From positions 7,545,501 through 7,609,500 of the forward strand of contig NZ_CP130630.1 of the NCBI RefSeq assembly GCF_030551255.1: a stretch of DNA of 64,000 nucleotides, read 5' to 3'. This document shows positions 1-64,000 of the stretch, one piece after another; within the stretch, counting starts at the first letter, position 1, and each line of letters opens with the position of its first letter. The translations under genes were made by a program, and so were the position numbers. This DNA comes from Streptomyces sp. NL15-2K (GTDB lineage: Bacteria > Actinomycetota > Actinomycetes > Streptomycetales > Streptomycetaceae). The notes under the pieces were generated by a model. The model made no database searches. It was not told where the DNA came from and worked only from the letters and a program-made list of their open reading frames with translations.

Positions 1-906
1 GAGATCGCACGCGGCCTGGGCGCCCCCGGCGGCGTCCAGCAGGCCACCCGCGCGGCCCGCCGCCCACGCGAGGCCGACCTGTCCGAGGTGTATTTGGCGA
101 CCTGCGTGTACGCGGTCTACGACTCGGTGACGAGGCGCTGCACCTTCGCCAACGCGGGCCATCTGCCGCCGGTGCTGGTCGAGCCCGGCGAGACCGCCCT
201 GATGCTCGACGTGCCGCCGGGCATGCCGCTCGGGGTGGGAGGCGAACCCTTCGAGGAGGTGGAGGTCGAACTCCCCGAGGGCGCTCTGCTCGCGCTCTAC
301 ACGGATGGACTGGTCGAATCCCGCGACCATCCGCTGGACGAGGGCCTCCAGGCCTTCGTAGGGGCGCTGACGGACCCCGCCCGCCCCCTGGAGGACGTAT
401 GCGACCACGTCCTCAACACCCTCGACACCCACCACGGCGAGGACGACATCGCGCTGCTGATGGCACGTGTACAGGGCCTGCCCGCCGACTCGGTCGGCGA
501 CTGGACGCTGCCGCGGGAGCCGCGCAGCGTGGGCCGGGCGAGGGAGTACGCACGCGGGCAGTTGCTGTCGTGGGACCTCGAACCACTGGTCGACACAACG
601 GAGTTGCTGGTCAGCGAGCTGGTGACGAATGCGCTGCGGTACGGGGAAGGTGAGATCAGGTTGCGGTTGCTGTTGGACCGCACCTTGGTGTGCGAGGTCT
701 GGGACGCGGGCCTGGTCCAGCCGCGCCGCCGCCGCGCCCGCGACACGGACGAGGGAGGCCGCGGGCTGCAACTGGTCGGGCTTCTCAGCGCGGCGTGGGG
801 GTCGCGGCGTACGCCGCGGGGGAAGACGGTGTGGTTCGAGCTGCCGTTGCCGGACGGGGGGAGCGGGATGGTGGATCCGGCGGAGGCGTTGTTGAGTTTG
901 TTCTAG
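1..906 (+). CDS. SpoIIE-type PP2C phosphatase with C-terminal ATP-binding domain (5' truncated)
   Basis: The reading frame is open from the first base, so the true start lies outside the window. The visible part begins inside a SpoIIE/PP2C serine phosphatase domain: AGHLPPVL, the YTDGLVESR motif, and GEDDIALLMARV with a metal-binding aspartate near its end. From about residue 170 a GHKL/HATPase_c_2 module follows, with the N-box SELVTNALRY and the G-box GRGLQLVG. This fusion is common in Streptomyces, where such proteins act on anti-sigma-factor antagonists in partner-switching pathways. Any N-terminal sensor (PAS or GAF) would lie upstream and cannot be seen. The role is inferred from the family. 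Confidence 0.88.
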   Translation, partial: EIARGLGAPGGVQQATRAARRPREADLSEVYLATCVYAVYDSVTRRCTFANAGHLPPVLVEPGETALMLDVPPGMPLGVGGEPFEEVEVELPEGALLALYTDGLVESRDHPLDEGLQAFVGALTDPARPLEDVCDHVLNTLDTHHGEDDIALLMARVQGLPADSVGDWTLPREPRSVGRAREYARGQLLSWDLEPLVDTTELLVSELVTNALRYGEGEIRLRLLLDRTLVCEVWDAGLVQPRRRRARDTDEGGRGLQLVGLLSAAWGSRRTPRGKTVWFELPLPDGGSGMVDPAEALLSLF

Positions 907-1449
907 CCGGACGGCAGGGTCGTGCGCAGTGCTCCTGATGGCCTGTGGTTCCTTGGTGCGACTGGGTATCACGGGGTGGTGTTCAATGTGGTGCCATCAG
1001 GCTTTTGTAGCACTTTCCGGTGACTGTTCATCGTGAGGTGCGGGAGCGTGATGGTGCATTCGGTAGCGTGCGTGTCACTGCGAGGCCGGTGAGAGCAGCA
1101 GTCACGATTCCGGTCTCCTTGAGAATCCGCCCCGTGCCCAGGAAAGCGACGCGGGGTCCCCGCCCCGCCCGGGTCCACACCGGGCGGAAAGCGTCCGGCG
1201 GGGCGGATACCGCAGCCTCCGAATCGCCGCAGCCGGCGGCGCCGCAGGCGGCAGGTACCGCACACGATGAGCACCCGCACCGCACCCGGCGGCGACGGCC
1301 CACGGTCCCACGGCAGGCGTCCAAACCCCGCCCAGCACGACGGACCACTTCCCGGCATCCAGGAAAACCCTGGATCGTCCAGGGAACCTCAGCTCATCAG
1401 CGACGCTTGGACACAGGCCCCGGTGTCGCAACATCACGCGCCTCGTAGA
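907..1449. other. Noncoding gap
   Basis: About 540 bases separate the phosphatase gene from the Imm49-fusion gene. Short reading frames exist on both strands but none has a convincing ribosome binding site or a recognisable product. A small inverted pair (TGATGGC and GCCATCA) lies around 937-1003 and could form a weak hairpin after the phosphatase gene. I see no RNA gene or mobile element. Confidence 0.5.
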
Positions 1450-1458
1450 GTGGCGGTG

Positions 1459-3141
1459 ATGACATCAGACGACGCCCCCGACTCCAGCCTGCCCATGCTG
1501 ACCGCCGCGCAGGCCTCACACCTGCGGGCACTCGCCGCCCCGTACTTGCAGGACGGCCACGACCATCCCCTGCACAACCTGGCACACCAGTGCCGCGACG
1601 TGCCGGAGGAGCGCTGGCCCGACCTGGTCGCCGCGCACTTCGCGAGCCTGCGGCAGGCCAGTGGGGGCGGCGAGAGCGCCGAGGAACTGCTGCGCGGCGC
1701 ACACGCCCGGCTGCTCCCCACCGACTCACTCACCCCTGAACTCCTCAACGTGCTGCGTTACGCGCGTGAGGTGGCTGACGGACTCGTCTTCGCCTACGCC
1801 CTCGACGGGCCCACCAGCGTGCGGATCCTCACCGACATGGACGTGGAGCGCGCCGGGATCGAGGCCCTGGGAGACGCAGCGCGCGCGAACCTCGTGCGGG
1901 TGCCCGCCGAGCATGAGGAAGTGCCCATGGAGGGAGGGGCGATACTGCACTCCTTCTATGGCGACTCCCCGTTCGTCGCCAGCAAGGCGCTGTTCCTGGC
2001 CCAAGTGGTCCATCAGGTCACCGGCGAGTCGCTCCCGGACGCCGGTGCCCTCGTCGCCGTACCGAGCCGGCACAACCTGGTCTACCACCCGATCGCCGAC
2101 GGATCCGTGGTCGACGCGATCAACAGCCTTGCCGCCTACGCGTTGGGCGCTCACGAGGACGGGCCGGGTGCGCTGTCCCCGCGGGTCTACTGGTGGCACC
2201 GCGGCAGCCTGACCTCGCTCACGGTCATCGACGACGACACCCGCAGCTTCTCCATACAGCCGCCACCGCCCCTGCTCGGTCTGATGAAGGGCCTGGTCCG
2301 CCTCGACCGCGCCGGCCGTCTCGCCACCCGCACCGCGGCCGACGCTCCGGACCTCGCCGAACTCACCCACACCACCGCCGAGTCGATAACCCGCCTCACC
2401 GAGGACCCCACCGGACTGGCCGACGCCTTCGCCTCCGCCCTCGCACTGGCCCACGCCCGCTGCGCCGCCGATCCCGACGTGGCGCACGTCGCCACCTGGG
2501 ACGCGTGGGCCACCGCCCTGCAACTCGGGTGCGCGCTGTTCACCGGCGCGCAGGCGCAGGAATGCCACCTGGGCGAGGGCATCGTCACGCAGCTCCCCGC
2601 CACGCCCGCCGCACCACCTGCGGACGCCCGAGCCTGGCTCGACGCCCTCTACCTGGCGATCGTATGCCGCCAGACGGACCGGATCCGCCGCCTCTGCCAG
2701 GTACCACTCGCGACGCTGCGACAGGACGACTCCGTCGACGCGTACGTCCTGCACTGGATCGACACGCTCCAGGCCTACTTCTCCGAACGCGACTCCATGG
2801 ACGGGGTCGTGGAGAAACTCCTCGCCACCATGCAGACGTCCGGCTTCGACGGCGTCACCCACGCGCCGCTCGACTTCGTGAACGGCATCGACTACCAGCC
2901 GACGGCCCTCTTCCACCGCCTCATCGCCCGCGACCACGACGCCTTCAGCAAGGCACTCGACGAAGCGGTCGCGGAGCACGGCCGCTACTGGGGCGAATCG
3001 GCGGCACCACGCGGCCGGGCAGCACTCGGACCACTCGCGATGGCGAGCCTCGCCTACGACTACGGCTTCCCTGTCGCCCCGAAGCAGCGGTATCTGCCCA
3101 CGTATCTGCTCAACCGCCAGCGGATCGAGGACATCCCCTGA
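1459..3141 (+). CDS. Imm49 family protein with an extra N-terminal domain
   Basis: The protein has 560 residues from the ATG at 1459 (an in-frame GTG lies at 1450). The C-terminal half, from about residue 295, matches the three Imm49-like proteins at 5.7-8.3 kb: DVAHVATWDAWATALQLG, ALYLAIVCRQTDRI, YVLHWIDTLQAY, LFHRLIARDHDAF and ALGPLAMASLAYD. The N-terminal half is unlike them. It has VPMEGGAILHSFYGDSPF and later a tryptophan-rich YWWHRG segment, somewhat like DUF1444-type proteins (weak recognition). Immunity proteins of this family bind and neutralise a cognate toxin domain. No toxin gene adjoins this one, so it may be an orphan or broad-range immunity factor. Lengths of 280-300 residues are seen for the Imm49 homologues below, so this fusion is about twice that size. 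Confidence 0.75.
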   Translation: MTSDDAPDSSLPMLTAAQASHLRALAAPYLQDGHDHPLHNLAHQCRDVPEERWPDLVAAHFASLRQASGGGESAEELLRGAHARLLPTDSLTPELLNVLRYAREVADGLVFAYALDGPTSVRILTDMDVERAGIEALGDAARANLVRVPAEHEEVPMEGGAILHSFYGDSPFVASKALFLAQVVHQVTGESLPDAGALVAVPSRHNLVYHPIADGSVVDAINSLAAYALGAHEDGPGALSPRVYWWHRGSLTSLTVIDDDTRSFSIQPPPPLLGLMKGLVRLDRAGRLATRTAADAPDLAELTHTTAESITRLTEDPTGLADAFASALALAHARCAADPDVAHVATWDAWATALQLGCALFTGAQAQECHLGEGIVTQLPATPAAPPADARAWLDALYLAIVCRQTDRIRRLCQVPLATLRQDDSVDAYVLHWIDTLQAYFSERDSMDGVVEKLLATMQTSGFDGVTHAPLDFVNGIDYQPTALFHRLIARDHDAFSKALDEAVAEHGRYWGESAAPRGRAALGPLAMASLAYDYGFPVAPKQRYLPTYLLNRQRIEDIP

Positions 3142-3179
3142 CAGCGGGCGACGAGAGACACGGCGATAGCGTCACCGCC

Positions 3180-3653
3180 ATGGCTGACATCTTTGAGCTC
3201 TCCATCGCGCTGAATCTGGGCGAGGGCCTGTCCGCCGAGGAACTCGCGGAGTTGCGGTGGCATCTTGGCCTGGGACCCAAGCCGGAGATTCTCCGCATCG
3301 TGTCCGAGTTTCCGGTCGTGGTGGTTGATGACGTCGGCGAACCCGTCATAGAGGACCATCCTGTGCCTCTTCTGGGGCAGCATGGCGACGCCTGGAAGGT
3401 GAACGGGGCGCTCACGTCGGTACTGCTGCGGCCGGAAGACCCTACGAACGGGGCCTGGGCCCTGACCATTCGGCAGGAGGTCCACCCTGATCAGTTCGAC
3501 AGCACTGCCGGGCTCCTCACCTGGTTGTCCACAAAGGCGGATGACCGGCACTGCATCAAGGCCGGGACAGTCCACTTGGGCTGGATCAGGTTCCATGAAT
3601 CGGACCGGTTCGAACCGCTCGTCGTTCGAGACGGCGAGGTCGTGTGGCCGTAG
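3180..3653 (+). CDS. Hypothetical protein, 157 aa
   Basis: A complete frame starts at ATG 3180, 38 bases after the Imm49-fusion gene, and ends at TAG 3653. It is soluble, with no signal peptide or membrane segment. It begins MADIFELSIALNLGEGLS and contains the acidic, tryptophan-poor core LRWHLGLGPKPE. It looks like a small Streptomyces family of unknown function. The spacing allows co-transcription with the Imm49-fusion gene. I cannot assign a role. Confidence 0.7.
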   Translation: MADIFELSIALNLGEGLSAEELAELRWHLGLGPKPEILRIVSEFPVVVVDDVGEPVIEDHPVPLLGQHGDAWKVNGALTSVLLRPEDPTNGAWALTIRQEVHPDQFDSTAGLLTWLSTKADDRHCIKAGTVHLGWIRFHESDRFEPLVVRDGEVVWP

Positions 3654-3683
3654 ATTATGGCCCCGCAGACGCGTTGACCGAAT

Positions 3684-3881
3684 TCATTGCTTCAGCGGGG
3701 CCGTCTTCAGGGCTTCGATGAAGGGGGCGAAGACTTCGGTGGGGATGGTGACGATTGCCCTGGTGGGGGCCTTGGAGTCGCGGATGGATATGCAGGTGCG
3801 GCGAAGGGCAACCTCCACGCAGGCGTTGCCCTCACCGCCGCCCGAGTAGGACGACTTCTGCCAGGTGTCTGCGGTGATCAT
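3684..3881 (-). CDS. DUF397 domain protein
   Basis: This is a 65-residue protein beginning MITADTWQKSSYSGGGEGN, with CVEVA, the SIRDSK motif and a helical C-terminus, which is the full DUF397 pattern. Its start lies four bases after the stop of the XRE regulator, so the two genes are translated as one unit. In Streptomyces such small proteins accompany WhiJ-like regulators and an anti-sigma-like ATP-binding protein, and have been linked to developmental and antibiotic control (abaA/whiJ-type loci). The biochemical role is unknown; a partner-binding role for the XRE protein is plausible. Confidence 0.9.
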   Translation of the reverse strand: MITADTWQKSSYSGGGEGNACVEVALRRTCISIRDSKAPTRAIVTIPTEVFAPFIEALKTAPLKQ

Positions 3882-3885
3882 GCGT

Positions 3886-4737
3886 TCACAGCTCCTTCGC
3901 CAGCCTGTGGATGAAGTCACGCGAACGATCGGGTTCGAGCGACACCGTTTCCAGCCTACGGAAGAGCGTTCGAAAGCGGCTGAGTTGGGCTTGGGCGTCG
4001 ATGAATACCGTGCCGTGAGGTCCGTCGCGTACCACCGTATCCAGCTGGGGGACGGGGCCGCCCGCGTACACCATGGCGCTTCCAGCTCCGGCAAAGCCGT
4101 CCAGGTCGAAGGGGATCACGCGCACTGTGACGTGGTCGGCTTCGGAGAGTTCCAGGATGCGGGCGAGCTGCGCCGCTGTTGCGGTGCGGTTGCCGACCCT
4201 GATGCGCAGTGCCGCCTCGTGGATCACGGTCTCGTACGGGATCGGGTCGGGGCGCTCGACGATGACCCTGCGCTTCATCCGGTGTTCCACCCACAGATCC
4301 ACCTCGTCGTCCGGGAACTCCGGGTTCACGTAGGAGAAGAGTGCTCGGGCGTAGTCCTTGGTCTGCAGAAGGCCCGGGACGTGCAGAAAGTCCACGTCCC
4401 ACCGGCAGTCGGCGTGGTGCTCCAGCTCGGCCAGATCCAGGAACGGTGTAGGAAGGTTGCGCCGGTACTCCTCCCACCAACCTCGCGTCCGGTCCGTGGC
4501 GATCGCCACCAGAGCGTCGATCAACTCCCTGTCGGCGCAAGCATAGTTGGCTGCGAGTCGACGCAGTCGCTGCTCACTCACGCCTGAGATGCCGGACTCG
4601 ATCTGGCTCATCTGGACGGAGCTCACGCCAAGGAGGCTCGCTGCCTCTGTTGCCTTGAGTCCTGCTGCTTCGCGCATCTTCCGCAGTTCGGCGCCCAGGC
4701 GTACCTGGCGTGCCGTGGGGTGCCGCCTTGCTGGCAC
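3886..4737 (-). CDS. XRE-family regulator with DUF5753 (WhiJ type)
   Basis: The protein has 283 residues. An N-terminal helix-turn-helix spans about residues 11-70 (LRKMREAAGLKATEAASLLG, then SQIESG). A DUF5753 sensor-like domain follows, marked by WWEEYR, FLHVPGLLQTKDYAR, HEAALRIRVG and VRVIPFDLDG. The layout and the flanking DUF397 and ATP-binding genes identify a WhiJ-type locus. These proteins bind DNA near their own promoter; the signal read by DUF5753 is not known. It diverges from the ATP-binding gene at 4963, with a 225-base intergenic region likely to hold both promoters. Confidence 0.9.
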   Translation of the reverse strand: MPARRHPTARQVRLGAELRKMREAAGLKATEAASLLGVSSVQMSQIESGISGVSEQRLRRLAANYACADRELIDALVAIATDRTRGWWEEYRRNLPTPFLDLAELEHHADCRWDVDFLHVPGLLQTKDYARALFSYVNPEFPDDEVDLWVEHRMKRRVIVERPDPIPYETVIHEAALRIRVGNRTATAAQLARILELSEADHVTVRVIPFDLDGFAGAGSAMVYAGGPVPQLDTVVRDGPHGTVFIDAQAQLSRFRTLFRRLETVSLEPDRSRDFIHRLAKEL

Positions 4738-4962
4738 GGCGTCCTTCTTTCCTTCAACAGCCCTGGTGGGACGACTCGTTCGGGGGTCAGGCTACGCGAT
4801 CTGCTTGCCTGGACTGAAATTTATGGCCTACTGTCAGTGATGCGTCGCACACGCTGCGGAATGCCGGGGTCCCGGAAGCGCACCGCACCGTCCTGCCATG
4901 ACGGGGGCGGCACTGCCACCGCCGGTCGGCCGCAATCCCCTCTAGCCGAATGGAGTTGACGC

Positions 4963-5382
4963 ATGCCCGAAAACGAAAACGAAAGCGAACCGTGGGAGTA
5001 CTGCCTGTACATCCCGAACGACCTGCGCGCGGTCACTGTCAGTCGTCGCACCCTTCGCCTGATCCTCACAATGCACGGGCTGATCAGCCTGGTCGACGTC
5101 GCGGAGCTCCTCGCGGCGGAGTTGGTCTCCAATGCCGTACGCCATACCAAGGGGCCGGCCGCCCTGCGGGTGCGATGGTCGGCGGGCGTGTTGCGGATCG
5201 GCGCGTGGGATGCCGATCCGGAGCCACCGGAAGCGCCGGGGCCGTTGGATGAGGGGGGCGAGTTGGAGGAGGGAAGGGGGCTGGCGTTGGTGCGGGCGTG
5301 TGCTGATCTGTGGGGGTGGCATCCGCTGGCGAGACGTGGCAACCGGGGTAAGTACGTGTGGTGTGAGCTTGCCGCGGTTTGA
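4963..5382 (+). CDS. RsbW-like ATP-binding protein
   Basis: The protein has 139 residues with a single HATPase_c_2 (GHKL) fold. The N-box is ELLAAELVSNAVRHT at about residues 48-62, the G1 box is WDADP and the G2 segment is GRGLALVRACAD. It is an anti-sigma-factor-like kinase lacking a histidine-kinase dimerisation domain. It is divergent from the XRE/DUF397 pair and completes a WhiJ-type trio. A homologous trio lies at 33.4-35.0 kb. Kinase activity and target are inferred only. Confidence 0.87.
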   Translation: MPENENESEPWEYCLYIPNDLRAVTVSRRTLRLILTMHGLISLVDVAELLAAELVSNAVRHTKGPAALRVRWSAGVLRIGAWDADPEPPEAPGPLDEGGELEEGRGLALVRACADLWGWHPLARRGNRGKYVWCELAAV

Positions 5383-5387
5383 ACGGG

Positions 5388-5518
5388 CACCGTTGGCCGC
5401 CCGCTTCTTGGTCAGCGTCGTGCTTCCGCGAAGCGGGGGGCGGGTTGGCGGTCCCTTGGGGTGGGCTGAGGGGTGGGCCGGGGTTGGGGCGCGGTCGCGC
5501 CTCGCCTGCACGCCGGGC
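5388..5518 (+). repeat. Diverged copy of the 254-bp dispersed repeat
   Basis: The stretch beginning GCACCGTTGGCCGCCCGCTT and running to CACGCCGGGCT is a shortened relative of the inverted-repeat arms at 56527-56780 and 59310-59564. Shared blocks include CCGCCCGCTTCTT, GTCGTGCTTCC, GGTCCCTTGGG, GGGTGGGCCGGGGTT and CGCCTCGC. The middle block of the larger copies is missing here. It is followed directly by a REP-like hairpin, the same order as at 56.5-57.0 kb. Confidence 0.7.
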
Positions 5519-5564
5519 TGGGCTGGCGGCTTGCGGCCGGTGGGTGGTGCGGCAGGCATCACGA

Positions 5565-5647
5565 AGCAATTGGAGGATTTGTTCCAGCGGCGAGTCTTCT
5601 GACCTGCGGCTTTCCGGTTGGGGGGTGGAACACTTCCTCCAATTGCT
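5565..5647. repeat. REP-like hairpin, copy 1
   Basis: Two 22-base arms, 5565-5586 (AGCAATTGGAGGA then GTTCCA) and 5626-5647, are inverted copies with about two mismatches. The 39-base loop contains CTGACCTG and CTTTCC followed by GGGGGTGGAAC. The same loop words occur in the copy at 32580-32659, so this is a diverged member of the same family and not a chance palindrome. It lies between convergent genes and may also act as a terminator. Confidence 0.75.
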
Positions 5648-5673
5648 GGGGGCGTGGTCCCCTCGGGGGCGGC

Positions 5674-6534
5674 TCAGGTGGGGAATTCGCCGAGCCAGCC
5701 ACGCTGGAGCAGGTGCTTGGGGAGGTAGTCGGACTCCACCTCGATCGGGATCTCTCCGTCGTAGGCCAGGCAGGCGATGGCGAGTGGGCCCAGAGCGATA
5801 CGGCCCTCGGGGTCCTTGGTCCGGTCCTCGTCCGCCGTCCAGTACTCCTTGTGCAGTTCCAGGGCCTCTACGAGGGCTTGGTTGAAGCCGTCGTGGTCCT
5901 TGCGCAGGAAGCGGTGGAACAGGTTGATCGGCGGATACAGGACCTTCTGCAGCAGATCACGGGGAGAGGCCGTCGCGACCTCGGGGTGCGAGCCCTCGAT
6001 GGCTGCGACGAGCTTGTCCACCAGCCCCGGGCGCTGCAGCCAGTAGGCCTGCAGGGCGTCCACCCAGTGGTAGACATAGTCGTCGTATTGGCCCTCGGGC
6101 GAGCGCAGCCGATCCACCGGAATCTCGCAGAGCTGGGACATACGCTTCTGATCGCGGCAGACGATGGCGAGCCAGAAGGCAGCGAGCCAGTTGCCCGCGT
6201 CGGCTGACGGGTGCGGCCCGATCTCCGGGATGTGCCGCACCTTGTAGTGGATGCGGCATTCGACAACTCCATCAGCACCGCTCGTCACGGCGAACAGCGC
6301 CGAGCCGAGTTGCATGGCCGCGACCACTGCCTCCCATGTTTCGACCTTCGCGGCCCGGGGGTCCACAGTGCAGTGCGCCTGCACGTTCAGCAGGGACTTG
6401 GTGAACGTGGTGTCGATCATGATGGGCGCCTCCTCCAGTCGCTCGATCGACGCGGCCGTGCTCTCACCAAGAGCCTCTGCGAAACGCCCGGCGTTAGGCC
6501 CTGGCGCCCCATGCCGGGCAATGGTGACGGTCAC
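5674..6534 (-). CDS. Imm49 family immunity protein, third in the toxin operon
   Basis: I place the start at GTG 6534 because GGCAGGAG lies six bases upstream and the N-terminus then aligns with its two neighbours; an upstream ATG at 6567 adds 11 residues. The 286-residue protein is mostly helical, with AAKVETWEAVVAAMQLGSAL, FWLAIVCRDQKRM, YVYHWVDALQAYW, LFHRFLRKDHDGFN and the C-terminus GWLGEFPT. These motifs are shared with the genes at 6597 and 7476 and with the domain at 1459-3141. Its position downstream of the polymorphic toxin gene predicts an immunity function. Specificity for this toxin, as opposed to foreign relatives, is not shown by sequence. Confidence 0.82.
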   Translation of the reverse strand: MTVTIARHGAPGPNAGRFAEALGESTAASIERLEEAPIMIDTTFTKSLLNVQAHCTVDPRAAKVETWEAVVAAMQLGSALFAVTSGADGVVECRIHYKVRHIPEIGPHPSADAGNWLAAFWLAIVCRDQKRMSQLCEIPVDRLRSPEGQYDDYVYHWVDALQAYWLQRPGLVDKLVAAIEGSHPEVATASPRDLLQKVLYPPINLFHRFLRKDHDGFNQALVEALELHKEYWTADEDRTKDPEGRIALGPLAIACLAYDGEIPIEVESDYLPKHLLQRGWLGEFPT

Positions 6535-6596
6535 GGCGTACTCCTGCCAGCGCCTCTGGGAGGCCATCGCCAGGTCATTAGGAGTCCCTCGTCGGC

Positions 6597-7460
6597 TCAG
6601 TACTCGATCTCGCCGATCCAGGCGTACTCCAGGAGCGCCTTGGGCAAGTACTCGGACTCGACCTCCAAGGTGATGCCCTGGTCACGGGCGAGGCAGGCCA
6701 TGGCCAGCGGGCCGAGGGCGACGAGCCCGTCGGCGCTGGTCGCACGGTCCTCGTCGGCGGTCCAATTCGCCTTGTGCCGGCGCAGCGCGTCGGCCAGCGA
6801 CTTGTTGAACTCGGCGGGGTCGCGGCGGATGACGCGGTAGAGGAGGATCATCGGTGGATAAAGGATCTTCGACGTAAGATCCGCGTCCGCGTACCGCAGC
6901 GCCTCCGGGGCGTCGGTGCCGTCGACTGCCGCGACGAGCCTGTCGCCCACGTCCCGGCGGCCGAGCCAGAAGCTCTGCAGCGCCTCCACCCAGGAGTAGA
7001 TGTACTCGTCGAACACCGCGCCGGAGTCACGCAGCAACGAGACGGGTACCTCGGCCAGCCGGCGCAGACGGTCGTTGTCGCGGCAGATCATCGCCAAGTA
7101 GAAGGAGGTGACCCACGTCCCCGCGTTCAGATGGGACTCCGGGCCGGTCGCGGGGAGCACGCACTCCTGCTCCTTGATCCGGCAGGTAACGCCGGTGCCC
7201 GCAGGTGCGGTCGCCGCGGCGAAGAGCGCGGACCCGGTCTGCATGGCCGTGACCCAGGCCTCCCAGGTCTCGAACTTCACCGCCTGCGGGTCCATCGCAC
7301 AGTGCTGCTGCGCCAAGGTGAGCGCCGTGCTCAGCGCCTGTGGGCGCAGGACGGGCGAGTCGGCGAACTCGTCGAGGATCCAATTTGCGGTCTCGCCGAG
7401 AGCGTCCAAAGCGTCCGGCACGTCCTCCGTGGGGTACTCGTGGCGGGAAACGGAGAGCAC
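6597..7460 (-). CDS. Imm49 family immunity protein, second in the toxin operon
   Basis: The start is GTG 7460, fifteen bases after the preceding immunity gene. The 287-residue product has the family blocks AVKFETWEAWVTAMQTGSAL, FYLAMICRDNDRLRRL, YIYSWVEALQSFW and ALGPLAMACLARDQG, and ends in EYAWIGEIEY. It is clearly homologous to its two neighbours but diverged from both, so these are not recent copies. It is probably co-transcribed with the toxin. Either it binds the same toxin C-terminus or it protects against related toxins from competitors. Confidence 0.82.
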   Translation of the reverse strand: MLSVSRHEYPTEDVPDALDALGETANWILDEFADSPVLRPQALSTALTLAQQHCAMDPQAVKFETWEAWVTAMQTGSALFAAATAPAGTGVTCRIKEQECVLPATGPESHLNAGTWVTSFYLAMICRDNDRLRRLAEVPVSLLRDSGAVFDEYIYSWVEALQSFWLGRRDVGDRLVAAVDGTDAPEALRYADADLTSKILYPPMILLYRVIRRDPAEFNKSLADALRRHKANWTADEDRATSADGLVALGPLAMACLARDQGITLEVESEYLPKALLEYAWIGEIEY

Positions 7461-7475
7461 TACTTCTGCTGCTTC

Positions 7476-8330
7476 CTACGTGGGGAACTCGCCGCACCAG
7501 TTGCGCCCCAGGAGCGTGGCGGGCAGGTACTCGGACTCCACCTCAATGGGGATGCCCGCGTCGTGCGCCATGCAGGCGATGGCGAGCGGAGCGAGCGCGA
7601 CGAGGCTGGAGATCATGTGGGCTCGGCTCTCGTCGACGGTCCAGTACTCCTTGTGCCACTGGAGGGCCGCGGCCAGGGCTCGGTTGAAGCCGGTCTGGTC
7701 CTTGCGGACGACGCGGTGGAACATCTCCATCGGCGGGTACAGCAGCTTGCCTGCCGTCTCCCGGTCGGTGACGGTTTCCGCTTCCGTGCCGTCGACGGCG
7801 GCCACCAGCTTGGGGCCGAGGTCGGGGCCGCCGAGCCAGTAGGTCTGGAGGGTGTCGATCCAGGCGTACTCGAACTCGTCGAACTGTGAACCGTTCTCCC
7901 GGAGCAGAGACAGGGGCACGCGGCACAGGGCAGTGATCCTGTCCCGTTCCCGGCACGCCACGGCCAGGTAGAAGGCGGTGAGCCAGCTACCGGGGTGCAC
8001 GTACCACTGCGGGCCGGTGGCCTGGAGCGTGCGGTCCTTGTGAGCGATGCGGCACTGCACTTGCTCCTCGGTCGTGGTCGCGGCGGCGAACGCGGCGGAG
8101 CCGACCTGCATTGCGTTGACCCAGGCGTCCCACGTGGGGTAGATCGATCCCCGCGGGTCCATCAGGCAGTGCGCCTCGGCAAGGGTGAGCGTGGTGCTCA
8201 GAGCATCGCCCAGAGTGGTGGAATTCGCCTCCAGACCGTCGATCAGCGCCTGCGCGTTCTCCTGGAGCACGGCGAGGCCTTCTTCCGCGTTCCCCGTGGG
8301 AAAGGGGTGGCGGGGGATGGTCGAGACCAA
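7476..8330 (-). CDS. Imm49 family immunity protein, directly after the toxin
   Basis: The start is TTG 8330, with a strong AAAGGAG site at 8338-8344 that overlaps the toxin stop codon, so translation is probably coupled to that of the toxin. The 284-residue product carries the Imm49 blocks STLGDALSTTLTLAEAHC, PTWDAWVNAMQVGSAA, FYLAVACRERDRI, YAWIDTLQTYW and ALAPLAIACMAHD. As the gene adjacent to the toxin it is the best candidate for the cognate immunity protein. Confidence 0.85.
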   Translation of the reverse strand: MVSTIPRHPFPTGNAEEGLAVLQENAQALIDGLEANSTTLGDALSTTLTLAEAHCLMDPRGSIYPTWDAWVNAMQVGSAAFAAATTTEEQVQCRIAHKDRTLQATGPQWYVHPGSWLTAFYLAVACRERDRITALCRVPLSLLRENGSQFDEFEYAWIDTLQTYWLGGPDLGPKLVAAVDGTEAETVTDRETAGKLLYPPMEMFHRVVRKDQTGFNRALAAALQWHKEYWTVDESRAHMISSLVALAPLAIACMAHDAGIPIEVESEYLPATLLGRNWCGEFPT

Positions 8331-8342
8331 CGCGCTTCTCCT

Positions 8343-11201
8343 TTAAAAGATCTTGAAGTGCTTGAGCGTGGCGCCAGCATACTGACCGGTGTTCTCGGTG
8401 GCCTGGACGAGGACGTACCGCAGGGTTTTCTGCTCGATGGCCGTCTTGATCTCCGCTGCGTACTTGGCGTCCTTCGGCGAGGTGAAGGCGCGCTGCTCCA
8501 TGTCGGCCACGATCGTGCGGACGTACTCGATGGTTCCCTGCTTCACCATGGTGTTACGGTCGAGTGGCCCGTTGCCCTGGCGCCACTCCAGCCTCGCGTT
8601 GGGGCCCTTCGCCTCGACGATGATGAGGTTGCCGTCCTTGTCCCGCCAGAGCTGGTCGAACCTCCGCGAGCCGTTGGGCGTCTCGGGCAGGTCGGTGATC
8701 TCGTGGGCTCCTTCGAACTCTTTCTGCAGGAGCATGTGTCGGCGCGCGGCCTCCTCGCCGAGGGCCTCGCCGAGCTTGGTGTTGTTGGAGACGCCCTCGC
8801 CGACCGTCGTGTTGAAGTGGTCTTGCGCTTCGGCGAGCGCCTTCGCGTTCGCCTCGGTCGCGTTGGCCTCGTAGGCCTTCTCGGCGCTGGTCAGATCCAT
8901 GCCTGCCAGGCGCCTGGCCGAAACGTCGTCGAGGTGGTTGAGGTTATTGGCAGGGACCGTTTCCGGGCCTCGCTCCAAGGGGGTGAGGTGGAACCGCTCC
9001 GGGTTCGCGTACGGCAGGTTGTCGGCGGCCATCCAGCCGCCGCCCGGCTTCTCGACGAGCTTCGGCAGAATCTGGCCGTCGACCATAGCTTCGGCGTTGT
9101 TGCGCTTGCCGGGCCCCCACTTGTCGTAGTGCTCCGCGCGCCAGACCGGATCCTCGTTGGCGAGCCGAACGTGCTCGCGGGTGATCGCCGCCCGTTCGGC
9201 GGGCGTCCGCTCGTCGGCCGGCTTCTCGCGGGCAGCCTCGTACTCCGCGCGGTGTGCCGCGTCGTCCGCGCCACGCGCCGCGTCGTCCGCGCCCCGGGCC
9301 ATGTCCTCCAGGCCTCCGGGGTGTACGCCGCCAGTCGATGGAGGCTCGTGGTGGCCGCCGCCTGTGCCCGGCCCGTCGGTGTGAGTGCCGCCCGTGCCCG
9401 AGCCGTCCGAATGGCCGGTGCCGCCGACGTGGTCTGTGGTGGACGGGGTGTCCGAGTGGCTGCCGCCCGTGGACGGCGTGTTGCCGTCGCCTTGGCGGAG
9501 CGGGTCGTTGAGGTCGTTCCTGGGCATGTGGTCGCCCGCGTGGCCGCCGGGCGTCTGGCCTGCCGTGCCGCCCGGGGTGGTGTCCGGGCGGCCCGTGGGC
9601 ACCTCGTCGCCTACCCGGCCGACGTCGCCGAGGTTGTTGTCCAAGCTGTTGCCGAGGCGGATGTGCTGGCCCGCCTGGTCGGCGGTGTGCGTGGCCGCGC
9701 CGACCAGGGCCGGCTCCCGGACCGGGGAGTCCACCCGCGGCACGTCCGCGCCCGCAGGCGGGTCGCCGGCCGACGGTCGGTCGACGATGTCCGTGGGGCC
9801 GGGGGCCTTGGCGTCCATCTGGACGGTGCCGCGCTCGTCCAGGATGTTGCCCTCGCGGTCGACGAACAGCATCGGCTCGCCCTCGGGCGTGTTCAGCCGC
9901 TCCGCTCCCGCTGGCAGGACGGGGGTGTCGTCGGGCAGTTTGACGTTGCCGTCCGGGAGACGGGTCGCGCCGTCCGGGATCGTCGCGCCCTCGGGCAGGT
10001 TCACCGTGCCGTCGGGGAGTCGGACGGTGCCTTCGGGCAGGGTGATCGCGTTGTCGGGGAGGGCGGGGATGTCGATGTTCCCGACGCCCTTCAGGGCCGC
10101 GCTGATGTCGCCGATCTTCGACAGGCCCGCGCCCGCGCCCTTGGCGATGTAGGTCATCGGGTCGATGACCCGGCCCGCCTTGCCGGCCACGGACAGCGCC
10201 TTCGCCACCGCGCCCGCCTTGCCCGCGCCCGCCGCGGCGCCGCCCGCGCCGCCGGTGAAGACCGTGGTCAGGACGTTGAAGGTGACCGCTCCCGCCGCGC
10301 GGGCGGGGTTCTTGCCCCACTGATCCCACGCCACCAGCGCCTTGCCGGTCTCCTTCATCGCCGTACGGGAGTCGCGCAGCCAGGAGGGCATCTGGTCGGC
10401 GGGCATTGTCCAGAACATCGCCCCCACCCCAGGGATGGAGGAAATCGCCAGACCGGTGGCGAGCTGGGCGAGGCCCTTCCAGGCCTGGCCCATGGCGTCC
10501 CAGCCGCCGAAGCCGACCAGCGTGCCCAGGCCCTTGATGGTGCCCCAGATGCCGTCGACGATCAGGCCGTCCCACACGAAGGACTTCACCCAGTGGCCGA
10601 CCTCGTACCAGTGGTGCTTCTCCTCCACCGGGTCGCCCCACGGCACCTGGGCGTTCTTCATGTCCTCGGCGGAGAAGCCGTACTGGTCCTTGCGGTCCGA
10701 GCCGTCCCCGGCGACCATCTGCGTCCCGCCCCACAAGGCGGTGATCTTGTTGTGGCAGGTCCGCTCCGCGGCCCAGAACGCCGCCACCGTCGCGGTGATG
10801 TCGTCCCTCAGCTGGTTGTGCTCGTCGACCTTGTCGCCGTCGTACTCCCACTCGTCGTCGTCCTTGACGGAATCGACGAACGTCACGGCCTTGGCCTTCA
10901 GTTCCTTCAGCTTGTCGACGAGGGGGCGGATCTCCGTCGCGTACGACGACAGCGCACCGGACACCGTCTCCAGGTCCGTGGCGAAATCGTCCGCCCGCTC
11001 CTTGACCGGCTTCGTCGTCGCGAAGAGCTGCTCCGCCTCCGGCGCCGTGTAGTACGCCGACAGGCCCTGGAACTGCGAGTGCACATCCTCGCCGGTCTTG
11101 CGGACATGACCCGCGTCCTTCTTCAAGTCCGCGTAGTCGATTTCCAGTTGCGGCAGGTTCCCCGTGAACTGGGGTATCTGCTCCGGTTTGATCACGCTCA
11201 A
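8343..11201 (-). CDS. Polymorphic toxin with a C-terminal PD-(D/E)XK-like nuclease end
   Basis: The product has 952 residues; the start is TTG 11201, or GTG 11195 two codons later. Residues 1-110 are helical and WXG100/ESX-like, suggesting export by a type VII system. Residues 250-340 are Ala/Gly-rich and hydrophobic. Around 380-440 there is a ladder of LPEG/LPDG repeats. A Gly/His/Thr linker runs to about 640. The C-terminus holds FDQLW then IIVEAKG, fitting a D849 - E863-x-K865 metal-binding nuclease motif. Three Imm49 genes follow at once. The modular build, variable tip and immunity genes mark an interbacterial toxin. DNA or RNA as target is not determined. Confidence 0.82.
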   Translation of the reverse strand: MSVIKPEQIPQFTGNLPQLEIDYADLKKDAGHVRKTGEDVHSQFQGLSAYYTAPEAEQLFATTKPVKERADDFATDLETVSGALSSYATEIRPLVDKLKELKAKAVTFVDSVKDDDEWEYDGDKVDEHNQLRDDITATVAAFWAAERTCHNKITALWGGTQMVAGDGSDRKDQYGFSAEDMKNAQVPWGDPVEEKHHWYEVGHWVKSFVWDGLIVDGIWGTIKGLGTLVGFGGWDAMGQAWKGLAQLATGLAISSIPGVGAMFWTMPADQMPSWLRDSRTAMKETGKALVAWDQWGKNPARAAGAVTFNVLTTVFTGGAGGAAAGAGKAGAVAKALSVAGKAGRVIDPMTYIAKGAGAGLSKIGDISAALKGVGNIDIPALPDNAITLPEGTVRLPDGTVNLPEGATIPDGATRLPDGNVKLPDDTPVLPAGAERLNTPEGEPMLFVDREGNILDERGTVQMDAKAPGPTDIVDRPSAGDPPAGADVPRVDSPVREPALVGAATHTADQAGQHIRLGNSLDNNLGDVGRVGDEVPTGRPDTTPGGTAGQTPGGHAGDHMPRNDLNDPLRQGDGNTPSTGGSHSDTPSTTDHVGGTGHSDGSGTGGTHTDGPGTGGGHHEPPSTGGVHPGGLEDMARGADDAARGADDAAHRAEYEAAREKPADERTPAERAAITREHVRLANEDPVWRAEHYDKWGPGKRNNAEAMVDGQILPKLVEKPGGGWMAADNLPYANPERFHLTPLERGPETVPANNLNHLDDVSARRLAGMDLTSAEKAYEANATEANAKALAEAQDHFNTTVGEGVSNNTKLGEALGEEAARRHMLLQKEFEGAHEITDLPETPNGSRRFDQLWRDKDGNLIIVEAKGPNARLEWRQGNGPLDRNTMVKQGTIEYVRTIVADMEQRAFTSPKDAKYAAEIKTAIEQKTLRYVLVQATENTGQYAGATLKHFKIF

Positions 11202-11253
11202 CCGCCCCCGCTCGTCCGCGTGTCATCGGACCAACTCACACCAAGATCGGATC

Positions 11254-11284
11254 ATCATACAAATAGGCATGTGGAGCTGTCCAA
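11254..11284 (-). promoter_or_regulatory. Candidate promoter of the toxin operon
   Basis: On the minus strand TTGGAC (11279-11284) is followed after 19 bases by TATGAT (11254-11259), in an AT-rich island of an otherwise GC-rich region. The site lies about 50 bases before the toxin start. The spacer is slightly long for a vegetative promoter, so this is a candidate only. Confidence 0.35.
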
Positions 11285-11297
11285 GGCGGGAAGTGCC

Positions 11298-12980
11298 TTA
11301 CCCCAGTGGGAAGTTGCGACGATTCCGTGTGCGGGGTCCACCGAAGCTCGCGGGTCGGCCGTCGCTCAGCAGGACGCCGCCCGCGACTGCTCCGCCGGCC
11401 CCGTTCGCGAGCGCATGCTCGGGACGCCCGACGATCGGCGTGCCGTGCACCCGTACGTCCTGCTCGGCGAGGTCGTGGGCCTGACGGGCCAGGGTGTCGG
11501 CGCGTACCAGGTCCGTGAGGCTCGTGGCGTGGAGCAGGTCCTGGGTCGCTGCCGCGAGCCGGATGCGGGCGTCGGCGCCGACCTCGCCCCGGTGCGTGGT
11601 GATGAAGGCGTCCGCCGCGGCGGTGGCGCTGCGGGCGGTGAGGCGGGCGGCCGCCGGGAGGACTCCGGACCGGCCGGTGGTGACGGGGGCGAGCGCCTCG
11701 ACGATCCGGCGCAGGACGTCCAGCGGGTCGTACACGCGCCCGCCGGTCAACTCCTGCCGTACGGAGGCCAGTACGGCGTCGGCGTGCAGGACCCGCGACC
11801 GCAACTCGCCCACGGGGACGCCCAGCAAAGCCGAGTCCGGCACCGCATCCGGCCCGGCCTCCGGCACCGCCCCCGCCATGGCTCCCATCCCCGCGTCCGC
11901 CGGCTGGTCCCACTCTCCGGTGGCCGGCAGCATCCCCCGCACCTCCCAGAGCTCCGCCTCCGCCCCCGTCAGCGCGGCCGGCACCAGGTCAGCGGCGAAT
12001 CTCAGCTCGGCGACGAGTCGTTCGATGCCGTCGACGAAGACGGCGGCCTGGGCGATCGCGCCCTCGGCGGCGCGTAGATGGCCGGCCGCCTCCTCCGCAT
12101 CGCCCAAGTCGGCCGTCTGGCGGGCCTGGTTGAGGTGGACGGTGGCGAAGAGCAGGCGGTTCCTGGCCTGCTCGGCGTACCCGGTGACCGGGGACGTGGC
12201 GGAGGGTGCGTACAGCTTGGCGAGGTTGGTGAGCGTCGTCTTCGTGGTCGCTGTGCGGCGGGTGAGGTCGCGGAAGCGTGTCTCCGCGACCGCCAGGGCC
12301 TCGCCGATCTCGCGTTCCAGGGCGCGCAGTTGGTCGAAGGCGGGTGCCTCGGCGTCCAGTCGCCGGCCCGCCTCCTGGCATCGGCCCACGATTCCGGCGA
12401 GGGCGTGCAGCCGGGACGACTCGTCCGTCGGGACGCCGGCCTCGTACTGCCGGCGAATCCGGAAGGCGGCCGTCAGCTCCGACTCCGCGTCCCGGACGGT
12501 CTGCGTGAAGGGGGCGGTGGTCTCCGCGCCGAAACGGGCCTCGGTGAAGCCGAGTTCCTCGCGGCTGGTGCGGATCCAGTCGTCGGCTTGCGTCAGAAGG
12601 GTGCGGGATTGCTGGTCGAGTTCGGTGACGGGTGGGGTGAGCGCAGGTGCGGCGAGGGTGCTGCCGGGTGTCGTACGGCTTCTGGCTCGTCGTGTGCGTC
12701 GTATGTAGCCGTAGCCCGCCAGGGCGACGGCCGCGGCTACCACCACGAGCGGCAGGACGAGGTCGGCGGCGGAAGTCTCCTCGTCCTGCTGCGCGACGGC
12801 GCTCGCGCTCCCGGTAGGTCCGGCACCGTTGATCGCAACCGGAGCGCCCGTACTGATCGTCATCCCCGGCAACACCAGCCACGCCAGCCCGACCGCACCG
12901 CCGAGTACGGCAAGCGCCACCCGCACGCATGTCTGCGAGGCGGCGCGCCGCGGCCGGCCCCGGATCAACGATGGCGTCAC
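11298..12980 (-). CDS. Membrane-anchored helical protein
   Basis: I choose GTG 12980, giving 560 residues, because the frame upstream is proline-rich and unlike protein. The N-terminus has a basic stretch and hydrophobic segment (VALAVLGGAVGLAWLVLPG, about 20-38) and a second membrane span near 68-88 (LVLPLVVVAAAVALAGYGY) followed by RRTRRAR. The remaining 450 residues are long charged helices, probably coiled coil and cytoplasmic. Streptomyces has similar proteins with an N-terminal TPM domain between signal and membrane span; here that domain seems absent. It is divergent from the gene at 13079. Function unknown. Confidence 0.68.
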   Translation of the reverse strand: MTPSLIRGRPRRAASQTCVRVALAVLGGAVGLAWLVLPGMTISTGAPVAINGAGPTGSASAVAQQDEETSAADLVLPLVVVAAAVALAGYGYIRRTRRARSRTTPGSTLAAPALTPPVTELDQQSRTLLTQADDWIRTSREELGFTEARFGAETTAPFTQTVRDAESELTAAFRIRRQYEAGVPTDESSRLHALAGIVGRCQEAGRRLDAEAPAFDQLRALEREIGEALAVAETRFRDLTRRTATTKTTLTNLAKLYAPSATSPVTGYAEQARNRLLFATVHLNQARQTADLGDAEEAAGHLRAAEGAIAQAAVFVDGIERLVAELRFAADLVPAALTGAEAELWEVRGMLPATGEWDQPADAGMGAMAGAVPEAGPDAVPDSALLGVPVGELRSRVLHADAVLASVRQELTGGRVYDPLDVLRRIVEALAPVTTGRSGVLPAAARLTARSATAAADAFITTHRGEVGADARIRLAAATQDLLHATSLTDLVRADTLARQAHDLAEQDVRVHGTPIVGRPEHALANGAGGAVAGGVLLSDGRPASFGGPRTRNRRNFPLG

Positions 12981-13078
12981 ATTTCGGAGCGTATGGGGAG
13001 GAAGGCGAGCTCGCGACCGGGGTGGGGTGGGTGGGGGTACGCCAGTGAGTGATGGCTTATGGGGGAGGGGAACGCGCG

Positions 13079-14281
13079 ATGGAACGTTCTGGGGGGACGG
13101 ACATGGGGATGGGGACGGAAGCAGCGCAGCAGAAGACGGAAGCAGCGCAGCAGAAGGAGGAGGACCGCAGCGGAGAAGAGGAGCGCAGAGGAGAAGAGGA
13201 GCGCAGCGGAAACGAATCAGCAGCCCCTGACCGTGACGGCGAGCAGGCCCCACCGCAGCCGCCCCGCAGCCGCCGCCGCTGGCTGCGCTGGACCCGCCGT
13301 ACCGCCCTCACCCTCGTCCTCGTCATCCTCCTCCCCCTCCTCGCCGCCGAGATCGCCCTCCGCGTGAACTACACCGGCGACCCGGCGGACGGCACCTACA
13401 CCAGGAACAAGGACGCGATCTGGCTCGGCCACGCCTGGGTCGACGGGCGGAAGAAGGACGCCGACGTCACCGCCCTCGCCCGCCGTCTGGACACCACCGG
13501 AATCCGTGACCTGTACGTCCACTCCGGTCCCCTGGAGCACGACGGCACGCTTCCCGAGTCGGTCTATCCCCGAGCGCGTTGGTTCATCGACGCCATGCAC
13601 CGCGCGGCGCCCGGCATACGGGTCCAGGCCTGGCTCGGTGACGTGCTCGCCACCGAGAGCCCGGACGGGATGCGGCTGGAGCGCGCGGCGACCCGCGCGG
13701 CCGTCGTCGCCTCCACCCGGCAGATCCTGGCCACCGGCTTCGACGGCGTCCACTTCGACCTGGAGCCCCTGCACTCCGGCGACCGCGACTACCTCACCCT
13801 CCTCGACTCCCTGCGCCGCGTCACCCGCGCGCAGGATGCGCAGCTGTCGATCGCCGCCCACCAGATCGACCCGCTCCCGGGGTTCCACTCCTTCTGGGGG
13901 ACGGTCGCCGGGCACCCCAAGTGGTGGTCGCAGGAGTTCTTCGGGCAGGTCGCGCGCCGTGTGGACCAGATCGCGGTGATGTCGTACGACACCATCCAGC
14001 CGCTGGAGAGCACGTACGGCGGCTACGTCGCCCAGCAGACCTCGCTGGCCCTGGAGGTCACCCCGCACTCGACCGACCTGCTCATGGGCCTGCCCTTCTT
14101 CCACGAGAACCGGTTCGGCCACTGGGCCCACGCCGAGACCGTCCCCGCCGCCGTCCGCGGGGTCCGCCTCGGGCTGTCCCGTACGGATGCCGACCGTGCC
14201 AACTTCGGTGTCGCGCTGTACGTGGATTTCGCGGCGAAGGAGGGGGACTGGACGGCGTACCGGGAGGGCTGGGTGCGGTGA
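13079..14281 (+). CDS. Membrane-anchored glycosyl hydrolase-like protein
   Basis: Start ATG 13079 is preceded by GGGGGAGGGG six bases upstream, better than the in-frame ATG at 13049. A charged, Gln/Glu-rich cytoplasmic tail of about 65 residues leads to one membrane span (LTLVLVILLPLLAAEIAL, about 78-95). The extracellular part has a TIM-barrel look: GIRDLYVHSG, FDGVHFDLEP at 221-230 (compare the GH18 DGxxxDxE motif), then QIAVMSYDT and LLMGLPFF. D227 and E229 could be catalytic. A carbohydrate-active role at the cell surface is inferred; the substrate is unknown. Confidence 0.7.
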   Translation: MERSGGTDMGMGTEAAQQKTEAAQQKEEDRSGEEERRGEEERSGNESAAPDRDGEQAPPQPPRSRRRWLRWTRRTALTLVLVILLPLLAAEIALRVNYTGDPADGTYTRNKDAIWLGHAWVDGRKKDADVTALARRLDTTGIRDLYVHSGPLEHDGTLPESVYPRARWFIDAMHRAAPGIRVQAWLGDVLATESPDGMRLERAATRAAVVASTRQILATGFDGVHFDLEPLHSGDRDYLTLLDSLRRVTRAQDAQLSIAAHQIDPLPGFHSFWGTVAGHPKWWSQEFFGQVARRVDQIAVMSYDTIQPLESTYGGYVAQQTSLALEVTPHSTDLLMGLPFFHENRFGHWAHAETVPAAVRGVRLGLSRTDADRANFGVALYVDFAAKEGDWTAYREGWVR

Positions 14282-14341
14282 GGAACCAGCCGCGCTGAAA
14301 ACCGGCTGCGGTCCGTCCGGCCGGGTGTCACGATCCGACGC

Positions 14342-15462
14342 GTGACCGTCACCGGAAAGCCCCAGCCCGGAAAGCCGCAGCCCGGAAAGCCGCAGCCCGG
14401 AAAGCCGCAGCCCGGCAAGCCCCAGCCCCGTAAGCCCCTCACCCGCGACGACCTTGCCCCCCTGGCCCGGGCGGCGACCGGCGCGCACCGCACCCTCACC
14501 GGCGTCGCCCGCCTCCGCGGCGGTTCGAAGAAGGGCGTCTACCGCCTCACCTTCGACGACGACACGACAGCCGTCGCCTACGTCTGGTCGGCCGACGAGG
14601 ACTACTGGGACGCCGGGCCGTCCGACCCGCGCGACCCCTTTTCGCACGGCACGGGCCTCGACCTGCTCATCGCGGCGCACGACCGCCTGACCGCCGTGGG
14701 CGTGCGCACGCCCCGGCTCCTGTACGCCGACGCCACGCACGCGCACCTTCCGGCGGACGCGGCGGTGATGGAGGACGTGACGGGCGGCAGCCTGGAGGAC
14801 CTGCTGGACCGCGACCCGCACGCGGCGCCCGCGGCCCTGGAGGGGATGACCGCTCTGCTCGACGCTCTGCACGCCTGCACCGGCCCCCGCTTCGGCAAGG
14901 TCGCCGTCATCGACAACGGCGGTTCGTCCTACGGCAGTTCCTGCGAGCAGCGTGTCCTCGAGGGAGCGCTGCGCGACCTGGAGGAAGTCACCGCACGCGA
15001 GCCCCGGGCCGCCGCCGCGCGCGCCGAGCTGGAGGGCACACTGCGGGCCTTGGCCGCCCAGGTCCGGCCGCGCACCGAGCCCCCCACTCTCATCCACGGC
15101 GAACTCGGCGCGGACCACGTCCTCGTGACCGCCGACGGCGACCTCGCCCTCATCGACGGAGGGGCCCCCTGCTGTACTTCGACGTCGAGTGGGAGCACGT
15201 CTTCCTGCGCCAACGCTTCCAGCAGCACTACGCCGCCCTGCGCACCCGGGGCCGCCCCGACCTCGACGAACACCGTCTGCGCCTCTACCGATTCGCGATG
15301 CACCTCTCCCTGGTCGCCGGCCCGCTGCGCCTCCTCGACGTCGGCGACTTCCACGACCCCGCTTTCATGCGTGCCATCGCGGAGCACAGCCTGGGCAGGG
15401 TCTTGGAGCTGGTCGGGCTGGTCGGGCGAGAGGGCCGCCAAGGCCCGAAACCGGCGAGGTAA
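14342..15462 (+). pseudogene. Aminoglycoside phosphotransferase-like kinase, frameshifted
   Basis: The frame starting at GTG 14342 encodes an APH/choline-kinase-like fold with LTGVARLRGGSKKGVYRL, a VMEDVTGGSLEDLL segment, and IHGELGADHVLVT in place of the usual HGDLHPxN loop. At about 15163-15175 (run of G then C) the family sequence jumps to another frame: YFDVEWEHVFLRQRF and on to TAA 15462 are in the -1 frame, consistent with loss of one base. In the original frame the tail is Ser/Thr/Cys-rich nonsense. Either a recent inactivating deletion or a sequencing error in a homopolymer. The N-terminus carries five GKPQP repeats. Confidence 0.72.
14355..14427 (+). repeat. 15-bp in-frame tandem repeat (GKPQP)
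   Basis: Five near-identical units of GGAAAGCCGCAGCCC encode GKPQP repeats at the extreme N-terminus of the phosphotransferase-like gene. The units differ by single bases only, so the array is young or kept even by slippage. Confidence 0.85.
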
Positions 15463-15616
15463 ACACCCCGTCTCCCAGACGTCATACGCGCTTTGCCTTG
15501 AGGGACGCGTTTGTTGGTTGTGGGCAGGCTGTGAGCGGCCTACGGTCCATTTCTCTTCAACTGTGAACCACCACCTGTGAACCGCGACCATCCGTGAACC
15601 CCGTGAAGGCCACATT

Positions 15617-16558
15617 TTGATACGTGCGTTACTGACCAGCAAGGCTGCCCGGCGCGCCCTGCGTCCGATAGCCGAAATCATCGACCAGCGCGTCGAGCGC
15701 CAGGTCCGCCGTGCCGTCGCGAACACCTCGCACGACACCGGGAGCACCTCGTACGCCGCGGTGCAGCAGGAGCTGAAGACGCTGCGCAACCGCCAGCGGC
15801 CCCTGGAGCTGTTCTTCGACGGGACCGGGCGCGGCGCGTCCCGGATGCCGTCCGAGGCCCACATCAACCGCGTGATCACCGAGCTGGAGCGGGTGACCGG
15901 GGACAAGGACGGCGCCGAGCGCAATGTCGCCCAGGCGTTCCGGCTGCTCATCGCGATGGAGGCGCTCGGGGTCGGCCGGATAGCCGGCGGCACCATGAAC
16001 ATCGTCGGGAAGCTGTCCGCCGTACCGCTGCTCAAGCCGCCGAACGACGAGATCATGGAGATCGGCACCCTGTACGGGATGTTCGCCGCGTCCCTGATCC
16101 GGATGATGGAGCGCGCGGGGCGTGATCCGCGGCTGACGATCGTCGATCCGCTCGCGGGCACGCAGCTGCAGCCCGGCACCAGCATCGGCGACGACGCCTC
16201 GGGAACGCCCGTGCAGGGCGCCGCGGTGCGTTCCAATCTGTCCCTGGCGGGCGCGGCCGGTGCCGCGGCGCGGATCCAGCAGGGCTTCTCGGAGGATCCC
16301 GAGGTGCGTGCCCTGGTCGCCGACCGCTCCTACGGCGTGATCATCGTCGACGGCGACCACTCCGCCGCCGGTGTCGCGGCGGACCTGGAGTGGGCCGAGC
16401 AGATCGTCGCGCCCGGCGGGATCGTCGTACTGGACGACTTCGGGCATCCCAAGTGGCCCGGCATCAAGGAGGCCTTCGAGAAGCACATGGCCACGGACAC
16501 CCGGTTCACCTTCCTCGGCCAGGTGGCCCACTCGGGATATCTGAGGGCCTCGGCCTGA
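15617..16558 (+). CDS. Class I SAM-dependent methyltransferase-like protein
   Basis: Start TTG 15617 follows GAAGG. The 313-residue protein has a helical N-terminus, then EIMEIGTLYGMFAASL (motif I, about 149-164), LTIVDPL (acidic loop), GVIIVDGDHS and GGIVVLDDFGHPKW. The order matches Methyltransf_24-type O-methyltransferase folds that modify sugars or small molecules. Codon 5 is TTA, the rare leucine codon read by the bldA tRNA, so expression may be limited to later growth. It converges on sdhB across a tandem repeat array. Substrate unknown. Confidence 0.72.
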   Translation: MIRALLTSKAARRALRPIAEIIDQRVERQVRRAVANTSHDTGSTSYAAVQQELKTLRNRQRPLELFFDGTGRGASRMPSEAHINRVITELERVTGDKDGAERNVAQAFRLLIAMEALGVGRIAGGTMNIVGKLSAVPLLKPPNDEIMEIGTLYGMFAASLIRMMERAGRDPRLTIVDPLAGTQLQPGTSIGDDASGTPVQGAAVRSNLSLAGAAGAAARIQQGFSEDPEVRALVADRSYGVIIVDGDHSAAGVAADLEWAEQIVAPGGIVVLDDFGHPKWPGIKEAFEKHMATDTRFTFLGQVAHSGYLRASA

Positions 16559-16739
16559 TGAGCAGGGCCTCGGCCTGATGAGCAGGGTCTCGGCCTGATG
16601 AGCAGGGTCTCGGCCTGATGAGCAGGGTCTCGGCCTGATGAGCAGGGTCTCGGCCTGATGAGCAGGGTCTCGGCCCGACGAACAGGGTCTCGGCCCGACG
16701 AACAGGCCTCGGCCCGACGAAGAGGACTTCAGCCCGACG
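16541..16739. repeat. 20-bp tandem repeat array, about ten units
   Basis: Units of AGCAGGGTCTCGGCCTGATG repeat every 20 bases from 16541 to about 16739, with later units drifting to AACAGGGTCTCGGCCCGACG. The array spans the stop codon of the methyltransferase gene (16556-16558) and the last codons and stop of sdhB (16729-16731) on the other strand. Each unit can form a small CAGG/CCTG hairpin. It sits where two convergent transcripts end. Confidence 0.9.
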
Positions 16740-17505
16740 AAGACCGGCGACGGATCTTGTTCCCGAGCCACACCAGCGGGTCGTACTTGCGGTCGACGGC
16801 CCGCTCCTTCAACGGGATCAGCGCGTTGTCCGTGATCTTGATGTTCTCGGGACAGACCTCCGTGCAGCACTTGGTGATGTTGCAGTAGCCGAGGCCGTGT
16901 TCGTCCTGGGCGGTCTTCTTGCGGTCCAGGCCGGTCTCGGCGGCCGCGTCCAGCGGGTGCATGTCGAGTTCCGCGACCCGCATGAGGAAGCGCGGGCCGG
17001 CGAACGCCGTCTTGTTCTCCTCGTGGTCGCGGACCACATGACAGGTGTCCTGGCACAGGAAGCACTCGATGCACTTGCGGAACTCCTGCGACCGGTCCAC
17101 GTCCTCCTGCATCATCCGGTACTCGCCCGGCCCGAGCCCCTCCGGCGGCACGAAGGACGGCACCTCGCGCGCCTTGGTGTAGTTGAAGCCCACGTCCGTG
17201 ACGAGATCGCGTACGACGGGGAAGGCGCGCAGGGGCGTGACGGTGATCGTCTCCTCGCGGGTGAACACCGACATGCGGGTCATGCACATCAGGCGCGGGC
17301 GCCCGTTGATCTCCGCCGAGCACGAGCCGCACTTGCCCGCCTTGCAGTTCCAGCGGACGGCGAGATCGGGGGCCTGGGTGGCCTGGAGGCGGTGGATGAT
17401 GTCGAGGACGACCTCGCCGTCGTTCACCTCGACCTTGAAGTCCTCCAGGCCGCCGCCCTCGGCGTCACCGCGCCACACCTTGAAGTGGGCGTCGTAGCTG
17501 CTCAT
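16729..17505 (-). CDS. sdhB: Succinate dehydrogenase iron-sulfur subunit
   Basis: The protein has 258 residues. A plant-type ferredoxin domain carries CKAGKCGSC and a further Cys in LMCM, ligating the [2Fe-2S] cluster. The C-terminal half has CIECFLCQDTC and CCTEVCP, the ligands of the [4Fe-4S] and [3Fe-4S] clusters. It passes electrons from the flavoprotein to the membrane anchor. The start overlaps the sdhA stop by four bases (ATGA), so translation is coupled. The last residues (RRRSSSG) fall in the 20-bp repeat array. Confidence 0.96.
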   Translation of the reverse strand: MSSYDAHFKVWRGDAEGGGLEDFKVEVNDGEVVLDIIHRLQATQAPDLAVRWNCKAGKCGSCSAEINGRPRLMCMTRMSVFTREETITVTPLRAFPVVRDLVTDVGFNYTKAREVPSFVPPEGLGPGEYRMMQEDVDRSQEFRKCIECFLCQDTCHVVRDHEENKTAFAGPRFLMRVAELDMHPLDAAAETGLDRKKTAQDEHGLGYCNITKCCTEVCPENIKITDNALIPLKERAVDRKYDPLVWLGNKIRRRSSSG

Positions 17506-19436
17506 TCGTACAGCTCCTCTTCGGCGAGGTACTTGACCAGCTCCTCCTTGTCGAAGAGGGCGAGCAGGTCGGTGCGGATGGCTTCGGTGGTCTCCCGTAC
17601 GAGGTCGATCTGGCCGCGGACCGGGTCCGTCGCCGCCAGCCCGCCCGTGGGGTCGGTGAGTTGGCACAGCAGGTTGAGGCGGCGCCACTTGCGGTCCATG
17701 GACGGGTGGTCCTCGCGGGTGTGGCCGCCGCGCGACTCCGTGCGCTCCAGCGCGGCCCGGGCCACGCACTCGCTGACCAGCAGCATGTTCCTGAGGTCGA
17801 GGGCGAGGTGCCAGCCGGGGTTGAACTGGCGGTGGCCTTCGACGCCGGCCCGGCGGGCCCGTACGCGCAGGTCGGCGAGCTTCTCCAGGGCCTGCTTCAT
17901 CTCGGGCTCGCGGCGGATGATGCCGACCAGGTCGTTCATGGTCTGCTGGAGTTCCTGGTGGAGGGTGTACGGGTTCTCCGGCGGGCCCGCGGCGGGTTCC
18001 TCGGTCTCGGCCGAGAAGGGGCGCAGGGCCTCGGCGGCCGCGGCGTCCACCTGGACGTCGTCCACCGCCGGGCGGCCCTCCGCGAGCCCGGTCGCGTACT
18101 CGGCCGCGTGCCAGCCCGCCCGGCGCCCGAAGACCAGCAGGTCGGAGAGGGAGTTGCCGCCGAGACGGTTGGAGCCGTGCATGCCGCCCGCCACCTCACC
18201 GGCCGCGTACAGGCCCGGCACTCCGCGTGCGGCGGCGGTGTCGGACTCGACGGCGATGCCGCCCATCACGTAGTGACAGGTGGGGCCGACCTCCATCGGC
18301 TCAGCGGTGATGTCGACGTCCGCCAGCTCCTTGAACTGGTGGTACATGGAGGGCAGACGGCGGCGGATGACGTCCGCCGGCATACGCGTGGACACGTCCA
18401 GGAAGACGCCGCCGTGCGGGGAGCCGCGGCCCGCCTTGACCTCCGCGTTGATCGCCCGCGCCACCTCGTCGCGGGGGAGCAGCTCGGGAGGACGCCGGTT
18501 GTTGTCCGGGTCCTCGTACCAGCGGTCGCCCTCCTCCTCCGACTGGGCGTACTTCTCCTTGAAGACGTCGGGGATGTAGTTGAACATGAACCGCTTGCCC
18601 TCGGAGTTCCTGAGGACCCCGCCGTCGCCGCGCACCGACTCGGTGACCAGGATGCCCTTCACGGACGGCGGCCAGACCATGCCCGTCGGGTGGAACTGCA
18701 CGAACTCCATGTTCAGCAGGGGCGCCCCGGCCAGCAGCGCCAGCGCGTGGCCGTCGCCCGTGTACTCCCACGAGTTCGACGTGACCTTGAAGGACTTGCC
18801 GATGCCGCCGGTCGCGATCACAACGGCGGGGGCTTCGAGGACGAAGAAACGGCCGGTCTCGCGGTCGTAGGCGAAGACGCCACTGACACGGGAGCCGTCT
18901 TTGAGGACCCTCGTGACCGTGCACTCCTGGTACACCTTCAGCCGCGACTCGTAGTCGCCCGTCTCCCGGTGGTCCTCCTGCTGGAGCGAGACGATCTTCT
19001 GCTGGAGGGTGCGGATCAGCTCCAGGCCCGTGCGGTCGCCGACGTGCGCGAGGCGCGGGTACTCGTGGCCGCCGAAGTTGCGCTGCGAGATCCGGCCGTC
19101 CTTCGTACGGTCGAACAGGGCGCCCCAGGTCTCCAGCTCCCAGACCCGCTGGGGGGCCTCCTGGGCGTGCAGCTCGGCCATCCGCCACTGGTTGAGGAAC
19201 TTGCCGCCGCGCATGGTGTCGCGGAAGTGGACCTGCCAGTTGTCGCCCGCGTTGACGTTGCCCATCGCCGCCGCGATGCCGCCCTCGGCCATCACCGTGT
19301 GCGCCTTGCCGAACAGCGACTTGCAGATCACCGCCGTACGGGCGCCGCGCTCGCGCGCCTCGATGGCCGCGCGCAGTCCGGCACCGCCGGCGCCGACCAC
19401 GACGACGTCCCACTCCTGTCGGTCGACCACGGACAT
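17502..19436 (-). CDS. sdhA: Succinate dehydrogenase flavoprotein subunit
   Basis: The 644-residue protein has an N-terminal dinucleotide-binding motif VVVVGAGGAGLRAA, then the HTVMAEGGIAAAMGN segment that includes the flavin-linking histidine region, HPTGM in the substrate site, and GLYAAGEVAGGMHGSNRLGG. It oxidises succinate to fumarate with covalent FAD. The start at 19436 lies 17 bases after the stop of the membrane subunit. The operon order anchor - A - B and sequence style match the Sdh1 type of mycobacteria and other actinobacteria (MSMEG/Rv0247c-Rv0249c type). Confidence 0.96.
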   Translation of the reverse strand: MSVVDRQEWDVVVVGAGGAGLRAAIEARERGARTAVICKSLFGKAHTVMAEGGIAAAMGNVNAGDNWQVHFRDTMRGGKFLNQWRMAELHAQEAPQRVWELETWGALFDRTKDGRISQRNFGGHEYPRLAHVGDRTGLELIRTLQQKIVSLQQEDHRETGDYESRLKVYQECTVTRVLKDGSRVSGVFAYDRETGRFFVLEAPAVVIATGGIGKSFKVTSNSWEYTGDGHALALLAGAPLLNMEFVQFHPTGMVWPPSVKGILVTESVRGDGGVLRNSEGKRFMFNYIPDVFKEKYAQSEEEGDRWYEDPDNNRRPPELLPRDEVARAINAEVKAGRGSPHGGVFLDVSTRMPADVIRRRLPSMYHQFKELADVDITAEPMEVGPTCHYVMGGIAVESDTAAARGVPGLYAAGEVAGGMHGSNRLGGNSLSDLLVFGRRAGWHAAEYATGLAEGRPAVDDVQVDAAAAEALRPFSAETEEPAAGPPENPYTLHQELQQTMNDLVGIIRREPEMKQALEKLADLRVRARRAGVEGHRQFNPGWHLALDLRNMLLVSECVARAALERTESRGGHTREDHPSMDRKWRRLNLLCQLTDPTGGLAATDPVRGQIDLVRETTEAIRTDLLALFDKEELVKYLAEEELYE

Positions 19437-19453
19437 CACAAGGCCCCACTCAT

Positions 19454-20305
19454 CTAGAAGAAGCGCGGATCGTCGAAGGCACCGGACGCGACGAGATAGA
19501 CGTAGAAGTCGGCGAGCGCCACGCTCACCAGAGACGCCCAGGCGAGCAGCATGTGCCGGGCGTTCAGCTTCCCGATCCACTGCCACGTCCGGTAGCGCAC
19601 CGGGTGCTTGGAGAAGTGCTTGAGCTTGCCGCCGACGATGTGCCGGCACGAGTGGCAGGAGAGCGTGTACGCCCAGATCAGCACGATGTTGACCAGGAAG
19701 ACCAGGGTGCCGAGGCCCATGTGGCCCCACTCGTAGTGCTCGTCGCGGAAGGCGAGCACGGTGTCGTAGGTCAGGATCCCGGCGACGAGGATCGCGGCGT
19801 AGAAGAAGTACCGGTGGATGTTCTGCAGGACCAGCGGGAAGCGGGTCTCGCCGGTGTACTTCTTGTGCGGCTCGGCGACCGCGCAGGCCGGGGGCGACAT
19901 CCAGAAGCCCCGGTAGTAGGCCTTGCGGTAGTAGTAGCAGGTCAGGCGGAAGCCGAGCGGGAAGATCAGGATGATGATCGCGGGGGAGATGCCCCACCAG
20001 CCGCCGAAGATCTCCCAGTTGGGCCCCGCGCGCATCGGCTCACAGCGCTCCGCCAGGCACGGGGAGTAGAACGGCGAGACGTACGGCGCCGCGTAGTAGT
20101 CCGTGTCGGCGAAGGCCCGCCAGGTCGAGTAGACGACGAAGGCCAGCAGGCCGGCGGCGGTGACGGCCGGGGCCAGCCACCAGCGGTCGGTCCGCAGGTG
20201 CGGGGCGGCGATCGCGGCGCGCGTACGGGTGCGTACGCCGCCGCTGGTCGGATGGGGTTCTGTGGCGTGGGGTTCTGTGGCGGGGGGCTCCGTACCAGTG
20301 GCCAA
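19454..20305 (-). CDS. Succinate dehydrogenase membrane anchor, Sdh1 type
   Basis: Start TTG 20305 has GGAG seven bases upstream. The 283-residue protein has about five membrane spans (near 45-62, 105-122, 165-183, 198-214, 240-265). Conserved Cys/His pairs stand at C141...H147 and in CHSCRH (217-222). In mycobacterial Sdh1 the single anchor holds a membrane-embedded Rieske-type cluster in place of heme, and these residues are the likely counterparts. It passes electrons to menaquinone. Identification of the exact ligands is inference. Confidence 0.9.
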   Translation of the reverse strand: MATGTEPPATEPHATEPHPTSGGVRTRTRAAIAAPHLRTDRWWLAPAVTAAGLLAFVVYSTWRAFADTDYYAAPYVSPFYSPCLAERCEPMRAGPNWEIFGGWWGISPAIIILIFPLGFRLTCYYYRKAYYRGFWMSPPACAVAEPHKKYTGETRFPLVLQNIHRYFFYAAILVAGILTYDTVLAFRDEHYEWGHMGLGTLVFLVNIVLIWAYTLSCHSCRHIVGGKLKHFSKHPVRYRTWQWIGKLNARHMLLAWASLVSVALADFYVYLVASGAFDDPRFF

Positions 20306-20351
20306 TTCTCGACTCCGGTCGGTTCAGGACGACTCCGGTCGGTTGCTCCGG

Positions 20352-20389
20352 GCGGTTCAGGGGGCGTGGCGCGGTTCAGGGGGCGTGGC
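20352..20389 (+). repeat. Perfect 19-bp tandem duplication
   Basis: GCGGTTCAGGGGGCGTGGC occurs twice in direct succession (20352-20370 and 20371-20389). The second copy contains the stop codon of the minus-strand gene at 20376, so the duplication lies just after that gene. Confidence 0.9.
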
Positions 20390-20666
20390 GGTCGCGGGCG
20401 CCGAGTCCCTCGTCGTCCGAGTCGACCCACAGCGAGTCGTCGTAAGGCGTGTCGGGGATGGTGACGAGATCGGGGCGCTTGGGCGCGGCGGGCGTGGAGG
20501 CCGCCTCACGCAGCAGCGCGACGCTCTCGCGCAGGTGCTCGGCGTCGGTGCGGACCCGGCGTATCTCCAGGCCGCCTCCGCCGATCTGCTGTTCCAGGCG
20601 CCGCACCGACCGGTTCAGGTCGTCGAGGCAACGCTGGACTGACGTCAGTTCGTCGTGCACGGACAT
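20376..20666 (-). CDS. Small conserved protein upstream of the sdh operon
   Basis: A 96-residue soluble protein beginning MSVHDELTSVQRCLDDLNRS. A helix rich in leucine and arginine (LEIRRVRTDAEHLRESVALL) could form a coiled coil; the C-terminus is acidic and ends in RDRHAP. It precedes the sdh membrane subunit gene by 70 bases on the same strand. A small gene in this position also accompanies mycobacterial sdh1 (Rv0250c type), suggesting a shared role, but function is unknown. Confidence 0.75.
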   Translation of the reverse strand: MSVHDELTSVQRCLDDLNRSVRRLEQQIGGGGLEIRRVRTDAEHLRESVALLREAASTPAAPKRPDLVTIPDTPYDDSLWVDSDDEGLGARDRHAP

Positions 20667-21002
20667 GACTTGCCCTCACTTCCGCGGGTTTCTCAGGCCC
20701 AAGGCGGCAACGTTCATGCGCCTGCGAGTGTTGCGCGTCACACCGGCCGGTGGGAAGTCGTGTGCACCGATTGGCTGGGGTGCGTTGGTGCGTTCCGGTC
20801 CGGACCGGGAGTGCCCGACCGGCGCTGAGGGGACTTCCCGTTGCGCCGTACGGGTGGCTTCCCGGCTCTCGTCGTCGTGTCGCCTCGGTTGGTGAACCCT
20901 TTCCTCTTCAGTGTGTGGCCGTAGATCTGATCAGCTCCATATACCCCCAAAAGGGACCATAACCCTTTTTCCTCGTGCTGCGGCTTCCGGAGGTACACAG
21001 AG
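20667..21002. other. Divergent intergenic region
   Basis: This 336-base region separates the sdh operon from the solute-binding gene and must hold both promoters. A hairpin with arms AAAAGGG (20949-20955) and CCCTTTTT (20963-20970) lies 30 bases before the start of the binding-protein gene and could be an operator or an attenuator. No other feature is seen. Confidence 0.5.
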
Positions 21003-23216
21003 ATGGCCCACGACGGCGTCGGACCTAGGCCCCCTCGCCAATCTCCCGCCTGCCGCGCGGGGTCTGGCACAGTCATGCGCTCGGTCGCCTTCCTCACCAC
21101 GGGTGCGCTCGCGGTGTCCGCGCTCGCCGGATGCAGTTCCGAGGACCAGGCGGGCCAGCCACTCGCCGGGCAGGACATCGCACCCGCCGCCCGCGCGCGG
21201 GTCGCCGACGGCGGCACCCTGCGCTGGGCCGTGGACGCCGTACCGGAGACGCTGAACACCTTCCAGTCCGACGCCGACGCGGCCACCACCCGGATCGCCC
21301 AGGCCGTGCTGCCGTCGATGTTCCGGCTGGACGAGAACGGGCGGCCCGAGCGCAACCCCGACCACCTGGAGTCCGCCGAGGTCATCGAGACCGAGCCGAA
21401 GCAGGTCGTGCTGTACAAGCTGAACCAGCAGGCCGTGTGGAGCGACGGCCGGGAGATCGGCGCCGCCGACTTCGCCGCCCAGTGGCGTGCCCTGTCCGGC
21501 AAGGACACCGCCTACTGGACCGCCCGCAACGCCGGCTACGACCGCATCGAGAAGATCGAGCGCGGGGCGAGCGACCTGGAGGTCAAGGTCACCTTCGGGC
21601 GGCCGTACGCCGACTGGAAGTCACTGTTCTCGCCGCTGTACCCGAAGGACGTCATGGGCACGCCGGACTCCTTCAACGACGGGGCCAGGACGAAACTGAA
21701 GGTCACCGCCGGTCCCTTCACCGTGAAGAAGGTCGACCGCAAGGGCGACAAGGTCACCCTCACCCGCAATCCGCGCTGGTGGGGTCACCCCGCCAGGCTC
21801 TCCGAGATCGAGCTGCGTGCCGTACCCCGCGGCAAGCGGGCCGCCGCGCTGGCCGCCGGGAAGCTCGATCTGGCCGAGATCGATCCCGAGGCCGCCGGGC
21901 GCATCACCCTCGCCGCCCGCGCCCATGCCAGGGGCAAGGGCACCGCCACCCCGCTCCAAGGGCCGGGCCGCACCGGCGAGAAGCAGTCCGGGAAGATCAC
22001 CGCGTGGGAGCGTCAGCAGGCGGCCCTCCGCGGCTTCGAGGTCCGCAAGTCCCTGGAACCCGCCTACACCCAGCTCGCCCTCAACGGCGCCAAGGGTCCG
22101 CTCGCCGACGAGCGCGTCCGCCGTGCCGTCGCCCGCGCCCTCGACCGCGAGGAACTCGCGAAGGCCGTCCTCAAGCCGCTGGGGCTGCCCGCGGTGCCCG
22201 TCGGCAGCCACCTCGCGCTGTCCGGCCAGGCCGCCTACGCCGACAACAGCGGCTCGCTCGGCGACCAGGACACCGAGGAGGCGCAGGCGCTGCTCGCGGA
22301 CGCCGGGTGGGTGCCCGGTGGGCCCCTCAAGAAGGAGAAGAAGAAGGGCGAGAAGGCGGCCGGAGGGGAGGGGGAGAAGGCCGAGGAGTCCGAGAAGCCC
22401 GACAAGACCGAGTCCGACAAGACCGAGGAGGAGTCGGAAGGCGGCGACGAGGGGACGTACATCGTCGGCGAGGACGACGAGGACAACAAAGCCGACCACG
22501 ACAAGAAGCACGACAAGAAGCACGAGGACGGCTCGGCGCAGCTCGCCCAGGAAGGCAAGCAGTACGGCAACAACCAGAAGCCGGACGGCGCCCCCGGCGC
22601 CTACGCCCCCATGGGCACCGCCGCCCCCGCCGGCGCCGCGGCCCGTCCGCTCGCCAAGGACGGAAAGCCGCTCACGCTCCGCTTCGTGCTCCCCTCGGGC
22701 TCCGGATCGGCGACTCTGCGCACCGTCGCCGGCCGCATCAGCCGCATGCTGGAGAAGGTCGGCATCCGTACCGAGATCTCCAAGGTCTCCGACGAGAGCT
22801 ACTTCAAGGACCACATCGCGTCCGGCCAGTACGACCTCGCCCTGTACTCCTGGCCCACCTCCGCCTTCCCCGCGACCGACGCCCGCCCCATCTTCGCCAA
22901 GCCCGTCCCGGCCGCCGACGGCTCCCTGAACGTCGAGCAGAACTTCACCCGGGTCGGCACCGACCAGGTCGACCAGCTCTTCGACCAGGCCATCGGCACG
23001 CTCGACGAGGGCGAGAACCGGAGCCTGATCCGCAAGGCGGACTCCCGCATCTGGGCCGCCGCCGGCTCGATCCCCCTCTACCAGCGGCCCCAGCTGACGG
23101 CCGCGCGGAAGAACCTGGTGAACGTCGGCGCCTTCGGCTTCGAGACGCCGGTCTACGAGGACATGGGCTTCCTCAAGAAGGGCGCGAGGCCCGCGGCGGG
23201 CCCGTCGAAGAAGTGA
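21003..23216 (+). CDS. ABC transporter family solute-binding lipoprotein
   Basis: From ATG 21003 (GGAGG nine bases upstream) the product has 737 residues; ATG 21075 would give a more standard signal peptide starting MRSVAFLTTGALAVSALAGC. The lipobox SALAGC marks a lipoprotein. The body is SBP_bac_5: GGTLRWAVDAVPETLN, KLNQQAVWSDGREIGAADF and LYPKDVMGTPDSFNDG. Residues about 439-522 form a highly charged Lys/Glu/Asp insertion within the binding fold. No transport genes adjoin it; it sits between sdh and typA. It may serve a permease coded elsewhere. Peptide-like substrates are typical of the family. Confidence 0.85.
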   Translation: MAHDGVGPRPPRQSPACRAGSGTVMRSVAFLTTGALAVSALAGCSSEDQAGQPLAGQDIAPAARARVADGGTLRWAVDAVPETLNTFQSDADAATTRIAQAVLPSMFRLDENGRPERNPDHLESAEVIETEPKQVVLYKLNQQAVWSDGREIGAADFAAQWRALSGKDTAYWTARNAGYDRIEKIERGASDLEVKVTFGRPYADWKSLFSPLYPKDVMGTPDSFNDGARTKLKVTAGPFTVKKVDRKGDKVTLTRNPRWWGHPARLSEIELRAVPRGKRAAALAAGKLDLAEIDPEAAGRITLAARAHARGKGTATPLQGPGRTGEKQSGKITAWERQQAALRGFEVRKSLEPAYTQLALNGAKGPLADERVRRAVARALDREELAKAVLKPLGLPAVPVGSHLALSGQAAYADNSGSLGDQDTEEAQALLADAGWVPGGPLKKEKKKGEKAAGGEGEKAEESEKPDKTESDKTEEESEGGDEGTYIVGEDDEDNKADHDKKHDKKHEDGSAQLAQEGKQYGNNQKPDGAPGAYAPMGTAAPAGAAARPLAKDGKPLTLRFVLPSGSGSATLRTVAGRISRMLEKVGIRTEISKVSDESYFKDHIASGQYDLALYSWPTSAFPATDARPIFAKPVPAADGSLNVEQNFTRVGTDQVDQLFDQAIGTLDEGENRSLIRKADSRIWAAAGSIPLYQRPQLTAARKNLVNVGAFGFETPVYEDMGFLKKGARPAAGPSKK

Positions 23217-23354
23217 GCCGCATGGGCCTGTGGAGGCCGCTTCTGTCAGGGCCACGTACCATGGGGTGAGGCCGTGGCGTGTCCAGCCCGGCAGGGTCCG
23301 CGTAACACAGACGTACGCGCAGGCCATCCTCACACTCCGGGAGAACGCCGCAAT

Positions 23355-25262
<1,908 letters not shown>

Positions 25263-25276
25263 TCACGCACCACTTG

Positions 25277-25328
25277 AGCCCGGGTGTCCCCAGCGTGGGG
25301 GCACCCGGGCTTCTTGCAACCCTTTTTG
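25277..25328 (+). terminator. Rho-independent terminator after typA
   Basis: A strong hairpin has 10-bp perfect outer arms AGCCCGGGTG (25277-25286) and CACCCGGGCT (25302-25311), extended by CCCC/GGGG inside, and is followed by CCCTTTTT a few bases later. Confidence 0.85.
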
Positions 25329-25330
25329 GA

Positions 25331-25860
25331 AGATCTTCGCATCAGCTGTGACTGAATTGAGATTTGAAGACGGGTGGCCGGTAGTTGGCTGATGGCAGAT
25401 AGTTAGCCGCGTAACGCTCGGGTCAATGGGTCTCGCGCTGTGGGGACAGTGCCGACTCACGAGCACCAGGGGGAGTCTGACCCTCCGTCAGGGGTGTCGG
25501 AGGAAAGACATGTTGCCCCCTCCTGTCGGTGAACGCGGAGTCACGAGGAGGAGTCCCATGCGCGGTGTCACAAGCACCAGGTGGGTCACAGCGTCGCAAG
25601 CCGTCAATCGTCCGCTCCTGTACGGCGATCGGCTCTGACGATCCGGCCGGCCGCCTAGTGCGTTCCTTGGCCTACGCGCGTCCGGTTGCGGGTTTCCCGA
25701 CTTCTTAGGGGCTCCTGCGTAGGGGTGCCTTCTTAGGGGGCCCTGCTTCGGGGTGCCTGCTTCCGGGTGCCTGACGCTCCTTCATGATCCGGTCCGCGAT
25801 CGCGCACGTCCTGCGGCGGTCGCCGGCTCGGCACACCCACATCTGTGAAATGGGCGAACT
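25331..25860 (+). promoter_or_regulatory. Long leader/promoter region of the bldK operon
   Basis: About 530 bases separate typA from bldKA. The first part (25331-25420) is relatively AT-rich and may hold the promoter. The middle holds a short frame with a strong ribosome binding site (25558-25638). The end (25690-25790) has loosely repeated GGGGTGCCT words (CTTAGGGG, GTAGGGGTGCC, TCGGGGTGCCT). No known riboswitch is recognised. A long leader fits complex developmental control. Confidence 0.45.
25558..25638 (+). CDS. Possible 26-residue leader peptide
   Basis: ATG 25558 is preceded by GAGGAGGAG with four-base spacing, stronger than the site of bldKA itself. The frame encodes MRGVTSTRWVTASQAVNRPL and six more residues and ends at TGA 25638, 222 bases before bldKA. 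No homologue is recognised. It could be a leader peptide or simply chance. Confidence 0.3.
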   Translation: MRGVTSTRWVTASQAVNRPLLYGDRL

Positions 25861-26895
25861 GTGACAAGTCCTATCGACATTGAGGGCGGCGGGACGCCGG
25901 TCGTCGTCGACGGCGAACCGGAGCCGAAGAACAAGACCGAGGACCGGCGGTTAGTGGGCCGGTCTCCCGGCCAACTGATGTGGATCCGCTTCAAGCGCGA
26001 CCGCACGGGCGTGATCTCGGCCTGCGTGGTCGTCTTCGTCTTCGCGCTCGGACTGCTCGCCCCGGTGATCTCCAAGCTGTACGGCAAGGACCCGTACACG
26101 GTGTACGCCGACGAGCGCCCCGAGCTCTTCGACAGCGCGGGGGTGCCGCTGCAGCCCAACGGCGGTATCAGCGGGGAGTTCTGGTTCGGTCTGGAGCCGG
26201 GCAACGGCTACGACGTCTTCACCAAGCTGATCTACGGCATCCGGAACTCGCTGATGATCTCCGTCGCGGTGACGATCGCCGTCATGGTCACCGGCATCAT
26301 CCTCGGCGTCGCCTCCGGCTACATCGGCGGCAAGACCGACTGGTTCATCGGCCGGCTGATCGACTTCCTCCTCGCCTTCCCCTCGCAGCTGTTCTTCATC
26401 GCGAGCATGCCGGTCGTGGTCTCGCTCTTCGTGAGCCCCGGCGACGAGACACCGACGTACGTCCGGGTCGTCGCCATCATCTCCGTGCTGTGGTTCCTGG
26501 GCTGGATGAGCCTCGCGCGGATCCTGCGCGGCACCACGCTCGCCCTCAGGGAACGGGAGTTCATCGAGGCGGCCAAGGTGAGCGGGGCATCGCCCTGGCG
26601 GATCATCCGCAAGGAGATCCTGCCGAACGTGGTCACGCCGATCCTCGTGCAGGCCACCTACCTGCTGCCCAACTTCGTGACCATCGAGGCCGCTCTGTCC
26701 TTCCTGGGCGTCGGCATCGTCGAACCGACGCCGGACTGGGGGCAGATGTTCGCCAAGGCCTCGACCGAGCTCGTGATGCAGAACGACATCACCTACATGT
26801 TCTTCCCGGGCTTCTCGATGATCGTCTTCATCGTCGCGTTCAACCTGCTCGGGGACTCGGTCAGGGACGCCTTCGATCCCAAGACGGCGCGCTGA
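25861..26895 (+). CDS. bldKA: Oligopeptide ABC transporter permease (BldKA type)
   Basis: GTG start; 344 residues. A cytoplasmic N-terminus leads to a first membrane span (ISACVVVFVFALGLLAPVI), a periplasmic loop, and five further spans of the DppC-type permease domain. The EAA loop reads EAAKVSGASPWRIIRKEILP. It is first of a five-gene operon permease - binding protein - permease - ATPase - ATPase, the order of S. coelicolor bldK, whose product imports an extracellular peptide signal needed for aerial growth. Codon 31 (25951-25953) is TTA, so full translation should need the bldA tRNA. Confidence 0.9.
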   Translation: MTSPIDIEGGGTPVVVDGEPEPKNKTEDRRLVGRSPGQLMWIRFKRDRTGVISACVVVFVFALGLLAPVISKLYGKDPYTVYADERPELFDSAGVPLQPNGGISGEFWFGLEPGNGYDVFTKLIYGIRNSLMISVAVTIAVMVTGIILGVASGYIGGKTDWFIGRLIDFLLAFPSQLFFIASMPVVVSLFVSPGDETPTYVRVVAIISVLWFLGWMSLARILRGTTLALREREFIEAAKVSGASPWRIIRKEILPNVVTPILVQATYLLPNFVTIEAALSFLGVGIVEPTPDWGQMFAKASTELVMQNDITYMFFPGFSMIVFIVAFNLLGDSVRDAFDPKTAR

Positions 26896-26981
26896 CCCGA
26901 AGGTTGTGGGCGTCCTCGCCCGGATACCGGATGGCACTTTTCGTCGCACTGGTGACACACAGATGGGTGGGAATCAGACAG

Positions 26982-28790
26982 ATGAGTAGGGGCGGACGCC
27001 GCATTCACGCCGCACTCTCACTGCTCGCGGCCGGGGCTCTCGTGCTCACGGGCTGCAGCGAGGGTGGCAGCAAGAACGGCACGAACGACAAGAAGGACCA
27101 GGAGAACGCCCAACGGCAGCAGACGACCATCGAGTTCGGTGACGCCGCGGCCTCCACCGGGCCCGCGCCGGACGTTCCCGGCGCCAAACCGGGCGGCACC
27201 ATCTCGGTGCTGGCCCGCGACAGTTACGCCCACCTCGACCCGGCGCAGATCTACGTCCAGGACGAGATGGCGGTCTCGCAGTTACTGCACAGAGGGCTCA
27301 CCGGCTACAAGGCCACCAGCGATGACGGCTCCAAGCACGTCCTCGTCGGCGACCTCGCCACCGACGCCGGCACCACCTCGGACGGCGGCAAGACCTGGAA
27401 GTTCACGCTCAAGGACGGCATCAAGTTCGCGGACGGCTCCCCGATCACCGCCACGGACGTCCGCCACACCTTCGAGCGCCTCTTCGCGCCGTTCATCAAC
27501 CAAGGCCCGTCCTACGTCCAGCAGTGGCTGGCCGACACCTCCGGCGCCACCTACCGCAAGCTGCTGGAGGGCGGCCCCTACAAGGGCAAGCACCTGCCGG
27601 ACAGTGTCCTGGAGACGCCGGACAGCAAGACGGTCGTCTTCCACTTCAAGAACCCCCACCCCGACCTGCCGTACGCGCTGGCCATGGCCGGCTACTCCGT
27701 GGTCTCCCAGAAGGCCGACACCAGGGAGAAGTACGACCGGGCGCCGATGGTGACCGGCCCGTACAAGATCCAGTCGTTCAAGTCCGGCAAGTCGATGGTG
27801 CTCGTCAAGAACACCAACTGGGACCCGAAGACCGACCCGCTGCGCCACCAGTACGTGGACCGGTTCAACATCACCTTCAACGTCCAGTACGAGCAGTCGA
27901 CCAAGGCGCTCCTCGCGGACAACGGCACCGACCGGACCGCCGTCAGCTTCAGCAACCAGGTCGACGCGGGCAACCTGTCCAAGGTCCTCAGGGACCCGAA
28001 CATGAAGTCCCGGACCGTCAGCGGCTTCCAGCCGTACGTCGGCCAGGTCAACATCAACATGAGCCACCCGGAGCTGAAGGACAAGAAGATCCGCGAGGCC
28101 ATCGCCCACGCCCTGCCGGTGACGCCGTTCGTCCGCGCCTACGGCGGCACCGAGGCCATGGAGGTCGCCGGCGGCATCCTCAGCCCGACCGTCAGCGGCT
28201 ACGACCCGAACTTCGACCCGTTCGGCAAGAAGAAGAAGCCCGCCGGTGACCCGGCCAAGGCCAAGAAGCTCCTGGAGGAGGCCGGCAAGGTCGGCATGAA
28301 GCTGACCTTCGGCTACATCAACATCCCCGAGGGCCAGCAGTACTCCACCGCCATGGCGGCGGGCCTGGAGAAGGCCGGCTTCGACGTGCAGCGCCAGGAG
28401 ATCCCGGCCGAGACCTTCTACGACGAGGTCAGCAAGCTGGACAACGAGTTCGACATCTTCCACACCGCGTGGGGCGCCGACTGGCCGTCCGCCTCGACCG
28501 TGATCCCGCCGCTGTACGACGGTCGCGTGATCGCCGAGGGCGCGCAGAACTACTCGCAGGTCAACGACCCGCACGTGAACTCGGAGATCGACCGCATCAA
28601 CAAGATCACCGACCCGGCGAAGGCCGCCGCGGAGTGGGAGAAGCTCGACAAGTACCTCCTCACGGAGGTCGTGAACGTCGTCCCGACCGCGTACTACAAG
28701 CAGGTCCAGATCGCCGGCTCCAAGATCGGCGGCCTGGTCTACGACGACGTGATCAACGGCGTCGACCCGCGTCGCCTGTACGTCAAGTAA
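26982..28790 (+). CDS. bldKB: Oligopeptide-binding lipoprotein (BldKB type)
   Basis: I choose ATG 26982 because it gives a clean lipoprotein signal (MSRGGRRIHAALSLLAAGAL then VLTGC); ATG 26931 is in frame upstream. The 602-residue SBP_bac_5 protein has GGTISVLARDSYAHLDPAQI, WKFTLKDGIKFADGSPITA and GPYKIQSFKSGKSMVLVKN. It captures peptides outside the membrane for the BldKA/BldKC permease. Codon 101 (27282-27284) is TTA, a second bldA-dependent codon in the operon. Confidence 0.9.
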   Translation: MSRGGRRIHAALSLLAAGALVLTGCSEGGSKNGTNDKKDQENAQRQQTTIEFGDAAASTGPAPDVPGAKPGGTISVLARDSYAHLDPAQIYVQDEMAVSQLLHRGLTGYKATSDDGSKHVLVGDLATDAGTTSDGGKTWKFTLKDGIKFADGSPITATDVRHTFERLFAPFINQGPSYVQQWLADTSGATYRKLLEGGPYKGKHLPDSVLETPDSKTVVFHFKNPHPDLPYALAMAGYSVVSQKADTREKYDRAPMVTGPYKIQSFKSGKSMVLVKNTNWDPKTDPLRHQYVDRFNITFNVQYEQSTKALLADNGTDRTAVSFSNQVDAGNLSKVLRDPNMKSRTVSGFQPYVGQVNINMSHPELKDKKIREAIAHALPVTPFVRAYGGTEAMEVAGGILSPTVSGYDPNFDPFGKKKKPAGDPAKAKKLLEEAGKVGMKLTFGYINIPEGQQYSTAMAAGLEKAGFDVQRQEIPAETFYDEVSKLDNEFDIFHTAWGADWPSASTVIPPLYDGRVIAEGAQNYSQVNDPHVNSEIDRINKITDPAKAAAEWEKLDKYLLTEVVNVVPTAYYKQVQIAGSKIGGLVYDDVINGVDPRRLYVK

Positions 28791-28875
28791 CCCGCCCGCC
28801 CGGTGCCCGGCGCGTCCCCGACCAGGGGTGCGCCGGGCACCACCGGCCCGCCGACGTCAGAGAGCTGCCACTGCC

Positions 28876-29856
28876 ATGTTGCGCTTCCTCGTCCGCCGGA
28901 TCCTCGGCGCCGTCGTCATCCTCTTCCTGCTGAGCATCGTCACGTTCCTGCTGTTCTTCGGCATGCCACGAGATCCGGCGCTGCTGATGTGCGGCAAGAC
29001 ATGCGATCCGGCGCAGCTCGAGAACATCCACCAAGTGCTCGGCCTCGACAAGCCGGTCCCGGAGCAGTTCTGGCTCTTCCTGCAAGGCCTGGTGATGGGG
29101 CGCGACGACTTCTCCCAGGGCCCCTGCCCGGCACCGTGCTTCGGCTACTCGTTCCACACCAACGAGCAGGTGTGGAGCACGCTCGTCGACCGGTTGCCCA
29201 CCACCCTCTCGCTCACCCTGGGCGGTGCCGTCTGCTTCCTGATCCTCGGCCTCGGCACCGGACTCCTCGCCGCCTGGAAGCGCGGCACGCTGATCGACAA
29301 GACGGCGACGGCCGGCGCGATGGTGATCAGCTCGATGCAGATCTATTTCCTCGGCCCGCTGGCACTGGCGGTCTTCGTCTACCAGACCCAGCTGTTCGAC
29401 CGGCCCGCCTACCACGAGTTCACCGCCGACCCCCTCGCGTGGTTCACCGGGCTGATCATCCCGTGGGTGATCCTGTCGACCATCTTCGCCGCCCAGTACA
29501 CGCGTATGTCCCGCTCCGCGATGATCGAGCAGCTCCAGGAAGACCACGTGCGCACCGCCCGCGCCAAGGGCATGTCCCGCAAGTACGTCTTCTTCCGCTA
29601 CGCCTGGCGCGGTTCGCTGATCCCCGTCGTCACCATCTTCGGCGTCGACCTCGGCTCCCTGCTCGGCGGCGCCATCATCACCGAGTACACCTTCGGCCTG
29701 CCGGGCCTCGGCCGCCTCGCGGTGGACTCCGTGGTCTTCAGCGACCTGCCGCTGCTGCTCGGCGTGATGCTGTTCGCCGCCGCCATGATCCTGCTGCTCA
29801 ACATCGTCGTCGACGCCGCGTACGCCTTCATCGACCCGCGCGTGCGGCTGGCCTAG
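28876..29856 (+). CDS. bldKC: Oligopeptide ABC transporter permease (BldKC type)
   Basis: The ATG at 28876 gives 326 residues starting MLRFLVRRILGAVVILFLLS, the typical DppB opening. About six membrane spans follow. The EAA-type loop is RTARAKGMSRKYVFFRYAWRGSLIP. A large outer loop contains two Cys pairs (CGKTCDPAQ and CPAPCFGYSF) that may form disulfides; the paralogue at 43552 keeps them. It pairs with BldKA to form the pore. Confidence 0.9.
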   Translation: MLRFLVRRILGAVVILFLLSIVTFLLFFGMPRDPALLMCGKTCDPAQLENIHQVLGLDKPVPEQFWLFLQGLVMGRDDFSQGPCPAPCFGYSFHTNEQVWSTLVDRLPTTLSLTLGGAVCFLILGLGTGLLAAWKRGTLIDKTATAGAMVISSMQIYFLGPLALAVFVYQTQLFDRPAYHEFTADPLAWFTGLIIPWVILSTIFAAQYTRMSRSAMIEQLQEDHVRTARAKGMSRKYVFFRYAWRGSLIPVVTIFGVDLGSLLGGAIITEYTFGLPGLGRLAVDSVVFSDLPLLLGVMLFAAAMILLLNIVVDAAYAFIDPRVRLA

Positions 29857-29867
29857 GAGCGCACCTC

Positions 29868-30929
29868 GTGACCACTGAGACCAAGGAAGCCGGTGCTCCC
29901 GTCCCGGCCGGCGCGGACGCCTTCCTCTCCGTGCGGGACCTGCACGTCAGCTTCAGGACCGAGGACGGTGTCGTACGGGCCGTCGACGGGCTCTCCTTCG
30001 ACCTGGCCAAGGGCAGGACCCTCGGCATCGTGGGGGAATCGGGCTCCGGCAAGTCCGTCACCAACCTGACCGTCCTCGGGCTGCACAACCCCGTGTTCAC
30101 CACCGTCGAGGGCGAGATCCTCCTGGACGGCCAGGAGCTGACCACCGCCCGGGAGTCCGAGCTGGAGAAGCTGCGCGGCAACAAGGTCGCCATGATCTTC
30201 CAGGACCCGCTCACCGCGCTGTCGCCGTACTACACGGTGGGCCGGCAGATCGCCGAGCCGTACATGAAGCACACCGGCGCCTCCAAGAAGGCGGCCTGGG
30301 AGCGTGCGGTGGAGATGCTCGGCAAGGTCGGCATCCCCAACCCGAAGCAGCGGGCCAAGGACTATCCGCACCAGTTCTCCGGCGGTATGCGCCAGCGCGC
30401 GATGATCGCGATGGCGCTGGTCTGCGATCCGGACCTGCTGATCGCCGACGAGCCGACGACGGCCCTGGACGTGACGGTCCAGGCCCAGATCCTGGACCTG
30501 TTGAAGGACCTGCAACAGGAGTTCGGCTCGGCGATCATCTTCATCACGCACGACCTCGGGGTCATCGCCGACATGGCCGACGACATCATGGTGATGTACG
30601 CGGGCGGCGCGATCGAACGCGGCACGGTGAACGAGGTCCTGCGCTCGCCCCAGCATCCGTACACCTGGGGGCTGTTGAACTCCATGCCCCGCCTGGACTC
30701 GGACCTCGGCACCCCGCTCGCCCCGATCCCCGGCACCCCGCCGTCACTGCTCACCCCGCCCTCCGGCTGCCGCTTCCACCCCCGCTGCACCTTCCAGGAC
30801 CGGGTCGGCGGCGCCCGCTGCGTGAACGAGCGCCCGCTGCTGGGGCCGGACCGCGCCTCGGCGTGCCATCTCACGGCGGAACAGAAGCGGACCATCTTCG
30901 CGGAAGAGATCAAGCCCCGACTGGGGTAG
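29868..30929 (+). CDS. bldKD: Oligopeptide ABC transporter ATPase (BldKD type)
   Basis: The GTG start at 29868 lies 11 bases after bldKC, with GGAG overlapping the bldKC stop region. The 353-residue protein has Walker A GESGSGKS (56-63), signature [13 protein letters not shown], Walker [13 protein letters not shown] and the C-terminal oligopeptide-transporter extension with [11 protein letters not shown] and further cysteines typical of OppD/DppD. It powers import together with BldKE. Confidence 0.92.
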
Positions 30930-30965
30930 AGGACTTGGACGTGGGCATGGACGTGGGCATGAACA

Positions 30966-31068
30966 TGCTCTGGGACATGAGGCCACCGTCATGAAGAGGC
31001 CACCGCCACGAAGAGGACACCGTCATGAAGAGGACACCGTCATGAAAGAGGAGTCATGAAAGAGGACC
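30966..31068 (+). repeat. 17-18 bp tandem repeats at the bldKE start
   Basis: Between bldKD and bldKE the words CGTCATGAAGAGGACAC, CGCCACGAAGAGGACAC and CGTCATGAAAGAGG repeat about five times. Each carries an ATG followed by AGAGGA, a ribosome-binding-like word. The last two units include the bldKE start codon (31056). Alternative starts upstream run into stop codons; for example, ATG 31041 ends after five codons. Confidence 0.75.
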
Positions 31069-32171
31069 TCGTCCTCCCCGCCCCGCGCGAGGCCGCCGCC
31101 CCCGCAGCCGGCGATCCGCTGCTGGTGGTGGAGGGCCTCACCAAGCACTTCCCGGTCAAGGGCGGCTTCCCGATCCGGCGGACCGTCGGTGCCGTGCAGG
31201 CCGTCGACGGCATCGACCTCACCGTGCACGTCGGGGAGAGCTTCGGCCTGGTGGGGGAGTCGGGCTGCGGCAAGTCGACCACGGGTCGGCTGATCACGCG
31301 GCTCCTGGAGCCGACGGCCGGCACGATCTCGTACCGCGGCCAGGACATCAGCCACGCCTCGCGCAAGCAGCTGGCGCCGATCAGGTCCGAGATCCAGATG
31401 ATCTTCCAGGACCCGTACTCCTCGCTGAACCCGCGGCAGACGGTCGGCAAGATCATCTCGGGTCCGATGGAGATCAACGACATCAACCCGGAGGGCGGCC
31501 GCGAGAAACGCGTCCGCGAACTACTGGAGATCGTCGGCCTCAACCCCGAGCACTACAACCGCTTCCCGCACGAGTTCTCCGGCGGCCAGCGTCAGCGCAT
31601 CGGCGTGGCCCGCGCGTTGGCCCTGGAGCCGAAGCTGATCGTGGCGGACGAACCGGTCTCGGCCCTCGACGTCTCGATCCAGGCCCAGGTCGTGAACCTG
31701 CTGCAGAAGGTCCAGCAGGAACTGGGCATCGCGTTCCTCTTCATCGCCCACGACCTGGCAGTGGTCCGCCACTTCTCCCAGCGCGTGGCGGTGATGTACC
31801 TCGGCAAGATCATCGAGCTCGGCGACCGCGACTCCATCTACACCCGCCCCCGGCACCCCTACACCCACGCCCTGCTGTCCGCCGTACCCGAGGTGAGCCT
31901 CGAGGACGGGGACACGGGCCGGCGCGAGCGCATCCGCCTCGCCGGGGACGTCCCCTCACCGATCTCCCCGCCCTCCGGCTGCCGCTTCCGCACCCGCTGC
32001 TGGAAGGCACAGGACAAGTGCGCGACGGAGGAACCACCCCTGATCCAGCTCTCCGGCAACCACGACGGCCACCTGACGGCCTGCCACTTCCCGGAGGAGC
32101 CGACGATCGAGGGGCGGGACGAGGACATCGTGCTGGATCCGGCGTTGGCGGCGTTGGAGGATGACTCCTGA
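31056..32171 (+). CDS. bldKE: Oligopeptide ABC transporter ATPase (BldKE type)
   Basis: The protein has 371 residues: Walker [10 protein letters not shown] (67-75), FQDPYSSLNPRQT, signature [15 protein letters not shown], Walker [12 protein letters not shown], and a C-terminal [12 protein letters not shown] segment. It is the OppF/DppF partner of BldKD. Its central part is about 97 percent identical in DNA to the ATPase gene at 41370-42416 over some 240 bases, including unusual CTA codons. Its 3' end (from 32026) is duplicated at 35106. Confidence 0.92.
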   Translation: MKEDLVLPAPREAAAPAAGDPLLVVEGLTKHFPVKGGFPIRRTVGAVQAVDGIDLTVHVGESFGLVGESGCGKSTTGRLITRLLEPTAGTISYRGQDISHASRKQLAPIRSEIQMIFQDPYSSLNPRQTVGKIISGPMEINDINPEGGREKRVRELLEIVGLNPEHYNRFPHEFSGGQRQRIGVARALALEPKLIVADEPVSALDVSIQAQVVNLLQKVQQELGIAFLFIAHDLAVVRHFSQRVAVMYLGKIIELGDRDSIYTRPRHPYTHALLSAVPEVSLEDGDTGRRERIRLAGDVPSPISPPSGCRFRTRCWKAQDKCATEEPPLIQLSGNHDGHLTACHFPEEPTIEGRDEDIVLDPALAALEDDS

Positions 32172-32296
32172 CCGGCTTGGAGGGGGCGGGAGTTGCTGCA
32201 TCACGTGGAACTGTGGGTGCCGGACCTGGAACGCGCGGCCGCCTCGCGGGGATGGCTGCTGGAGCGGCTGGGATACGAGCGGTACCAGAGCTGGGC
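32026..32296 (+). repeat. Duplicated bldKE 3' end plus VOC 5' end, copy A
   Basis: This 271-base segment, covering the last 48 codons of bldKE and the start of the VOC frame, is about 95 percent identical to 35106-35370. A 6-base indel (CTGACGGCCTGCCAC against CCGCCTGTCAC) and a few substitutions separate them. The copies are direct repeats 3.08 kb apart. Confidence 0.9.
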
Positions 32297-32345
32297 AGCG
32301 AGGGCCCTTGGACCGACGAGGACTCCGACCGCGAGATGCGCACCG
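32193..32345 (+). pseudogene. VOC-DinB remnant
   Basis: The first 35 or so codons (LLHHVELWVPDLERAAASRG) equal the start of the intact VOC gene at 35267. At about 32297 the sequence jumps to an internal piece of the DinB gene (GAGGGCCCTTGGACCGACGA, compare 35943-35988), in a different frame. About 575 bases between the two genes are therefore missing here. Beyond 32345 the sequence to 32580 resembles nothing I can name. Confidence 0.75.
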
Positions 32346-32579
32346 CACGCGCCGGATGCCATCGCCCTGGACGACTGCCACACTTGCCTGCTCACGAAGA
32401 GCAGGCGCACTCCGTTCCCCGCTGCCGAGGCCTGGCGGGCCCTGGCCGGGACATCCGCGTCAGGGTCGTGAGAGCGCGCCGCTCCGCTCCGGTCAGGCCG
32501 TGTCCCCCAGGTGGACGACGGGGGATGCCCCCCCCGGGCTGCCCGGCTATCCGCGCCGCGCATAGAGGTGCTCACCCAG

Positions 32580-32659
32580 TAATTGGCAGATCTGTTCCAC
32601 CGGCACGGCCACATGACCTGGTGTTTTCCTTCGCGGGGGTGGAACAGATCTGCCAATCA
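32580..32659. repeat. REP-like hairpin, copy 2 (unoccupied)
   Basis: The arms TAATTGGCAGATCTGTTCCA... (32580-32601) and its inverse (32638-32659) pair with one mismatch. The loop contains CCACATGACCTGGTG and TTTTCCTTCGCGGGGG. Read on the minus strand this is the same element that is split by the IS1111-group insertion at 57.0-58.6 kb, so it represents an empty insertion site. Confidence 0.88.
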
Positions 32660-32697
32660 CCCCGTTACCTTCCGCAGCGGGGCTCCCGGCCTGCAAG

Positions 32698-33081
32698 TCA
32701 GCGGTTCAGGTCGACGACACGGGTGAAGTGCTTCTCGTAGAGTTCAGGGCGGACCGTCGCGATGAACGGCTCCTCATACTCCTCGCCCACCCGCCGTGCC
32801 GCCTCCACTGCCGCAGCGGCACCGAACGGAAGCCCCGCCTCGTGGAGTTGGCAACAGGTCAGTACGCCGGAGTAATCGAGGTCCACCGTCGCGATGCCGA
32901 GCTGCCCGACATGGACGGCGATGCCCGCCCGTTCGCGCTCGGCCTCGATGACACTGAGTACCGGAGTGTGCAGGAACAGGAACGGCTCCAGCCGGGCTGC
33001 GTGCACCAGCCCGGAGACCTGGCGGTTTCCGCCGAGTGCCAGCAATGTCATGTCATCGAGGATGTAGTGCTCTCGGATCAC
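32698..33081 (-). CDS. PIN-like domain toxin candidate
   Basis: GTG start, 127 residues. It begins MIREHYILDDMTLLALGGNR, with the early aspartate expected of PIN ribonucleases, then PFLFLHTPVLSVIEAE and IATVDLDYSG. It overlaps the upstream ribbon-helix-helix gene by four bases (GTGA), the usual antitoxin-toxin order. The fold is inferred from motif spacing; not every PIN acidic residue is obvious, so it could be an inactive or atypical member. Confidence 0.6.
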   Translation of the reverse strand: MIREHYILDDMTLLALGGNRQVSGLVHAARLEPFLFLHTPVLSVIEAERERAGIAVHVGQLGIATVDLDYSGVLTCCQLHEAGLPFGAAAAVEAARRVGEEYEEPFIATVRPELYEKHFTRVVDLNR

Positions 33082-33347
33082 GCCGCGCCCTGCTCGGCCG
33101 CGTAGTGCGCCACGACCTGTCCGCGCACGTTGCGCAGCACTTCGATGCTGGACTCGTCCGTGACAGTGACACCGAAGTGTTCGGCGAGGTAGTCGGCGGT
33201 GTGGGCGGCGCGCTCCTGCAGCTCGGAGGGGGTGAGCGTGCTCTCGGCGAACTCCTCGATCAGGCGGCGCATGGTCGTCCCGCGCGCCTCAGCGAGGACG
33301 GCGAGACGGTCGCGGGTCTTCGAGTCGACCTTGATCGTGGTGTCCAT
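33078..33347 (-). CDS. Ribbon-helix-helix antitoxin candidate
   Basis: The 89-residue protein starts MDTTIKVDSKTRDRLAVLAE. A beta strand TTIKVDSKTRD is followed by two helices, the Arc/CopG DNA-binding fold, and then a helical partner-binding tail. It is upstream of and overlaps the PIN-like gene, consistent with a type II module that represses its own promoter. Confidence 0.75.
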   Translation of the reverse strand: MDTTIKVDSKTRDRLAVLAEARGTTMRRLIEEFAESTLTPSELQERAAHTADYLAEHFGVTVTDESSIEVLRNVRGQVVAHYAAEQGAA

Positions 33348-33403
33348 GGCGGGAGTATACCGGCCGGAATGCCGAGTCTGGGGTCGGACGAGCTGTGACC
33401 GGC

Positions 33404-33814
33404 TCATGCCTCCTCTCCCTTCGGTGTGACGCTGAACCACACCGCTTTGCCGTACGGATAATCCCGTACGCCCCACTCGTCGGCGCATGCCTCGACGATG
33501 CCGAGCCCGCGTCCGCGCTCGTCGTCGGCGGCCGGCGCGCGGGGCGCAGGTGTGCCGGGAGCGTGGTCCCACACGGTGACCCGGAAGTCTTCCGGGGTGC
33601 GCTCCATGCTGACGCAGGACTCCACGGGGGAGTGGTGGTACGCGTTGGTGACGACTTCCGACACCAGCAACTCGACCGTGTCGACGATGCAGTTGAGCTT
33701 CGCGGCGGCGAGGATGCTGCGGATCGTGGCCCGGACCACGCGGACGGCGCGGGGGTCGTGGGGGATGGACAGGCCGTAGGTCCAGAGGGAGGTGGGGGAT
33801 TCGGGCGTGCGCAT
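33404..33814 (-). CDS. RsbW-like ATP-binding protein, second copy
   Basis: ATG 33814 has GGAGG seven bases upstream. The 136-residue GHKL protein has ELLVSEVVTNAYHHS (N-box), VWDHAPG and GRGLGIVEACADEWG (G2), and ends KAVWFSVTPKGEEA. It is a paralogue of the protein at 4963-5382 and diverges from an XRE/DUF5753 gene in the same way, forming the second WhiJ-type set of the window. Confidence 0.88.
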   Translation of the reverse strand: MRTPESPTSLWTYGLSIPHDPRAVRVVRATIRSILAAAKLNCIVDTVELLVSEVVTNAYHHSPVESCVSMERTPEDFRVTVWDHAPGTPAPRAPAADDERGRGLGIVEACADEWGVRDYPYGKAVWFSVTPKGEEA

Positions 33815-33948
33815 GTGGCAGCCTCCAGTTGTGTGCCTGCTGTGACTGGCGCCATACGTAAAGTAGCGGGTTAGGTTGTGAATACTCAACCTCCTTGTGG
33901 AGGGTAGGTTGTGGGATACCCCTCGGCGAGTGACGATGAGGAGGCCGC

Positions 33949-34833
33949 ATGGGGCTCAGGGCGAATCCGACGTATCGACAGCGACGCTTCGGCGCTGAGG
34001 TGCGAGCCATGCGCGAGAAGGTTGGGTTCACTGCCGCACGTGCGGCAGAGGTGATGGGGATGAATGCCTCTCACATCAGTACCGTCGAGGCGGGGCGGAC
34101 CGGTCTGTCCGCAGACAGGTTGCAGCGACTCGCCGCAGCCGTGGGTAGCGAAGACTCCACCTATGTGGACGCGTTGGCCGAGCTAGGTGGCGCGTCGGGC
34201 AAGGGATGGTGGACGGAGTACCGGGACCGCGTGCGTCCCTCGCTCCTGGACCTGGCGGAGTTGGAGGACGGTGCGGCCGAAGTCGTCTGCTACGAACCGT
34301 TCTTCGTGCCGGGTCTGCTCCAGACTGAGTCGTACGCGTCAGTGATTCACCGCCAGGGGTACGCGAAGGCGAAGGCAGCCGAGCACGATTTGGCGGTTGA
34401 GTTCCGAGTCGCCCGTCAGCGAATCCTCCGGGAGGAGAAACCTCCCCGGGTCCACGCCATCGTCCACGAGGCGGCGCTGCATCCGTCGTACGGAGACAGG
34501 CGTGTCATGCGTGAACAACTGGTGCGGCTGATCGAACTGTCACGCCTGCCCCACGTCAACGTTCAAGTGCTGCCCTTCGATGGTCCCGTGCCATTCGGAA
34601 CGTCCTTCACCATGCTTCTGCCACCAGTGAGGCGACTCGGCACGGTGGTCGTCGCACATGTCGAAAGATCCTTGTATCTGGGGGACGTTGAGGCCCTTGC
34701 CCGGTACACCGACCTGTTCGCTAGGCTGCGGGAAGCGGCGCTCCCGACTGTGGACGTGTCCGTACCACCTGAGGGACATCTGGCCAAGGACTCCTTGGGG
34801 CTGATCCAGAGACTCCTTTATCCCCTCCTCTGA
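33949..34833 (+). CDS. XRE-family regulator with DUF5753, second copy
   Basis: The 294-residue protein has an N-terminal helix-turn-helix (VRAMREKVGFTAARAAEVMG, STVEAGR) and DUF5753 marks GWWTEYRDRVRP, VPGLLQTESYASVIH, HEAALHPSYG and VQVLPFDGPV. It is homologous in layout to the regulator at 3886 but clearly diverged. A DUF397 gene follows 11 bases later. Confidence 0.9.
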   Translation: MGLRANPTYRQRRFGAEVRAMREKVGFTAARAAEVMGMNASHISTVEAGRTGLSADRLQRLAAAVGSEDSTYVDALAELGGASGKGWWTEYRDRVRPSLLDLAELEDGAAEVVCYEPFFVPGLLQTESYASVIHRQGYAKAKAAEHDLAVEFRVARQRILREEKPPRVHAIVHEAALHPSYGDRRVMREQLVRLIELSRLPHVNVQVLPFDGPVPFGTSFTMLLPPVRRLGTVVVAHVERSLYLGDVEALARYTDLFARLREAALPTVDVSVPPEGHLAKDSLGLIQRLLYPLL

Positions 34834-34844
34834 AGAAGGCGAGC

Positions 34845-35039
34845 ATGACCGGGTTGCGGTGGCAGAAGTCGACCTACAGCGAAGGCGGCGCCGACACCTG
34901 CGTCGAGCTCGCCCGCGACGACACCAGCACCGTCCACCTCCGCGAGAGCGACACTCCCGGCATCGCCCTCACGTCCGCTCCTTCCGCTCTCGCGGCACTG
35001 CTCGACGGAATCAAGAGCGGGGCGCCGGCCGACCGTTGA
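34845..35039 (+). CDS. DUF397 domain protein, second copy
   Basis: A 64-residue protein: MTGLRWQKSTYSEGGADTC, then CVELARDD, HLRESDTP and a helical end ALAALLDGIKSG. It has the standard DUF397 pattern and sits in an operon with the XRE regulator upstream (GAAGG site). It completes the second WhiJ-type set. Confidence 0.9.
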   Translation: MTGLRWQKSTYSEGGADTCVELARDDTSTVHLRESDTPGIALTSAPSALAALLDGIKSGAPADR

Positions 35040-35105
35040 GCCTGCGGCGGCTGACCGCACGATCAGAGCAGCGTGGCTCGTTCCCCGCCTTCCCGTAGCG
35101 CCGGG

Positions 35106-35244
35106 CGGAGGAACCACCAAGATCCAGCTCTCCGGCAATCACGACGGCCACCGCCTGTCACTTCCCGGAGGAGCCGACGATCGAGGGGCGGGACGAGGAC
35201 ATCGTGCTGGATCCGGCGTTGGCGGCGTTGGAGGATGACTCCTG
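35106..35244 (+). pseudogene. bldKE: Detached 3' end of bldKE
   Basis: About 45 C-terminal codons of bldKE with their stop are present without any upstream part of the gene. They are joined at 35106 to unrelated sequence that follows the DUF397 gene. It forms the beginning of copy B of the direct repeat (35106-35370). Confidence 0.85.
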
Positions 35245-35370
35245 ACCGGCTTGGAGGGGGCGGGAGTTGCTGCATCACGTGGAACTGTGGGTGCCGGACC
35301 TGGAACGCGCGACCGCCTCGTGGGGATGGCTGCTGGAGCGGCTGGGATACGAGCGGTACCAGAGCTGGGC
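35106..35370 (+). repeat. Duplicated bldKE 3' end plus VOC 5' end, copy B
   Basis: This 265-base segment pairs with 32026-32296. Here the VOC gene continues intact into 35371 and beyond, and the DinB gene follows, so copy B preserves the original downstream neighbours while copy A preserves the original upstream gene. Confidence 0.9.
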
Positions 35371-35656
35371 GGACGGGTGCAGTTGGCGGATGGCGGAGAC
35401 GTACCTCGTGCTCGAACAGTCACCGGCGCTGCGTGCCGCTGAACCGTACGACCGTATGCGCCCGGGCCTGAACCACCTCGCCTTCCACGTGCCGAGCCGC
35501 TCGGCTCTCGACGCCCTGGTCGAGGCGGCGCCCGCACACGGCTGGACTCTGCTCTTCCCGGACCGACACCCGTACGCGGGCGGGCCGGAGCACTGTGCCG
35601 CGTATCTGGAGGACGGGGACGGGTTCGAGGTGGAACTGGTCGCGAAGGACTCCTGA
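35267..35656 (+). CDS. VOC-family (glyoxalase-like) protein
   Basis: TTG start; 129 residues. The beginning LLHHVELWVPDLERATASWG, NHLAFHVPSRSALDAL and FEVELVAKD at the end fit the vicinal-oxygen-chelate fold with possible metal ligands H3/H4, H near FHV and E at the end. Such proteins include glyoxalases and resistance binders; the substrate is unknown. Intact, unlike its remnant at 32193. Confidence 0.82.
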   Translation: MLHHVELWVPDLERATASWGWLLERLGYERYQSWADGCSWRMAETYLVLEQSPALRAAEPYDRMRPGLNHLAFHVPSRSALDALVEAAPAHGWTLLFPDRHPYAGGPEHCAAYLEDGDGFEVELVAKDS

Positions 35657-35716
35657 GCGGCAGGACTTCGCTTATTGGTTCGACAGCGGGACGTCGGCCT
35701 CGCCATGCTCCTCCCG

Positions 35717-36220
35717 ATGACAAGAACCGATACTCCTCCCGCATGGGACGAGCGCACCCAGCTGACCACCTTCCTCGACTACGCCCGCCACACCGCCCGC
35801 GCCAAGAGAAAGGACGCATCGGCGGAGGGCGCCCGAACGGCACTCCTGCCGGGCTCACCCCTCATGACGCTGTGCGGGCTGATCAACCACCTGCGGTGGG
35901 TCGAGTACTACTGGTTCCAGGTGGTCTTCCTCGGCGAGGAGGACGAGGGCCCTTGGATGGACGAGGACCCCGACCGCGAGATGCGCGTCGCGGTCGACTT
36001 CCCGCTGAAGGACCTGATCGCGGAGTACGACGAACAGGCCGCCCGGTACCGGGAACTGGTCGCCGCGCACGACCTGGACACCAAGGCGCAGCGCCCGATA
36101 CGCGACGGCCGGCACGTCGACCTGCGCTGGATCCTCCTCCACCTGATCGAGGAGACGTCCCGGCACAACGGTCACTTGGACATCGTTCGGGAGTTGGTCG
36201 ACGGCACCACCGGTGCCTAG
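35717..36220 (+). CDS. DinB-family (DUF664) protein
   Basis: ATG 35717 gives 167 residues. A four-helix bundle is predicted, with the metal-binding histidines seen in LINHLRWVEYYW and LIEETSRHNGHLDIVREL. Members with HNGH near the C-terminus are often DinB/DUF664 thiol-linked or mycothiol-dependent enzymes; the exact reaction is unknown. An IS481 element is inserted three bases after the stop codon. Confidence 0.85.
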   Translation: MTRTDTPPAWDERTQLTTFLDYARHTARAKRKDASAEGARTALLPGSPLMTLCGLINHLRWVEYYWFQVVFLGEEDEGPWMDEDPDREMRVAVDFPLKDLIAEYDEQAARYRELVAAHDLDTKAQRPIRDGRHVDLRWILLHLIEETSRHNGHLDIVRELVDGTTGA

Positions 36221-36229
36221 GGCACTAGG

Positions 36230-37297
36230 TGTGCTGTCCCGGGACGTTGGTGACGGGCGACACGCCTTGAGCGGTCCTTGAAAGGGGTGAGGGCCTCTGG
36301 GTTCGGTGTGGATTGCGACATCTACAACCGGCACCCAGGAGGCCCTCGTTGTCCCACCGTAACGCCCCGCTGACTCCGACCGGCAGGCTGCGTCTGGCCC
36401 GGTGCGTCGTCGACGACGGCTGGCCTGTGTGGCGGGCCGCAGAGCGCTTCCAGGTCAGTCACACCACCGTGGCCCGATGGGCCGGCCGCTACCGCCACCA
36501 CGGCGCCGAAGGCATGCACGACCGCTCCAGCCGCCCCCACCGCTCACCCCGGCAGACGCCCGCCACGGTTGAAGCAGAGGTGGTGCGGATACGGCGCGAG
36601 CACCGCATCGGACCACTTCGGCTGGCCGCCCGCACCCAGATCGCCGCGTCCACCGCCCACCGCATCCTCAAGCGCCACGGCATGCCCGCGCTGGCCGCTG
36701 TGGACCGGGCCACCGGCGAGCCTGTGCGCCGCTACGAACGCTCCCGGCCCGGCGAATTGATCCACATCGACGTCAAGAAACTCGGCCGCATACCCGAGGG
36801 CGGCGGCCACAAGACCCTGGGCCGTGCCGAAGGCCGACGCAACCGGACCGGCACCGGCTACGCCTACCTCCACACCGCCCTGGACGACCACTCCCGCCTG
36901 GCCTACACCGAAGACCTGCCCGACGAGACCGCCCCAACCTGCGCAGCCTTCCTCACCCGCGCCACCGCCTGGTTCGCCGCACACGACATCACCGTCGAAC
37001 GCGTCCTGACCGACAACGCCTGGGCCTACACCAAGAACACCTGGCGCCAGACCTGCCACGACCTCGGCATCAGCCCCCGCTGGACCCGCCCCTGGCGACC
37101 GCAGACCAACGGCAAAGTCGAACGCTTCCACCGCACCCTGCTCGACGAGTGGGCCTACCACCAGCCCTACACCTCAGACGCCGAACGCCAGACTGCGTTT
37201 CCCGACTGGCTGGACTGGTACAACTACCACCGACCCCACACCGGCATCGGCGGCCACACCCCAGCCAGCCGCGTCACCAACCTGTCCGGTCAGCACA
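36230..37297 (+). mobile_element. IS481-family insertion sequence, complete
   Basis: The terminal inverted repeats begin TGTGCTG at 36230 and end CAGCACA at 37297, with a longer imperfect match around GTTGGTGACG. A perfect 6-bp target duplication ACTAGG flanks it (36224-36229 and 37298-37303), matching the NCTAGN target known for IS481. The length is 1068 bp with one transposase gene. The intact ends and target duplication point to a fairly recent insertion. Confidence 0.92.
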
Positions 37298-37302
37298 ACT
37301 AG
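36349..37302 (+). CDS. IS481-family transposase
   Basis: I choose TTG 36349 (LSHRNAPLTPTGRLRLARCV), with AGGAGG upstream, giving 317 residues. An N-terminal helix-turn-helix (VWRAAERFQVSHTTVARW) precedes the DDE integrase core: IHIDVKK, LTDNAWAY and NGKVERFHRTL. The final codons run past the right end of the element, and the stop TAG (37300-37302) is supplied by the duplicated target ACTAGG. Confidence 0.93.
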   Translation: MSHRNAPLTPTGRLRLARCVVDDGWPVWRAAERFQVSHTTVARWAGRYRHHGAEGMHDRSSRPHRSPRQTPATVEAEVVRIRREHRIGPLRLAARTQIAASTAHRILKRHGMPALAAVDRATGEPVRRYERSRPGELIHIDVKKLGRIPEGGGHKTLGRAEGRRNRTGTGYAYLHTALDDHSRLAYTEDLPDETAPTCAAFLTRATAWFAAHDITVERVLTDNAWAYTKNTWRQTCHDLGISPRWTRPWRPQTNGKVERFHRTLLDEWAYHQPYTSDAERQTAFPDWLDWYNYHRPHTGIGGHTPASRVTNLSGQHN

Positions 37303-37305
37303 GCC

Positions 37306-37320
37306 GTGTCTCTTCGATCA
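37306..37320 (+). repeat. Left terminal inverted repeat of an IS5-like element
   Basis: GTGTCTCTTCGATCA lies 21 bases before the IS5-type transposase start and three bases after the IS481 target duplication. Its exact inverse TGATCGAAGAGACAC occurs at 39404-39418. A degenerate relative (GTGACCGGAGAGATA) lies just after the transposase gene near 38274. Confidence 0.75.
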
Positions 37321-37340
37321 CGTAGCTCGTTGCTCTGGTC

Positions 37341-38278
37341 ATGCTCAGCAGGGGGGATCTGACTGACGACGAGTGGGCAGTGCTGGAGCCGCTTCTGCCG
37401 GTGAGCAACAACCAGTGCGGCCGGTGGCGGGATCACCGCCAGGTGATCAACGGGATCATTCACCGGCTCAGCACAGGGGTGCAGTGGCGTGAACTGCCTG
37501 AACGCTTCGGCCCGTGGAAGACCGTGCACAAGCGCCACTTGCTGTGGTCGGCGGACGGTACGTGGGAGATGCTGCTGCAGCATGTCCAGGCCGTCGCCGA
37601 TGCCGAGGGTGACATCGACTGGGACGTCAATGTCGACTCCAGTTCGGTGCGCGCCCACCAGCATGCGGCCGGGGCGCCCAAAGCCCCGCCGCCAACACCG
37701 CCCACCACCTCAAAGGGGGCGCAGGAAGGACCGGTGCAGGTGCCGGTGGCGGTGAGCCTGCGGCTCCTGCTGGAGGAGGCGGTGCGGCAGGTGAGGCTCT
37801 CGGCCGCTCCCGCGGCGGGCTTACCACGAAGATCCACTTGGCTGCGGAGGGCAAGTGCCGCCCGTTGTCAGTGGTCATCACGCCTGGACAGAGGGCTGAC
37901 TGCATCCAGTTCGAGTCGGTCATGGACAAGATCCGCGTCCCTCGCGTGGGACGTGGCCGTCCGCGTCGCACGCCGGACAGCGTGGCTGCGGACAAGGCGT
38001 ACAGCAATCGCAAGATCCGCTCCTACCTGCGGCGTCGTGGCATCCGGCATGTGATCCCGGAGAAGAAGGACCACAAGGCCGCCCGCCTGCGCCGGGGTTC
38101 ACGCGGCGGACGGCCTCCGGGCTTTGACAAGGACCGGTACAAGGAGCGCAACACCGTCGAGCGGGTGATCAACAAGCTGAAGCAGTTCAGGTCTGTCGCC
38201 ACTCGCTATGACAAGCGCGGATACGTCTTCCGGGGCACCGTCACCGCCGCCGCGCTCCTCATCTGGCTCCGATCGTGA
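37341..38278 (+). CDS. IS5-family transposase in two frames
   Basis: Frame A from 37341 has LTDDEWAVLEPLLPV, GIIHRLSTGVQWRELPERFG and DVNVDSSSVRAH (first catalytic Asp). Frame B, continuing to 38278, has RGGLTTKIHLAAEG, VAADKAYSNRKIRSYLR (second Asp) and RNTVERVINKLKQFR (Glu). Frame B is -1 relative to A and open across a shared stretch that includes AAAGGGGG (37711-37718), a plausible slippery site. Programmed frameshifting is common in the IS427 group of IS5, so the element may be functional; simple decay cannot be excluded. Confidence 0.85.
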
Positions 38279-38306
38279 CCGGAGAGATAGACCCTGGTCC
38301 ACGCCG

Positions 38307-38804
38307 TCACGGCAGCGTGACCTCGCGCGCCCTGCCAATACCGAAGCGCTGCGCCAGCCGAGTCATGGCCTGTGACATTGTCGATGGCATCGAGTCCGGC
38401 TCCGGGATGGTCACCGGTCGCTGCCGGCCGTTCTGGATCGCGGCTATCCGCCAGCCCTCCGGCGTGCGGACGCAGACGATGATCTGCCGCGACAGCCGTC
38501 GCTTCGGCAGCTTGCTGCGCCAGGGCATGAGAACCGATCCGTTAGCTACCAGCACGGCCACGGAATCGGTGATGAAGCGCAGCGATTCGATCTCGCCGAC
38601 CATCGCCGATCCGGCGATCACGCCGCGGAACAACTTGTCGTGGTTGTCCTGCAGCTGCGCCGCGCCGGCCGCCCAACTGCCGTCGTAGGACACATAGTCG
38701 GCGTCCTTGGTGAACAGTCGCCCGAACCCGGCGGAGTCCGCTTCCGTCCAGGTCCTGCAGTACTCCGCGAAGAGCTCGCAAATCTGGGTCTCCTGGGTGT
38801 CCAT
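38307..38804 (-). CDS. SnoaL/NTF2-like protein
   Basis: The 165-residue protein has the NTF2-like cone fold pattern: ICELFAEYCRTWTEADSAGF, FTKDADYVSYDGSW, and RQIIVCVRTPEGWRIAAIQN at the end of the sheet. The C-terminal tail is extended. Relatives are annotated SgcJ/EcaC or DUF4440. It diverges from a MarR gene and is probably its target. The substrate is unknown. Confidence 0.82.
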   Translation of the reverse strand: MDTQETQICELFAEYCRTWTEADSAGFGRLFTKDADYVSYDGSWAAGAAQLQDNHDKLFRGVIAGSAMVGEIESLRFITDSVAVLVANGSVLMPWRSKLPKRRLSRQIIVCVRTPEGWRIAAIQNGRQRPVTIPEPDSMPSTMSQAMTRLAQRFGIGRAREVTLP

Positions 38805-38833
38805 GCCGTTCTCCCGCTCTCTCTACCTGATAT

Positions 38834-38855
38834 ATTTCGTTCGGACAAACTAAAT
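38834..38855. promoter_or_regulatory. Candidate MarR operator
   Basis: A 22-base imperfect palindrome lies between the divergent SnoaL-like and MarR genes, with half-sites ATTTCGTTCG and CAAACTAAAT around two central bases. It stands out as AT-rich in GC-rich surroundings and ends 14 bases before the MarR start. Length and position suit autorepression by a MarR dimer. Confidence 0.55.
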
Positions 38856-38868
38856 GTATGGAGCGAGC

Positions 38869-39333
38869 ATGGGACCGTCAAGGGAAGAACTTCTCGCCGA
38901 ACTCGGGGAAGCGGGACGGGTGCACAGCAATGCAGCCGTCATGTATCACGCGGCGATCAGCGCCCGGATGGGCCTCAGCGCGGTCGAGGAGAAGACGCTC
39001 GACTTGCTCCAGCGGTCGGGCGCACTCAGTGCTGGCGAGCTGGGAGAACTCACTGGCCTGGCACCAGCCTCCGTGTCCGGGTTGATCGACCGGCTGGAGC
39101 GCAAGGGGTTCGCCCGCAGAGTGAAGGATCCAAAGGACCGCAGGCGGGTCAATGTCGAGATCGATCCGGCCACCAATGCCCGGTTCGCACCGCTCTTTGC
39201 CCCCTTCGCAGCTCAGCTGGCTGACCTGTACGCGGAGCACTCGGACGCGGAGCTCGCTCTGATCCTCGACTTCCTCCATCGCTCCGCGCAGATCCAGCGG
39301 GAAGCCACCCGTGCCCTCACAGAACAGGAGTGA
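38869..39333 (+). CDS. MarR-family regulator
   Basis: ATG 38869 (MGPSREELLAELGEAGRVHS) has GGAG six bases upstream; ATG 38854 adds five residues. The 154-residue protein has a winged helix: LSAGELGELTGLAPASVSGL recognition helix, DRLERKGFARR and the wing DPKDRRRVNVEI. It probably represses itself and the divergent SnoaL-like gene in response to a small ligand. Confidence 0.9.
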   Translation: MGPSREELLAELGEAGRVHSNAAVMYHAAISARMGLSAVEEKTLDLLQRSGALSAGELGELTGLAPASVSGLIDRLERKGFARRVKDPKDRRRVNVEIDPATNARFAPLFAPFAAQLADLYAEHSDAELALILDFLHRSAQIQREATRALTEQE

Positions 39334-39403
39334 CGGTCAGACTGCCGGCCAGACTCATCGTCAGTCAGGTCCCTACCGGGCATGACCAGAAGCGAGCCCA
39401 CCT

Positions 39404-39418
39404 GATCGAAGAGACACC
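39404..39418 (-). repeat. Distal inverted copy of the IS5-like terminal repeat
   Basis: TGATCGAAGAGACAC is the exact inverse of 37306-37320. Including flanks (TAGGC at each side) the match extends to about 21 bases with one mismatch. The 2.1-kb span between them holds the IS5-type transposase, the SnoaL-like gene and the MarR gene. Confidence 0.8.
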
Positions 39419-39451
39419 GCCTAAGGGTGAGAGCCCGCCGCTCCGCTCTGG

Positions 39452-39907
39452 TCAGCCGGTGCCGCGAAGATCGGCGATGAGGCGGAACCGTTGGAGAACG
39501 GCCAATGTGGAGTCGTCCACGGTGAACGCCGGGTCGTCCATCGCGGCCCGCATCTCATCGCTGTGCCAGAACTTTTCGTGGTCCGCCCGCCAGTCAGCCA
39601 TGGTGGTGTGGCCCTCGCCCTCGTCCCGTGCATGGTCGAGGTCGACCTGAGCCAGCGGGACGACGCGTACGTCGGTCACTTCGATGACGGCCACCGGGTG
39701 TTCCGCCGAGTCGACGACCACGGCACGATTCCCGACTACCGGCAGCGCCTCTCCCTCGTGCTCGTAGTCGTCGACGAGACCTGTGGTCGAGGTCTTGGAA
39801 CCGTTGAGGATGGCCGCGACGAGTTGATCGCGCAGCGGGCCTGGGAAAGCGAATTCGGCCCTGGGCAGCGAGGCGAGCTCTGCGGGTGGGACGGAGTCAG
39901 TCGTCAT
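39452..39907 (-). CDS. ASCH-domain protein
   Basis: The 151-residue protein begins MTTDSVPPAELASLPRAEFA. ASCH marks are GPLRDQLVAAILNGSKTSTT (the GxKxxT-like motif), VVDSAEHPVAVIEVTDVRVV and FWHSDEM. ASCH proteins bind RNA or modified nucleosides; some cleave N4-acetylcytidine. The specific activity here is unknown. Confidence 0.85.
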   Translation of the reverse strand: MTTDSVPPAELASLPRAEFAFPGPLRDQLVAAILNGSKTSTTGLVDDYEHEGEALPVVGNRAVVVDSAEHPVAVIEVTDVRVVPLAQVDLDHARDEGEGHTTMADWRADHEKFWHSDEMRAAMDDPAFTVDDSTLAVLQRFRLIADLRGTG

Positions 39908-39951
39908 GCCGTCACGGTAACCGCCGGCTGTCGGGGAAGCACGCGCCCGGC

Positions 39952-41067
39952 TCAGCCGCAGAAGGCCTCGTTCAGGAGCGCGTCGACGGCGTCGTCGGGG
40001 TCGGCGCGGAAGTCGGGCGTGAGCGCGACCGTGACCCGGCGGCGCCGGTCCTCCGTGGAGAACGACCAGGACTGGTAGGCCAGGGCATCCCCGTCGTTGC
40101 CGTACACACGGACCCCGCACGAGGTGTCCTGCCAGGCCAGCCCCAGCCCGTACTTCCTGTGCGCGACACCCGGTGTCTTCATTTCGTCGAGCAGGTGCCC
40201 CGGCAGGAGGCGCCCACCGAGCAGTGCGGCGATGAACCGGTTGAGATCCTTTGCCGTGGAGATCATCTCCCCACCTGCGCCCATCACCGACGGATTCATC
40301 GCTGTGTAGTCGACGAGGCGCGTCTCGCCGTGCCGCTGTATCGGCACGTAGCCGTGCGGATGCGGCCCGCGAATGTGCGGGGACGTCCCCGGCAGCAAGG
40401 TGTCGCGCAACCGCAACGGTCGGATGACCCGGCGCTCGATCTCCTCGGCGTACGACCGACCGGTCACCTTCTCGATGATCTGGCCGATCAGGAGGTACCC
40501 GGTGTTCGAGTACTCGTAGTCGGAACCCGGCGGTTGGAACGACGGCGGGTTGGCCACCGCGCGCCGAACCTGCTCGGCCGCAGTCCAGGTCCGCCACCGG
40601 TCGTCCAGAAACTCCGGCTCTGGCGGCATCGGCAGCGTGCGCTTGTAGTCATACAACCCACTTGTGTGGTTGAGCAGCTGCCGCACGGTGATGCGGTGAC
40701 CGTCCGGGACGGCTCCGGGCAGCCACGCTTCGACCGTGTCGTCCAGCTGCAGCCGGCCTTCGCCGACGAGTTGCAGAGCGACGGTGGCGACGAACGTCTT
40801 CGTGATGCTGCCCACCCGGAACTGGCCGCGCACCGGGACCGCCCGCGTCGTGCCCAGTTCGGCGACCCCGCTGGTGCCCCGCCACACACCCCGCTCGTCA
40901 CGCACCTCCACCAGGGCACCCACCGCGCCGGTGGCTACGACGTCGTCCAGCCGCTTCCGCAGCCCCTCGCGATCAGTTTCCTCCGGCGCGGCAAGGGCAG
41001 CACTCGGCGCCGCAATCACCGCCAACGCTGTCGTGGCCGTCACCAGCGCCCGATGCACTCGCTTCAT
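39952..41067 (-). CDS. Secreted serine hydrolase, beta-lactamase/DD-peptidase family
   Basis: The 371-residue protein has a Sec signal (ALVTATTALAVIAAPSAALA, cleavage near residue 27). The class C beta-lactamase fold shows S87-I-T-K90 (SxxK), Y186-S-N188 and a late glycine-rich segment in place of the KTG motif. Streptomyces has many such extracellular D-alanyl-D-alanine carboxypeptidase or esterase-like enzymes. No partner gene is obvious. Confidence 0.88.
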   Translation of the reverse strand: MKRVHRALVTATTALAVIAAPSAALAAPEETDREGLRKRLDDVVATGAVGALVEVRDERGVWRGTSGVAELGTTRAVPVRGQFRVGSITKTFVATVALQLVGEGRLQLDDTVEAWLPGAVPDGHRITVRQLLNHTSGLYDYKRTLPMPPEPEFLDDRWRTWTAAEQVRRAVANPPSFQPPGSDYEYSNTGYLLIGQIIEKVTGRSYAEEIERRVIRPLRLRDTLLPGTSPHIRGPHPHGYVPIQRHGETRLVDYTAMNPSVMGAGGEMISTAKDLNRFIAALLGGRLLPGHLLDEMKTPGVAHRKYGLGLAWQDTSCGVRVYGNDGDALAYQSWSFSTEDRRRRVTVALTPDFRADPDDAVDALLNEAFCG

Positions 41068-41369
41068 CCCGATTCCCCTGTGAGCTCGTCAAGAACGATC
41101 CTTGCGCAACGAGCTTGCTGGAAGGGCCGGGCAGCCACGATGGGGCTCATCGCCGTATCCGGCCGGGGGTTTTCCCCACCCGCCACAGGAACACGAAGGG
41201 CTCCAGCCGGGCCGACAACACGGCCTTGTCCGTGCCCAGGCACAGATGAAGGCCCGCGCCTTGAAGAGGCACGGGCCTTCGTTCCCCTGGATCGGACGTT
41301 CATGGGCTCGGGTCAATGGGCCGGGAAAGTCCGTTCCATAAGGAGGCGGCTGACGGAAATGGGGTGTTG
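41068..41369. other. Intergenic region after the second bldK-like operon
   Basis: About 300 bases with no gene. It holds the hairpin terminator at 41248-41280 for the operon above and, below it, the promoter region of the serine hydrolase gene. No other feature seen. Confidence 0.5.
41248..41280 (-). terminator. Hairpin after the second bldK-like operon
   Basis: The arms GAAGGCCCG (41248-41256) and CGGGCCTTC (41272-41280) pair perfectly around a 15-base loop, about 90 bases beyond the last ATPase stop codon. There is no T-run, as is usual in Streptomyces. Confidence 0.6.
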
Positions 41370-42416
41370 TCAGACCGCCGCCTCGGGGTCCTTGGAGAGA
41401 CGGGGAGCGGGCACGGTCTCCGCTGTCTCCGGGTAGTGGCAGGCCGTCAGATGGCCGGGCTTGTTGCCCTCGACCTGCACCAGCGGCGGTGCCTCGCTCG
41501 CGCACTTGTCCGTGGCCTTCCAGCAGCGCGTGCGGAAGCGGCAGCCGGAGGGCGGGTTGATCGGGGACGGCACGTCGCCCTGGAGCCGGATGCGCTCGCG
41601 GGCCGGCACGTCCTCCGCCGTGGCCTCGGGTACGGCGGACAGCAGGGCCCGCGTGTAGGGGTGGCGCGGATTGCCGTACAGGTCGTCGCGGTCGGCGATC
41701 TCCACGATCCTGCCGAGGTACATCACCGCGACACGCTGCGAGAAGTGCCGTACCACCGCCAGGTCGTGGGCGATGAAGATGAACGCGATGCCCAGTTCCT
41801 GCTGGACCTTCTGCAGCAGGTTCACGACCTGGGCCTGGATGGAGACGTCCAACGCCGAGACCGGCTCGTCCGCCACGATCAGCTTCGGCTCCAGGGCCAG
41901 GGCGCGGGCCACGCCGATGCGCTGGCGCTGGCCGCCGGAGAACTCGTGCGGGAAGCGGTTGTAGTGCTCGGGGTTGAGGCCGACGATCTCCAGTAGCTCG
42001 CGGACGCGTTTCTCGCGGCCGCCCTCCGGGTTGATGTCGTTGATCTCCATCGGGCCCGAGATGATCTTGCCGACCGTCTGCCGCGGGTTCAGGGACGCGT
42101 ACGGGTCCTGGAAGATCATCTGGATCTCGGACCTGATCGGCGCCAGCTGCTTGCGGCCGGCGTGCGTGATGTCCTGGCCGCGGTACGAGACCTTGCCGGC
42201 CGTCGGCTCCAGGAGCCGTGTGATCAGCCGGCCCGTGGTCGACTTGCCGCAGCCCGACTCGCCGACCAGACCCAGGCTCTCGCCCTCGGCGACCTGGAAG
42301 TCGAGCCCGTCGACGGCCTGCACGGCACCGACGGTCCGGCGGATCGGGAAGCCTCCCTTGATCGGGAAGTGCTTGGTCAGACCGCTGACGTCCAGGAGGG
42401 GGTTCGCGTTGCTCAT
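41370..42416 (-). CDS. Oligopeptide ABC transporter ATPase, bldK-like operon 2 (OppF type)
   Basis: The ATG at 42416 gives 348 residues starting MSNANPLLDVSGLTKHFPIK. Walker [10 protein letters not shown], signature [15 protein letters not shown], Walker [12 protein letters not shown] and C-terminal CRFRTRCW are present. From QLAPIRSEIQMIF to the AVVRHFSQRVAVMYLG region it differs from BldKE by only a few residues, and the DNA is about 92-97 percent identical. It is the last gene of the operon. Confidence 0.92.
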   Translation of the reverse strand: MSNANPLLDVSGLTKHFPIKGGFPIRRTVGAVQAVDGLDFQVAEGESLGLVGESGCGKSTTGRLITRLLEPTAGKVSYRGQDITHAGRKQLAPIRSEIQMIFQDPYASLNPRQTVGKIISGPMEINDINPEGGREKRVRELLEIVGLNPEHYNRFPHEFSGGQRQRIGVARALALEPKLIVADEPVSALDVSIQAQVVNLLQKVQQELGIAFIFIAHDLAVVRHFSQRVAVMYLGRIVEIADRDDLYGNPRHPYTRALLSAVPEATAEDVPARERIRLQGDVPSPINPPSGCRFRTRCWKATDKCASEAPPLVQVEGNKPGHLTACHYPETAETVPAPRLSKDPEAAV

Positions 42417-42442
42417 GATGGTGAAGTCCCGTCTCTTGTACG

Positions 42443-43480
42443 TCAGTTGTGCCGGGATCCGGCGAAGTCGGCGAAGAGCTCCCCGCGCTCGTCCGGCGCG
42501 AGGTGGCAGGCGGAACCCCGGCCCTCCACGACCTCGAGCACCGGCTGCTGAGAGGAGCACAGCCCGCCGGCGACCTTGTCGGTGAAGGCGCACCGCGGGT
42601 GGAAGCGGCAACCGGAGGGCGGGTTGAGCAGCGAGGGCGGCGAGCCCGGGATCGGCGACAGCGGCACGTCCACGGGGCCGTTCAGGCTCGGCATGGAGCT
42701 CATCAGGCCCAGGGTGTAGGGGTGCTGCGGGCTGCGCAGCACCTCCTGCTTGGTGCCGCGCTCCACGCACCGGCCGCCGTACATCACCAGCACGTCGTCC
42801 GCGATGTCGGCGATGACCCCGAGGTCGTGCGTGATGAAGACGATCGCCGTGCCGAACTCCTGCTGGAGGTCCTTGAGCAGGTCCATGATCTGCGCCTGGA
42901 CCGTCACGTCGAGGGCCGTGGTGGGCTCGTCCGCGATCAGCAGCTCGGGGTCGCACACCAGCGCCATCGCGATCATCGCGCGCTGGCGCATACCGCCGGA
43001 GAACTGGTGCGGATAGTCGTCCACCCGGACGTCCGGCTGGGGGATCCCGACCCGCTTCAGCATCTCGATGGCCCGCGCCCGGGCCTCCTTCTTGGAGGCG
43101 CCGGTGTGCTTGCGGTACGTCTCGCCGATCTGCTTGCCGATGGTGTGGTACGGCGACAGCGAGGCCAGCGCGTCCTGGAAGATCATGGACATCTTGTTGC
43201 CGCGCAGCCGCTCCAGTTCCCGCTCGGAGGCGGTGAGCAACTCCTTGCCGTCCAGCAGGATCTCGCCGTCGATCGAGGTGCGGTAGCGGTCGTGCAGGCC
43301 CAGGATCGTCAGGTTGGTCACGGACTTGCCGGAGCCCGACTCGCCCACGATGCCGAGTGTCTTGCCCTTGGCGACATCGAAGGAGAGCCCGTCGACGGCC
43401 TTGACGGTGCCGTCCTCGGTGGAGAAGTGGACTTTCAGGTCCCTGACGGAGAGGAAGGGCTGCTGATCGGTGCTCGTCAC
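42443..43480 (-). CDS. Oligopeptide ABC transporter ATPase, bldK-like operon 2 (OppD type)
   Basis: GTG start at 43480 (VTSTDQQPFLSVRDLKVHFS) with AGGAG seven bases upstream; 345 residues. Walker A GESGSGKS, signature [13 protein letters not shown], Walker [13 protein letters not shown] and the cysteine-bearing C-terminus ([11 protein letters not shown]) are complete. It is a close paralogue of BldKD but without the near-identity seen in the terminal ATPase. Confidence 0.92.
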   Translation of the reverse strand: MTSTDQQPFLSVRDLKVHFSTEDGTVKAVDGLSFDVAKGKTLGIVGESGSGKSVTNLTILGLHDRYRTSIDGEILLDGKELLTASERELERLRGNKMSMIFQDALASLSPYHTIGKQIGETYRKHTGASKKEARARAIEMLKRVGIPQPDVRVDDYPHQFSGGMRQRAMIAMALVCDPELLIADEPTTALDVTVQAQIMDLLKDLQQEFGTAIVFITHDLGVIADIADDVLVMYGGRCVERGTKQEVLRSPQHPYTLGLMSSMPSLNGPVDVPLSPIPGSPPSLLNPPSGCRFHPRCAFTDKVAGGLCSSQQPVLEVVEGRGSACHLAPDERGELFADFAGSRHN

Positions 43481-43551
43481 GGGGACGCTCCTGGGGGTGA
43501 TGCGAGAGATCGCCGGGTCGGGCGGGTGGGAGGAATACGGCGGGGCGGAGG

Positions 43552-44532
43552 TCAGGCGAGCCGGATCCGCGGGTCGATGAGGGCGTAGACGGCGTCGACG
43601 ATGATGTTGAAGAACACGATCGCGCTGGCCGCCAGCACGGTGACGCCCAGCAGCATGGGCAGGTCGCTCTGGTCCACGGACTGCACCGCGAGCCGGCCGA
43701 TGCCCTGAAGGCTGAAGGTCGACTCGGTGATGATCGCGCCGCCGATGAGCGTGCCCAGGTCGATGCCGAACAGCGTGACGATGGGGCCCATGGCGCCACG
43801 CCAGGCGAACCGGAAGAACACGTTCGACCGGGACAGGCCCTTGGCACGGGCCGTGCGCACGTAGTCCTCGCTGAGCTGCTCGACGAGCTGGGAGCGGGTC
43901 ATACGGGTGTAGTTGGCCGTGAAGATGACCGCGAGCACCAGCCAGGGCAGCAGCAGGCCGGAGAACCAGGCCGCCGGGTCGTCGCTGAACGGGGTGTACG
44001 ACGGCTGGTCGAGCACGCCCAACTTGGCGACCAGGAAGAACATCGCGATGTAGCCGATGAAGTAGATCTGCAGCGAGGAGCCGATCAGCGACGCCGAACT
44101 GGCGAACTTGTCCAGGAACTTGCCCTGCTTGAGGGCCGCGAGCATGCCCGCGCCGACACCCAGGATCAGGAAGACGACGGCCGCGCCGAAGGCGAGCGAG
44201 AGGGTCGTCGGCAGCCGGTCCATGATCGTGCCGAAGACGGGCTCGCGGTTGGCGAAGGAGTAGCCGAGGCACGGGGCGTCGCAGTGGCCGTAGCCCGCGT
44301 ACTCGCGCCCGGCGAAGACGCCTACGAGCCACTCCCAGTACTGGGCCGGGATCGGCTTGTCGATGCCCAGGTTGTGCCGGATCTGCTCAAGGGCCGCCGG
44401 CGTGCAGTTCTTGCCGCAGGACATCAACGCGGGGTCACGCGGAACGGCGTAGAACAGCCAGAAGGTGATGGCACTGATGATCAGCAGGATGACCATCGCG
44501 CCGGAGACTCGGCGGACAAGGAAGCGGAACAT
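43552..44532 (-). CDS. Oligopeptide permease, bldK-like operon 2 (DppB type)
   Basis: The 326-residue protein, the same length as BldKC, starts MFRFLVRRVSGAMVILLIIS. About six spans are predicted, with the EAA-like loop RTARAKGLSRSNVFFRFAWR. The outer loop keeps the Cys pairs CGKNC and CDAPC found in BldKC, so the paralogues share this trait. Confidence 0.92.
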   Translation of the reverse strand: MFRFLVRRVSGAMVILLIISAITFWLFYAVPRDPALMSCGKNCTPAALEQIRHNLGIDKPIPAQYWEWLVGVFAGREYAGYGHCDAPCLGYSFANREPVFGTIMDRLPTTLSLAFGAAVVFLILGVGAGMLAALKQGKFLDKFASSASLIGSSLQIYFIGYIAMFFLVAKLGVLDQPSYTPFSDDPAAWFSGLLLPWLVLAVIFTANYTRMTRSQLVEQLSEDYVRTARAKGLSRSNVFFRFAWRGAMGPIVTLFGIDLGTLIGGAIITESTFSLQGIGRLAVQSVDQSDLPMLLGVTVLAASAIVFFNIIVDAVYALIDPRIRLA

Positions 44533-44628
44533 GGGGCGTTGACTTTCCGGACGGGGCGCCGTCGCCGGGGGAGAAGAGGGGGTGGGCCGCAGGGAGGGGG
44601 CGGCCGCTGGTGGCCGCCCCCGAACCGC

Positions 44629-46389
44629 TTACTTCTTCGCGTAGAGCTTGCAGAGCGCGACGCAGGTGTTGCCGGCGTCGTACACCACGTTGCCGACCTT
44701 GGATCCGTACATCCAGTTGCGGATCTTGTGGTAGTCGGGGACGACCGCCGCCAGCTCCATGATCTGGCGGTCGACGGCGCCCCAGGCCTTGTTGGCCTCC
44801 TCCACGTCCGCGATCTTGGCGGCCGCGTCGATCGCCTTGTTCACGCTCGGGTCGTTCAGCTGGGCGTAGTTGCTGCGGCCGTCGCCGATGTTCTTGCCGC
44901 TCCAGCACGGGAAGAAGACCGAGTAGCCGTTCGGCCAGTCCGGGCTCCAGCCGGCGCCGAACAGGTCGAAGTCGTTGTCGATCTTGCCGATCTGCGTGTA
45001 GAAGGTCGACTTGTCGACCTGCTTGTTGACGACCTTGAAGCCGGCCGCTTCCAGGGCGTTCTTGACCGCGACAGCGACCTTCACCTGGGTGTCCGACGAC
45101 TGGTAGGCGATGACCAGCTTCTGGCCCAGCTTGCCGGCCTCCTTCAGCAGGGCCTTGGCCTTGACCGGGTCGCCACCGGGCTTCTTGGTCACGCCGTAGA
45201 GGTCGAACTTGGTGTAGCCGGGGGTCACCGGGCTGAGGATCGTGGTGGCGACCTCGCTGGTGGAGGCGCCGCCCTGGATGGTCTGGATCTGCTGGTGCGG
45301 CCAGGCGTGGTTGATGGCCTGGCGGACCTTGAGGTCCTTGACGCGGGTCATGTTGATCGGCCAGTAGTAGGTGACCGTGTCGACCTGGATGAGGACGCGC
45401 TTCTTCAGCGTGGCGTTGGTGAGGACCTGGGCGATGCGCTCGGGGGCGACCTCGTTGAAGATCGACATCGAGTACTGGTCGTTGCCCTTGTCCGCGATGT
45501 AGCGGTCGGTCGAGGCCAGCAGCTCGTAGCCGAACTGGAAGACGAACTTGTCCGGGTAGGCGTTGCGGATCGAGTCGGTCTTCGGGTCCCAGTGCTCGTT
45601 GCGCACGTAGGTCATCTGCTTGCCGATGCTACGGCTCTGGATCTTGTACGGGCCGCAGGAGAACGGCTTCTTGTCGTACTTCTCCTTGGTGTCCTTCGCC
45701 TTCGACACCAGGGAGTAACCGGGCATGGCGAGCGTGTAGTTGAAGTCGGTGCGGGGCTCGGTGAGGCGGAAGGTGACGGTCTTGCCGTCGATCTCGACCG
45801 AGTCGAGGCTCTTGCCCTCGAAGGGTCCCTTGTACTTGTCGCCGCCGACCAGCCAATTCTGGACGTAGCGCGGACCCTCGGTGATGAACGAGGCGAAGAG
45901 GCGCTCGAAGGTGTGGCGGATGTCGTCCATGGAGACGTCCGAGCCGTCCTCCCACTTCAGACCGTCCTTCAGGGTGAAGGACCAGGTCTTGCCGCCGTCC
46001 TTCATCGTGCCGGCGTCGGTCGCGGCGTCGCCGACCAGGGTGGCGCCGCCCTTCTCGTCGATCTTGTAGCCCGTCAGGCCACGCATGATCGGCCGGGTGA
46101 TGGCGCCCTCGGTCGAGACGTAGATCTGCGCCGGGTCCAGGTGGTCCATGTCGAACTGGTCCAGCGAGTAGATCGTCCCGCCCTTGACCGCGCCCTTGAC
46201 CTCCGGCGCCGGGCCGGTCGAGTCGGCCTTGGTGCCGACCGGGATCTCCATGGTCTTGGAGCCGCTGACCTTGGGGGCGTCGTTCTGCCCGGAGCCGCCG
46301 GAGCTGCTGCCGCCGCAGGCGGTCAGCACCGACGACGAGGCTGCGGCCACCCCGGTGGCGATCAGGAAGTTTCTGCGGGAAAAGGACAT
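44629..46389 (-). CDS. Oligopeptide-binding protein with Tat-type lipoprotein signal
   Basis: The 586-residue protein begins MSFSRRNFLIATGVAAASSS and has a lipobox at LTAC. SRRNFL is a twin-arginine motif, so export is probably by Tat followed by lipid attachment, unlike BldKB with its Sec-like signal. The body is SBP_bac_5: GGTIYSLDQFDMDHLDPAQI, WSFTLKDGLKWEDGS, and PYKIQSRSIGKQMTYVRN. It resembles BldKB and has the same operon place. Confidence 0.92.
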   Translation of the reverse strand: MSFSRRNFLIATGVAAASSSVLTACGGSSSGGSGQNDAPKVSGSKTMEIPVGTKADSTGPAPEVKGAVKGGTIYSLDQFDMDHLDPAQIYVSTEGAITRPIMRGLTGYKIDEKGGATLVGDAATDAGTMKDGGKTWSFTLKDGLKWEDGSDVSMDDIRHTFERLFASFITEGPRYVQNWLVGGDKYKGPFEGKSLDSVEIDGKTVTFRLTEPRTDFNYTLAMPGYSLVSKAKDTKEKYDKKPFSCGPYKIQSRSIGKQMTYVRNEHWDPKTDSIRNAYPDKFVFQFGYELLASTDRYIADKGNDQYSMSIFNEVAPERIAQVLTNATLKKRVLIQVDTVTYYWPINMTRVKDLKVRQAINHAWPHQQIQTIQGGASTSEVATTILSPVTPGYTKFDLYGVTKKPGGDPVKAKALLKEAGKLGQKLVIAYQSSDTQVKVAVAVKNALEAAGFKVVNKQVDKSTFYTQIGKIDNDFDLFGAGWSPDWPNGYSVFFPCWSGKNIGDGRSNYAQLNDPSVNKAIDAAAKIADVEEANKAWGAVDRQIMELAAVVPDYHKIRNWMYGSKVGNVVYDAGNTCVALCKLYAKK

Positions 46390-46484
46390 GGTGAGCCTGC
46401 CTAGTGAGTCAATCGGGACGAGTGGACCAGCCGGACGTCGTTGAGCCGGACCGGTGATGGGTCTGGGGCCTCCGGCACGGAGGG

Positions 46485-47513
46485 CTACCGCTTGGACTTC
46501 GGGTCGAGCGCGTCACGCACCGAGTCGCCGAGCAGGTTGAACGCGAGGACGAAGATCACCATCGACAGGCCCGGGAAGAGCATGAAGGTGATGTCCTCGG
46601 TGTAGAACTCGGCACCTCGCTGGATCATGACGCCCCAGTCCGGGGTCGGGTCGATCATGCCGACGCCGAGGAAGGCGAGACCCGCCTCCGCCGTGACGAA
46701 GGCCGGAAGCATCAGCGTGGACTGGATGATGATCGGGGTCCACAGGTTGGGCAGCAGTTCCTTGAAGATGATGCGCCGCGGTGACGCGCCCGTGACCTTG
46801 GCGGCCTCGACGAACTCCCGCTCACGCAGGCCGAGTACCTGGCCGCGCAGGAGTCGGGCGATCGAGGCCCAGCCGAAGGCGGAGAGGACCAGGATCAGCG
46901 CGGTGGCCCGCAGCCAGGTCGGGATGTTCTCGTCGGGGGCGACGAAGAGGCCGTAGACGACCGGCATGAAGGCGATGAAGAACAGCGTGGAGGGGAACGA
47001 CAGGACGATGTCCATGATCCGGCCGACCAGGTAGTCGGTCTTGCCGCCCAGGTAGCCCGCGGTGACACCGATGACCACGCCGAGGAAGGCGGTGAGCAGG
47101 GTGGTGGCCACGGCGATGCCCAGCGAGGTGCGGATCGCGTAGAGCAGGAAGGTGAAGACGTCACGGCCGAGTTGGGGCTCGATGCCGAACCAGAACTCCG
47201 AGCTCATACCGCCGTTCGGACCCGCGGGGTAGGAGAAGGCGTTGAGCAGCTCCGGGCGCTGACTGGCGTAAGTGGTGTACGGATCCTTGCCGTACAGCTT
47301 CGCTATCAGCGGGGCGGCGAGCGCGATCACGAAGAAGAAGATCACGACGTACGCCGAAATGACGCCGGTGCGGTCCCGCTTGAAGCGGTTCCAGGCCAGG
47401 CGACCGGGGGAGCGGCTCTCGTTGCCCTGTGGGGTGGAGGGCGAGGGCGACTTCACGACGCTGTCGTCGGTCACCTCGAGCGGAACAGCCGCAGATGAAG
47501 TTGGGAGGGTCAT
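46485..47513 (-). CDS. Oligopeptide permease, bldK-like operon 2 (DppC type)
   Basis: The 342-residue protein has AGGAG five bases before ATG 47513. The first span (ISAYVVIFFFVIALAAPLI) and EAA loop EAAKVTGASPRRIIFKELLP align with BldKA, as does the loop LYGKDPYTTYASQRPELL. It is first in an operon of the same order as bldKA-E. I see no TTA codon in frame, in contrast to bldKA. Confidence 0.92.
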   Translation of the reverse strand: MTLPTSSAAVPLEVTDDSVVKSPSPSTPQGNESRSPGRLAWNRFKRDRTGVISAYVVIFFFVIALAAPLIAKLYGKDPYTTYASQRPELLNAFSYPAGPNGGMSSEFWFGIEPQLGRDVFTFLLYAIRTSLGIAVATTLLTAFLGVVIGVTAGYLGGKTDYLVGRIMDIVLSFPSTLFFIAFMPVVYGLFVAPDENIPTWLRATALILVLSAFGWASIARLLRGQVLGLREREFVEAAKVTGASPRRIIFKELLPNLWTPIIIQSTLMLPAFVTAEAGLAFLGVGMIDPTPDWGVMIQRGAEFYTEDITFMLFPGLSMVIFVLAFNLLGDSVRDALDPKSKR

Positions 47514-47992
47514 GGTGCTCCTGGCCCAGGGAGGGTCTGAATGACTCCGCAGGGCACTCCCCTACGGGCTACGCCGGACTTTTTCAACGCAATTAGTTCA
47601 AGGTCAATAAAATCTCGTTCAACTTGGGTTCCTCTTTACGTTCTTTACCTCCGCTTGACCCTCCCGTAGCTACGCGTGTAGCGCGCTGTAATAGACCCGT
47701 GTCTTACATCCGACCAAACGGGCTAACCCGGCAAGCGGTTCGGTATGCGGACACCTTCGTACCAAAATGCGTACACCGAGGGGTCGTAATCCAACGGTTC
47801 GGCATCGGATGGCGAAGATCCATTGCACGTTCAGGTGAAGATCGATGAACACGGTTGCGGATCCTCCGTCTCGTCACCCCGTTCGGACGCGTGCATCCGG
47901 ATGGCAGATCCCTCCAAAGGTGGGGTACGTGTGCGCTTCGCGCTGATTGCCCGGATATTTGCCGGTAACGGATCAGCATGAGGAGGCACTCC
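47514..47992. promoter_or_regulatory. Divergent promoter region of two Opp operons
   Basis: About 480 bases lie between the second bldK-like operon (minus) and the third importer (plus). The part nearest the minus operon (47578-47660) is unusually AT-rich, with TTGACC/TTGAAC-like words on the minus strand. The rest has short palindromes such as GTAGCTAC. No gene or known riboswitch is seen. GAGGAGG before 47993 is the ribosome site of the binding-protein gene. Confidence 0.5.
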
Positions 47993-49624
47993 ATGCGTGG
48001 AGCCAGGCACGCCAGACGGGCCGCCTGCGCGGCGGCGGCAGCCCTCGCCGCGACGGCCTGCGGGGGCGGGAGCGGCGACAGTGCCGGGGCCGGCGGTACG
48101 GTGCTCAGCTCCTCCTGGGGAGACCCGCAGAACCCGCTCGAGCCGGCCAACACCAACGAGGTACAGGGCGGCAAGGTCCTCGACATGATCTTCCGGGGCC
48201 TGAAGCGGTACGACCCGGAGACCGGCGAGGCCGAGAACATGCTCGCCGAGAAGATCGAGACCTCGGACTCGCGGAACTTCACCATCACCGTCAAGGACGG
48301 CTGGACGTTCAGCAACGGCGAGGCCGTCACCGCCAAGTCCTTCGTCGACGCCTGGAACTACGGGGCCGGTCTGAGGAACAATCAGAAGAACGCCTACTTC
48401 TTCGGATACATCGAGGGCTACGACAAGGTCCACCCGGAGGACGGCGGCAAACAGAGCGCCGACACGCTCTCCGGCCTGACGGTCACCGGCGACAGGACCC
48501 TCACCGTCAGGCTCGGCCAGAAGTTCTCGGGCTTCCCGGACACCCTCGGCTACAACGCCTTCGCCCCGCTGCCCAGGGCCTTCTTCGACGACCACGACGC
48601 CTGGGTGCGCAAGCCGATCGGCAACGGCCCGTACACCGTCGAGTCGTACATCAAGGGCTCGCAGATGTCCCTGCGGGCGTGGGATGCCTACCCCGGCGAG
48701 GACAAGGCACGAAACGGCGGCGTCGACCTGAAGGTCTACACCGACAACAACACCGCCTACACCGACCTGCTGGCCGGCAACCTCGACCTCGCCGACGACA
48801 TCCCGGCCTCCCAGCTGAGGAACGCTCAGAACGACCTCGGCGACCGGTACATCAACACCCCGGCCGGCATCATCCAGACCCTCGCCTTCCCGTACTACGA
48901 CAAGGCCTGGAACAAGCCCGGCATGGAGAAGGTCCGCACCGGCCTGTCCCGGGCGATCAACCGCCGGCAGATCACCGACACCATCTTCCACAACACCCGC
49001 ACCCCCGCCACCGACTGGACCTCCCCGGTCCTCGGCGAGGACGGCGGCTACCAGGCAGGCCTGTGCGGGGACGCCTGCGCGTACGACCCCGACGCGGCCA
49101 GGAAGCTGATCGAGGAGGGCGGCGGGCTGCCCGGCGGGCGGCTCAGGATCACGTACAACGCGGACAGCGGCTCCCACCGGCAGTGGGTCGACGCGGTCTG
49201 CAACTCCATCAACAACGCCCTCGACAACGACAAGGCCTGCGTCGGCAACCCGATCGGCACCTTCGCCGACTTCCGCAACCGGATGAGTGACGAGAAGATG
49301 CCCGGCCCGTTCCGCGCCGGCTGGCAGATGGACTACCCGCTGATCCAGAACTTCCTCCAGCCGCTCTACTACACGGGCGCCTCCTCCAACGACGGCAAGT
49401 GGACCAACAAGGAGTTCGACAAGCTCGTCGACGAGGCCAACGCCGAGACCGACGCGGGGGCGGCGGTGGAGAAGTTCCGGCAGGCCGAGGAGGTTCTCAG
49501 GGACCACATGGGCGCGATCCCGCTCTGGTACCAGAACGGCAGCGCCGGCTACTCGCAGCGGCTGTCCGACGTGAAGCTCAACCCCTTCAGCGTCCCGGTG
49601 TACGACCAGATCAAGGTCGGCTGA
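47993..49624 (+). CDS. Peptide-binding lipoprotein of the third Opp importer
   Basis: I choose ATG 47993 (GGAGG six bases upstream); ATG 47978 is in frame. The 543-residue protein has a short signal and lipobox (AAALAATAC). SBP_bac_5 marks: SSSWGDPQNPLEPANTNEVQ, FTITVKDGWTFSNGEAVTA, NGPYTVESYIKGSQMSLRA. Aromatic and acidic residues suggest a peptide ligand. It is more distant from BldKB than is the operon-2 protein. Confidence 0.92.
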   Translation: MRGARHARRAACAAAAALAATACGGGSGDSAGAGGTVLSSSWGDPQNPLEPANTNEVQGGKVLDMIFRGLKRYDPETGEAENMLAEKIETSDSRNFTITVKDGWTFSNGEAVTAKSFVDAWNYGAGLRNNQKNAYFFGYIEGYDKVHPEDGGKQSADTLSGLTVTGDRTLTVRLGQKFSGFPDTLGYNAFAPLPRAFFDDHDAWVRKPIGNGPYTVESYIKGSQMSLRAWDAYPGEDKARNGGVDLKVYTDNNTAYTDLLAGNLDLADDIPASQLRNAQNDLGDRYINTPAGIIQTLAFPYYDKAWNKPGMEKVRTGLSRAINRRQITDTIFHNTRTPATDWTSPVLGEDGGYQAGLCGDACAYDPDAARKLIEEGGGLPGGRLRITYNADSGSHRQWVDAVCNSINNALDNDKACVGNPIGTFADFRNRMSDEKMPGPFRAGWQMDYPLIQNFLQPLYYTGASSNDGKWTNKEFDKLVDEANAETDAGAAVEKFRQAEEVLRDHMGAIPLWYQNGSAGYSQRLSDVKLNPFSVPVYDQIKVG

Positions 49625-49630
49625 GGCCCC

Positions 49631-50554
49631 GTGGGACGGTACGTCGCCCGGCGGCTGCTCCAGATGATCCCGGTCTTCGTCGGGTCCACCCTGCTGATCT
49701 TCCTCATGGTGAACGTGATGGGTGACCCCGTCGCGGGCCTGTGCGGCGAACGGCAGTGCGACCCGGCGACGGCCGCTCAGCTCAAGCGGGAGTTCGGTCT
49801 CGACCAGCCGGTCTGGCAGCAGTACCTGACCTACATGGGCAACGTCTTCACCGGCGACTTCGGCACCGCGTTCAACGGCCAGAAGGTCACCGAGCTGATG
49901 TCGACGGCGTTCCCCGTCACCCTCCGGCTGACGATCGTGGCGATCCTCTTCGAGATCGTCATCGGCATCACCCTGGGCGTCGTCACGGGACTTCGGCGCG
50001 GACGCCCCGTCGACACCTCCGTCCTGATGGTCACCCTCGTCGTGATCTCCGTCCCCACCTTCGTCACCGGGCTGCTGCTCCAACTGCTCCTCGGCGTCGA
50101 GTGGGGCTGGACCAGACCGTCGGTGTCGACGGACGCCACGTTCGGCGAGCTGATCGTGCCTGGCCTGGTCCTCGCCTCGGTCTCGCTCGCCTACGTGACC
50201 CGGCTGACCCGCACATCGATCGCGGAGAACCGGAGATCCGACTATGTGCGTACGGCGGTGGCCAAGGGGCTCCCCCGACGACGGGTCATCACCCGGCACC
50301 TGCTGCGCAACTCGCTGATCCCCGTGGTCACCTTCATCGGCACGGACATCGGCGCCCTGATGGGCGGAGCGATCGTCACCGAGCGCATCTTCAACATCCA
50401 CGGCGTCGGCTATCAGCTCTACCAGGGGATTCTCCGCCAGAACACCCAAACCGTCGTCGGCTTCGTGACGGTCCTCGTCCTGGTGTTCCTGGTCGCCAAC
50501 CTGCTCGTCGACCTCCTGTACGCCGTCCTCGACCCCAGGATCCGTTATGCCTGA
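49631..50554 (+). CDS. Peptide permease, third importer (DppB type)
   Basis: GTG start six bases after the binding-protein gene. The 307-residue protein has six spans, an opening MGRYVARRLLQMIPVFVGST, LTRTSIAENRRSDYVRTAVA and the loop AKGLPRRRVITRHLLRNSLI. The next permease start overlaps its stop by eight bases (ATGCCTGA). Confidence 0.93.
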   Translation: MGRYVARRLLQMIPVFVGSTLLIFLMVNVMGDPVAGLCGERQCDPATAAQLKREFGLDQPVWQQYLTYMGNVFTGDFGTAFNGQKVTELMSTAFPVTLRLTIVAILFEIVIGITLGVVTGLRRGRPVDTSVLMVTLVVISVPTFVTGLLLQLLLGVEWGWTRPSVSTDATFGELIVPGLVLASVSLAYVTRLTRTSIAENRRSDYVRTAVAKGLPRRRVITRHLLRNSLIPVVTFIGTDIGALMGGAIVTERIFNIHGVGYQLYQGILRQNTQTVVGFVTVLVLVFLVANLLVDLLYAVLDPRIRYA

Positions 50555-51518
50555 GCAGCAGTCCTATGAGCCCGAGGGAGCCATCGCCGGGACGGGCATG
50601 GGCGGCGCGATGGACCTCGCGACCTCCGAGGGGGCGACCCTCGAACAAACTTCCTCAGCCGTCCCCGACGGACGGGCCCGCTCCCTGTGGTCCGATGCCT
50701 GGCACGACCTGCGCCGCAACCCCGTCTTCATCGTCTCCGGCCTGGTCATCCTCTTCCTCGTCGTCATCTCCCTCTGGCCGTCCCTGATCGCCTCCGGCAG
50801 CCCCCTCAAGTGCGACCTCGCCAAGGCCCAGGAGGGCTCGCAGCCCGGCCATCCCTTCGGCTTCGACGGCCAGGGCTGTGACGTCTACACGCGCACCGTC
50901 CACGGCGCCCGTACGTCCGTCACGGTCGGCGTCTGCGCCACGCTGGGGGTCGCCGTCCTGGGCTCGGTCCTCGGCGGGCTCGCCGGATTCTTCGGCGGGA
51001 TCTGGGACTCGATCCTGTCCCGGATCACCGACGTCTTCTTCGCGATCCCGGTCGTGCTCGGCGGCCTGGTGCTGCTGTCGGTCGTCACCAGCAGCACCGT
51101 CTGGCCCGTGATCGGATTCATGGTGCTGCTGGGCTGGCCGCAGATCTCCCGCATCGCCCGCGGCTCCGTCATCACCGCCCGGCAGAACGACTACGTGCAG
51201 GCCGCCCGGGCACTGGGCGCCTCCAACACCCGCCTGCTGCTCAGGCACATCACCCCCAACGCGGTCGCGCCCGTCATCGTCGTGGCGACCATCGCGCTCG
51301 GTACGTACATCGCGCTGGAGGCGACCCTGTCGTACCTCGGTGTCGGGCTGAAGCCGCCGACGGTCAGCTGGGGGATCGACATCTCCTCGGCGTCCGCCTA
51401 CATCCGGCAGGCCCCGCACATGCTGCTCTGGCCGGCCGGGGCGCTCGCGCTCACCGTGCTCGCGTTCATCATGCTCGGCGACGCGGTGCGCGACGCCCTC
51501 GACCCGAAGCTGAGGTGA
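50547..51518 (+). CDS. Peptide permease, third importer (DppC type)
   Basis: The 323-residue protein overlaps the previous gene by eight bases. A cytoplasmic N-terminus of about 55 residues precedes the first span (FIVSGLVILFLVVISLWPSL). EAA loop: QAARALGASNTRLLLRHITP. It forms the import pore with the DppB-type subunit. Confidence 0.93.
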   Translation: MPEQQSYEPEGAIAGTGMGGAMDLATSEGATLEQTSSAVPDGRARSLWSDAWHDLRRNPVFIVSGLVILFLVVISLWPSLIASGSPLKCDLAKAQEGSQPGHPFGFDGQGCDVYTRTVHGARTSVTVGVCATLGVAVLGSVLGGLAGFFGGIWDSILSRITDVFFAIPVVLGGLVLLSVVTSSTVWPVIGFMVLLGWPQISRIARGSVITARQNDYVQAARALGASNTRLLLRHITPNAVAPVIVVATIALGTYIALEATLSYLGVGLKPPTVSWGIDISSASAYIRQAPHMLLWPAGALALTVLAFIMLGDAVRDALDPKLR

Positions 51519-51527
51519 GCCGCCGTC

Positions 51528-52502
51528 ATGCTGCTCGAAGTGCGTGACCTGCACGTGGAGTTCCGGACCCGGGACGGCGTCGCCAAGGCCGTCAACGGCG
51601 TCAGCTACGCCGTGGACGCGGGCGAGACGCTCGCCGTGCTCGGCGAGTCCGGCTCCGGCAAGTCGGTGACCGCCCAGGCGGTGATGGGGATCCTCGACAT
51701 GCCTCCCGGGCGGATCACCGGCGGCGAGATCCTCTTCCAGGGCAAGGACCTCCTGAAGCTGAAGGAGGAGGAGCGGCGGAAGGTCCGGGGCGCCGAGATG
51801 GCGATGATCTTCCAGGACGCACTGTCCTCGCTGAACCCCGTGCTGAGCGTCGGCGATCAGCTCGGCGAGATGTTCGTGGTCCACCGGGGCATGTCGAAGA
51901 AGGACGCGCGGGCGAAGGCCGTGGAGCTGATGGACCGCGTCCGCATCCCCGCGGCCAGGGAACGGGTGAAGCAGTACCCGCACCAGTTCTCGGGAGGCAT
52001 GCGCCAACGCATCATGATCGCGATGGCGCTGGCCCTCGAACCGGCACTGATCATCGCCGACGAACCGACCACGGCCCTCGACGTGACGGTCCAGGCCCAG
52101 GTCATGGACCTGCTCGCCGAGTTGCGGCGCGAGTACGACATGGGGCTGATCCTGATCACCCACGACCTGGGCGTCGTCGCGGACGTGGCCGACCGGATCG
52201 CCGTGATGTACGCGGGCCGGATCGTGGAGTCGGCGCCGGTGCACGACCTCTACAAGGCGCCCGCCCACCCCTACACCCAGGGCCTGTTGGACTCCATCCC
52301 GCGCCTGGACCAGAAGGGCCAGGAGCTCTACGCGATCAAGGGCCTGCCTCCCAACCTCACGAACATCCCGCCCGGTTGCGCCTTCAACCCCCGCTGCCCG
52401 ACGGCCCAGGACCTGTGCCGAACCGACGTACCACCGCTCCACGACGTGTCCGAGGACCGGGGGAGCGCCTGCCACTTCTGGAGGGAGTGCCTGCATGGCT
52501 GA
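51528..52502 (+). CDS. Peptide importer ATPase, third importer (OppD type)
   Basis: The 324-residue protein has Walker A GESGSGKS (about 37-44), signature [15 protein letters not shown], Walker [12 protein letters not shown] and the C-terminal cysteine segment CAFNPRCPTAQDLC. The last gene starts within it (ATGGCTGA overlap at 52495-52502), the same 8-base overlap form as between the permeases. Confidence 0.94.
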   Translation: MLLEVRDLHVEFRTRDGVAKAVNGVSYAVDAGETLAVLGESGSGKSVTAQAVMGILDMPPGRITGGEILFQGKDLLKLKEEERRKVRGAEMAMIFQDALSSLNPVLSVGDQLGEMFVVHRGMSKKDARAKAVELMDRVRIPAARERVKQYPHQFSGGMRQRIMIAMALALEPALIIADEPTTALDVTVQAQVMDLLAELRREYDMGLILITHDLGVVADVADRIAVMYAGRIVESAPVHDLYKAPAHPYTQGLLDSIPRLDQKGQELYAIKGLPPNLTNIPPGCAFNPRCPTAQDLCRTDVPPLHDVSEDRGSACHFWRECLHG

Positions 52503-53541
52503 GCCGATTCTGGAGGTCAGCGGGCTGTACAAGCACTACCCGCTCACCACGGGCGTCCTCTTCAAGAAGCAGGTCGGCGCGGTGAAGGCGGTCGACGGCG
52601 TCGACTTCGAGCTGCACCGCGGCGAAACCCTGGGCATCGTCGGCGAGTCCGGCTGCGGCAAGTCGACGGTCGCCAAGATGCTGGTCAACCTGGAACGGCC
52701 GACGGCCGGGACGATCAAGTACAAGGGCGAGGACATCACCAAGCTGTCCGGCCGCGCCCTGAAGGCCGTACGCCGCAACATCCAGATGGTCTTCCAGGAC
52801 CCGTACACCTCGCTCAACCCCCGGATGACGGTGGGGGACATCGTCGGGGAGCCGTACGACATCCACCCGGAGGTGGCCCCGAAGGGCGACCGGCGGCGGA
52901 AGGTCCAGGAACTCCTGGACGTGGTCGGCCTGAACCCGGAGTACATCAACCGCTACCCCCACCAGTTCTCCGGCGGCCAGCGCCAACGCATCGGCATCGC
53001 GAGGGGATTGGCGCTGCGCCCCGAGGTGATCGTCGCCGACGAGCCCGTCTCGGCCCTGGACGTCTCGGTCCAGGCGCAGGTCATCAACCTGATGGCGAGC
53101 CTGCAGAGCGAGTTCGACCTCTCCTACGTCTTCATCGCGCACGACCTGTCGATCGTCCGGCACATCTCGGACCGGGTCGGGGTCATGTACCTCGGGCGGA
53201 TCGTGGAGATCGGCGACGACGTCGAGATCTACGACCATCCGACGCACCCCTACACCCAGGCACTGCTCTCCGCGGTCCCCGTGCCGGACCCGGAGGACCG
53301 TGAACACCGCGAACGCATCATCCTCGCGGGCGACGTCCCGTCCCCCACGAACATCCCCTCCGGCTGCCGCTTCCGCACCCGCTGCTGGAAGGCCCAGGAA
53401 CGGTGTGCCGTGGAGGTGCCGGCGCTGGCGGTGCCGGACGGGTTCCGGTTGGAGAGCGGGCCGGCGGCGCATGACTCGGCGTGCCACTTCGCGGAGCGAA
53501 AGGGCCGGGATAACCGCACAAATGCCTACCAACTGCGTTAA
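52495..53541 (+). CDS. Peptide importer ATPase, third importer (OppF type)
   Basis: The 348-residue protein has Walker [23 protein letters not shown], signature [15 protein letters not shown], Walker [12 protein letters not shown] and the C-terminal [14 protein letters not shown]. It is the final gene of the operon and is followed by a strong terminator at 53621. Confidence 0.94.
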
Positions 53542-53620
53542 CACGCAGGCAACTCAGCTGACCCGATCCCGATATACGGACGCGTCAATCTGAACAACGT
53601 ACGGCCGTGCGGGTGCCGTA

Positions 53621-53667
53621 AACGGGCCGGAGCGCGCCATGTCGCTCCGGCCCGTTGCCCCTTTTTG
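53621..53667 (+). terminator. Rho-independent terminator after the third importer
   Basis: The arms AACGGGCCGGAGCG (53621-53634) and CGCTCCGGCCCGTT (53643-53656) are perfect inverses around an 8-base loop and are followed by GCCCCTTTTT. It lies between convergent genes and may serve both. Confidence 0.9.
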
Positions 53668-53758
53668 CGCCTAAACCGGCGCCGCTCTCGCGGACGTGGC
53701 TGGTGCTTCGTCGTGGTTCCTCAATTGATGGTTGCGGCGCTCTGTGGAGTGTCGCTGC

Positions 53759-55936
53759 TCAGCCCAGATCGAGAGCGCGCCGGAGGAAGTCCACCTGGAG
53801 CAACAGCAGGTTCTCCGCGACCTGCTCCTGCGGGGTCATGTGCGTCACCCCGGACAGCGGCAGCACCTCGTGCGGGCGGCCGGCGGCCAGGAGCGCGGAG
53901 GACAGGCGCAGGGCGTGGGCGAACACGACATTGTCGTCGGCCGTGCCGTGCACGATCATCAGCGGCCGGTGCGGCTCGGCGGGGGAGGAGAGCCCCTCGT
54001 CGGTGACGAGCGAACTCTTCGCGTACGACTCCGGGTGCGCGGCCGGGTCGCCCAGGTACCGCTCCGTGTAATGGGTGTCGTACAGCCGCCAGTCCGTGAC
54101 CGGGGCGCCCGCGACGGCCGCGTGGAAGACGTCCGGTCGGCGCAGCACCGCGAGGCCGGCCAGCCAGCCGCCGTAGGACCAGCCGCGGATCGCCACCCGG
54201 GTCAGGTCGAGGGGGTACGACTTCGCGAGGTCCTGGAGCGCGTCGATCTGGTCGTCCAGGGAGACCGTGAAGTCGTGGTGGACGGCCTTCTCCCAGGCGG
54301 GAGAGCGGCCGGGGGTGCCGCGGCCGTCGGCGACGACCACCGCGAAACCCTGGTCGGCGAACCACTGCGAGGTGAGGTGCGCGTTGTGCGCGGCGACCAC
54401 GCGCGGGCCGTGCGGACCGCCGTAGGGATCCAGGAGCACGGGAAGGGGGGTCCCGCGGGGAATGCCGCCGGGAGTGCCGCCGGGAATGTCGCCAGGCCTG
54501 TCGCCGGGAGTGTCATGGGGGTAGTCCGTAGGCATAAGCACGGCGCACGGGATTCGCCGTGCGCCCCCCTCGGTGAGAATCACGCGCGGGGACAGACCGG
54601 GATCTTCGGCGTACGAGGTGATGGTCGCCGTTCGTTTTCCGTCGCGCAGCACCTGAGCCCGGGCGCCCGGTCGGCCGAGTGTCGCGGACACCAGCACGAT
54701 CACGCCCCCGGCGCGTACCGCCGAGTGCACACCGGGCTCCTGCGAGACGCGCTCCATGCCGAGTTCGTTGACCCGGTAGACGTGCACCTCGCCGGTCTCC
54801 GGGGCCTCGGCCTCCTCGCCCGCCGACGCCGAGACCAGCACGTCGTCGTCGGAGACGTCCAGCACCGCACGCACGTGCAACTGGGCTCCCGTCAGCGGCC
54901 GTTCCCCGACCGCGAGCACCCGCGCACCGCCCTCGTCGGCGATGCGGACCAGCTGCCCGGAGGGGCTCCAGCACGGCACCCCAGGGAAAAGTTCCAGCCA
55001 AACTGGATCTTCGTCCGCGTGCACCATCCGGGTAGCGCCGGTCTCCGGATCCACCGCCAGGAACAGCTGACTGCGCTGGTCGCGCGCTTGTACGAGCAGC
55101 AGCGGCGCACCCGCCGCTGACCAGTGCACATGCGCCAGATACGGGTAGCGCGCCCGGTCCCAGACAACCTCCGTGCGCACCCCGTCCAGGCCGATCACGA
55201 ACAGCCGCACGTCCGCGTTGTCCGTGCCCGCCGCCGGATACGGCACGTGGTGTGGCTCACGCTCGGGGTCGGCCGGATCGGAGATCCACCATCGTCGCAC
55301 CGGCGTGTCGTCCACGCGCGCCACCAGCAGCCGGTCCGACTCCGGCGACCACCAGAAGCCCCGTGACCGGCCCATCTCCTCGGCCGCGATGAACTCGGCC
55401 AGACCGTACGTGACCTGCTCCGCGTCCGGCTCGGCGAGCACCCGGTCGCCCTCGCCCTCGGCGCCCACGACCCGCAGGGCGCCCTGCGCGACGTACGCGA
55501 TGTGCCGCCCGTCGGGGGAGGGGCGGGGGTCGATCACCGGCCCGGCAACGGGCAGCTCACGTGCCGTACCGGCCCGCAGCTCGGCCGCGAAAAGCCGCCC
55601 TGACAAGGCGAAAGAGGCCAACTCCACGGCCGTGTCGGTGGCGTAGCCGACGATGCCGGCGCCGCCCTCGCGGCTGCGTTCACGCCGTGCTCGTTCCTCC
55701 GGCGAGAGGTGCTCCGCGTCGCCGCCCAGGAGGGCGCGCGGGTCGGCGGCCACGCGCTCCCCGCCCTCCGTCAGGTCGAGCACCCACAGCGCGTTGGCCC
55801 GGTCCGTGCCGGAGCTCGAACGCAGGAAGACGACACGGGAACCGTCCGGCGCCACGCTGAACGCGCGCGGCGCGCCCAGCGTGAAGCGCTGGGTACGGGC
55901 GTGCCGACGGGGAAAAGAGTCAGGCTCGGTGGTCAT
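53759..55936 (-). CDS. S9-family prolyl oligopeptidase/dipeptidyl peptidase
   Basis: ATG 55936 gives 725 residues. The N-terminal part is a beta-propeller (DPPIV_N) with repeated blade motifs such as ISYVAQGALRVV-like PSPDGRHIAYVAQG. The C-terminal alpha/beta-hydrolase has IRGWSYGGWLAG (nucleophile Ser), IVHGTADDNVVF (Asp) and LSGVTHMTPQEQV (His). A Glu motif FIAAEEMGRSRGFWWSPES in the propeller fits DPP IV-like N-terminal dipeptide release. No signal peptide, so it probably acts on peptides in the cytoplasm. Its location beside three peptide importers suggests a role in using imported peptides. Confidence 0.9.
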   Translation of the reverse strand: MTTEPDSFPRRHARTQRFTLGAPRAFSVAPDGSRVVFLRSSSGTDRANALWVLDLTEGGERVAADPRALLGGDAEHLSPEERARRERSREGGAGIVGYATDTAVELASFALSGRLFAAELRAGTARELPVAGPVIDPRPSPDGRHIAYVAQGALRVVGAEGEGDRVLAEPDAEQVTYGLAEFIAAEEMGRSRGFWWSPESDRLLVARVDDTPVRRWWISDPADPEREPHHVPYPAAGTDNADVRLFVIGLDGVRTEVVWDRARYPYLAHVHWSAAGAPLLLVQARDQRSQLFLAVDPETGATRMVHADEDPVWLELFPGVPCWSPSGQLVRIADEGGARVLAVGERPLTGAQLHVRAVLDVSDDDVLVSASAGEEAEAPETGEVHVYRVNELGMERVSQEPGVHSAVRAGGVIVLVSATLGRPGARAQVLRDGKRTATITSYAEDPGLSPRVILTEGGARRIPCAVLMPTDYPHDTPGDRPGDIPGGTPGGIPRGTPLPVLLDPYGGPHGPRVVAAHNAHLTSQWFADQGFAVVVADGRGTPGRSPAWEKAVHHDFTVSLDDQIDALQDLAKSYPLDLTRVAIRGWSYGGWLAGLAVLRRPDVFHAAVAGAPVTDWRLYDTHYTERYLGDPAAHPESYAKSSLVTDEGLSSPAEPHRPLMIVHGTADDNVVFAHALRLSSALLAAGRPHEVLPLSGVTHMTPQEQVAENLLLLQVDFLRRALDLG

Positions 55937-56082
55937 GCCATGACCATATTGGCCATGCGCCCCCTTGTGCGGCAGTGCGCCGATCGATGCGCGCGTATGG
56001 ATAGTTATGATCATTGGCGCATGGTGGGTATCAACCCGCTGGCTGCTGTACGGATTTCATGGATCTATCTGCCTCATGGTCC

Positions 56083-56139
56083 CGACCCGTCCGACCCCGT
56101 CCGACCCTGTTCGATCCCGTCCGACCCGTCCGATCCCCA
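56083..56139 (+). repeat. GTCCGACCC short tandem repeat
   Basis: Upstream of the small membrane protein gene the word CCGTCCGACCC repeats about five times with variants (GTTCGATCCC, GTCCGATCC), giving a 9-11 base irregular array. Confidence 0.75.
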
Positions 56140-56169
56140 CGTCCCTGGGTTCTTTGGAGGTGAGCCGCC

Positions 56170-56364
56170 GTGGCACTCTCGATTTCGGCGGTGGTGCTGC
56201 TGGCGATCATCGTCTTCCTTCTGATCAAGAAGTCAGGGCTGAAGGGCGGGCACGCGGTCGTGTGCATCCTCCTCGGCTTCTACCTCGCGTCCTCGACGGT
56301 CGCCCCGACGATCAGCGAGCTGACGACGAACATCGCGGGCATGATCGGAAGCATTAAGTTCTGA
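56170..56364 (+). CDS. Small two-span membrane protein
   Basis: GTG 56170 is preceded by GGAGGTGAG with five-base spacing. The 64-residue product starts MALSISAVVLLAIIVFLLIK, then KKSGLKGGHAVVCILLGFYL, with two membrane segments and a short outer tail. Similar small proteins are common in Streptomyces genomes; function unknown. Confidence 0.78.
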   Translation: MALSISAVVLLAIIVFLLIKKSGLKGGHAVVCILLGFYLASSTVAPTISELTTNIAGMIGSIKF

Positions 56365-56526
56365 GGTCCTGGGCCTGCTCCTGGCCTGCGCGAGGGCGAT
56401 GGCCCGTTCTGAGTGGCCCAGGCCCAGGCCAAGGCCTGGGCCTGGGCCAGGGACAAGGCGAGGTCCAGGGCGTGGCCGAGCAGCCGCTGCATGGGCCTGC
56501 GGGGGCGATTCGGCGGAGCCCCGTTT

Positions 56527-56780
56527 CAGGTGGCCGTGGGGCCGCCCGCTTCTTTGCCAGTGTCGTGCTTCCACGACCCGAGTAAAGGGCGCTCCGCTGA
56601 CGCTCCGCGTCGCCTTCGGCGATCGGCCTGCGGCCGACCCTTGACTCGGCTCGCTCCAGCACGGGTGAGAAGCGAGCGGGCGGCCCGGAGGGATGGGTGG
56701 CCCAGGTGAGGGTCCCTTGGGTTGGTTGGGGGGTGGGCCGGGGTTCAGGGGGCGCGGTCGCGTCTCGCCAGCACGCCGGG
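56527..56780 (+). repeat. Left arm of a 254-bp inverted repeat
   Basis: From CAGGTGGCCGTGGGGCC to CAGCACGCCGGG this segment is over 95 percent identical to the reverse complement of 59310-59564. A diverged copy is at 5388-5518. Short frames on both strands in it are not convincing genes. Confidence 0.92.
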
Positions 56781-57030
56781 TCGCCTCAGCGACGAACGGC
56801 CCATCCGCGCCTGGGGCTGGGCCGCCCCGGCCGGGTGGCACGCCGGGTCGGCTGAGCGACGACCGGTGAGACCGGTGAGTGGGTGGCGGCGGTGCGCGTC
56901 GGCGGAGCGGGGACACACCGGACCGGCTGAGCGAGTGGGCTCAGCGAGTGGGCTCAGCGACTGCGGTCAGCAGGGCGATGACCGCCCCGTCCGGGCGGCT
57001 TCGCCCCACGGGCCCCGCGAGGACGTCCCC
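56781..57030 (+). repeat. Degenerate tandem array, left side
   Basis: Words such as CACGCCGGGTCGGCTGAGCGA and GAGCGAGTGGGCTCAGCGA repeat with about 60-base and shorter periods. They correspond, inverted, to the longer 63-66 bp array at 58720-59309. No gene is seen. Confidence 0.6.
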
Positions 57031-57058
57031 GCCCGGTAATTGGCAGATCTGTTCCACC
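57031..57058 (+). repeat. REP-like hairpin copy 3, left half
   Basis: GCCCGGTAATTGGCAGATCT and the following GTTCCACC form one 28-base arm whose exact inverse is 58566-58593. The left part of the loop (CCCGGGAAGGAAAACCCC) follows and is then interrupted by the IS110-family element at 57078. Confidence 0.9.
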
Positions 57059-57094
57059 CCCGGGAAGGAAAACCCCACCCATGAGGGCCGGGCC

Positions 57095-57452
57095 TGTCAA
57101 GGGTCGTAGACGGCCACCGCCTGCGGCCTTTCGGTTGGATGCCGGGGCGTTTTCCTTGTGGAGCTTCCTCGCGGTCCCGACCGCCGCTCGTCGGCCTCCG
57201 GCTCGGACGCCGAGGAAGCGTCACGGATGTTCAGGGCTGCGGTCGTTGACGTCCCCGATGCTCTTGTGGCCGGCGGAGTGGTCTCACATCCACCCATTCG
57301 GCGTCCGGCTGGACAGGCCGGCGCCATGACCGTGGTTCGGGGATCCGGGCTGCTCAGTCAGGTCATCGAGCGCGGCCGCGAGGCCGTCTCATGGGGTTTT
57401 ACGAGCTCACCCGGTGTCTTCGGCCGCCCCTGGCGGTTGTTGTCGGTCAGCG
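57095..57452 (-). ncRNA. Candidate bridge/seek RNA of the IS1111-group element
   Basis: The long noncoding 3' end of the element should encode its guide RNA, as known for the IS110 family. On the transposase strand AAAACCCC (57393-57400) equals the left target flank at 57069-57076, and after a GC-rich hairpin ATGACCTGAC (57357-57366) is complementary to the right flank GTCAGGTCA (58545-58553). These have the polarity expected of two target-guide halves around an internal loop. A further match is GTTTTCCTT (57149-57157), the inverse of AAGGAAAAC in the left flank. Confidence 0.5.
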
Positions 57453-58460
57453 TCATCGGGCCCCCTGCCGGTCGTGTGGGGCTGGGACGGCGCGCAGGAG
57501 GTGGTAGGCGCGGGCCAGCAGGCGGCGGGCGATCGCGGTGGTGGCGATCTTCTTGCCGCGGCGGTGGGCGAGGCGCTGGTAAGTAGCGGCGAAGTCCGGT
57601 GAACGTTTCGCGGTCTGGGCTGCCTCGCACAAGATCCACCGCAGCCAGGGCGAGCCCTGCTTGGAGATGTGACCGTGCCGGACGGTGAGGTCGGAGCTGC
57701 GGACGGTGGGGGTGAGCCCGGCCCAGGCAGCGAGCTTGCGGGCGGAGGGGAAGCGGGTGACGTCGCCGATCTCGGCTGCGATGATCAGGGCGGTGAGCGT
57801 GCCCACGCCGGGCAGCTGGGTGAGGGCTTTGACCCGCGGATCACCGCGCGCGTGCGCGACCAGTTGTTCATCGAGAGCGTCGATGGGTTCTTTGAGGGCG
57901 TCGATCAGACCGAGGAGGTCGTCGACCACGCGGCGCGAGGCGTCCGGCAGATCAAGGCCCTCCAGCCAGGCCCGTCCCGGGGAGGTGAAATAGCTGCCCG
58001 GGCGGTCGCAGCCGTAATCCGCCAGGACGGCGTGGACGCGGTTGCGCAGCAGCGTGCGCAGACGGACCAGCTGGCAGCGGTGCCGCACCAGGGCCCGCTG
58101 CTGCCGCACGCCCAGCGGGGCGATCCATGCCTCCGGCAGCAGATCCGCGCGCAGCAGCTGCGCGAGGGTCGCCGCGTCCACCTTGTCGTTCTTCAGCCGG
58201 GCGGAGGCGATGGCCTTGCACCGCAGCGGGTGCACCAGGTGCGGCTCGAAGCCGTAGTCCTCCAGCAGCTCCACCAGCCAGCCCCAGCCGTAGGCGGCCT
58301 CGAAGGCGACCGGCGCACCGATCGGAAGATCCCCGATCACCGACAGCACCGGCTCCACCCCATTGGGCACGTTCCGGTTCACCCGCACCGCGCCATCGTC
58401 CTCGACCACCGCAATCTGCGACCGCTTGCGGTGCACGTCGATACCGACGTAGACAGACAT
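57453..58460 (-). CDS. IS110-family transposase (DEDD recombinase)
   Basis: ATG 58460 gives 335 residues starting MSVYVGIDVHRKRSQIAVVE. The RuvC-like N-terminal domain shows D8, E54 (AFEAAYGW), D92 and D95 (LKNDKVDAATL). The C-terminal Transposase_20 domain has LPGVGTLTALIIAAEIGD and SKQGSPWLRW, with the conserved serine at 269. All catalytic residues are present, so the enzyme looks active. It works with a guide RNA to join the element to a target. Confidence 0.95.
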   Translation of the reverse strand: MSVYVGIDVHRKRSQIAVVEDDGAVRVNRNVPNGVEPVLSVIGDLPIGAPVAFEAAYGWGWLVELLEDYGFEPHLVHPLRCKAIASARLKNDKVDAATLAQLLRADLLPEAWIAPLGVRQQRALVRHRCQLVRLRTLLRNRVHAVLADYGCDRPGSYFTSPGRAWLEGLDLPDASRRVVDDLLGLIDALKEPIDALDEQLVAHARGDPRVKALTQLPGVGTLTALIIAAEIGDVTRFPSARKLAAWAGLTPTVRSSDLTVRHGHISKQGSPWLRWILCEAAQTAKRSPDFAATYQRLAHRRGKKIATTAIARRLLARAYHLLRAVPAPHDRQGAR

Positions 58461-58565
58461 TGAGGGCCTCCTTCCTGAGCTCGTGCATACCCGGACGATA
58501 GGAATCACCGGGCTGAGCAGGGAAGGGGGCCCGGCCCTCATAGGGTCAGGTCACGTGGCCGTGCA

Positions 58566-58593
58566 GGTGGAACAGATCTGCCAATTACCGGGC
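58566..58593 (-). repeat. REP-like hairpin copy 3, right half
   Basis: This is the exact inverse of 57031-57058. The adjoining loop sequence CAGGTCACGTGGCCGTGCA matches the empty copy at 32.6 kb on the minus strand. Together with the left half it reconstructs a complete hairpin once the insertion sequence is removed. Confidence 0.9.
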
Positions 58594-58719
58594 GGGTGAC
58601 CGATTTGTCCGACGCCGCGATCTCTCGGCAGCCGCTGAGCCGGACCAACCGGGCCAAAGGGACCGACCGGCCCACCCGGTGCACGCCCCCGCACCCGCCC
58701 ACCACTCACCGGCCCGCCA

Positions 58720-59309
58720 CCCACTGCGCCCACCGGGCGTGCCGCCACTCCCGCGCATCCCCGGCCGCCAGTCGCCAAAACCGGCCCCGGCGTACCGCCA
58801 CTCGGCCGACGCGCCCCCAGCCACCCACAGGCCGTCGGTGGTCACGTCCGCCGAGTCGGCCCGAAGGACCCGGCCCCGCTGGTGCGCACCCGGCGCCGCC
58901 CACCGGCCCGCCATCCGCTGAGCCCACCAGGCGTCCCGCCCCAGCCAGCGCGCCCGCAGCCACCCACCAGCCACACACGCTGGACTGCCCCGGCGTGCCG
59001 CCGCCCGGCAGGTGCGCCCCCAGCCGCCCACCCACCGATCGCCGCTGAGGCGGCCCGGCGTCCCGCCACCCGACCGGTGCGCCCCCAACCACCACTCACC
59101 GCACGTCGCTGAGTCCACCCGGCGTCCCGCCCCAGCCAGCGCGCCCCCAGCCGCCCACCCACCGATCGCCGCTGAGGCGGCCCGGCGTGCCGCCACCCGA
59201 CCGGTGCGCCCCCAGCCGCCCACCCACCGCTCGTCGCTAAGCCGACCCGGCGTGCCGCCCCCCAGCCAGCGCGCCTCAGCCGCCCACTCACCCCTCGCCG
59301 CCAAGCCGG
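58720..59309 (-). repeat. 63-66 bp tandem array, about nine to ten units
   Basis: Units marked by CCCGGCGT begin near 58988, 59054, 59118, 59181 and 59246, ending at 59310 where the inverted-repeat arm starts; more degenerate units extend back to about 58720. Two alternating types end in CACCCGACCGGTGCGCCCCC or CCCAGCCAGCGCGCCCCC. Unit length varies by 1-3 bases, so no reading frame is kept; frames here are artefacts of GC content. Confidence 0.85.
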
Positions 59310-59564
59310 CCCGGCGTGCTGGCGAGGCGCGAGCGCGCCCCCTGAACCCCGGCCCAGCCCCCAACCAACCCAAGGGACCCCCACCTGGGCCACCCATCCC
59401 TCCGGGCCGCCCGCTCGCTTCTCACCCGTGCTGGAGCGAGCCGAGTCAAGGGTCGGCCGCAGGCCGATCGCCGAAGGCGACGCGGAGCGACAGCGGAGCG
59501 CCCTTTACTCGGGTCGTGGAAGCACGACACTGGCAAAGAAGCGGGCGGCCCCACGGCCAACCTG
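59310..59564 (-). repeat. Right arm of the 254-bp inverted repeat
   Basis: Inverse of 56527-56780 with few differences, for example CGCTGTCGCTCC against CGCTGACGCTCC. It ends about 80 bases before mshB. Confidence 0.92.
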
Positions 59565-59647
59565 CAAACGCCGGACACGAAGGAGGTCCATGCCTCCAGC
59601 GCCGGGGAGGTAGTGAGGGCAGGGCGAGTGCCTCGTAGGGTGGGCGC

Positions 59648-60562
59648 ATGACGGAACTGCCCGCCCGGCGTCTGTTGCTGGTGCACGCGCACCCGGACGA
59701 CGAGTCGATCAACAACGGCGCGACCATGGCCAAGTACGCGGCCGAGGGCGCCCGGGTGACCCTGGTCACCTGCACCCTCGGCGAGCGCGGCGAGGTCATT
59801 CCGCCCGAGCTCGCGCATCTGACCGGCGCCGCCCTTGGCGAGCACCGGCTGCGTGAGCTCACGGCCGCGATGCGCGCGCTCGGCGTCGAGGACTTCCGGC
59901 GGCTGGGCGGCTCCGGGCGCTACCAGGACTCCGGGATGATGGGCCTCACCGACAACGATGACCCGGCCTGCCTGTGGCAGGCCGACGTCGACGAGGCGGC
60001 TCGGTATCTCGTCGAGGTGATCCTCGATGTGCGGCCCCAGGTGCTTGTCACCTATGACCCCAATGGCGGGTACGGGCATCCCGACCACGTCCAGGCACAC
60101 CGTGTGGCCATGCGGGCCGTGGAGCTGGCCGCAGAGGCCGGCTGGGAGATCGCCAAGGTCTACTGGAACCGCGTACCGCGCTCCGTCGCCGAAGACGCCT
60201 TCGCGGCGCTTCAGCGGGACCTGCCCGGCCTCCCCTTCACCAAGGCCGGTGTCCTCGACGACGTGCCGGGCGTGGTCGACGACGAGGTCATCACCACCGA
60301 GATCGACGGCAGCGCGTACGCCGCCGCCAAGGCCGCCGCGATGCGCGCGCACGCCACCCAGGTCACGGTGGCCGAGCCGTACTTCGTGCTCTCCAACGAG
60401 CTCGCCCAGCCCGTCTTCAGCACCGAGTACTACGAGTTGGTGCGGGGGGAGCCGGCGGCCTCCGGCTCTCGGGAGAGCGATCTGTTCGCCGGAATCGCCG
60501 GCATTAACGGGCTCAATGAAATCGCCGGAATCCCCGGAATCGCCGGGATCGAGGAGGCGTGA
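59648..60562 (+). CDS. mshB: GlcNAc-Ins deacetylase of mycothiol synthesis
   Basis: The 304-residue LmbE-type enzyme has [12 protein letters not shown] (H15, D18 in the zinc site), TLGERGEV, and [12 protein letters not shown] with H144 and H147. It removes the acetyl group from GlcNAc-inositol, the second committed step of mycothiol formation. The C-terminus carries a repetitive tail ([20 protein letters not shown]) beyond the usual family end, encoded by short DNA repeats. The following gene starts at its stop codon. Confidence 0.93.
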
Positions 60563-60978
60563 TGAAGTCCGCAGAACGTTCTTCGATGCTGGCGCAGCCG
60601 TTGCACCGCCCCTCCCTCGGGCGGGCCGCCGCCTACCTGGGGCTCTTCGTGCTCGGCGTGGTCGTCGGCATCGCCGGGGCGCTGGTGCAGAGCGGCTGGT
60701 TCCCGGGCGGGCTGCTGCTCGCGCTCGCCGGTGAGGCCGGGCTCTGCCTGGGCGGGGCGCGGGCGGCCGGCAGCCGGGGTGGGGCCGTCGCGCCCGCCGG
60801 CGGCTGGATGATCGCGGTCATCCTGCTCACCGCCAGTCGACCGGAAGGGGATTTCGTCTTCGCCGCGGAAAGCGGCTCCTATCTCTTCCTGCTCGGCGGC
60901 ATGGCTGTGGCTGTGATCTGCGCCACCCTCGCTCAGGGGCGGCAACCAGACGGGGACGCCGTCCGACTTGGCAAGTGA
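60562..60978 (+). CDS. Small integral membrane protein (DUF6113-like)
   Basis: ATG 60562 overlaps the mshB stop by one base (TGATG); GTG 60559 is also possible. The 138-residue product has about four spans: AAAYLGLFVLGVVVGIAGAL, GLLLALAGEAGLCLGGA, GGWMIAVILLTA and FLLGGMAVAVICATLA. It is co-transcribed with mshB. Function unknown; the family assignment is by memory of the mshB neighbourhood. Confidence 0.8.
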   Translation: MKSAERSSMLAQPLHRPSLGRAAAYLGLFVLGVVVGIAGALVQSGWFPGGLLLALAGEAGLCLGGARAAGSRGGAVAPAGGWMIAVILLTASRPEGDFVFAAESGSYLFLLGGMAVAVICATLAQGRQPDGDAVRLGK

Positions 60979-61136
60979 CGTACCACTTCGCCGCACCGAG
61001 TCCGTGCGAGTCCCGTGATGGTTTCCCTAGCGGTCGTGGGATATGCGCCAGACGTGGCCAGTATGGTGGTGCGCGCCGCCGAGTCGCCCGAGAGAGGTCG
61101 TAACGCGGGCGGCGGAGCCAACCGGGAGAACCTGCC

Positions 61137-63713
61137 TTGAGTCGTGAAACTGACAGTCCGTCCTCCGGGCCCAACGGGCGCGGCGGAGCCGCATACCCCT
61201 CGGGCACGCCGCCGTACGGGACGCCCACGGCTTCCGACGGCAGTCCGGACGCGGGCCGTTCGGCCGCGCGGCCGGAGGAACGCAAGACCGAGACCACGCT
61301 GACGACCCGCATCCGGATCAACATCCCCGGATCGCGGCCCATTCCACCGGTCGTCGTGCGCAAGCCCGTCGGCGAGACAGTCGAAGCCGCCGACGACAGC
61401 AGCGCGGACGCCGAGGCATCGGCGCCGGCCCCCGCCCCGTCCACGGGCACCGTCGAGCCGCCGGGCGAGCCCTCGCCGTCGGGCGAGGAGAAGACGAGCG
61501 ACTGGTTCGCACCCCGCAAGTCCGGGCCCGGCAAGGGCGGTCAGGGCGGCGGCTCCACCAACGGGGCGGGGCTGCCGGGCGGTTCGGGTGCCTCCGGTGC
61601 CGCTTCCGGTACGGGTGCCGGTACTGGTGCCGGTCCGGGCGCGCCCGGTGGTGCGCGTCCCGGTGGCGCTCGCCCGGGCGGCGTCGTCGGTTCCATGAAC
61701 GTGTCGGGCGGCTCCCGTCCCGGCGGCACGAACGGTTCCGGGCTCCCCGGTGCCACGGGCGGCCCCGTGGCCCCCGGGCACGGCGGCGGCACCGGCTCCT
61801 TCGACGTCACCGAGGCGCTGGCCGGAGGCCCCCTGGGCAACGGCTCCCGCCCCGGCGAGTCGCGCCGCGACGACCTGCCGTACTTCGCGGAGAACGGCAA
61901 CGGCGGCCCGGGCGCGCAGGACGGCCAGAACGGCCAGAGCGGTCAGAGCAGCCAGAACGGTTACGGCGGGGGCCAGAACGGGTTCGGCGGCCCGGGCGGC
62001 CAGACCGGTGAGGGCGGTTACGGCGCTCCAGGCGGCCAGGGCGGCTACGGCAGCCAGGGTGCCGCCGCCCAGAACGGCCAGGGCGGTTACGTCGGCCAGA
62101 ACGGCCCCAACGGCTTCAACGGGCCGAACGGCTCCGGCGGCTCCAGCGGCCCCGGTGGCCCGCAGGGCCCCGCGGGCCCGACAAGCGGTCCGGTCACCGG
62201 CGACGGCCCCCTCGTGCCGCCCGTCAGCAGCGGCTCCGACGGCCTGAGCGGTCTCACCGGATCCCACGGTCCCACCGGATCCCACGGTCTCACCGGATCC
62301 CACGGTCTCACCGGACCCCATGGACCCACCGGACCCCACGGACCCACCGGACCCGATGGACCCCACGGCCCCACCGGCCCAGCCACCCCCACCACCCCCG
62401 GCGGCCCCCCCGGCATGGGCACCCCCGGCGCCCCAGGCACACCCACCGGCCCCGGACCTGGCCCCGGCGCCCCCACCGGCCCCGTCCCCGCCCCCGGCCC
62501 CCCCACCGGCCTAGGCCCCGGCGGCGGAATGAGCGACGACACCGCGATCCTCACCCCGCAGAAGCCTGCCCCCGAGCCCGGCACCCCCGGCTACGGCGGC
62601 GCCCCCGGCAACGTCTCCGGACATACCGTCACCAGCGGTATCCCCGTGGTCCCGTCCGACCGGAACTCGGCCTTCCCGCCGGGCGCGCACACCGACGGAC
62701 CCGTGCCGCCGGCCCCGAAGCTGCCCGAGCCGGGTGCGCAGAACGCGTCCGCGGCCTCCGCGCCCAAGAAGAAGGGGCGCAGCAAGCTGGGGCTGCTCAC
62801 CGGCGGCGTGATCGTCGTCGCCGCCGGTGCCTACGGCGCCGGGCTGCTGATGAACAGCTCCGACGTGCCCAAGGGCACCACCGTGCTCGGCGTCGACATC
62901 GGCGGCGGTACCCGTGACGACGCCGTCGAGAAGCTCAACAAGACCTTCGACGGCCGGGTGAACAAGGAACTGAAGCTGTCGGTGGACGGCAAGACCGTCG
63001 CGCTCAAGCCGGACCAGGCCGGGCTCCAGTTCGACATGACGTCCACGGTCAGTACGGCCGCGAAGAGCGACTACAACCCGGTCTCCGTGATCGGCTCGCT
63101 GTTCGGCCAGCACCGGGTCGTCGAGCCGGTCATGCCGGTCGACGAGGAGAAGCTGCAGGCCGCCTTGCAGGACGCCGCCGGCGGCACCGGCTCGGCGACC
63201 GACGGCACGATCAGGTTCGAGCCGGGCAAGGCCGTCGCCGTGTACGGCAAGGCGGGCAAGAGCGTCGACGTCACCAAGTCGACCGAGGCGGTCGAAGAGG
63301 CGTTCCGCACGCAGGTGGAGACCGGCACGGCCTCCGCGGTGTCGCTCCCGACGACCACCAAGGAGCCGACGGTCTCGAAGGCCGAGGTCGACCGGATGAT
63401 GAAGGAGTTCGCCGAGCCGGCGATGTCCGGCAACGTCACGGTGCAGACGGACGCGGCCCACAGCATCCCGTTCAGCCCGCAGAACTCGCTGTGGAAGTTC
63501 CTCCGGGTCAAGGCCGTCGACGGCAAGCTCACCGACGCCCCCGACGCGGCCGCTCTCAAGGAGCTCTACGGCAGCACCTTCGACGGCGTCCTGATCGCCC
63601 GGGCCAACGGTCAGAAGACGCCGGTCACGGTCGAGGACGTCTACGGCGCCCTGCGCCTGGCGCTGAAGAGCAAGACCGACCGCGTGGCCGTGATCGACAC
63701 CAACCCCAGCTAG
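61137..63713 (+). CDS. Large membrane protein with collagen-like repeats and a PG_binding_4-like region
   Basis: TTG start; 858 residues. The first 545 residues are low-complexity and cytoplasmic by topology: Gly/Ser/Asn/Gln repeats ([26 protein letters not shown]) and around 371-420 collagen-like GPTG/GSHG triplets. One membrane span lies near 551-572 ([20 protein letters not shown]). The outer part has [20 protein letters not shown] and repeats of the type found in PG_binding_4 domains of YkuD/VanW-like proteins. Role probably at the cell wall; no catalytic motif is seen. Confidence 0.78.
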
Positions 63714-63734
63714 CGGAGCAGACCGCGGCCACCA

Positions 63735-63770
63735 CGAGAGGGCATCCGGCACACGCCGGGTGCCCTCTCG
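63735..63770 (+). terminator. Hairpin terminator
   Basis: The arms CGAGAGGGCA (63735-63744) and TGCCCTCTCG (63761-63770) are perfect inverses, with CCGGC/GCCGG extending the stem. It lies 22 bases after the previous stop codon; there is no T-run. Confidence 0.75.
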
Positions 63771-63881
63771 TCGTACGACCACAGGGCCGCCGTACGACAG
63801 CCGCCGTATGACATCTGTCATCCGGCACTCAGGATCACCGACACTGCCGTCCCCCGGGCCCCCGCGGCCACCCTGGACGGC

Positions 63882-64000
63882 ATGACGACAACTACGGCGA
63901 CCACCACGCCGGTGGTCGGGTTCGACCAGGTGAGCAAGCGGTACGGAAGCGTGCGGGCCGTGGACGGGCTGTCGCTCGCCCTGCACCCCGGGGAGACGGT
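63882..64000 (+). CDS. ABC transporter ATP-binding protein (3' truncated)
   Basis: ATG 63882 opens a frame running off the window: a Thr-rich start, then VVGFDQVSKRYGSVRAVDGL and LHPGET, the standard opening of an ABC ATPase domain just before Walker A. Probably a drug- or lipid-type exporter ATPase from the short N-terminus, but the diagnostic parts are outside the window. Confidence 0.8.
   Translation, partial: MTTTTATTTPVVGFDQVSKRYGSVRAVDGLSLALHPGET

Follow-up and report, generated by a model that had tools for sequence, protein, structure and literature searches.

The window, that is, the whole stretch of 64,000 nucleotides analysed here, carries a mobile element at 57078–58548, which is, to judge from its sequence, an IS1111-type element. 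According to the convention published for the ends of such elements, which extend 7 bp outside the left subterminal repeat and 3 bp outside the right one (PMC11187229), its ends read TGACCCT-sTIR (left) and sTIR-GGG (right) on the transposase strand, and the empty sites agree with these limits. The subterminal inverted repeats are perfect over 14 bp, for a length of about 11–13 bp expected in IS1111 elements. In the relatives scanned, repeats of 14–15 bp are perfect in 13/25 cases; the others are shorter, imperfect, truncated or not found. The genome (12.4 Mb) harbours a second full copy, L002 (C1:6207014-6208497), plus several remnants. A literature search, with subscription papers and ISfinder outside its scope, retrieved no paper recognised by its title as describing the element itself.

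The transposase matches Pfam families PF01548 and PF02371 (scanned with the longer version of the ORF, which begins at 58541) and reaches 251 bits against the NCBIfam model NF033542, 'IS110 family RNA-guided transposase', whose cut-off is 140. It aligns with the transposase of IS621 (8wt6) with E=3.8e-19, and each of the catalytic residues of IS621 (D, E, D, D and S; PMC11208158) faces the same residue in this protein, in an alignment judged by eye and with a deduced numbering offset of 2. Downstream of the transposase gene lies a noncoding region of 375 bp (57078–57452). With an RNA region in 3' and 14-bp repeats, the element falls outside the IS110 group proper (IS621-like). A search of Rfam with positions 56900–58800 returned two matches only, both at chance level and under the gathering scores of their families. 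The features of the element and of its insertion site are collected in the table.

Features of the element and of its insertion site (positions in the window)
Feature	Positions	Strand	Basis or remark
Interrupted palindromic repeat, left half	57028..57077	+	31-nt perfect inverted arms; ~45 genome copies
Target left half, AAAACCC + core CA	57069..57077	+	empty and occupied sites
IS1111-type element, 1471 bp	57078..58548	-	second copy L002; published 7-bp/3-bp end convention (PMC11187229)
Subterminal inverted repeat, transposase-right copy	57081..57094	+	ATGAGGGCCGGGCC
Structured core of predicted bridge RNA / seekRNA	57252..57414	-	fold z-score, covariation in 21 sequences
Putative donor-loop handshake base G	57290..57290	-	follows first target base after core
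Putative 3' donor guide ATGGG + core TG	57291..57297	-	identical to right end CATGGG-TG
Hairpin separating putative donor-guide halves	57300..57325	-	helix 5: two-sided changes in 6/9 pairs
Putative 5' donor guide ACGGTCA	57327..57333	-	complements left end TGACCCT, one mismatch
Putative target-loop handshake bases AC	57357..57358	-	match element left end TG-AC-CCT; identical in 22/26 rows
Predicted 3' target guide TGACC + core TG	57359..57365	-	identical to left flank
Hairpin separating predicted target-guide halves, GAG-A-CGGCC/GGCCG-CG-CTC	57368..57390	-	helix 3: two-sided changes in 3/8 pairs
Core dinucleotide CA of predicted 5' target guide	57392..57393	-	junction match
Predicted 5' target guide TAAAACCC	57394..57401	-	complements flank beyond transposase-right end
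DEDD transposase, 335 aa	57453..58460	-	ATG start at 58460
Subterminal inverted repeat, transposase-left copy	58528..58541	-	ATGAGGGCCGGGCC read on minus strand
Target right half, core CA + GGTCA	58547..58553	+	58547-58548 assigned to element by convention
Interrupted palindromic repeat, right half	58547..58596	+	~45 genome copies

The left flank of the element, GAAAACCCCA, ends with base 57077 and its right flank, CAGGTCA, covers 58547–58553. As the empty site has one CA whereas the occupied site has a CA at each junction, the target is AAAACCC-CA-GGTCA; the empty sites also indicate that AAAACCCCAGG is part of it, and the predicted target written out is AAAACCCCAGGTCA. What L002, located outside the repeat in which the window copy sits, has in common with the latter is limited to AAACCCCA in one flank and CAGGTCA in the opposite one. 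A partial copy in unrelated surroundings (L003) also has AAACCCCA in common with the flank of the window copy. L002 (~1430-1530 of its locus, minus orientation) splits AAACCCCAGG...CCTGGGGTTT, a terminator-like hairpin behind an apparent tRNA 3' end. Targeting of sites adjacent to tRNA genes, a candidate suggested by this flank, was rejected: ARAGORN detects one tRNA in 31 loci and none at L002, the sole tRNA lying in L003, more than 300 bases from the remnant.

The repeat interrupted by the window copy is an intergenic palindrome of about 80 nt, with arms TTGGCAGATCTGTTCCACC, obtained by joining 57028–57077 to 58547–58596. Another copy, which is empty, lies at approximately 32576–32657; its left half reads AAAACAC-CA, which leaves one mismatch to the guide described below. 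With at most two mismatches, the arm is found 45 times in forward and 43 times in reverse orientation in the genome, and 37 pairs of these matches are spaced by 54 nt, which leads to an estimate of about 45 copies of the repeat. All 88 arm matches fall within 3.38–9.30 Mb of the 12.3-Mb contig.

Uninterrupted copies of the repeat mostly read ...GAAAACCCCAGGTGA... The bases to the right of the core are GGTGA in 17, GGTCA in two, GGTCG in two and GGTGG in one of the 22 uninterrupted copies retrieved by one pattern that fixes CCAGGT and that some copies of the repeat escape. Both empty GGTCA copies deviate in the left half, so that a full match to the guide is found in 0/22. In contrast, the repeats that are or were occupied and whose right half is readable (that of the window, L006 and L007) carry GGTCA in 3/3 cases, versus 2/22 for the empty ones (Fisher's exact test, worked by hand on small numbers, 0.004). 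L004 and L005 also have bases of the element within a repeat and were left out of this count, their right half being gone or unclear. Genome-wide, AAACCCCAGGTSA occurs 20 times (GGTGA 17, GGTCA 3), which means that three perfect 13-base targets are still unoccupied. Two repeats, in L007 (~1560-1600) and L005 (~1540-1570), retain only about 20 bases of the transposase-right end of the element. The scar of L007, CCCATGAGGGCCGGGCCTGT, lies between two CA; it looks as though an internal CA had served as a site for the recombinase, or as though microhomology at GTCA had been involved. In L005, the spacing of the arms is still normal (54 nt), for which a simple deletion does not account.

On the transposase strand, the noncoding tail contains AAAACCCCA at 57392–57400, then a hairpin, then TGACCTGAC at 57357–57365, and both words match the insertion junction. 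The minus strand reads, in order, GTGAGCTCG-TAAAACCC-CA-TGAGACGGCCTCGCGGCCGCGCTCGA-TGACC-TG-AC-TGAGC. A sequence-only reading of this locus had singled out AAAACCCC (57393–57400) and ATGACCTGAC (57357–57366), separated by a foldable spacer, as candidate guide halves; words and spacer are indeed present on the minus strand, and the word CATGACCTG that it had found in the empty hairpin copy (~32576-32657) is located at 32612–32620 on the plus strand. The trailing AC of TGACCTGAC matches the left end of the element itself (TG-AC-CCT) and not the empty target, which, read on this strand, has GG there (TGACC-TG-GGG), and the A ahead of TGACC matches the empty copy but mismatches the flank of the window copy (GTGACC). 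The functional halves appear to be TAAAACCC plus CA in 5' and TGACC plus TG in 3', CA/TG being the probable 2-bp core. The 5' half is complementary to GGGTTTT of TGGGGTTTT, the outermost T being unmatched.

Relatives of the element were collected by one scan of genome contigs, which provided 40 loci, and by searches of genomes at E <= 1e-80. Genomes carrying relatives amount to 6/295 for the genus, 10/394 for the family and 4/396 for the phylum, the genome of the window being counted each time; two further groups of genomes (6/70 and 1/3 positive) brought no new relatives. A pattern anchored in the loop, which allows 1–2 substitutions in the 3' guide and is therefore biased towards its constancy, gave 32 rows after removal of duplicates. 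Without L029 and L032, which have no right end, and without five rows with 9-nt guides, 25 rows belonging to 15 guide classes remain. The right ends of L030 and L079 come from a calling that requires TG after the end and is blind to the guide.

The 5' guide varies with the right flank, as the sequence-only reading had expected of guide segments across insertions. Over positions n1–n8, the class mean identity between guide and flank is 0.726, versus 0.44 after permutation, and none of 20,000 permutations is as high; when n1 is left out, these values become 0.697 versus 0.42, again with 0/20,000. The flank base predicted by the guide is found in 24/25 rows at n1, 19/25 at n2, 12/25 at n3, 18/25 at n4, 20/25 at n5, 19/25 at n6, 23/25 at n7 and 11/24 at n8. 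For 8/15 classes only, no other flank matches the guide better than its own, because similar guides recur. On a tree of the transposase genes (28 copies), the 5' guide has changed at least 17 times; three rows of this tree, L041, L047 and L079, have long branches and an unsure placement, the first two being truncated elements. In L079 (65% transposase identity), the guide matches its own flank at 8/8 positions. The match is poor in L022 (2/8), whose donor loop is interrupted, and in L027 (4/8). The five 9-nt guides match their flanks at 3–6 positions without gap and at 5–7/8 with one bulged base, this bulge being freely chosen. A constant guide with differing flanks, the pattern put forward as contrary to a guide function, is seen in part: Streptomyces sp. 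NWU339 carries one guide at six sites (L016, L017, L018, L019, L028 and L033) with 4, 4, 6, 4, 7 and 5 matches out of 8. The partly poor sites of this six-copy guide possibly reflect a relaxed targeting or a recent burst.

The 3' guide of 24 distinct loops is TGACC-TG, and in 22/26 rows TGACC is also the left flank. When the 3' guide was read again through the exact downstream anchor TGAGCAGCC, without any condition on the guide letters, 32 distinct matches were obtained: 24 TGACCTG, two true loops with other letters (L080 and L081) and six judged to be due to chance. In L081 (53% transposase identity), the 3' guide CGACATT-TG corresponds to the flank GGACATT at 6/7 positions; in L080 (59% identity), GTCAAAA-TG corresponds more weakly to TTAAAAA, with four identities in a row beside the core. 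The 5' guides of L081 and L080 predict TGTCCCGTTT (flank TGTCCCACTA) and TGTGCCTAAT (flank TGTGCCTATT), respectively. In both elements, the 5' guide, the 3' guide, the donor guide and the handshake bases all depart from those of the window, and do so in accordance with flanks and ends, if not perfectly. The change of the 3' guide in these more distant relatives goes with that of the left flank, clearly in L081 and weakly in L080.

The RNA of the window (57240–57420) folds into two stem-loops that leave the target guide bases largely unpaired (z=-2.31; 2/200 shuffles as low). The sequence-only reading had made conserved structure of the 3' end a touchstone, and the comparison of 21 aligned relatives, that of the window included, is in its favour. 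In this alignment, 86.9% of the cells are paired (shuffled mean, 83.2%) and 13/38 pairs show two-sided changes, versus a shuffled mean of 7.1, with 1/500 shuffles as high; the count leaves aside the basal MFE pairs of the donor loop, taken from the window sequence alone, and three core-core pairs. When the partner is slid by 1–3 columns, pairing falls to 26–45%. In a free prediction by RNAalifold, covariation contributes little (-0.52 of -34.93 kcal/mol), while 10/37 pairs have two-sided changes. Within the target loop, the most variable bases are those that track the flank, and the basal stem hardly varies.

The second loop (57290–57333) is, from its sequence matches, the probable donor loop. 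Its 3' guide and the right end read ATGGG/ATGGG in 28/28 rows, where they hardly vary and where both search patterns favoured these letters. L081 has ATAGG both in the donor loop and at the right end; L037, outside the 28 rows, has ATAGG in the loop and a mismatched CATGGG at the right end. When the left end changes slightly (TGATCCT, TGACTCT, TGACCAT), the 5' donor guide does not follow. In L081, both donor-guide halves depart from those of the window in the expected sense. Handshake pairs, known from IS621 (PMC11208158), may exist in both loops. In the donor loop, the base following ATGGG-TG is identical to the target base directly adjoining the core (n1) in 22/28 rows (C/C in 15, G/G in seven); the six other rows have T in the loop versus C in the target, which a G-U pair would permit. 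L080 and L081 have T in both loop and target. In 3/3 independent switches between G and C at target base n1 on the transposase tree, the donor-loop base has switched too, a number with which a sign test cannot reach 0.05. As for the target loop, the bases at the two positions following its core are those of the left end of the element in 22/26 rows, including AT/AT in L012–L014, and differ in L022, L037, L055 and L060 (4/26); outside these 26 rows, L080 has AA/AA and L081 has AG/AG.

Matches of guides, their co-variation with flanks, conserved structure, and occupied and empty sites are established at the level of sequence. The reading of the two words as target-guide halves of a predicted bridge RNA is strongly supported: the part of the tail that contains them would be the target-binding loop of such an RNA (seekRNA), encoded in the noncoding DNA at the 3' end of an element of the IS1111 type, a reading to which we give a probability of about 94%.

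Three other explanations have to be weighed, all very improbable. The most serious of them is flank capture, in which the tail would copy the last target as a memory or by-product and the protein alone would pick the site. Co-variation by itself gives no direction of cause and the numerous changes of guides on the tree could suit such copying, but several sets of copies (those of the window and L002, L055 and L060, L069 and L076, and those of NWU339) keep their guide while their sites differ elsewhere. The sites associated with a same guide mainly have the guide-complementary bases in common, apart from the weak cases given above. Furthermore, the two halves, which match opposite strands and have a conserved hairpin between them, follow the order that experiments have shown in the seekRNAs of IS1111 elements (PMC11187229), and the empty hairpins examined lack a full match to the guide.

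It is still less likely that the structured tail is mainly a cis-acting DNA or RNA element, such as a transposase-binding site, an attenuator or a terminator. This would agree with its good folding and its position directly behind the stop codon; however, a cis element would not need variable bases that track the flank above a nearly invariant stem. As for matches by chance or composition, a GC-rich tail happening to hold words of the junction, they are the least credible explanation of all. When the 358-nt tail (57095–57452) is simulated 200,000 times with a first-order Markov model, single words are not that rare (0.35% for the 9-mer, 2.8% for the 7-mer), but AAAACCCCA followed by TGACCTG within 60 nt, that is, both words in guide order, arises only five times. 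Moreover, the structure is conserved, and the co-variation across the 15 guide classes already refutes chance, unless flanks were mis-called in most relatives.

If the tail does encode a bridge RNA, the latter would be transcribed from the 3' noncoding end of the element and bound by the transposase. Its 5' guide, UAAAACCC-CA, would pair with the target strand lying transposase-right of the core; across the core, its 3' guide, UGACC-UG, would pair with the opposite strand. The DEDD transposase would then cut and insert at TGACC-TG-GGGTTTT (AAAACCC-CA-GGTCA on the window strand). The second loop, ACGGUCA ... AUGGG-UG, would likewise hold the abutted ends of the element in a donor that presumably circularizes. 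The handshake would follow a presumed exchange of strands and consist in the pairing of 1–2 bases beside each core with the DNA of the partner.

The element resembles those for which seekRNAs have been described (ISEc11, ISKpn4, ISPst6 and ISPa11; PMC11187229) by its noncoding region downstream of tnp, its subterminal repeats with 7/3-bp extensions, and its two short guides, a top-strand complement followed by a bottom-strand match. Like ISPa11, which targets a REP repeat (PMC11187229), it has inserted into a palindromic repeat. For IS1111 members such as ISPa11, bridge RNAs that comprise guides for both target and donor have also been predicted (PMC11208160). It differs from the elements presented in PMC11187229 by its sequence and host, an actinomycete, and by a structured region of about 160 nt including the second loop, versus 70–100 nt for these seekRNAs. 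A 3' guide frozen at TGACC with a variable 5' guide is another difference from the published IS1111 seekRNAs. Likenesses with IS621 and the IS110 bridge RNA (PMC11208160, PMC11208158) are two loops, of which the second is the probable donor loop here, guides split over both strands, a 2-bp core that takes part in every predicted pairing, putative handshake bases and a related DEDD transposase. However, the RNA of IS110 is encoded upstream of tnp whereas the RNA region is in 3' of tnp here, and the core is CT in IS621 versus CA/TG. In addition, the order of guides on the transposase strand in IS1111 is the reverse of that of IS110/IS621 (PMC11187229). This refines the sequence-only reading, which is otherwise supported: the arrangement here is that of IS1111. 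REP-targeting insertion sequences (PMC1525189) likewise enter palindromic repeats that lie between genes and number dozens of copies; specificity would here be explained by a guide match of 12–14 nt in the loop of the repeat, and the same guide would also serve sites outside the repeat (L002, L003).

Comparison of the relatives leans slightly towards the view that, in this actinomycete IS1111 clade, one half of the bridge RNA is frozen and the other free. The 3' target guide and the donor loop would be fixed and the 5' guide repeatedly rewritten, a change of n1 being paired with that of one donor-loop base, an unpaired n3 being tolerated, and some guides having a bulged extra base. If this holds, handshake pairing would extend from IS110 to IS1111, where the strand order is reversed, and natural re-programming would proceed by changing 7–9 bases plus one. 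Bridge RNAs of IS110 and IS1111 are programmable recombination guides; this element offers a series of relatives that have been re-targeted in nature and whose flanks can be read, a family of occupied and empty repeats that constitutes a natural test of specificity, and sequence evidence suggesting joint changes of handshake bases and target in the IS1111 arrangement. Globally, the result confirms and extends a type of RNA-guided transposon and brings no new principle.

Other repeats are found around the element. Its region is bracketed by a 228-nt inverted repeat, 91% complementary (56590–56817 and 59273–59500), and imperfect GC-rich repeats with a spacing of 65 to about 200 nt occupy 58672–59340, on the side of the element that faces an ORF with its start at 59648 and ahead of this ORF.
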